Source of the DNA: a virus
Virus record (IMG/VR): IMGVR_UViG_3300027985_001329
Location: 1 to 21,159 of that record
Direction: 5' to 3' (one strand)
DNA: 21,159 nucleotides
Positions 1 through 21,159 of the stretch are shown in pieces (within the stretch, counting starts at the first letter, position 1; each line of letters starts with the position of its first letter). Under the pieces are notes generated by a model that did not search any database, had not been told where the DNA came from, and saw nothing but the letters and a program-made list of their open reading frames with translations. A program made the position numbers and the translations under genes.

Positions 1-2
1 GT

Positions 3-101
3 ATAAATTTATTTAGAACATTGCTTAAAGCTCAAGGATTAAAACTTGAATATAATGCCTATGACCACATTTATTTTATTGAACGAAATGATGAAGTATG
101 A
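3..101 (+). CDS. 3' end of an unrecognised upstream gene (partial)
   Basis: An open frame enters from the left edge and ends at TGA 99-101. It encodes about 32 residues ending YDHIYFIERNDEV. The gene starts outside the window, so neither its length nor its family can be judged. Its last bases overlap the next start as ATGA (98-101), the typical junction of translationally coupled phage genes, which supports it being a real reading frame. I do not recognise the fragment. Confidence 0.55.
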   Translation: MNLFRTLLKAQGLKLEYNAYDHIYFIERNDEV

Positions 102-199
102 AAGAAAACAAAAAAAGCGAGATGTATTTTTCATCTCTTGTACTTGCGACTGTAATTCTTGTATTTGCAGCGTTTTGGGGGCTATCGTGGAAGATTTAA
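98..199 (+). CDS. 33-aa single-pass membrane peptide
   Basis: A start at ATG 98 overlaps the previous stop (ATGA). The 33-residue product has a short charged N-terminus (MKENKKSE) followed by about 20 hydrophobic residues (LVLATVILVFAAFWGLSW) and ends at TAA 197-199. It looks like a single membrane-spanning peptide with the positive charges inside. The function is unknown. Small phage membrane peptides include holin-like, superinfection-exclusion and membrane-targeting proteins, but nothing here selects one of these. A similar 29-aa peptide lies at 9026-9115. The hydrophobic run plus start/stop overlap make coding likely despite the length. Confidence 0.55.
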   Translation: MKENKKSEMYFSSLVLATVILVFAAFWGLSWKI

Positions 200-212
200 A
201 AAGGAGAAAATC

Positions 213-242
213 ATGGAAATTCAATATGAAGACAAAATATAG
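213..242 (+). other. Nine-codon leader ORF overlapping the DUF1064 gene start
   Basis: ATG 213 sits six bases after a strong ribosome site AAGGAG (201-206) and encodes only MEIQYEDKI before TAG 240-242. The DUF1064 reading frame begins inside it, at ATG 226 in another frame, where only a weak GGA (215-217) lies upstream. The best ribosome site in this gap therefore serves a nine-residue peptide. It could be a coupling or leader peptide, or the trace of a frameshift in the N-terminus of the next gene. This is inference from spacing only. Confidence 0.3.
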
Positions 243-606
243 AAATTCAAGATCATCTGGATTTGATAGCAGACTTGAAAAAAAGCGATATGATTTTCTT
301 TCAATGCTTGAAAAATCCGGGAAAATTAAGAACCTAAGAACGCAAGTTAGATTTGTTCTTCAGGAGTCTTTCAGAGATCCGGCTTTCGGTATTTGCAAAG
401 GTGGAGAATATAAACTCGGAGGTGGAATTTCATACATTGCAGACTTTGTTTATAATGTAGGGAATCAAACTATCATTGAAGACGTTAAAGGCTTCAAAAC
501 AGACTCGTATAGAATCAAGAAAAGCTTGTTATTAAAGTCTATTCGTAGCGGATATACCAGCTTTTTTGAAATCACAAAAGAAAACGTAAATTCGGTTTTT
601 TATTAA
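226..606 (+). CDS. DUF1064-like protein, predicted PD-(D/E)XK nuclease fold
   Basis: A 126-residue protein. It shows the pattern I associate with DUF1064 phage proteins: FDSRLEKKRYDFL near the N-terminus, then YIADFVY (residues 70-76) and IIEDVKG (83-89) followed by T, Y and K positions. The D73 ... D86-x-K88 arrangement, with E18 in the N-terminal helix, matches a PD-(D/E)XK active site, so a DNA endonuclease such as a Holliday-junction or branch resolvase is plausible. That function is inferred, not shown. The ATG at 226 was chosen because family members begin just before the KYRNS-like stretch. Codons upstream in this frame (from 46) overlap the membrane peptide and look non-coding. The ribosome site for 226 is weak, and a leader ORF overlaps the start. 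Confidence 0.72.
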   Translation: MKTKYRNSRSSGFDSRLEKKRYDFLSMLEKSGKIKNLRTQVRFVLQESFRDPAFGICKGGEYKLGGGISYIADFVYNVGNQTIIEDVKGFKTDSYRIKKSLLLKSIRSGYTSFFEITKENVNSVFY

Positions 607-613
607 AGGAATC

Positions 614-754
614 ATGATGAAAAAAGATAAAAAAACAATTGTCCAGGCATACGTAAAAGATGAAATCGTTAAAAAAATTGAAAAACTTTCAAAAGAAAGA
701 AGGTGGAGTAAATCAAAAACAATTGATTTCATTCTTGAAGAGTATTTTGCTTGA
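614..754 (+). CDS. Small ribbon-helix-helix (CopG/Arc-type) DNA-binding protein
   Basis: A 46-residue protein with a lysine-rich N-terminus. A beta strand (TIVQAYV, residues 8-14) is followed by two helices, EIVKKIEKLSKERR and SKTIDFILEEYF, separated by WSK. This strand-helix-helix layout and size are typical of ribbon-helix-helix repressors, which dimerise and insert the paired strands into the DNA major groove. The ribosome site is AAAGGA (605-610). The gene's stop codon (TGA 752-754) lies inside the -35 box of the promoter that follows, so the protein is well placed to regulate that promoter or its own region. Likely sites are the two TTGTAG hexamers 11 bp apart in the promoter spacer (inference). 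Confidence 0.75.
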   Translation: MMKKDKKTIVQAYVKDEIVKKIEKLSKERRWSKSKTIDFILEEYFA

Positions 755-779
755 CATTGTAGTTTATTTGTAGTAAGAT
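751..779 (+). promoter_or_regulatory. Near-consensus sigma70 promoter
   Basis: TTGACA (751-756) is a perfect -35 box. It is followed by a 17-bp spacer and TAAGAT (774-779), a four-of-six -10 box. Transcription should start near 786. The spacer carries TTGTAG at 757-762 and again at 768-773, one helical turn apart, on the same face as a repressor site would need. It reads toward the structured RNA at 786-893. Confidence 0.75.
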
Positions 780-785
780 TTATTT

Positions 786-893
786 GGTTTTGGCGAACCA
801 GAGATAAAACAGAATGAGCATTAAAAATAAATTTATAATAGCCTGTTCCGGTCTCGAATCGCCAAAGTTCATCTGTGCCGGAGCAGGTTTTTT
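786..893 (+). ncRNA. Candidate structured small RNA or attenuator leader with kissing loops
   Basis: A transcript starting near 786 opens with a hairpin GGTT-TTGGCG-AACC (786-799). An A/T-rich linker of about 40 nt follows. Then a 10-bp stem pairs CCTGTTCCGG (842-851) with CCGGAGCAGG (878-887) and ends in TTTTTT. Inside the large loop, GAA/TTC (856-858 with 868-870) can present TCGCCAAAG. That loop is complementary to the first hairpin: TTTGGCGA (789-796) and TCGCCAAA (859-866) match over 8 nt, so a loop-loop kissing interaction or pseudoknot is possible. There is no good ORF inside. It could be a free small RNA or an attenuator controlling the gene at 911. I do not recognise it as a known riboswitch class. 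Confidence 0.55.
842..893 (+). terminator. Intrinsic terminator (end of leader RNA)
   Basis: A 10-bp stem, 842-851 with 878-887, contains one G-U pair and is followed directly by TTTTTT at 888-893. The loop is unusually long (26 nt) and holds the TCGCCAAA sequence complementary to the 5' hairpin. That raises the possibility of conditional termination. Confidence 0.7.
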
Positions 894-910
894 ATTTAAA
901 AGGATTTTTT

Positions 911-1099
911 ATGAACAGTTTTGATTATGTTAATGGGTATTATGGCCTTAATTTAAAAAAAGGAACAAAAGCAAAATACGATGGTCGTGATTGCGTTGTA
1001 ACACGTGCAAGAGGGCAATATATTTTTTTGAGGTTCGCAGAAAATAAAAAAGAAGATGGTCCATATCATCCAATTGATAAAATCGAATATTTGGATTAG
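911..1099 (+). CDS. Small SH3/KOW-like beta-barrel protein, function unknown
   Basis: A 62-residue protein starting at ATG 911 with ribosome site AAAAGGA (898-904). A start at 875 would lie inside the terminator stem and is rejected. The sequence alternates as in short beta strands: LKKGTKAKYDGRDCVVTRAR, GQYIFLRF, then GPYHPIDKIEYLD. This resembles small SH3/KOW-like barrel proteins of phages that read 'G..a.ydG..g.V......yi.vrf....HP...i.Y'. It is the only gene between the terminator at 842-893 and the next one at 1108-1139, so it forms a one-gene unit expressed only by read-through. A role acting on that leader RNA is possible but speculative. Confidence 0.7.
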   Translation: MNSFDYVNGYYGLNLKKGTKAKYDGRDCVVTRARGQYIFLRFAENKKEDGPYHPIDKIEYLD

Positions 1100-1107
1100 G
1101 ATTTTTT

Positions 1108-1139
1108 AATCAGCGGATAATATTATCCGCTGATTTTTT
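1108..1139 (+). terminator. Intrinsic terminator made of a perfect 28-bp palindrome
   Basis: AATCAGCGGATAAT (1108-1121) is followed with no spacer by its exact reverse complement ATTATCCGCTGATT (1122-1135), then a T run to 1139. As RNA it forms a long hairpin with a few bases opened as the loop. No A tract precedes it, so it terminates plus-strand transcription only. It closes the 911-1099 unit. Confidence 0.85.
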
Positions 1140-1150
1140 AAGGATTAAAT

Positions 1151-1969
1151 ATGAGTGAAAAATGTGGATATATAGCTCTTTTTAGGAAGTTTCAAGATAA
1201 TTTTTTATGGAAAGAAAAAAGGGTTTTTTCAAAAGCAGAAGCGTGGATTGACATTCTTTTTTCTGTTCGATTCTCTGAAGATCATGAAGAAGTTATTTTA
1301 AAGATGCAAAAATTCACTGTTAATCAAGGTGAAAGCCTGTTTTCATTGGATACTTGGGCTGATAGATGGGGATGGTCAAAGAGTAAAACAAGGCGGTTTC
1401 TAGTGATGCTTAAATCGTGTTCAATGATTGATTTAATTGACGAAAGAAAAACGACACGATTAAAGGTGCTTAACTACTGTTATTACAGGGATTTGATGAA
1501 CCACGAAAGAAACGCAAGTGAAACACAAGTGAACCACGAAAGAAACGCAAGTGAAACACAAGTGAAACCAAAAGAAAAAAGAAAAGAAAGAGAAGAAGGA
1601 AAAGAAAGAGAAGAAGGAAAAGAAGATTGTATAGCTCGGAGCTGTAAAACAGCTCGCAAGCCTGCGGTATCTTTTTCTTTTGAAACCGGGGAATTTTCTA
1701 TTCCAGAAGTTTTTATCGTGCAATGGGAAAAAGCGTATCCAGCTTGCGATATCAGACATGAGATTCTGAAAGCAGCTTCCTGGCAGATGGCAAATCCAAA
1801 GAAAGCGAAAAGGAATTACGCTCAATTTCTTTCTGGATGGATTTCTAGAGTTCAGGAAAAAGGAGGAACAAAAACGAACCAGGTTTCAAGCTCAGCAAGC
1901 GGATACAAAACACAAGCACAAAGAACTGAAGATTTTTACAAGGAATCTTTGTTCAAGCTTGGTCTTTGA
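1151..1969 (+). CDS. Replication initiator / replisome organiser-like protein
   Basis: A 272-residue protein starting at ATG 1151 with AAGGA (1140-1144). The N-terminal region (residues about 6-110: GYIALFRKFQDN, FSKAEAWIDILF, then a winged-helix-like segment around WADRWGWSKSKTRRFLVML) resembles the N-terminal DNA-binding domain of phage replisome organisers. A low-complexity charged linker follows: two copies of NHERNASETQV and two of KEREEG. The C-terminal domain (about 180-272) has a DnaD/DnaT-like helical look. The linker-coding DNA contains iteron-like repeats and a polypurine tract, the arrangement seen in lambda O. Helicase-loader-like genes and SSB lie downstream. The assignment is by pattern and context, not by search. 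Confidence 0.72.
   Translation: MSEKCGYIALFRKFQDNFLWKEKRVFSKAEAWIDILFSVRFSEDHEEVILKMQKFTVNQGESLFSLDTWADRWGWSKSKTRRFLVMLKSCSMIDLIDERKTTRLKVLNYCYYRDLMNHERNASETQVNHERNASETQVKPKEKRKEREEGKEREEGKEDCIARSCKTARKPAVSFSFETGEFSIPEVFIVQWEKAYPACDIRHEILKAASWQMANPKKAKRNYAQFLSGWISRVQEKGGTKTNQVSSSASGYKTQAQRTEDFYKESLFKLGL
1498..1563 (+). repeat. Two 33-bp direct repeats with phased CAAGTGAA motifs, candidate iterons
   Basis: A 33-bp unit is repeated exactly at 1498-1530 and 1531-1563, within the initiator gene. Each unit holds two CAAGTGAA motifs, giving starts at 1515, 1526, 1548 and 1559. The spacings are 11, 22 and 11 bp, so all four lie on one DNA face. In the protein this is NHERNASETQV twice. The position between the initiator's two domains, next to an A-rich purine tract, suggests an origin of replication (inference). 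Confidence 0.6.
1570..1626 (+). repeat. 57-nt uninterrupted polypurine tract beside the iterons
   Basis: There is not a single pyrimidine from 1570 to 1626 on this strand. It contains an 18-bp unit GAAAAGAAAGAGAAGAAG at 1581-1598 and 1599-1616, plus a half copy to 1625. It encodes the lysine/glutamate/arginine linker of the initiator. Next to the iteron-like repeats it is the best candidate for the unwinding or loading side of an origin, comparable to the A-rich asymmetric tract beside the lambda iterons. It may also be simply a charged coding linker. Confidence 0.5.
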
Positions 1970-1985
1970 TTGAAAGGATTTTGAA

Positions 1986-2327
1986 ATGATTGAAAGGATT
2001 ACTGAAAAGGAATTTTTGGAAATTGAAAAAGAAAGTAAAAACAAAAAAACATGCAGAAATTGTCTTCATAGCGAAAATGGAGATGGATTGCTTTTCTGCA
2101 AACACAGAAAAAATTCTTTGTATTACATTGGAAGAAATGGAAAAGCATTCAAAAAATTTCCTGTTTGCAAATTTGTCAACAATGGAGATGTTTGCAGCGA
2201 ATATGCAAATGGTTATTTTTGGAAAAATTTTAATATTACTACGATCATTATTGCAATAATTGCTATTTCAATTTCCATTCTGAGGGTACTTGTAATTGTT
2301 TTCAAATTTATTTTAAACGGATTTTGA
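1986..2327 (+). CDS. Cysteine-rich membrane-anchored small protein
   Basis: A 113-residue protein from ATG 1986, with ribosome site GAAAGGA just upstream. Residues 22-70 carry C23-x2-C26, C38, C61 and C70 in the pattern CRNCLH ... FC ... PVC ... VC, common in small phage proteins and likely to bind a metal. Residues about 84-108 form a long hydrophobic segment (ITTIIIAIIAISISIL) ending in a basic tail, so the domain is probably tethered to the inner membrane. The 13-bp GATTGAAAGGATT is present both as the ribosome site (1968-1980) and again inside the coding start (1988-2000). The function is unknown. The cysteine pattern is echoed at 3796-3981. Confidence 0.65.
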   Translation: MIERITEKEFLEIEKESKNKKTCRNCLHSENGDGLLFCKHRKNSLYYIGRNGKAFKKFPVCKFVNNGDVCSEYANGYFWKNFNITTIIIAIIAISISILRVLVIVFKFILNGF

Positions 2328-2328
2328 A

Positions 2329-2904
2329 ATGACAGAACAAGATTTAAAAATTTTCACCCCTATGTTTTGCGAGCTTTGCATGTCAACCGGGAAAGAGCCT
2401 TCCGAGTCTTTGACTAGAGTTTTTTTCAAGCACCTGAAGAAATACGAAATAGAAACGATTGCACTTTGCTTTGAAAGAATGATTGCAACAGAGAAAACAT
2501 TCCCAAGCGTTGCAAGAATCAATGAGGTTATCTCAGGTGGAACACCAGAAGAACTAGCTTCCCGTTGGTACGATATTGCCTATGATGCCATTCAGCGATA
2601 CGGTTCATATGAGTCCGTCTGCTTTGATGATCCTGCTACAGGAAAAGCGATATCGGCGATGGGTGGATGGACAGAGTTTTGTATTCTGAATCACGATCAA
2701 TGGACTAGAAAAGAATTCGAGAGACTTCACAGAACATACCGCAATGAAAAAGAAAACACGGTGCTTTACGGATTGACTGCAAAAGGTAACGTTTTTAGCG
2801 GTTTTCAAGTTCCAGATGTTAGATATATCGGATTTTCATATTTGTCGCAAAAAAACAGCATAAGATTTAACGATAGAAATATGTTAGAAGTTATGAAAGG
2901 ATAA
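2329..2904 (+). CDS. Helicase-loader-like replication protein
   Basis: A 191-residue protein that begins one base after the previous stop, with a weak ribosome site ACGGA. The N-terminal part has regularly spaced helices and the signature FERMIATEKTFPSVARINEVI, resembling the 'n.fPs.aei' end of phage helicase-loader domains (G39P-type or DUF6475-like). The C-terminal half contains WTEFCILN, DQWTRKEFERLHRTYRNEKEN and is helical. The short segment recurs in the protein at 4281-4823 as CERLIETEDKFPSFANLL. Position between the initiator and SSB fits a role in loading a DnaB-type helicase. This is inferred from pattern and order. Confidence 0.55.
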   Translation: MTEQDLKIFTPMFCELCMSTGKEPSESLTRVFFKHLKKYEIETIALCFERMIATEKTFPSVARINEVISGGTPEELASRWYDIAYDAIQRYGSYESVCFDDPATGKAISAMGGWTEFCILNHDQWTRKEFERLHRTYRNEKENTVLYGLTAKGNVFSGFQVPDVRYIGFSYLSQKNSIRFNDRNMLEVMKG

Positions 2905-2909
2905 AAAAA

Positions 2910-3485
2910 ATGAGAAGCATATCAAAAGAACAGCTTTATAAAATTTTAGAGGATCATAAATTGTGGCTTAATAACCAAGAAGGAGGAAAAAGAGCAGATC
3001 TCAGTGACACAAATCTCAGGTACGCAGATCTCAGTGGCACAGATCTCAGGTACGCAGATCTCAGGTACGCAGATCTCAGGGATGCAGATCTCAGTGACAC
3101 AAATCTCAGGGATGCAGATCTCAGGTACGCAGATCTCAGGGATGCAGATCTCAGGTACGCAGATCTCAGGGATGCAGATCTCATGGATGCAGATCTCAGT
3201 GGCACAAATCTCATGGGTGCAGATCTCAGTGGCACAAATCTCATGGGTGCAGATCTCAGGGATGCAGATATTGATTACTCGTGTCTAACTTTAAGCTGTA
3301 AAACTCTGAAAATAGGAAAAACAGACAAGCGTCAATGTGTACAGATTGCGTATCATCTTTTGCGTTTTATGGATGCTTGCGACGATCCAGAAGTTTTGAA
3401 AATAAGAAACATTAAAAAACTGATTGATTTTACGAATACTTTTCATAGAGTCGAAGAGTGCGGAAAGATTGAAAAGAAAGGATAA
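2910..3485 (+). CDS. Pentapeptide-repeat protein
   Basis: A 191-residue protein. A short N-terminal segment (EQLYKILEDHKLWLNNQEGGKR) leads into about 19 consecutive A-D/N-L-x-x repeats (residues about 29-123) that fold into a right-handed square beta-helix. A helical C-terminal region of about 65 residues follows. Similar 'HklWL...GGkrAdL' proteins occur in phages and bacteria. Some pentapeptide proteins mimic DNA and bind gyrase, but most, including this type, have no proven role. The repeat unit is nearly identical at the DNA level, suggesting recent expansion. The ribosome site is GAAAGGA. The surrounding replication genes make a DNA-mimic role worth considering, but it is not shown. Confidence 0.9.
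   Translation: MRSISKEQLYKILEDHKLWLNNQEGGKRADLSDTNLRYADLSGTDLRYADLRYADLRDADLSDTNLRDADLRYADLRDADLRYADLRDADLMDADLSGTNLMGADLSGTNLMGADLRDADIDYSCLTLSCKTLKIGKTDKRQCVQIAYHLLRFMDACDDPEVLKIRNIKKLIDFTNTFHRVEECGKIEKKG
2994..3278 (+). repeat. 15-bp tandem repeat array (18 full units plus one degenerate)
   Basis: Units of 15 bp run in phase from 2994 to 3263, with a decayed copy to 3278. Most begin GCAGATCTCAG and vary in the last four bases (GTAC, GGAT, TGGC, TGAC). The hexamer AGATCT occurs in 14 of the 18 units. The array encodes the pentapeptide beta-helix. Its low divergence explains why other frames also stay open here. Confidence 0.95.
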
Positions 3486-3488
3486 GAA

Positions 3489-3770
3489 ATGATGTTATCA
3501 GAAAATTATGGAATAATAAGATGTGGAAATGAATTTAAAATTTGCCATTTTGAAAAAGATGAAGATTTTACATTTTTATTTAGTGATTTAATTTTAATTG
3601 CAAACGCTCTTAAATCTTTTTTAATAAGAGATGAAAGTTTTGATAGTTTTGGAAATAAAAGAATAAAGATAAAAATTTTTAAAAAATCAATTGTTATTTA
3701 TTTTGAAAATGGCTCTATTGAATTGTCAGGTAATGAAATTTTAAATTTGTATAAATTTTTAGCGCCGTAA
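3489..3770 (+). CDS. Hypothetical 93-aa protein
   Basis: I do not recognise this protein. It follows the pentapeptide gene after three bases, with ribosome site GAAAGGA (3476-3482). A second ATG follows immediately (MM), so the start could be three bases later. The sequence alternates charged and hydrophobic residues, as in a small alpha/beta domain: HFEKDEDFTFLFSDLILIANALKSFL, then KRIKIKIFKKSIVIYFENG. No cysteine motif, membrane segment or signal peptide is visible. It lies in the early operon between the pentapeptide and helicase-loader-like genes. Confidence 0.7.
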   Translation: MMLSENYGIIRCGNEFKICHFEKDEDFTFLFSDLILIANALKSFLIRDESFDSFGNKRIKIKIFKKSIVIYFENGSIELSGNEILNLYKFLAP

Positions 3771-3795
3771 AAATAACCTCATTGAAAGGATAAAA

Positions 3796-3981
3796 ATGAA
3801 CGCAACATGCGAAAATTGCATATTTGCAATTGTTGAAAACGTTCAGCTATCGAAAAGAATTCTTTGTAATAAAAGAAAATTTAAGAATACCGGCGATTCA
3901 ATTGGAACTGTAAACTTGTACTTGCATTTGAATGTAACTGATTTGATTCATGGTTGTGAGATGTTTTTAGAAAGGACATGA
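3796..3981 (+). CDS. Small cysteine-motif protein
   Basis: A 61-residue protein with GAAAGGA five bases before its ATG. It carries C5-x2-C8 (CENCIF), then LCNKRK and a final GCEMF. The layout is the same as the soluble part of the protein at 1986-2327 (CRNCLH ... FCKHRK ... C), so the two may be distant relatives of a small metal-binding phage family. This copy has no membrane segment. The function is unknown. The gene ends two bases before the next start. Confidence 0.65.
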   Translation: MNATCENCIFAIVENVQLSKRILCNKRKFKNTGDSIGTVNLYLHLNVTDLIHGCEMFLERT

Positions 3982-3982
3982 A

Positions 3983-4267
3983 ATGAGTAATCTAACAAAA
4001 GAAAAGATTGAAGAATGTCTTGATACTTTGAATGAAATTTTATTTGAGGTTTCAAAAGAAATAGAAAATGAAAGCGAAATTGTTTTCGATTATTTTGGAG
4101 ATGATTTTGAACTTGATATTGAAAGCGTAGTTAGATTTCTTTTTTCAGCAAGACTTGATGAATATAGCGAAGAAGAAATTAAATATAAAGTTTTTAGGAA
4201 TTATGAACAAGTGGCTGAAATGAATACACATAAATCAAAATTATTGGAAACTTTTTATCCAAGATAA
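3983..4267 (+). CDS. Hypothetical acidic 94-aa protein
   Basis: I do not recognise this protein. It is strongly acidic in its first two thirds (EKIEECLDTLNEILFEVSKEIENESE, then DYFGDDFELDIES), helical in appearance, and ends with a more basic tail. Many acidic small phage proteins are host-takeover or DNA-mimic proteins, but there is no direct evidence here. The ribosome site GAAAGGA (3970-3976) lies within the end of the previous gene. Confidence 0.7.
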   Translation: MSNLTKEKIEECLDTLNEILFEVSKEIENESEIVFDYFGDDFELDIESVVRFLFSARLDEYSEEEIKYKVFRNYEQVAEMNTHKSKLLETFYPR

Positions 4268-4280
4268 TAATGGGGTTTAT

Positions 4281-4823
4281 ATGGGTTCAGAGTATGGATA
4301 CACGGAAGGAATAAACTCATATAGCGATTCAATAAAACTGCTTGCAGAAGCAACGAACAGCAGAATTTATCAGGACACGATAAACGTTTATGTATCGCAG
4401 CTAATGAAACATAAGATAGATAATCTAACGCTCCATGAAGTATGCGAAAGACTGATTGAGACAGAAGATAAATTCCCATCGTTTGCGAATTTGCTATCAA
4501 AATGCAAGGAATACAAAAGACAAGGAGAAAGACAAAATCGTGTTGTTACTCTTAAAGATTGCACGCCTGAAGCAATAGAAGAGATAACAAAAAAGTCTGA
4601 TTTTATGCTAAAATGCACAGAAGAAGATAGGAAAAATGCTCATGAAAAACTTGAACTTTTTTTTCCTGGAATTGCTAGATCTGGAAAAAGAATGAGCGAA
4701 AAAATTTATCTATATTTTTTGTTCGAAATAATAAACAACACAAAAGAGTTTGTGAAAAATATCGCTGAAACTTGCAGCGAAGAAGAAAAGCAAAGGCTTA
4801 GGTTTTTGCTGAAAGGAAATTAA
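4281..4823 (+). CDS. Second helicase-loader-like protein
   Basis: A 180-residue protein, starting at ATG 4281 after GGGG (4271-4274). The N-terminal 75 residues are helical and contain LTLHEVCERLIETEDKFPSFANLLSKC, matching the spacing of FERMIATEKTFPSVARINEVI in the protein at 2329-2904. The rest is charged and helical (EEDRKNAHEKLELFFPG, CSEEEKQRLRFLLKGN). It lies directly before SSB with no gap. Phage helicase loaders often have this size and position. Two such proteins in one operon may be a loader and an adaptor, or duplicated copies. The assignment is tentative. Confidence 0.55.
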   Translation: MGSEYGYTEGINSYSDSIKLLAEATNSRIYQDTINVYVSQLMKHKIDNLTLHEVCERLIETEDKFPSFANLLSKCKEYKRQGERQNRVVTLKDCTPEAIEEITKKSDFMLKCTEEDRKNAHEKLELFFPGIARSGKRMSEKIYLYFLFEIINNTKEFVKNIAETCSEEEKQRLRFLLKGN

Positions 4824-5225
4824 ATGCCAAATTTTAACAGAGTTACTTTGATTGGGCATCTTGTCCGGGATTCAGAACTGAAATTTTCTGCCGATGGAAA
4901 AGCTATTTATAAAAACTGCTTGGCAGTTTCAGAAAAATATGGGGAGAAAGAAAATACGGTTTTTGTTGATTTTGTTTGTTTTGGGAAAACTGCGGAATTT
5001 ATCGGACAATATTCTTCAAAAGGACAGCCAGTTTTGATTGATGGAAAACTTCAGCAAGAGCAGTGGGAAGAAAAGGAAACAGGAAAGAAGAAAAGTAAGA
5101 TTTCTATTATTGCGAACCAGGTTCAAATTTTTCAAAAACGAGAAAGACATGATGAATCTGGAAAATCTGAAGTTGTTGAAGTTAACAGCATTGATGATGT
5201 ATTGGATGATGATATTCCGTTTTAG
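4824..5225 (+). CDS. ssb: Single-stranded DNA-binding protein
   Basis: A 133-residue OB-fold protein. The N-terminus FNRVTLIGHLVRDSELKFSADGKAI and the run VFVDFVCFGKTAEFIGQYSSKGQPVLIDGKLQQEQW are the classic SSB core (residues about 4-80), followed by a strand ISIIANQVQIF. A short linker leads to the acidic tip DDDIPF, the conserved tail that SSBs use to recruit partner proteins such as helicase or polymerase-associated factors. The length is shorter than the cellular protein, usual for phages. The start follows the preceding stop directly, with GAAAGGA upstream. It coats single strands during phage replication. Confidence 0.95.
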   Translation: MPNFNRVTLIGHLVRDSELKFSADGKAIYKNCLAVSEKYGEKENTVFVDFVCFGKTAEFIGQYSSKGQPVLIDGKLQQEQWEEKETGKKKSKISIIANQVQIFQKRERHDESGKSEVVEVNSIDDVLDDDIPF

Positions 5226-5249
5226 GTATTTTTTGAAAGGATGTTTGAA

Positions 5250-5657
5250 ATGAGTAAATACAGCATAAATGATATCAATGAGTATCTTCATAGTGGGAAA
5301 GGTGAATTGTATTACGATAAAGAACAAATAATTATAAGCGGTAACAATTTCTATAACAGCGTTATCTCTAAAAGAATAAATGGTTTTGGTTTCGGATCAA
5401 TTGTCGGACATCTGATCGAGTTCCCAAGTCATGTAACCCACGACAAAGAAGGGAAAATCCATTTCAATCCTGAGTATGTTGAATGGATTCCTAAGTTTAA
5501 TGTCGGTGATATTGTTCGCTATATAACAACAGGAACAATATTTCAAGTTGAAATGGTAAGAAAAGAGGATCGCGAATACATAGGAAGAGGTCAAATTTTC
5601 ATAGAAAAATACCTTGAACTAGTCTGTAAAGCTGAAAACCGAGAAGATTTGAAGTAA
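5250..5657 (+). CDS. Hypothetical protein with a small beta-barrel C-terminus
   Basis: A 135-residue protein. ATG 5250 is preferred because GAAAGGA (5235-5241) lies eight bases upstream; the earlier ATG at 5241 overlaps that ribosome site. The first half includes the run VGHLIEFPSHVTHDKEGKI. The second half reads FNVGDIVRYITTGTIFQVEMV then IEKYLELV, the 'f.vGD.V....iyqV' pattern of small SH3-like barrels that occur in many phage proteins. No catalytic motif is visible. The gene is followed by an unusual G/C-rich hairpin rather than directly by the next gene. Confidence 0.7.
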   Translation: MSKYSINDINEYLHSGKGELYYDKEQIIISGNNFYNSVISKRINGFGFGSIVGHLIEFPSHVTHDKEGKIHFNPEYVEWIPKFNVGDIVRYITTGTIFQVEMVRKEDREYIGRGQIFIEKYLELVCKAENREDLK

Positions 5658-5665
5658 AAACAAAA

Positions 5666-5697
5666 GCCCCCAGAGAAAGGATTAAAAATCTGGGGGC
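5666..5697 (+). promoter_or_regulatory. G/C-rich hairpin displaying a ribosome-site sequence in its loop
   Basis: GCCCCCAGA (5666-5674) pairs perfectly with TCTGGGGGC (5689-5697). The 14-nt loop is GAAAGGATTAAAAA, the same sequence the phage uses as ribosome site plus spacer at other starts. No T run follows, so it is not an ordinary terminator. The position where ATG would be expected reads ATC. The true next start is ATG 5719 with its own AGGGA. Confidence 0.65.
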
Positions 5698-5718
5698 CTG
5701 AACGCTAGGGACGTGAAC

Positions 5719-6492
5719 ATGGCAATATTAACAAGTCCAAATTCAGAATACGCTGAAATTGATAAAAAGTCAATAATTCCGAAAGACTGGTTTTTGTGTC
5801 TGGAATGTTACGAATACATTTCAAGAACTCACAAATGCCCGATATGCAGAAAAGACCCAGAAGCAAAGCTATTAAAAAAAGAAATTTCTGAATCTTCAAG
5901 AAGAAAATTTATGGCCGCAAAAATCAGAAATGAAGCTCTGACTATTTCTGAAATTTACTTCGAAGGATTTTCGATAACAGCAGGATTAAAGCGATCAATC
6001 GCAAGGAATTTACTCAGAAGCAATGAAATTATTATCAAAGAAAGAAGTTTATATCTTCGTCCGGCATTAATTCTTTTTCAGTTTGTTGTTTGGAAATGCT
6101 TTATAAACAAGGGAAGATCGAATAACAAAATGATCCCGAATTTTTTATGGCAGGCTAGACGAAAATCAATTGATACTTTTGATAGAATGCTTATGAATCA
6201 CGGAATGGAAGAGCGAAAAAACTCCGGTTTTGCAATGGAGATGTTTGATTTAGCCGGACTTACGAAAAACCACAAAAACATAGTTGATTTTATAAATAAT
6301 CGCAGAAAGGAATTATTTGAGATGAAAAACAGGAAAATAGTTGAACATGTTAAAGAACATCCGCTTTCTGTGGTAACTCAGCACTATACTGGAGATCAAT
6401 ATTGTTTGGTAATGCTTGATGATGGCGAAGAGGTATTTGTAACAGTCGAAAGAGCTGAAAAATATCTTGGGAAAGGATTTTTGAAAAAATGA
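5719..6492 (+). CDS. Zinc-ribbon protein of unknown function
   Basis: A 257-residue protein; ATG 5719 has AGGGA (5707-5711) seven bases upstream (GTG 5713 is an alternative). A zinc ribbon, C27-x2-C30 ... C40-P-x-C43 (FLCLECYEY ... HKCPICRKD), is followed by a basic helical region (SRRKFMAAKIRNEALTISEIY, GLKRSIARNLLRSNEII) that may contact nucleic acid. A second helical domain follows, and the C-terminal segment (QYCLVMLDDGEEVFVTVERAEKYLG) is beta-rich. I do not recognise the family. Zinc ribbon plus basic helices suggest a DNA- or RNA-binding regulator or replication protein, but this is not established. It is separated from the gene before by the hairpin at 5666-5697. Confidence 0.7.
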   Translation: MAILTSPNSEYAEIDKKSIIPKDWFLCLECYEYISRTHKCPICRKDPEAKLLKKEISESSRRKFMAAKIRNEALTISEIYFEGFSITAGLKRSIARNLLRSNEIIIKERSLYLRPALILFQFVVWKCFINKGRSNNKMIPNFLWQARRKSIDTFDRMLMNHGMEERKNSGFAMEMFDLAGLTKNHKNIVDFINNRRKELFEMKNRKIVEHVKEHPLSVVTQHYTGDQYCLVMLDDGEEVFVTVERAEKYLGKGFLKK

Positions 6493-6665
6493 TATCAATG
6501 CAAAAGCTAAACAAAAAAGACACTAAAACAAAACTTGAAATATTGGAAAGTATAGAAAGAAAAATAGAATCTGGAGAGATTGATAGAGTTTTTACAAAAC
6601 CTTGTGAAACCAGGAAAATGACAGATCAAGATTTTAAAATATATGGAATTAAAAGGATTGTATAA
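6489..6665 (+). CDS. Hypothetical 58-aa charged helical protein
   Basis: ATG 6489 overlaps the previous stop (ATGA 6489-6492), with GAAAGGA at 6471-6477. The 58-residue product is rich in lysine and glutamate: KKDTKTKLEILESIERKIESGEID looks like one long amphipathic helix, then a short tail KPCETRKMTDQDFKIYGIKR. The gene ends two bases before the PP-loop enzyme gene, so the two are probably translated together and could be partners. The function is unknown. Confidence 0.6.
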   Translation: MISMQKLNKKDTKTKLEILESIERKIESGEIDRVFTKPCETRKMTDQDFKIYGIKRIV

Positions 6666-6667
6666 AA

Positions 6668-7579
6668 ATGTTCGATAGTAAATCAAGAAATATTCAAAAA
6701 CTAAAACAGTTTCAATCATTACCACTAGAAGCTAAAATACAAATGTCAAAAGGAAGAATAAAATCATTTTACGATAAAATGGACGGTAAGGCTTACGAGG
6801 CTTTTTCTGGAGGAAGGGATTCAACTGTACTTTTACATTTGATCAGAAACACCAGCGGATGTGAAGATATTGAGATTGTATTCAGCAATACTGGACTTGA
6901 GTTTCCAGAAATTGTCGAATTTGTAAAAAAACAAGGAAATGTTACGATTGTTCGCCCAAAGATGACTTTTGTTGATGTGCTTACAAAGTATGGATTTCCT
7001 ATTGTTTCTAAAAAAGTTGCTGCGAATATCCGCACCTATAATAATACTAAAGATCCTGAAGTTAAATATCGCATGCTCAATGGATCAGAAAAAGGAAAGA
7101 ACTTCAAAATACCAGATAAATGGCAGTATCTAACAGAAGATAGATGTGGATTCAAGGTTACAGATAGATGTTGCGACGCTCTCAAAAAAGAGCCGATGAA
7201 ATCTTTTGAAAAGAAAACAGGAAAACGCCCTATTATGGGTACAATGGCTGTCGAAAGTATGTACAGAACTCTATCGTATAACGGACACTGCAATTCTTTT
7301 TTACCTGGGAATGAATCATCGACGCCAATGATTTTCTGGACAGAGCAAGATGTAACTGATTACATTAAGATTAATAACATAGAGATATCAACTGCTTATA
7401 CGGAACATGGGTACAAAAGAACAGGTTGCGTATTTTGCGGCTTTGGTTGCCATATGGAAAAAGGAGATGATAAACGCTTTGTAAAATTAAAACAAACACA
7501 TCCTAAATTGTATGATTACTGCATGAATAAGCTTGGATTTAGACATGTTTTACAAGAATATGGAATAGATATAGAGTAA
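6668..7579 (+). CDS. PAPS-reductase-like PP-loop ATPase with iron-sulphur cysteines
   Basis: A 303-residue protein. The PP-loop SGGRDST (residues 47-53) is the nucleotide-binding motif of the PAPS reductase / ATP pyrophosphatase superfamily. A second strand IVFSNTGLEFPE follows, as in the family. Cysteines at C160, C168-C169, C254, C257 and C261 (GCVFCGFGC) could hold an iron-sulphur cluster. Phage members may act in sulphur transfer to nucleic acid or in redox chemistry, as with the DNA phosphorothioation protein DndC, but no Dnd partners are visible here. The family is firm, the substrate unknown. Ribosome site AAAAGGA. It follows the 58-aa protein after two bases. Confidence 0.85.
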   Translation: MFDSKSRNIQKLKQFQSLPLEAKIQMSKGRIKSFYDKMDGKAYEAFSGGRDSTVLLHLIRNTSGCEDIEIVFSNTGLEFPEIVEFVKKQGNVTIVRPKMTFVDVLTKYGFPIVSKKVAANIRTYNNTKDPEVKYRMLNGSEKGKNFKIPDKWQYLTEDRCGFKVTDRCCDALKKEPMKSFEKKTGKRPIMGTMAVESMYRTLSYNGHCNSFLPGNESSTPMIFWTEQDVTDYIKINNIEISTAYTEHGYKRTGCVFCGFGCHMEKGDDKRFVKLKQTHPKLYDYCMNKLGFRHVLQEYGIDIE

Positions 7580-7617
7580 TTTTTTAAATTATTTTGGAAT
7601 AAGGGAGATAGTTTAAT

Positions 7618-7902
7618 ATGTATAATCCGTATGCAAGAATAGCATTTATTCTACATGACAATTATGGACTTACATACTCAGGAATAGAAGATGGTTTAAA
7701 AGAAAATTTTGGAGAATATTTTTTTTCAACAAAAAAGGAAATAAAAAAATCTATTTCATACATGAAAAAACTTGGATTTATTGAAAATAGACCAATTTAT
7801 AACACTGAAACAGGCTATTTTATTGGAAGAGGATTTTTTTTAACTAAAACAGGAATGAGTTTTAAAAAATTGTCATATGAGAGCGTTAAAAATGAACTGT
7901 AA
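7618..7902 (+). CDS. Hypothetical 94-aa protein, possibly winged-helix
   Basis: I do not recognise the family. The ribosome site is AAGGGAG (7600-7606), a little far from ATG 7618. The order of predicted elements fits a winged helix: helices (ARIAFILHDNYGLTYSGIEDGLKENF; KKEIKKSISYMKKLGFIENRP), then two strands around a turn (YNTETGYFIGRGFFLTKTG). 'MKKLGFIENRP...GRGFFLTKTG' is typical of the recognition helix and wing in small regulators. It may be a transcription regulator of the early-late switch, but this is inferred from pattern alone. Confidence 0.65.
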   Translation: MYNPYARIAFILHDNYGLTYSGIEDGLKENFGEYFFSTKKEIKKSISYMKKLGFIENRPIYNTETGYFIGRGFFLTKTGMSFKKLSYESVKNEL

Positions 7903-8047
7903 AAAATGCGGAAAAGAAAAACTTCTTTGTATTTGTCAAAATGGATTTTGTGAAACTACAGATCAGAAAGAATCTAAAAATAAGGTTGTTTTTGTTGATT
8001 TTGTGAAAGGATGTAAGAAATGGAATGCGGATGTATTGAAAAAGTAA
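7892..8047 (+). CDS. 51-aa cysteine-rich zinc-ribbon peptide
   Basis: ATG 7892 overlaps the end of the previous gene in another frame. The 51-residue product starts MNCKKCGKEK with C3-x2-C6, then CICQNGFC, giving five cysteines in the first 20 residues, and a basic C-terminus. This is typical of a small zinc-binding knuckle. It overlaps the next gene by 28 bases (8020-8047). The function is unknown. Its length is low, so confidence rests on the cysteine pattern and the overlapping context. Confidence 0.55.
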   Translation: MNCKKCGKEKLLCICQNGFCETTDQKESKNKVVFVDFVKGCKKWNADVLKK

Positions 8048-8238
8048 ATGAAGAATTAAAAAGACTTGGTTTACAGCTTGAAATGAATCAGTTTTACGAT
8101 AAAAATAAATGCGAAATTTCTATCATATGGAGTGGAATAAAGCTTGAAAAAATTGAAGGACAAAAAAGGAAGGCAAGATTGAGACACAAGTATTTATATC
8201 CAAAATTTTTCCCTTTGTGCGGAAAGGAACGGAAATGA
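8020..8238 (+). CDS. Small CxC / CGK metal-binding protein
   Basis: A 72-residue protein starting MECGCIEKVNEELKRLG, with C3 and C5, and ending FFPLCGKERK. This is the common small phage type 'M.CgCIEkvne.L...' whose tail usually reads YCPFCGk. Here one of the usual cysteines is replaced (FPLCG), so the metal site may be altered. GAAAGGA precedes the start by eight bases, inside the previous gene. Overlap at the end is ATGA (8235-8238). No function is known for the family. Confidence 0.7.
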   Translation: MECGCIEKVNEELKRLGLQLEMNQFYDKNKCEISIIWSGIKLEKIEGQKRKARLRHKYLYPKFFPLCGKERK

Positions 8239-8438
8239 TTGATCTGATTGAGCATATAATTATTATAGTTACAATTAGTTTTTGCGTAATTTTAATATCA
8301 GTTTTTTTGAGAAATAGCGACTCAGGAATAAGAGATCGGGACAATTTTATGAAAAAAAATGGGTATGAATGGAGCGAAGAAGCAAAACTGTATCAGAAAG
8401 TAACTCTGGAACCATTAAAAAATGATTGTATAAAATGA
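8235..8438 (+). CDS. 67-aa membrane protein
   Basis: ATG 8235 is chosen, with GAAAGGA at 8222-8228 and ATGA overlap with the previous stop. An upstream GTG (8217) has no ribosome site. Residues about 5-25 (IEHIIIIVTISFCVILISVFL) form a single membrane span; the rest is charged and cytoplasmic (NSDSGIRDRDNFMKKNGYEW). It could be a signal-anchor protein. The function is unknown. It overlaps the next gene by four bases. Confidence 0.65.
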   Translation: MIDLIEHIIIIVTISFCVILISVFLRNSDSGIRDRDNFMKKNGYEWSEEAKLYQKVTLEPLKNDCIK

Positions 8439-8692
8439 CTAGAAATCCAACAATTAAAGAGGTGTTTGAATATTTGCAAGCTGATAAAAGAAGAGAGTTA
8501 TTTTCAGAAGATAGTGACGGGTGTTTCAAAGTAATTGATAAAGAAATTGTTAGATTTCTTTCGCGTAATGATAAACCACTAAATCTAAAACTTGTATATA
8601 GCCTTGAATATATCATTTTTAGATTTCCAACAATCCTTTATACAAACTACGCTTGCACGGAAAAGTTTGAGATTTGTGAGGTTGAAAAATAA
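8435..8692 (+). CDS. Hypothetical 85-aa protein
   Basis: I do not recognise this protein. It starts at ATG 8435, overlapping TGA 8436-8438, with no clear ribosome site, so translation probably depends on the gene before it. The 85 residues begin TIKEVFEYLQADKRRELF, an amphipathic helix, then VIDKEIVRFLSRNDKPLNLKLVYSLEYIIF. No membrane segment or cysteine motif stands out (two isolated cysteines). Role unknown. Confidence 0.55.
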   Translation: MTRNPTIKEVFEYLQADKRRELFSEDSDGCFKVIDKEIVRFLSRNDKPLNLKLVYSLEYIIFRFPTILYTNYACTEKFEICEVEK

Positions 8693-8719
8693 AATAATCA
8701 AAGGAAATTTAGAAATACT

Positions 8720-9001
8720 ATGGAAAAGCATGAATTTTATACAATAGTAGATACTATTTTTTACTCTCATTTTTCAAACTACATCTGGTATTCTCTTGCC
8801 GCAAAAGATTGGAAAAAGTATGCTTTTGATCATATTCAATCAAAAGGATATACAAAACATACCTGCATTCTAGCATTGAATATTATTGCTGATAATAATC
8901 AATGCCAGCTAGATAGATTTTTTGAAGCTCTTGAAATTGTTGTACTAAAACAATCGCCTTTTTGCGATGCAGATATCGCTTTTTTTGAAGGAGAGGAATA
9001 G
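8720..9001 (+). CDS. Hypothetical 93-aa protein
   Basis: I do not recognise the family. ATG 8720 is preceded by AAGGAA (8701-8706) at a long spacing. The sequence is aromatic-rich in its first half (EFYTIVDTIFYSHFSNYIWYSLAAKDWKKYAF) and helical, with a short acidic end (FFEGEE). There is no signal peptide. It is the last soluble small gene before the tiny membrane peptide and the secreted protein. Confidence 0.6.
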   Translation: MEKHEFYTIVDTIFYSHFSNYIWYSLAAKDWKKYAFDHIQSKGYTKHTCILALNIIADNNQCQLDRFFEALEIVVLKQSPFCDADIAFFEGEE

Positions 9002-9025
9002 TAAAGCCTTGAATATGGGGTAATT

Positions 9026-9115
9026 ATGCCGGATAATTTTGTTTTAGATGCGTTGTTTTTTAGTGTGTCTTTTTGTATTTACAGTGTTTTGAAATTTAGG
9101 AGTAGAAAAAGATGA
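9026..9115 (+). CDS. 29-aa membrane peptide
   Basis: ATG 9026 has GGGG (9016-9019) six bases upstream and overlaps the next gene as ATGA (9112-9115). The product (29 residues) has an acidic start (MPDNFVLD), a hydrophobic stretch ALFFSVSFCIYSVL and a basic end KFRSRKR. This is a plausible short membrane anchor with its C-terminus inside. It may simply be a coupling ORF feeding ribosomes to the next gene. Confidence 0.45.
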   Translation: MPDNFVLDALFFSVSFCIYSVLKFRSRKR

Positions 9116-10419
9116 ATTTTTTTAAGTTTTTATTTTTTACTGTTTTTTTGTTTTTTGGTTTTTCGGCTGGTGAAAAAACAAATCCTGTTTTTGTTACAGA
9201 TGTCGACCCTTCTGGTAATCAAAAGTTTTTCGATTCTTTTGGGAGGGATAGATCAGCTCAACCATTTCAGGTTGGAGCAAATTTTTTTACATATTCATTG
9301 GAACCAGAAGATTTCGGTACATCCGTTTCAGGCTCAGGAGTAATTACACATGATACTGTTTCCGGTACAGCTGTTATAAAATCTGGTTTAACATCTGGAA
9401 CAGCTAAATTCAGATCACATCAATATCATTTATACCAGCCAGACAAAGCGCAAGAGATTGATATTTCTATTGCCCCAGGAATCCCGACAACCGGAAACAC
9501 AAAGATTTGGGGATACAAAGACGACAATGACGGCCTTTATTTTAAATTAAACACTTCTGGATTTTATGCATGCGCTCTTTCAAGCACTTCTGGATCTGCT
9601 GTCGAAACCTGTGTTGAATCTGCTAATTTTAACGGCACCGATTATGATTCCAAAACGCTTGTCAGAGATTACGATTTTTCAAAATCTGGAATCTTTTCGA
9701 TTCGGTTTCAATGGCTTGGTTCCGGTGTGGCAAATTTTTATCTGGTAAATCGCAAAGGATCTGCCGCGCTTCTCCATACATATCAAAATCCTGGCACTTT
9801 ATCTGAACCTTACATGAAACGCGGAGCCCTTCCTTTATCATTTGAACAATCAAGTTCAGACTCTTCCGTTGCGACTGATCAAATGAAGGTTATTTGTTGT
9901 TCCTGTATATCAAATGGTGGTGAAGATCCGGCAGTTCGAACTTTTGTTTCGATGCTTCCGAATGTTGGGATAACAACAAATGCGCTTGAGCACCATGTTG
10001 TTTCTTTCAGGCTTAAAGCATTATTCAAGGATCAGGTGAATACAACAACAGTTTTCCCACAAGAATTGAGGATTCCGGTTTTTGGTGGCTCTGTTCGTTA
10101 CAGAGTTTATCAAGATTGTACTGTTACTGGTGGATCGTGGGTTGATATAAATTCATCTCTTTCAGCGGCTGAATATACAACGTCTGGAACGATTTCAAAT
10201 TGCTCAAAACTTGTCGAAGGTGGAACAATCTTTGGGAGTACTTCAGGTACTCCAGTAAGTCAATTGATAACCGCAAATCAAGGCTCAGTCGGATTTAGGC
10301 AATTCAAAATTGTTCGGAAGGTTTTTGATGGCGAGTCAGCATTCAGCGTTACAGTGCAGCGATATGATACTGATAACGCAATGTATGACGTAATTATGAG
10401 GTGGGGAGAGTCAAGATAA
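9112..10419 (+). CDS. Secreted or virion beta-rich protein with phage jelly-roll-like domain
   Basis: A 435-residue protein. Residues 1-20 (MNFFKFLFFTVFLFFGFSAG) form a signal peptide; cleavage near FSAG/EK is plausible. Residues about 100-235 match a pattern I know from many phage structural proteins: YLYQP-like start, G-Y-x-D-D-N-D-G-L-Y-F (134-144), then FQWLGSGVANF (about 198-208), HTYQNP and a final ALPLSFE. These are beta-sandwich (lectin or jelly-roll-like) domains. The C-terminal part has cysteines CCSC. TAGGAG precedes the ATG. It sits just before the late terminator and terminase genes. Whether it is a virion protein (fibre or spike) or a host-surface protein is unclear, because signal peptides are unusual in virion proteins. 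Confidence 0.6.
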   Translation: MNFFKFLFFTVFLFFGFSAGEKTNPVFVTDVDPSGNQKFFDSFGRDRSAQPFQVGANFFTYSLEPEDFGTSVSGSGVITHDTVSGTAVIKSGLTSGTAKFRSHQYHLYQPDKAQEIDISIAPGIPTTGNTKIWGYKDDNDGLYFKLNTSGFYACALSSTSGSAVETCVESANFNGTDYDSKTLVRDYDFSKSGIFSIRFQWLGSGVANFYLVNRKGSAALLHTYQNPGTLSEPYMKRGALPLSFEQSSSDSSVATDQMKVICCSCISNGGEDPAVRTFVSMLPNVGITTNALEHHVVSFRLKALFKDQVNTTTVFPQELRIPVFGGSVRYRVYQDCTVTGGSWVDINSSLSAAEYTTSGTISNCSKLVEGGTIFGSTSGTPVSQLITANQGSVGFRQFKIVRKVFDGESAFSVTVQRYDTDNAMYDVIMRWGESR

Positions 10420-10443
10420 TTTGAAATAAAATATTTATCTATT

Positions 10444-10471
10444 AACACCTGTATAAATCAGGTGTTTTTTT
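10444..10471 (+). terminator. Intrinsic terminator
   Basis: AACACCTG (10444-10451) pairs with CAGGTGTT (10459-10466) around the loop TATAAAT. A T run spans 10465-10471. It separates the secreted-protein gene from the terminase operon. Confidence 0.9.
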
Positions 10472-10540
10472 ATTTTAAAAGCTTAATTCGCGCGTAAAAA
10501 ATCATTATTTACAAAGATTTTTTAAAAATTTTACTGTAAC

Positions 10541-10570
10541 TAGAAGTAGAAAATATTTTTGAAGTATAAT
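10541..10570 (+). promoter_or_regulatory. Candidate late promoter
   Basis: TATAAT (10565-10570) is a perfect -10 box. At 18 bp upstream only TAGAAG (10541-10546) fits, a three-of-six -35 box, so activity may need an activator. It reads into the terminase and head operon. The whole stretch 10472-10606 contains no gene; besides this promoter it holds the palindrome at 10572-10587 and A/T-rich DNA. Confidence 0.55.
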
Positions 10571-10571
10571 G

Positions 10572-10587
10572 TTTTTGTAAACAAAAA
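10572..10587 (+). promoter_or_regulatory. Palindrome at the late transcription start
   Basis: TTTTTGT (10572-10578) is mirrored by ACAAAAA (10581-10587) around AA. It covers the expected start site of the late promoter, where a repressor would block it. Alternatively it folds as a weak 5' hairpin. A partial related sequence TTTACAAAG starts at 10508. Confidence 0.5.
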
Positions 10588-10606
10588 ATATTCGAAAGGT
10601 TTGATA

Positions 10607-11056
10607 GTGGCAAATGTAAAAACGGCCGCAAATATGACAAGCAAGAACAAAACTGGCCGTCCAAAAAAAACAGATAAAAAAGATCCAAGAAATCCTCCGT
10701 ACTCAAAACAGGTCGTAATAAATGCAATCAAGGAATGCGGTGGATTTTATACTTACGTCGCAAAATATCTTGGATGCTCTTCTCCTACGGCAAAAATTTA
10801 CGTAAACAAATGGCCGGAGACAAAAGAGCTTTTTCTAATGTCTCAGTTCACAATAAATGATAAGGCTATCAAGAAATTTGAATCAGCAATTGATAACGGA
10901 GAGCAATGGGCCATAGATAGAATTTTGAAAAGAATGCCAGAGGAAGGACTTTCGCCGGATCAAAAAGAAGAAATTCATGATAACTCAAGTCAAGCAATCG
11001 ACATGATGAAAGAATTTGCAAAAATGCTTGAAAGCGCTTATTCAGGTGCGAAATGA
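10607..11056 (+). CDS. terS: Terminase small subunit
   Basis: A 149-residue protein. GTG 10607 is the probable start, because GAAAGG (10594-10599) lies seven bases upstream; an earlier TTG (10559) would sit inside the promoter. Basic, lysine-rich N-terminus (KTGRPKKTDKKD) then a helix-turn-helix: YSKQVVINAIKECGGFYTYVAKYLGCSSPTAKIYVNKWP. The middle (FTINDKAIKKFESAIDNGEQWAIDRILKRM) is helical as in oligomerising small terminases. It recognises the packaging site and hands DNA to the large subunit. It overlaps the next gene by four bases. Confidence 0.85.
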   Translation: MANVKTAANMTSKNKTGRPKKTDKKDPRNPPYSKQVVINAIKECGGFYTYVAKYLGCSSPTAKIYVNKWPETKELFLMSQFTINDKAIKKFESAIDNGEQWAIDRILKRMPEEGLSPDQKEEIHDNSSQAIDMMKEFAKMLESAYSGAK

Positions 11057-12330
11057 TTCCAGCGGAAACAGCGAAAATTCTTTCCCAAAAGATTATTTAC
11101 CATAGGGCGCAGTTTGAGCTTTTCAATTCGACAAAAAAGTTTATTGTAATTGCCGCAGGGAGAAGATCTGGAAAGACATTTACTTCAAAAAGAAAGCTGA
11201 TAAAAGCCGCTTTTACTGTTCCTGGCAGATATTATTGCGCAGCCCCAACATATCCACAGGCAAGAGCTATATTTTGGGATGACCTAAAAGCTTACATAAT
11301 TCCGCTTTTCAGAAAAGGGAAACCGAATGAGACAAGAGGAATAATTTTTCTTAAAAATGGATCTGAAATTCACATTGTTGGGCTTGATTCAGCAGCAAGG
11401 TTTGAAGGTCAGCCTTGGACAGGTGGAATTATAGATGAATTCGATGATTTGAAAGATGACGTGTGGACGGCACATGTTAGGCCTGCTCTTGATACAATTG
11501 GACTTAATACGTGGTGTATCATGTGCGGTGTCCCAGAGGGAAAAAGGCTTCTTTACGATTTGAGCAAAAAACCTGCTTATGATGATAACTACGCATATTA
11601 CCATTGGAAAAGTGCAGAAGTTCTGGAAAGCCATGTTATTGAAGCTGCAAAAAGAGATTTATCAGCGATACAATTTAGACAAGAATACGAAGCAAGTTTT
11701 GAGACAGCGGAAGGATCTATTTATCCAGATTATGATTCAATAAAAAATGGGTCGAAAGCGACTATTAATGAGAGTCTGCCAATTCAGTGGATGCACGATT
11801 TTAACTACACACCACTTTCTTCTGCAATAATCCAGGATCATGATGACGGACATCATGTGGTAGATGAAATTGTTCTTCATTCGGCTGTAGCGCAAAATAC
11901 AGCAATAGAATTCAAAGAAAGATTTAAGGGACATAAAAATAAACGCGTTTATATTTTTGGTGATTATTCGGGGACAAGTGGAGAAAATCATAATCAAAGC
12001 TCAGATTACACTACAATCGAAAAAATATTGAGAAAAGACGGTTGGAATGTTTCAAGACATGTTAGACCAAATCCGCTTGTGAAAGAGCGACAAAATTCAA
12101 CAAGAGCGTTAATTTGCAACGCAAATGGGGAAAGAAAGCTTTTTGTGAACGTCGGAAAGTGCAAATATGTTGACAATGCGCTTTCAAGGACTAAAATTAA
12201 GAAAGGTGCAAGTTCTTCATATCAAGAAGAAGAAGACGAATTCCAGCATATGTCGACTGCAATCGGGTACTGGTCTTTCACAAGATTTCCGGTTACAAAT
12301 GGTGTCAGACTTGTTCAATCAAGTTTTTGA
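11053..12330 (+). CDS. terL: Terminase large subunit
   Basis: A 425-residue DNA-packaging motor. Walker A is GRRSGKT (residues 36-42), and Walker B with the catalytic acid is GIIDE (125-129). The C-terminal nuclease domain shows HDFNYTP (aspartate near 249) and IFGDYSG (aspartate near 304), consistent with the RNase-H-like metal site. The length is typical of terminase-6-type large subunits. It overlaps the small subunit gene as ATGA. It cleaves the concatemer and translocates DNA into the prohead through the portal encoded next. Confidence 0.95.
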   Translation: MIPAETAKILSQKIIYHRAQFELFNSTKKFIVIAAGRRSGKTFTSKRKLIKAAFTVPGRYYCAAPTYPQARAIFWDDLKAYIIPLFRKGKPNETRGIIFLKNGSEIHIVGLDSAARFEGQPWTGGIIDEFDDLKDDVWTAHVRPALDTIGLNTWCIMCGVPEGKRLLYDLSKKPAYDDNYAYYHWKSAEVLESHVIEAAKRDLSAIQFRQEYEASFETAEGSIYPDYDSIKNGSKATINESLPIQWMHDFNYTPLSSAIIQDHDDGHHVVDEIVLHSAVAQNTAIEFKERFKGHKNKRVYIFGDYSGTSGENHNQSSDYTTIEKILRKDGWNVSRHVRPNPLVKERQNSTRALICNANGERKLFVNVGKCKYVDNALSRTKIKKGASSSYQEEEDEFQHMSTAIGYWSFTRFPVTNGVRLVQSSF

Positions 12331-12336
12331 GGTTTT

Positions 12337-13866
12337 ATGAGTAAAAATGAAAATATTTTTGAGCTGTTTGATAATTTCACTGATGCCTATGAGGTTGCCT
12401 CACATTTTGAACTAATGGAAGATTTCCCGTGTCTGACAGCGTTTTCTGAATTCAGAAATGCTTTTAACTCATATGTTGGATTCGTAGCTGGCGCAAGGAC
12501 TTATTCGCTTGTAAATAGAAACGATTCTTTGATATCACTGTTTTTCCCGGCATTGAAAAGCGAAGAGGCCGAAAATTACATTCGCAGGCTTTCGAATATG
12601 GCCCCGAACAATATCTACAAAAAAGCAATTTCTTCCGTGATCGGGATTATGACAAGAAAAAATCCAATGATTTCAAACCCAGATAAAGCTGATTCTGATT
12701 TTCTTTTAAATGTCGGAAATTCTCTTGATTACAAGAAAATTATAAACAGAAAAATTGCCCCTGCTTTGCTTTCTGGATTCGGAGGAATTTTTGTTGATTA
12801 CTCCGGTTATTCTGTTGTCTGGAATGTTTTTGATGCTCGAAATATTTCAAAAAGAAATCTTAAAAAAATAAATATCAGTGGCGAAGAATATCTAACCAGA
12901 GTGGTAATCGTCACAGATGAATGCAGAGAAAACGAAGAATATGAAAAGAAAATAGAAAAATCGGCGTTTTGCATGAAATTGATTGACAGAGCTATGCTGC
13001 AAAGCTTTCTTGATGGAGAAGAAGTTGAAGCAACAGAAGGTGAAAATGGCAATGATTTTGTTTCTGTTTATGAAAAATATGAAGAAGAGAGAGAGGGAAT
13101 AGTAAGAAAATCTTTTGGTTTTTTCAAAAACAAATCAGGAGAATCTTTTGATAAGATCCCATTTTTTCTTTTTGGTTCTGATGGTTATCAGCCACCATTT
13201 TATGCAGCAGCGAAGAAATCATTCAAGTATGCCGAAGTCGAAAGCCTCTTTGAAGAATCCCTGATGGTCGCAAATTATCCAATGCTCGTTCATAAAACTG
13301 ATGGGAATGCGCTCGAAGTTTCTCAAGATGGAAGCGGAAAATCAGTTGTAAAAATATCGGCAAAATCAATAATTCCCATCGGAGTGAATGAATCGCTTGA
13401 ATTTCTTGAGTGGAATGGAAAATCATTTGAAGCGACAGAAAGACGACTTGACAAAATGGAATATCAGATCGTTTCAATGATCGTAAATAGGCTATCAGAT
13501 CAATCCACAGAAAGAACAAAAGCACAGTACGAGGGTGAACAAATGACAAATACAGCAGTTATTGTCACTCTTGTTGATTCCGCTGAAATTGCGATTCAGC
13601 AGGCCACTGTTGCCAGTGCGTTTTTCCTTGGAATCAAAAACGAAAAAATCCCGGTAATAAAAATAAATCGTGATTTTATAAAAGAAACAGTAGATCCGAA
13701 TTTCATAAACGCAATTATGAATTCGTGGGATAGCAAATTCATGTCAGGAGAAACAGCGACGAAAATTCTGCAAGAAAAAGAAGTGATGCCAGACGCAACA
13801 AATTTTAGAACAGAGCAGGAAAGAATTCAGGAAGAATCAATTTATTCCGGGACTGAGCCAGTTTAA
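12337..13866 (+). CDS. Portal protein (DUF4055-like)
   Basis: A 509-residue protein directly after the large terminase, with GAGG as ribosome site. Motifs consistent with DUF4055 portals: YKKAISSVIGIMTRKNP, then the segment around LLSGFGGIFVDYSGY, PPFYAAAKKSFKYAEVESLFEE, and a C-terminal helical region MEYQIVSMIVNRLSDQ ... EQMTNTAVIVTLVDSA. The size is right for a portal. It forms the ring at the capsid vertex where packaging and the tail attach. Family recall is by pattern; position between the terminase and MuF genes is the strongest support. Confidence 0.82.
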   Translation: MSKNENIFELFDNFTDAYEVASHFELMEDFPCLTAFSEFRNAFNSYVGFVAGARTYSLVNRNDSLISLFFPALKSEEAENYIRRLSNMAPNNIYKKAISSVIGIMTRKNPMISNPDKADSDFLLNVGNSLDYKKIINRKIAPALLSGFGGIFVDYSGYSVVWNVFDARNISKRNLKKINISGEEYLTRVVIVTDECRENEEYEKKIEKSAFCMKLIDRAMLQSFLDGEEVEATEGENGNDFVSVYEKYEEEREGIVRKSFGFFKNKSGESFDKIPFFLFGSDGYQPPFYAAAKKSFKYAEVESLFEESLMVANYPMLVHKTDGNALEVSQDGSGKSVVKISAKSIIPIGVNESLEFLEWNGKSFEATERRLDKMEYQIVSMIVNRLSDQSTERTKAQYEGEQMTNTAVIVTLVDSAEIAIQQATVASAFFLGIKNEKIPVIKINRDFIKETVDPNFINAIMNSWDSKFMSGETATKILQEKEVMPDATNFRTEQERIQEESIYSGTEPV

Positions 13867-15110
13867 TGAAAAAATCAAAATCTGATTTATTTTTTGATAA
13901 ATACATTGAGGATCAAGCCTATCTGAATAGGCTTGATTTTCCATCTGCGAGCAATTTTAAAGAATCTCTTGAAGATATTTCTTTAGAAATAGAGATATTT
14001 TTAGAAGAAAACAAATTGCAAGAATCAAAAAAACAGCTTTTAACGAACTTTCAGAAAAATGTCAAAGACCAACTTCGTAAAATTTACAAAGAGTTAAAAA
14101 CGGACCTATCTGATGATATGAAAGTATCTTCAGAACTTGCATATAAAACAAGCTCAAATGCGTTCAAAAAGATTTTTGATATTGACCAAATAGTTTCTTT
14201 TTCACAAATCCCAAAATCGGCAATAGCTGAATTTTCAAATCTGAATAGAAGTATTAGGTATTTTTCTTCGACAGGAATCAGATCATTCAACACAAGCAAT
14301 GAAATAGACAAATTATTTACTAACCACTCAAAGAAATACCGAAACGCAATTAAACAATCTCTTGAAACAGGTCTGAGCACAAAAGAAGCGTCAAGGTTAT
14401 TCAAGAAAAATTCCGAGAAAATAGACGGACTAAAAAACGCACATGTTGAAACTTTGACCAGAACCGCAATAGCTGAATCAATGTCTTTGGCAAGAGAAAA
14501 AAATGAGGAAGAAAATTTTTCATCTGTAATTTCAGGGCATATGTGGATAACTGTTTTTGACACAAGAACGTCTGTAATTTGCGCGAGTCTCGGGGGAAGA
14601 ATTGCAAAAAAAAGAAGTGAATTCAGGGTTACACCACCGGCTCACCCAAGATGCCGATCAATTTTGATGCCGATAACTGACTTCACTGACACAAAGAATC
14701 TTTCTCAAAATTCAAGAGTTTGGGATGAAAAAATCTACGCTGATAAAGATAGACAGTTACACACAAAATTTGAAAAAAAGGATCAACGGCAAATAAACGT
14801 TGAAAATCCTGGTAACAAATCAAAATTCACATCATTCGATGGATTTTTAAGCCAGCTTCCAAAAGATAGGCAGGTACAATGGCTTGGACCAGAGAAATAC
14901 AAGATTTATCAAACAGGAAAGCTTGGAATGAGCCAGTTGATTGATGGAAGCGGAAAAATCAGAACTGTTAAAGAACTTGCTTCATTGATCGGTCTAAAAA
15001 AAGAAGATCTATCAGAAATAAAAAGACGCGATATAAAAGCGTATAAGCCTGAAATATCAAAATCAGCAAAGAAAATAATTCAAGAAAGACTTGCGGAACA
15101 AAAAAAGTAA
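13866..15110 (+). CDS. Head morphogenesis protein (MuF-type minor head protein)
   Basis: A 414-residue protein starting in TAATG overlap with the portal gene. A long helical N-terminal half ends in the MuF/SPP1 gp7 motif: ARTAIAESMSLAREK-like helix, then HMWITVFDTRTSVICASLGG and TPPAHPRCRSILMPI (residues about 224-270), with the cysteine, histidine and cysteine in the expected order. The extra C-terminal 140 residues include KDRQVQWLGPEKYKIYQTGK, similar to tails seen in other MuF proteins. These minor head proteins bind the portal and are often ejected with the DNA. The next gene follows only after an operator-like leader. Confidence 0.85.
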   Translation: MKKSKSDLFFDKYIEDQAYLNRLDFPSASNFKESLEDISLEIEIFLEENKLQESKKQLLTNFQKNVKDQLRKIYKELKTDLSDDMKVSSELAYKTSSNAFKKIFDIDQIVSFSQIPKSAIAEFSNLNRSIRYFSSTGIRSFNTSNEIDKLFTNHSKKYRNAIKQSLETGLSTKEASRLFKKNSEKIDGLKNAHVETLTRTAIAESMSLAREKNEEENFSSVISGHMWITVFDTRTSVICASLGGRIAKKRSEFRVTPPAHPRCRSILMPITDFTDTKNLSQNSRVWDEKIYADKDRQLHTKFEKKDQRQINVENPGNKSKFTSFDGFLSQLPKDRQVQWLGPEKYKIYQTGKLGMSQLIDGSGKIRTVKELASLIGLKKEDLSEIKRRDIKAYKPEISKSAKKIIQERLAEQKK

Positions 15111-15112
15111 GT

Positions 15113-15190
15113 CTACAATAAAAGTTGTAACTACAATTTAAGTTGTAGAATCTACAATAAAAGTTGTATAAATCTTGAGACAAGATTTAT
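15113..15190 (+). promoter_or_regulatory. Three operator-like repeats plus a 10-bp hairpin before the scaffold gene
   Basis: Near-identical 17-mers CTACAATAAAAGTTGTA (15113-15129), CTACAATTTAAGTTGTA (15131-15147) and the first form again (15152-15168) are each an imperfect palindrome with TACAA/TTGTA arms. Next ATAAATCTTG (15168-15177) is mirrored by CAAGATTTAT (15181-15190) around AGA. TTGTAG (15143-15148), 18 bp, TATAAA (15167-15172) could be a promoter embedded in the sites. Positions 15191-15249 hold only A-rich leader. Confidence 0.65.
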
Positions 15191-15249
15191 TCACATTCCG
15201 AGACGGAAAATCAAAAAAAATTAAATTGCGAGATGCAAAGGGGAAAATC

Positions 15250-15957
15250 ATGCCTGAAATTTTGACAAGCTATGGAAAAATTGAAGATGCGCCGGAGTCA
15301 GAAAGACAGTATTGCAAGATGAATGAAGACGGAAAAGTTATTTATGATAATTCCGGGCTTTTTAATGCTTTGCAATCCGAGAGAAAGACCGCAAAGCAAA
15401 TTCAAAAAGAACTTGAAGAATTGAAGAACTTACAGAAAAAAACAGAAGAACCTGAAAAAAAGAATGAAAAACAGGCAGAAAATAGCGAAGTTGCTGAATT
15501 GAAAAAAAGGCTTGAAATCATTGAAATGCAAAGAAAGGAAGAAGCTGAAAAAAGTAAAAAATTGCTTCTTCAGAGAGAGGTGGAATCTGGGGCTGAAGCC
15601 GCTGGTTTTGATCGTGATTTTGTTGCGTTATACAATGGTGTTTTTTCAAAAGACGATTCAGGTTTATTTGTTTTGGATTCGGACGGGACGGCAAAGATTA
15701 ACCCTGTAACTGGAAAAAGAATGACTGCTGAAGAATTCTTCAAGGAAGAAATAAAGCGAAAGCCAAAATTTTCCAAAGAATCAGCTTCTGGTTCAAATTC
15801 ATCTTTTTCCGGGCAATTAAGACAGACGCAGATTTCAAAATCTGAGGAAAAAGAAATGCGAGAAAGATACGAAACTGCAATCAAAAACGGAAACATCAAT
15901 CTCGTTACACGCCTTGAAAAAGATGCAAGAGAAAAAGGTTTTAACTTTTACGGATAG
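15250..15957 (+). CDS. Scaffolding-like protein
   Basis: A 235-residue protein. ATG 15250 is favoured because AAAGGGG (15237-15243) lies six bases upstream; TTG 15175 lies within the hairpin and has no ribosome site. The middle is a long charged coiled coil (SERKTAKQIQKELEELKNLQKK and onward, then LKKRLEIIEMQRKEEAEKSKK), followed by a globular stretch around GFDRDFVALYNGVFSKDDSG and a helical end. Charged coiled coils between MuF and the major capsid are typical of scaffolding proteins that direct capsid assembly. No protease motif is visible. If the earlier start is used the protein gains 25 residues. Confidence 0.7.
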   Translation: MPEILTSYGKIEDAPESERQYCKMNEDGKVIYDNSGLFNALQSERKTAKQIQKELEELKNLQKKTEEPEKKNEKQAENSEVAELKKRLEIIEMQRKEEAEKSKKLLLQREVESGAEAAGFDRDFVALYNGVFSKDDSGLFVLDSDGTAKINPVTGKRMTAEEFFKEEIKRKPKFSKESASGSNSSFSGQLRQTQISKSEEKEMRERYETAIKNGNINLVTRLEKDAREKGFNFYG

Positions 15958-15967
15958 GAGATAAAAA

Positions 15968-16924
15968 ATGGCCGCTACAACAGCCAGTCTTTTGACAACA
16001 AATAAACTCAATTATCAGGGGAGATGGATTGCCACAAGTCAAAACGAAACCCCTCTGATTAGTTTGATCACCAATTCAATGATGGACAGAGAGGGTTCAC
16101 CTTTTGTCAATGTTGGATCAAGCAAGTTCACAATGGGACAAACTTATTCTCATGCAGCCCCTTCGCAGGGTGGCAGATCAGAGAATGCAATGTTTAATCC
16201 ACCTGATTCAACAATTTTTCTAACGACTCAGGAAGTCGGGTATACTCAAGCAATCCAGAGGGCCGTAAAAATCTCACCAAGAAAACTAAAAGATTACAGC
16301 ATTTCCGGTAATGTCATCATGGATGATATTATCAATCTCCCTGAATGGGATATGCAGATTAACGCAAATCTTGAAAGCATTCGCCTTGAACTTGAATATT
16401 CTGCGCTTTACGGAGTTGAAGTTGATGACTCCGATCCAGATGTGGCTTCTCAAATGAAAGGGCTTTTTACCGCAATCACAACTAATGCGATTGACGCAGG
16501 TGGCTCTGCAATTTCTAAGGCAATTTTTGAGGAAAGTCTCATTGTTGCAATGAAAGGAAACGGAGCAAATCTCAGGAATCCTGTCGTGATTGCCCCATAC
16601 AAACAAATGATCAGGCTGCAAAACCTTTATACAAATACGCCAATGTCAGCAAATATTGGCGGCGCAAATCTGGTTAGGCTTATTGTGCCGACTGTCGGCG
16701 ATGTTCTTCTTGTTCCAAGCGTTAGAGTTGCATCAACTTCGATCGGACTTTTTGACCTTAGCTGGCTGAACATTGTTTCAAATACTCAGCCTGGACAAAA
16801 TCAGATTTCAATTGTCGACTCTCAGACTGTCACAAGAGGTGTTCTTAAAGATATTCTTGTTGATGCAGGTCTTGATTTTGGGCATGAGTCTAAACACGGC
16901 GCAATCACAAATCTTGCAGCATAA
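15968..16924 (+). CDS. Major capsid protein (SU10-like, HK97 fold)
   Basis: A 318-residue protein. AGGAG precedes ATG 15968. Matches the SU10-type major capsid pattern: QNETPLISLITNSMMDREG near the N-terminus, QEVGYTQAIQRAVKISPRKL, the long helix around INANLESIRLELEYSALYG, MKGLFTAITTNAIDAGG, then NPVVIAPYKQMIRLQNLY and a C-terminal ending VDAGLDFGHESKHGAITNL. Length and position (after scaffold, before neck genes) fit. It forms the icosahedral shell. No maturation cleavage site can be claimed from sequence alone. Confidence 0.87.
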   Translation: MAATTASLLTTNKLNYQGRWIATSQNETPLISLITNSMMDREGSPFVNVGSSKFTMGQTYSHAAPSQGGRSENAMFNPPDSTIFLTTQEVGYTQAIQRAVKISPRKLKDYSISGNVIMDDIINLPEWDMQINANLESIRLELEYSALYGVEVDDSDPDVASQMKGLFTAITTNAIDAGGSAISKAIFEESLIVAMKGNGANLRNPVVIAPYKQMIRLQNLYTNTPMSANIGGANLVRLIVPTVGDVLLVPSVRVASTSIGLFDLSWLNIVSNTQPGQNQISIVDSQTVTRGVLKDILVDAGLDFGHESKHGAITNLAA

Positions 16925-16936
16925 GAAGGAGCGGCA

Positions 16937-17425
16937 ATGAAAAATATTATTCTTTTAGTTTTCGTTGCCCTCTTCTCTGTTTTTTTGCAAGCAGAGAACA
17001 GGGCAGATTCGCTAACTTCTGCAAGCCCAGAATTAAGGCAATATCTTTCATCTATTGAAAAAGGAATGCAAGGGGACGCGCTTTGGAGAAGCTATTCTTC
17101 AATTGAGCTTTCAACAGCAACAATCAATGCGACGACTACTACTTTATATTTCCCGGTTCAGCTTGTCGATTCGAGTAATAATTTAATGCAATGGTTTAAC
17201 GATACAGTTACACCATTTTCTGTTGCTCAAAGTATTTCAACTTCTGTCGGTCAGGCGGTGCTGCCTGCAAGCTCAAAGGCGTTTTACGCTGGTTCTGCTG
17301 GCCTATCTGTTACAATTACTGGTACTTGGGCCATTGGTGACTATATCACTGTTACAATCCCGGCACTTTCTGATGGGTGTCTTGACGCTGTTACAGCAAC
17401 ACAAATTTTGACATTTACGGAGTAG
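16937..17425 (+). CDS. Signal-peptide-bearing protein next to the capsid gene
   Basis: A 162-residue protein with AAGGAG before ATG 16937. Residues 1-19 (MKNIILLVFVALFSVFLQA) form a clear signal peptide; cleavage at LQA/EN is plausible. The mature part is rich in serine and threonine and beta-prone (TTTTLYFPVQLVDSSNNL; SVTITGTWAIGDYITVTIPALSDG), as in decoration or fibre domains. The gene position directly after the major capsid is where decoration proteins are normally coded. An exported protein there is odd. Options are a virion protein with a hydrophobic N-terminus, or a surface protein acting on the host. No family was recognised. Confidence 0.6.
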   Translation: MKNIILLVFVALFSVFLQAENRADSLTSASPELRQYLSSIEKGMQGDALWRSYSSIELSTATINATTTTLYFPVQLVDSSNNLMQWFNDTVTPFSVAQSISTSVGQAVLPASSKAFYAGSAGLSVTITGTWAIGDYITVTIPALSDGCLDAVTATQILTFTE

Positions 17426-17427
17426 AA

Positions 17428-17646
17428 ATGAAAAAAATTGATTCTTTGGAAGCTGTAGAAACTTCATTGAAGGAAAAAATTGATGGTGAAATTGTCTATG
17501 TCGGAATCACTTCTTTTTTCATGGACGGGGAAGTCCACAGGGCAGATTTTGATAAGCATAGAAAATGCTGGTTTTTCAGAATCACTAAAGACATGAAAGA
17601 CAATGTTGTAAAAGAGATTTTTTCAAGAAGAATTGATCCGAGGTAA
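17428..17646 (+). CDS. Hypothetical 72-aa protein
   Basis: I do not recognise this protein. It starts two bases after the previous stop, with CGGAG as ribosome site. The 72 residues contain alternating strands and helices (EIVYVGITSFFMDGEVHRADF; KCWFFRITKDMKDNVVKEIF). It is a small soluble protein in the neck region; a head-fibre or joining accessory role is possible but not supported by motifs. Confidence 0.65.
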   Translation: MKKIDSLEAVETSLKEKIDGEIVYVGITSFFMDGEVHRADFDKHRKCWFFRITKDMKDNVVKEIFSRRIDPR

Positions 17647-17648
17647 AA

Positions 17649-18170
17649 ATGGCGATATTTTTTGATTCAACTGTCGGTGGAGATACAGCAAATTCTTACT
17701 GTACGGTTGCCGAACTCAATCAATATCGTGAAAACTTGGGCTTAGCTGTTCTCTCAGATGCAGCGGCCCAAGTTGCTTTGATTAAAGCAACATTGTGGCT
17801 TGAAAATCAATATAGATTGCTTTGGAATACTCAAAACAAAACAACATCAACGCAGGCGCTTCATTTCCCACAAACCGGAGCTTATGACTATTCCGAAACT
17901 TTGATTTCTTCAGATGTGATCCCAGATCAGATTAAAAAAGCGGTTTACGAGTATTCCATCAGATCTTCTGGGCAATCAAGCCTTGATCCAGCGCAAAAAA
18001 CAAATGTAAAAATGCAGGAACTTTCTGGACTTGGAACTCAGGAATTTTTTGGAAAAAATGTAGATGGAAGTTTACCTGATGATTTTAAATTTATAGATTC
18101 AATTTTATCGGGATTGATAAAAGGCCGCTCTGGAACTTTAAGAATCCTTGATTTATCGAGATACGCATGA
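17649..18170 (+). CDS. Head-tail adaptor (DnaT-like / gp6-type)
   Basis: A 173-residue protein. The opening AIFFDSTVGGDTANSYCTVAELNQY, then LIKATLWLENQYRLLW, TQALHFPQTGAYDYSE and IPDQIKKAVYEYSIR match phage proteins labelled DnaT-like that act as connector adaptors in the neck. The label refers to fold likeness, not to a replication role. The position between capsid and stopper agrees. GAGG precedes the start. It overlaps the next gene as ATGA. Confidence 0.75.
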   Translation: MAIFFDSTVGGDTANSYCTVAELNQYRENLGLAVLSDAAAQVALIKATLWLENQYRLLWNTQNKTTSTQALHFPQTGAYDYSETLISSDVIPDQIKKAVYEYSIRSSGQSSLDPAQKTNVKMQELSGLGTQEFFGKNVDGSLPDDFKFIDSILSGLIKGRSGTLRILDLSRYA

Positions 18171-18547
18171 GCTTAAAAACAGATTTTGAAAAATTAAGAG
18201 ATGATCTATTTTCTGATTTTTCAGATTTCATTGAATCTTCAGCGACTTTAAAAGATAGACCAACAAATACATATAACCCAGCCACTGGAACAAATTCTGT
18301 TTCATTTTCAGTTTCAGAAACAATCGAATGTTTTCTGAAAGATTATTCGCAACAGCAGGTATCTGGAGAGATACTGCCAGGTGACACTGAGATAATTATA
18401 AATCCATCTGGACTTTCTCAAGATATAACAACTGCTGCAATTATTACAGCGTCCGGAAAAGAATATAAAGTTTTGAAAGTAAATCCGGTTCCAAAAACAA
18501 ATCCTGTAATTTTTAGATGTCATTGCAGGGGGAGCGCTGGTGCCTGA
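18167..18547 (+). CDS. Head-completion stopper-like protein
   Basis: A 126-residue protein with a helical N-terminus (KTDFEKLRDDLFSDFSDFIES) then a beta barrel: YNPATGTNSVSFSVSETIECFLKDYS, EIIINPSGLSQDITTAAIITASGKEYKVLKVNP. Small beta-barrel proteins at this position stop the packaged DNA and join head to tail. It overlaps the next gene by eight bases. The assignment is by position and fold pattern. Confidence 0.65.
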   Translation: MSLKTDFEKLRDDLFSDFSDFIESSATLKDRPTNTYNPATGTNSVSFSVSETIECFLKDYSQQQVSGEILPGDTEIIINPSGLSQDITTAAIITASGKEYKVLKVNPVPKTNPVIFRCHCRGSAGA

Positions 18548-19004
18548 TAAAACTCTGCAAATAAAAGGGCTTCCTGAGTTCAAAGAAGCATTAAAAAAAT
18601 TTTCTCAAAAAGTTAATGAAACTCCTGTTACAGCAGCAAAAAAATTAGCTTTGAATATATCAATGCAAACTATTTTAAATTCAAATGTTGATACAGGCCG
18701 CATGATTGGAGGATGGGAAATTTCAACCGGAAATACTGCTTCTTTTCCAGACGGAGAATCTTTTATTGAGTTTGCAGAAATTACAAATCCGGATCAATTC
18801 AAAAATCAAAGAATTGATAAAATGACTTCAAAAATTGACAGAATCAAAAATCCAAAATCAGGAAAACTTTGGTTTGCAAACAATGTAAAATACACAATTT
18901 ATCAGGAATTTGGAACTGAAAAAATGGATGGCACATTTGCTTTAACAAACGCAATCGCCTCGACAACGCAAAGAGCTTTAGAGCTTATCAAGGAAGCAAG
19001 TTAA
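18540..19004 (+). CDS. HK97 gp10-like neck/tail-completion protein
   Basis: A 154-residue protein. GTG 18540 has AGGGGGAG upstream inside the previous gene. Motifs of gp10-type proteins: LPEFKEALKKFSQKV, VTAAKKLALNISMQTI, DTGRMIGGWEIS, then NVKYTIYQEFGTEKM and an alanine-rich C-terminal helix. These proteins shape the neck or tail end. The order (adaptor, stopper, gp10, terminator, tube) is canonical. Confidence 0.82.
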   Translation: MPDKTLQIKGLPEFKEALKKFSQKVNETPVTAAKKLALNISMQTILNSNVDTGRMIGGWEISTGNTASFPDGESFIEFAEITNPDQFKNQRIDKMTSKIDRIKNPKSGKLWFANNVKYTIYQEFGTEKMDGTFALTNAIASTTQRALELIKEAS

Positions 19005-19005
19005 A

Positions 19006-19416
19006 ATGAATTTTTTACAGATAAAAACTACAATAGAAACTGAATTAAGTTCATGGTGGCCGACTTCTGGGAATACTCCAATTCTCTGGGAAAATACGCA
19101 AATGCAAGTCGGAGACGATACAAACATATACATTATTCCGCAAATTATTCCGGCGAATTCTGATAAAATTGAATTTGGGTATGACGGAATCGTTGAAGTT
19201 GTCGGGACTATTTCTTTTAAGGTGATTGGAAAAGTCGATCAAGGGTCAGGGCAAATTTACACAAAAGCAGATTTATTGAATAATCATTTTTCTGATGGTA
19301 AATTTGGAGAAATACACACTTCCGCAGGGAGAATCATTGTTTTAGGAACAAATGAAAATAGGTTTCAAATAAGCGTTTTGATACCATTTAATACATATCA
19401 AAATCCGAGGAGTTAA
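19006..19416 (+). CDS. Tail terminator-like protein
   Basis: A 136-residue protein one base after gp10, with AAGGAA as ribosome site. It begins with a helix (MNFLQIKTTIETELSSWW) and then strands: PILWENTQMQVGD, YIIPQIIPANSDKIEFGYDGIVEVVGTISFKVIGK, ending GRIIVLGTNENRFQISVLIPF. This is the alpha-beta arrangement of tail-terminator proteins (DUF4128-like) that cap the tube. Position just before the tube gene is the main support. Confidence 0.75.
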   Translation: MNFLQIKTTIETELSSWWPTSGNTPILWENTQMQVGDDTNIYIIPQIIPANSDKIEFGYDGIVEVVGTISFKVIGKVDQGSGQIYTKADLLNNHFSDGKFGEIHTSAGRIIVLGTNENRFQISVLIPFNTYQNPRS

Positions 19417-19419
19417 AAA

Positions 19420-20844
19420 ATGAGTACAGTTAATGCAATTGCTAAAGGATCTGGTGTAGAAATTGCCTATATCAGACAAACAGATAAAGATACAATCCCG
19501 TCCTCTGGGACAGTCTATAAAGTAAAATGCGCAGGAGAATCTTTTGATTCAATGCTTCCGAATGAGTTTGATTCCGATGTTTCGTCTGACGGTCAAAAAA
19601 TCGGAACAGTTTCAGGTCTTAGAAGCACAACTGGCGCTCTTTCATCTCTTCAAGATGAATTCGGCGCATATGATGATTTTGACCTTTCTGTTTTGAGGAA
19701 ATCCGCTTTTACAACAGATACCTACACTGATACAGTTGCAACAATGGTCGGTTCTGGTGACGGAACAACAATGGTTATTACCGGATCAGGTTCCACTGAT
19801 TTTTCTACTCTTATCGTTGGTGGGCCGGTTAAACTTGCTGGAACAACTGTAAGTGCAAACGCAGTTGGAATTTTTCAGGTAGTTGCTGCGGCTGCTGGTG
19901 CTTTCACAGTCGGAAAAACAAATAAAGATCAGGACTTTTCTTCTATTTCTGAATCATCTATCGCGCTTACAGTAACCCAAAGATACGCAAAGAACGGTTC
20001 TGATGAATCTGTTATGTTTGTTGTCGAGAAAAGAATCAATCAGGTTAATACGTCGAACGGGTTCAAAAGAGTTCTTGGAATTCAGGGATCATCTTCTACT
20101 GTAAATATCGCTGCTGGTGGAGCTGTTACAAGAGATTTCAGCTTCATTGGCACCGGGAATGGTGTCGCTTCAGATGGAATTGTAGGTCCAAATGGGTGGC
20201 TCGTAGATGGGGCACAGACCGCAGGAGATACGACAATTCTTATCAAGTCAGGGGCAACAGATCCAGCCGCAGGAGACATTTGTTTTATCGAAGGAGATAC
20301 GACAAACACGAAATATACTGTTGTGTCTTTTGCGACTTCTACAATGACAATCACACCAGCTATCAGGGCAAATATCGGAGATAATGATAAAATCTTTTTT
20401 TATAGACCTGCTACAAATGGAGGTGTTGATCAGAAAGTTGAAAACAACCTAGGGTACACGGTTATTGATGGATCTTATCTTTGCGTTACAAGCGGAAATA
20501 TCAATGTAAACAATAACCTTTCTGCGATCAATTGCGTGGGTGACGAAAATCCGACCGAACTTGTCCCTGGAGATAGGCTTGTTTCTGGATCTATTGTTGT
20601 AAACTTTTCCACAAATGTTCAACCTATTTTGACAAAAATTGCAGCGAGAACCAGGTTTCCAATTTCCATTTTCTGCTCTGATATTCTTGGAAATGTAAAA
20701 TGTTTTCAGGTTCCGGAGGCTGTAGGAGATGAGGAAATGGTCAAGCGTGCAGACGCAAGCGTATTGCAGCAAAATATTCCGTTTAAGGCAGAAAAAAGCT
20801 CTACATACGGGACAAATTACATCTTTCACAGTTTGGCAGTATAA
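19420..20844 (+). CDS. Major tail tube protein with inserted beta domains
   Basis: A 474-residue protein with GAGGAG before its ATG. The N-terminus (AIAKGSGVEIAYIRQTDKDTIPSSG) and middle stretches (SLQDEFGAYDDFDLSVLRKS) fit long tail-tube proteins. Two additional beta-rich segments, about residues 105-170 (DGTTMVITGSGSTDF ... GGPVKLAG ... GAFTVGK) and 262-330 (QTAGDTTILIKSGATDPAAG ... KYTVVSFATSTMTITPA), look like small inserted domains of the same type. That explains the length of nearly twice a basic tube subunit. Such inserts may decorate the outside of the tube. The next gene is separated by the pseudoknot region. Confidence 0.8.
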   Translation: MSTVNAIAKGSGVEIAYIRQTDKDTIPSSGTVYKVKCAGESFDSMLPNEFDSDVSSDGQKIGTVSGLRSTTGALSSLQDEFGAYDDFDLSVLRKSAFTTDTYTDTVATMVGSGDGTTMVITGSGSTDFSTLIVGGPVKLAGTTVSANAVGIFQVVAAAAGAFTVGKTNKDQDFSSISESSIALTVTQRYAKNGSDESVMFVVEKRINQVNTSNGFKRVLGIQGSSSTVNIAAGGAVTRDFSFIGTGNGVASDGIVGPNGWLVDGAQTAGDTTILIKSGATDPAAGDICFIEGDTTNTKYTVVSFATSTMTITPAIRANIGDNDKIFFYRPATNGGVDQKVENNLGYTVIDGSYLCVTSGNINVNNNLSAINCVGDENPTELVPGDRLVSGSIVVNFSTNVQPILTKIAARTRFPISIFCSDILGNVKCFQVPEAVGDEEMVKRADASVLQQNIPFKAEKSSTYGTNYIFHSLAV

Positions 20845-20858
20845 ACATATTTAATCTG

Positions 20859-20908
20859 ATTTGGTCTGGTGCGTACCGTTCAGCGCGCCGGGCCAAATAC
20901 TTGAACGG
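20859..20908 (+). promoter_or_regulatory. H-type RNA pseudoknot overlapping the next gene's ribosome site
   Basis: ATTTGGTCTGGTGCG (20859-20873) pairs with CGCGCCGGGCCAAAT (20884-20898) over 15 bp without interruption, three of them G-U, so the structure is RNA. The 10-nt loop TACCGTTCAG contains CCGTTCA (20876-20882), a perfect match to TGAACGG (20902-20908), three bases after the stem. The second stem covers the start of GGAG (20907-20910), the ribosome site for the gene at 20916. It lies in a G/C-rich island between the tail tube and that gene. Confidence 0.65.
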
Positions 20909-20915
20909 AGATAAA

Positions 20916-21159
20916 ATGGATTTTAAAAAAAGTATTCTTGAAAAAAAATGGTTCAAACTTTCTGAAACCCTAAAAGATGAAAAAGAAAAAGGGGAAATTG
21001 AACTTGTAAATCATCTTACTTCTTCTGATTTTATTGATGAAAGAAGTAAAATTGATGAAAATCTTTCTGATGAAGAAAAAAGAAAAATAATTTCAGAGCT
21101 TGTTGCAAAACATCTAATCGCAGGATGGAAATTTTTTAGCTACGGAGAGAAAGATATTC
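20916..21159 (+). CDS. Tail-cassette protein, probably chaperone-like (partial, cut by window end)
   Basis: An open frame from ATG 20916 to the window edge, with ACGGAG as ribosome site. About 81 residues are visible: a lysine/glutamate-rich start (SETLKDEKEKGEIELVNHL), then SDEEKRKIISELVAKHLIAGWKFF. Position after the tail tube fits a tail-assembly chaperone, which often shows charged helical sequence. The 3' end is missing, so a frameshift cannot be checked. Translation may be controlled by the pseudoknot immediately upstream. Confidence 0.6.
   Translation, partial: MDFKKSILEKKWFKLSETLKDEKEKGEIELVNHLTSSDFIDERSKIDENLSDEEKRKIISELVAKHLIAGWKFFSYGEKDI

Follow-up and report, generated by a model that had tools for sequence, protein, structure and literature searches.

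A putative H-type pseudoknot over the ribosome site of a phage tail assembly chaperone gene

In the gap between the tail tube gene and the gene that follows it in IMG/VR record IMGVR_UViG_3300027985_001329, we found a putative cis-acting H-type pseudoknot element that would restrict translation initiation of the tail assembly chaperone and uncouple it from translation of the tail tube, a reading to which we give a probability of roughly 55%. The window, that is, the stretch of DNA analysed, is the whole record of 21,159 bases. The element is made of a strong hairpin (S1) whose apical loop is complementary to the chaperone ribosome site, this second pairing being referred to as S2 (Table 1). 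Four kinds of direct observation bear on it: the sequence, the statistics of its folding, the identities of the flanking genes and the recurrence of the same layout in other lineages.

The tail tube-chaperone gap and its flanking genes

The tail tube stop (20844) is separated from the next start (ATG 20916) by 71 nt, which is an exception among the neighbouring genes, as those from 17649 onward abut or overlap. The 50 nt of the element contain 58% G+C, compared with 25-42% per 500-base window. Both the G/C-rich island and the unusual gap among packed phage genes that the original prediction had pointed out were thus confirmed. The tail tube assignment comes from a Pfam match to PF18906 at 28.5 bits, with a cut-off of 27, and the protein is about 50% identical to tail tubes found in the same position in L002-L022. 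For the downstream gene, the residues present in the window match a homologue in L014/L013 (tblastn E 4e-8, 36% over 82 columns). In relatives, the open reading frame of this homologue ends in A AAA AAG TAA and the -1 frame continues to the tape measure gene, with the slip located at 14745-14760 in L014 and at equivalent places in L003 and L006. L014, L003 and L006 therefore combine the two features of a tail assembly chaperone of the G/GT type, namely a place between the tail tube and tape measure genes and a -1 slip. Since its homologues show the slip and the -1 frame leading to the tape measure gene, the gene at 20916 was identified as a tail assembly chaperone, in agreement with its earlier description as chaperone-like.

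Additionally, the element is present as a single copy in the record, and no repeat or mobile element was found. Among viral contigs and phages, protein and DNA queries taken from the window only returned no close homologue of either the tail tube or the chaperone, and no close capsid or adaptor homologues were detected in 84,980 bacterial and archaeal genomes.

The window contains other features of its own. Two proteins with signal-peptide-like N termini (16937-17425 and 9112-10419) are encoded beside or inside the capsid cassette, one of them sitting between the capsid protein and the head-tail adaptor, and neither has a convincing homologue in related contigs. There is also a pentapeptide-repeat protein (2910-3485), with long open frames on both strands as a result of its repeat, an ORF with the in-frame tandem repeat VNHERNASETQ (1151-1969) and, in the early region, a PAPS-reductase-domain protein (PF01507; 6668-7579).

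Table 1. Positions of the element, its parts and the flanking genes in the window
Feature	Position	Strand	Description or basis
Tail tube gene	19420..20844	+	474 aa; TAA 20842-20844; PF18906 Phage_tube_2
UCUG	20855..20858	+	Alternative 4-bp partner of CGGA 20906-20909; RNAfold, helix energy
S1 5' arm, ATTTGGTCTGGTGCG	20859..20873	+	Bottom four pairs A-U, then 11 mostly G-C/G-U; sequence, RNAfold
S1 apical loop, TACCGTTCAG	20874..20883	+	Sequence
S2 5' strand, CCGTTCA (anti-ribosome-site segment)	20876..20882	+	Exact complement of 20902-20908
S1 3' arm, CGCGCCGGGCCAAAT	20884..20898	+	Sequence, RNAfold
Linker L3, AAATACT	20895..20901	+	If the bottom four A-U pairs open; otherwise 3 nt, 20899-20901
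S2 3' strand, TGAACGG	20902..20908	+	Joint shuffle test
Ribosome site, GGAG	20907..20910	+	First two bases within S2
Tail assembly chaperone gene	20916..21159	+	Truncated by window end; 81 aa present

Statistics, geometry and energy of the fold

The two arms of S1 form 15 pairs, three of them G-U, and a 16th can be gained (U-G, 20874/20883). S1 begins 14 nt past the tail tube stop and ends 17 nt ahead of the chaperone start, and TGAACGG occurs once on the + strand of the window. The loop is complementary to sequence 3' of its own stem, which is the H-type architecture, and the stem, the 10-nt loop, the CCGTTCA/TGAACGG complementarity and the overlap with GGAG all matched the original prediction letter for letter.

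RNAfold analysis of the 91-nt stretch 20840-20930 gave a z value of -5.7, reached by none of 200 shuffles. We also used a joint score, which adds the best hairpin to the pairing of its loop with downstream sequence near the start and is compared with dinucleotide shuffles. The joint S1+S2 score was -43.4, with no match in 3000 dinucleotide shuffles of the gap, and the element was the strongest of the 34 gene starts in the window, the other 33 scoring -24.7 or weaker. Most of this score comes from S1. When the hairpin was held fixed and a 7-base loop match was sought in the 17-21 nt up to the start, the loop-to-ribosome-site match had a p value of about 0.004 (Watson-Crick pairs only) or about 0.019 (G-U allowed), and of about 0.012 when scored by energy with dinucleotide shuffling. 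Given these values for S2 alone and the dominance of S1, the window by itself proves the hairpin and only suggests the pseudoknot; its loop pairing is modestly unlikely by chance, and it is the recurrence across relatives that carries the pseudoknot case. The earlier claim of a selected RNA structure, not chance, is accordingly backed by the joint score and by recurrence and weakened by the values for S2 alone, and the G-U pairs that had been read as a sign of selection are not, by themselves, evidence of it.

In this regard, we consider it very unlikely that the site arose by chance or is a DNA-level palindrome (a recombination or protein site) without any RNA role. The p values of the S2 match alone and the finding of the element in one record, with no repeat copy, would agree with such an origin, but the joint score lies beyond that of every shuffle and relatives share the layout at the homologous place. 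An intrinsic terminator, or an attenuator of transcription, behind the tail tube gene would have precedents in the true terminators that relatives carry at the same spot, but S1 is not followed by a T run on either strand and a terminator scan of 20840-20920 was empty, which makes this explanation extremely improbable. No promoter was found at the site.

The geometry of docking was analyzed with an A-form model for the linker crossing (groove widths of 10 and 17 A). According to this model, a linker crossing the 15-bp S1 needs about 8 nt where the window has 3, so that the full 15-bp S1 and S2 would be mutually incompatible; the tight geometry of the 3-nt linker, originally presented as a mark of selected structure, thus counts against a fully formed pseudoknot. 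Opening of the bottom four A-U pairs would leave an 11-bp S1 and the 7-nt linker, just enough for the 6-7 nt needed. In RcXuper, DSS3P8, Pan1, MD18 and RpAliso, S1 has about 11-13 bp with an L3 of 6-8 nt (approximate values, from alignments). Since 11 bp and 7 nt fit and these relatives are alike, the functional form of S1 may be an 11-bp stem, that is, one helical turn. Rough energies were -27 kcal/mol for the docked form, -24 for the bare hairpin and -31.6 for the best nested fold; docked and undocked forms that lie within a few kcal/mol are compatible with dynamic docking, and no proof of it. The best non-pseudoknotted fold of 20840-20930 also has the ribosome site partly paired, by UCUG, and when coding sequence is added to the fold other weak pairing supplants UCUG at this place.

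These values also bear on the explanation that the S1 hairpin alone matters, as a 3'-end guard, as a ribosome or nuclease barrier behind the tail tube message or as an RNase III site, and that the match between loop and ribosome site is incidental. S1 is far stabler than S2 (-28.5 vs -12.8 kcal/mol in stacks), the 3-nt linker disfavours docking with the stem intact, and almost all relatives with a gap have a stable hairpin behind the tail tube stop. We regard this explanation as possible, if doubtful, in view of the comparison with related phages.

Recurrence of the layout in related phages

The capsid-protein search returned 13 contigs and the tail-tube search 12, forming one clade, with 42% and 50% identity to the window, respectively. 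Eight contigs of this sister clade include the whole gap, of which there are six different versions. In its letters the gap is unrelated to that of the window, but the layout, a hairpin plus an S2 over the ribosome site, is shared. S1 in the sister clade is AGCTAGC/GCTAGCT, starts 16 nt past the tail tube stop and ends about 19 nt ahead of the start, and S2 joins the loop GTGTCTCC with GGAGACAC, the latter containing the ribosome site GGAG. Shuffle p values were 0.0003-0.0007 in the two versions tested. L002 and L003 have one added base in each arm of S1, the two being mutually paired (AGACTAGCC/GGTTAGTCT), and L006 retains S1 through substitutions that yield G-C and G-U pairs; covariation in the clade is thin because few positions vary. 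A further candidate, L038, obtained in a pattern search with the S2 of the sister clade, was dismissed as a chance match.

Farther relatives were retrieved on the basis of their terminases, and searching those records with PF18906 yielded six further tail tubes. The uncultivated L087 (G002) has a 145-nt gap with a hairpin whose loop, TGCCCTC, is complementary to GAGGGCA, the chaperone ribosome site (shuffle p 0.0003). Cultured Roseobacter, Rhodobacter, Caulobacter, Brevundimonas and Pseudanabaena phages show a GTCGGG/CCCGAC pairing. It takes the form GTCGGGTC/GACCCGAC in R5C and R26L and GTCGGG/CCCGAC in Pan1, while DSS3P8, RcXuper, RpAliso, MD18, CcrSC and CcrBL9 have the loop (T)TGTCGGGG and CCCGACGA, CCCGATAA or CCCCGACA between hairpin and start. 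All these phages have GTCGGG in the loop and CCCGAC or CCCGAT near the start, with joint p values of 0.0003-0.06. The downstream match is shorter in Bajun, and Bambus has the hairpin and loop with a ribosome-site pairing that is not significant.

With the hairpin fixed, p values of the loop match ranged from 0.01 to 0.22 in single lineages, and combining the seven lineages gave a Fisher p of 9e-5, whereas seven comparison hairpins from the same site gave 0.999; this value can serve as orientation but not as a rigorous test, because the lineages were picked after the motif had been seen. In DSS3P8, RcXuper, RpAliso and MD18, S2 cells are 100% paired, two changes being one-sided, and S1 has two pairs altered on both sides. 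When the partners were slid by 1-3 columns, the paired cells of these four phages fell from 91% to 37-54%. The number of double changes in the four-sequence alignment was equalled in 60 of 500 shuffles, and a formal covariation claim is unwarranted because four sequences are too few. Conservation by compensation is seen as the same pairing in different letters across lineages, where formal covariation has low power. The comparison between the tail tube and chaperone genes of related phages, proposed together with the original prediction, has partly borne it out, and because the hairpin and the loop-to-ribosome-site pairing recur in different sequence at a homologous site, we consider the structure a real RNA-level design. 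A role of the S1 hairpin alone is opposed by the loop match, which at least three lineages show at the ribosome site in unrelated letters and others show near that site, and by four Roseobacter-type phages in which S1 varies with compensation but loop and partner are preserved.

The GTCGGG loop has a complement upstream, CCCGAC(A), and in the majority of cases another downstream, CCCGAC/CCCGAT at the ribosome site. Loci of this kind are found in Roseobacter, Rhodobacter, Caulobacter, Brevundimonas and Pseudanabaena phages (L112 2356-2512, L113 2362-2505, L114 2362-2513, L118 1812-1951, L119 2722-3052, L115 2722-3050, L116 2728-2931 and L104 2692-2771). In four Roseobacter-type phages the element lies inside a larger conserved domain with an ATCTTGG..CCGAGAT hairpin, and the dual-partner domain had no Rfam match. 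In the branch of Roseobacter, Caulobacter and Brevundimonas phages, rivalry for the loop between the upstream CCCGACA and the CCCGAC of the ribosome site would make a two-state switch possible. In addition, gaps of 140-176 nt ahead of the tail tube gene in L112-L116, L119 and L120 hold TTGACATT, and in several of them TAGTGT-like boxes come next, as would be expected of a separate tail tube promoter.

The element is not indispensable, since several relatives are without it. Tail tube and chaperone genes overlap in TAATG in L083-L085, and two other tail tubes have gaps of 9 and 15 nt; overlapping or near-abutting starts and no element were recorded for L083-L086, L088, QDWS359, PaMx74, LP.2 and Ab18. 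Ordinary terminators occupy the site in DC31, P26059A, Pm86, Mannheimia 1152AP2 and EC151, which show no loop match; a hairpin is thus present even there, which favours S1 acting alone. Weaker alternatives were scored in P26059A, EC151, DMCA and DC31, and none beats shuffles at the ribosome site. In Limnohabitans phage DC31 (L096 3701-3845), the terminator comes right after the tail tube and is followed by a TTGATT-17-TATAAT promoter before the chaperone. The absence of both complementary segments from homologues had been named as grounds for refutation, and here the outcome was mixed: gap-keeping relatives often retain the design, and others have an overlap or a terminator. Relatives thus reach a similar end by a terminator or dispense with the element through an overlapping start.

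Known RNA elements and proposed function

No Rfam 15 covariance model matched the window at its gathering score, within 20700-21050 no riboswitch family was matched with E values allowed up to 10, and the search of relatives returned only weak sub-threshold microRNA matches located elsewhere. The covariance check proposed earlier thus placed neither the window nor its relatives in any family at a meaningful score. Ligand sensing, also proposed, found nothing in its favour, and a ligand riboswitch, preQ1-I included, was dropped as a candidate given the lack of both an Rfam match and any hint of a ligand. A full-text literature search, with subscription journals mostly outside its reach, did not turn up any description of a pseudoknot located between the genes for tail tube and chaperone.

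As an architecture, the element resembles preQ1-I riboswitches with partial Shine-Dalgarno occlusion. These are H-type and hold part of the Shine-Dalgarno in the S2 3' strand; only its first two bases are buried in preQ1 class I of the Tte type (PMC11625349), and the first two would be buried here too. The riboswitch differs, however, in its much smaller stems, its conserved ligand pocket and its queuosine genes. Among viral pseudoknots that autoregulate translation, a 2010 review names only the T4-type gene 32 (PMC3014915). Our element is like those of T4, T2 and RB69 gene 32 in being a pseudoknot of phage mRNA that precedes a start codon, with limitation of translation as its proposed role. 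The T4 pseudoknot lies 67 nt upstream of the start without overlapping the ribosome site, and gp32 binds it and then coats an A+U-rich stretch (PMC3014915), whereas here S2 itself would enter GGAG, beside a tail gene. The likeness to T4 gene 32 drawn by the original prediction therefore does not extend to its type, with a pseudoknot well upstream and an A+U-rich spacer. Lambda G/GT has the same gene position and the -1 slip seen in relatives of the window, but its frameshift control is at the end of G, whereas the element here would act before the gene start.

At the rpsO operator, the ribosome is entrapped with S15 bound. This E. coli translational operator includes a pseudoknot (PMC3014915), which is its likeness to our element, and differs in that the gene is unrelated and no protein is known for the element here. 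It is improbable, in our opinion, that the element is an operator for a stabilising protein (tail tube, chaperone or other late protein) with feedback as in T4 gene 32 or rpsO/S15. The layout is like that of known operators, repression of the helper when the product is in excess would make sense and T4 gene 32 offers a phage precedent (PMC3014915), but the window, the sister clade and L087 share no conserved letters, some of which a shared protein site would normally keep.

We propose instead that S1 folds upon transcription and that, with S1 starting 14 nt past the stop codon, a ribosome ending the tail tube would probably leave it unmelted. The loop would dock onto TGAACGG at the chaperone ribosome site, the bottom four A-U pairs of S1 opening to lengthen the linker sufficiently. 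Docking would hide the first half of the Shine-Dalgarno, so that the chaperone would be made at a rate lower than, and independent of, that of the abundant tail tube; in the cell, such docking and the lowered initiation would presumably require no protein or ligand. The common denominator across lineages is a strong hairpin just past the tail tube stop or before the chaperone start, with a loop that covers or abuts the ribosome site, and its simplest reading would be a brake on chaperone initiation together with uncoupling from tail tube translation. As relatives keep the design in different letters, the element probably sets the amount of a tail-assembly helper, and a role in setting the tube:chaperone ratio is plausible. 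Other possibilities are protein feedback and, in the branch where CCCGAC occurs twice, a two-state switch.

More broadly, and tentatively, at somewhat less than even odds, the element may belong to a widespread class of phage RNAs, defined by location and layout rather than sequence, that would occupy the tail tube-chaperone gap in phages of many hosts and tune chaperone dosage, with the GTCGGG branch maybe acting as a two-state switch. The tail tube, chaperone and tape measure have to be produced in widely differing quantities. Control in this cassette is known from the -1 frameshift within the chaperone gene, to which an RNA at the chaperone start would add a second control point. Comparable elements in cultured phages (e.g. 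RcXuper, DSS3P8, R5C, CcrSC) make this idea directly testable.
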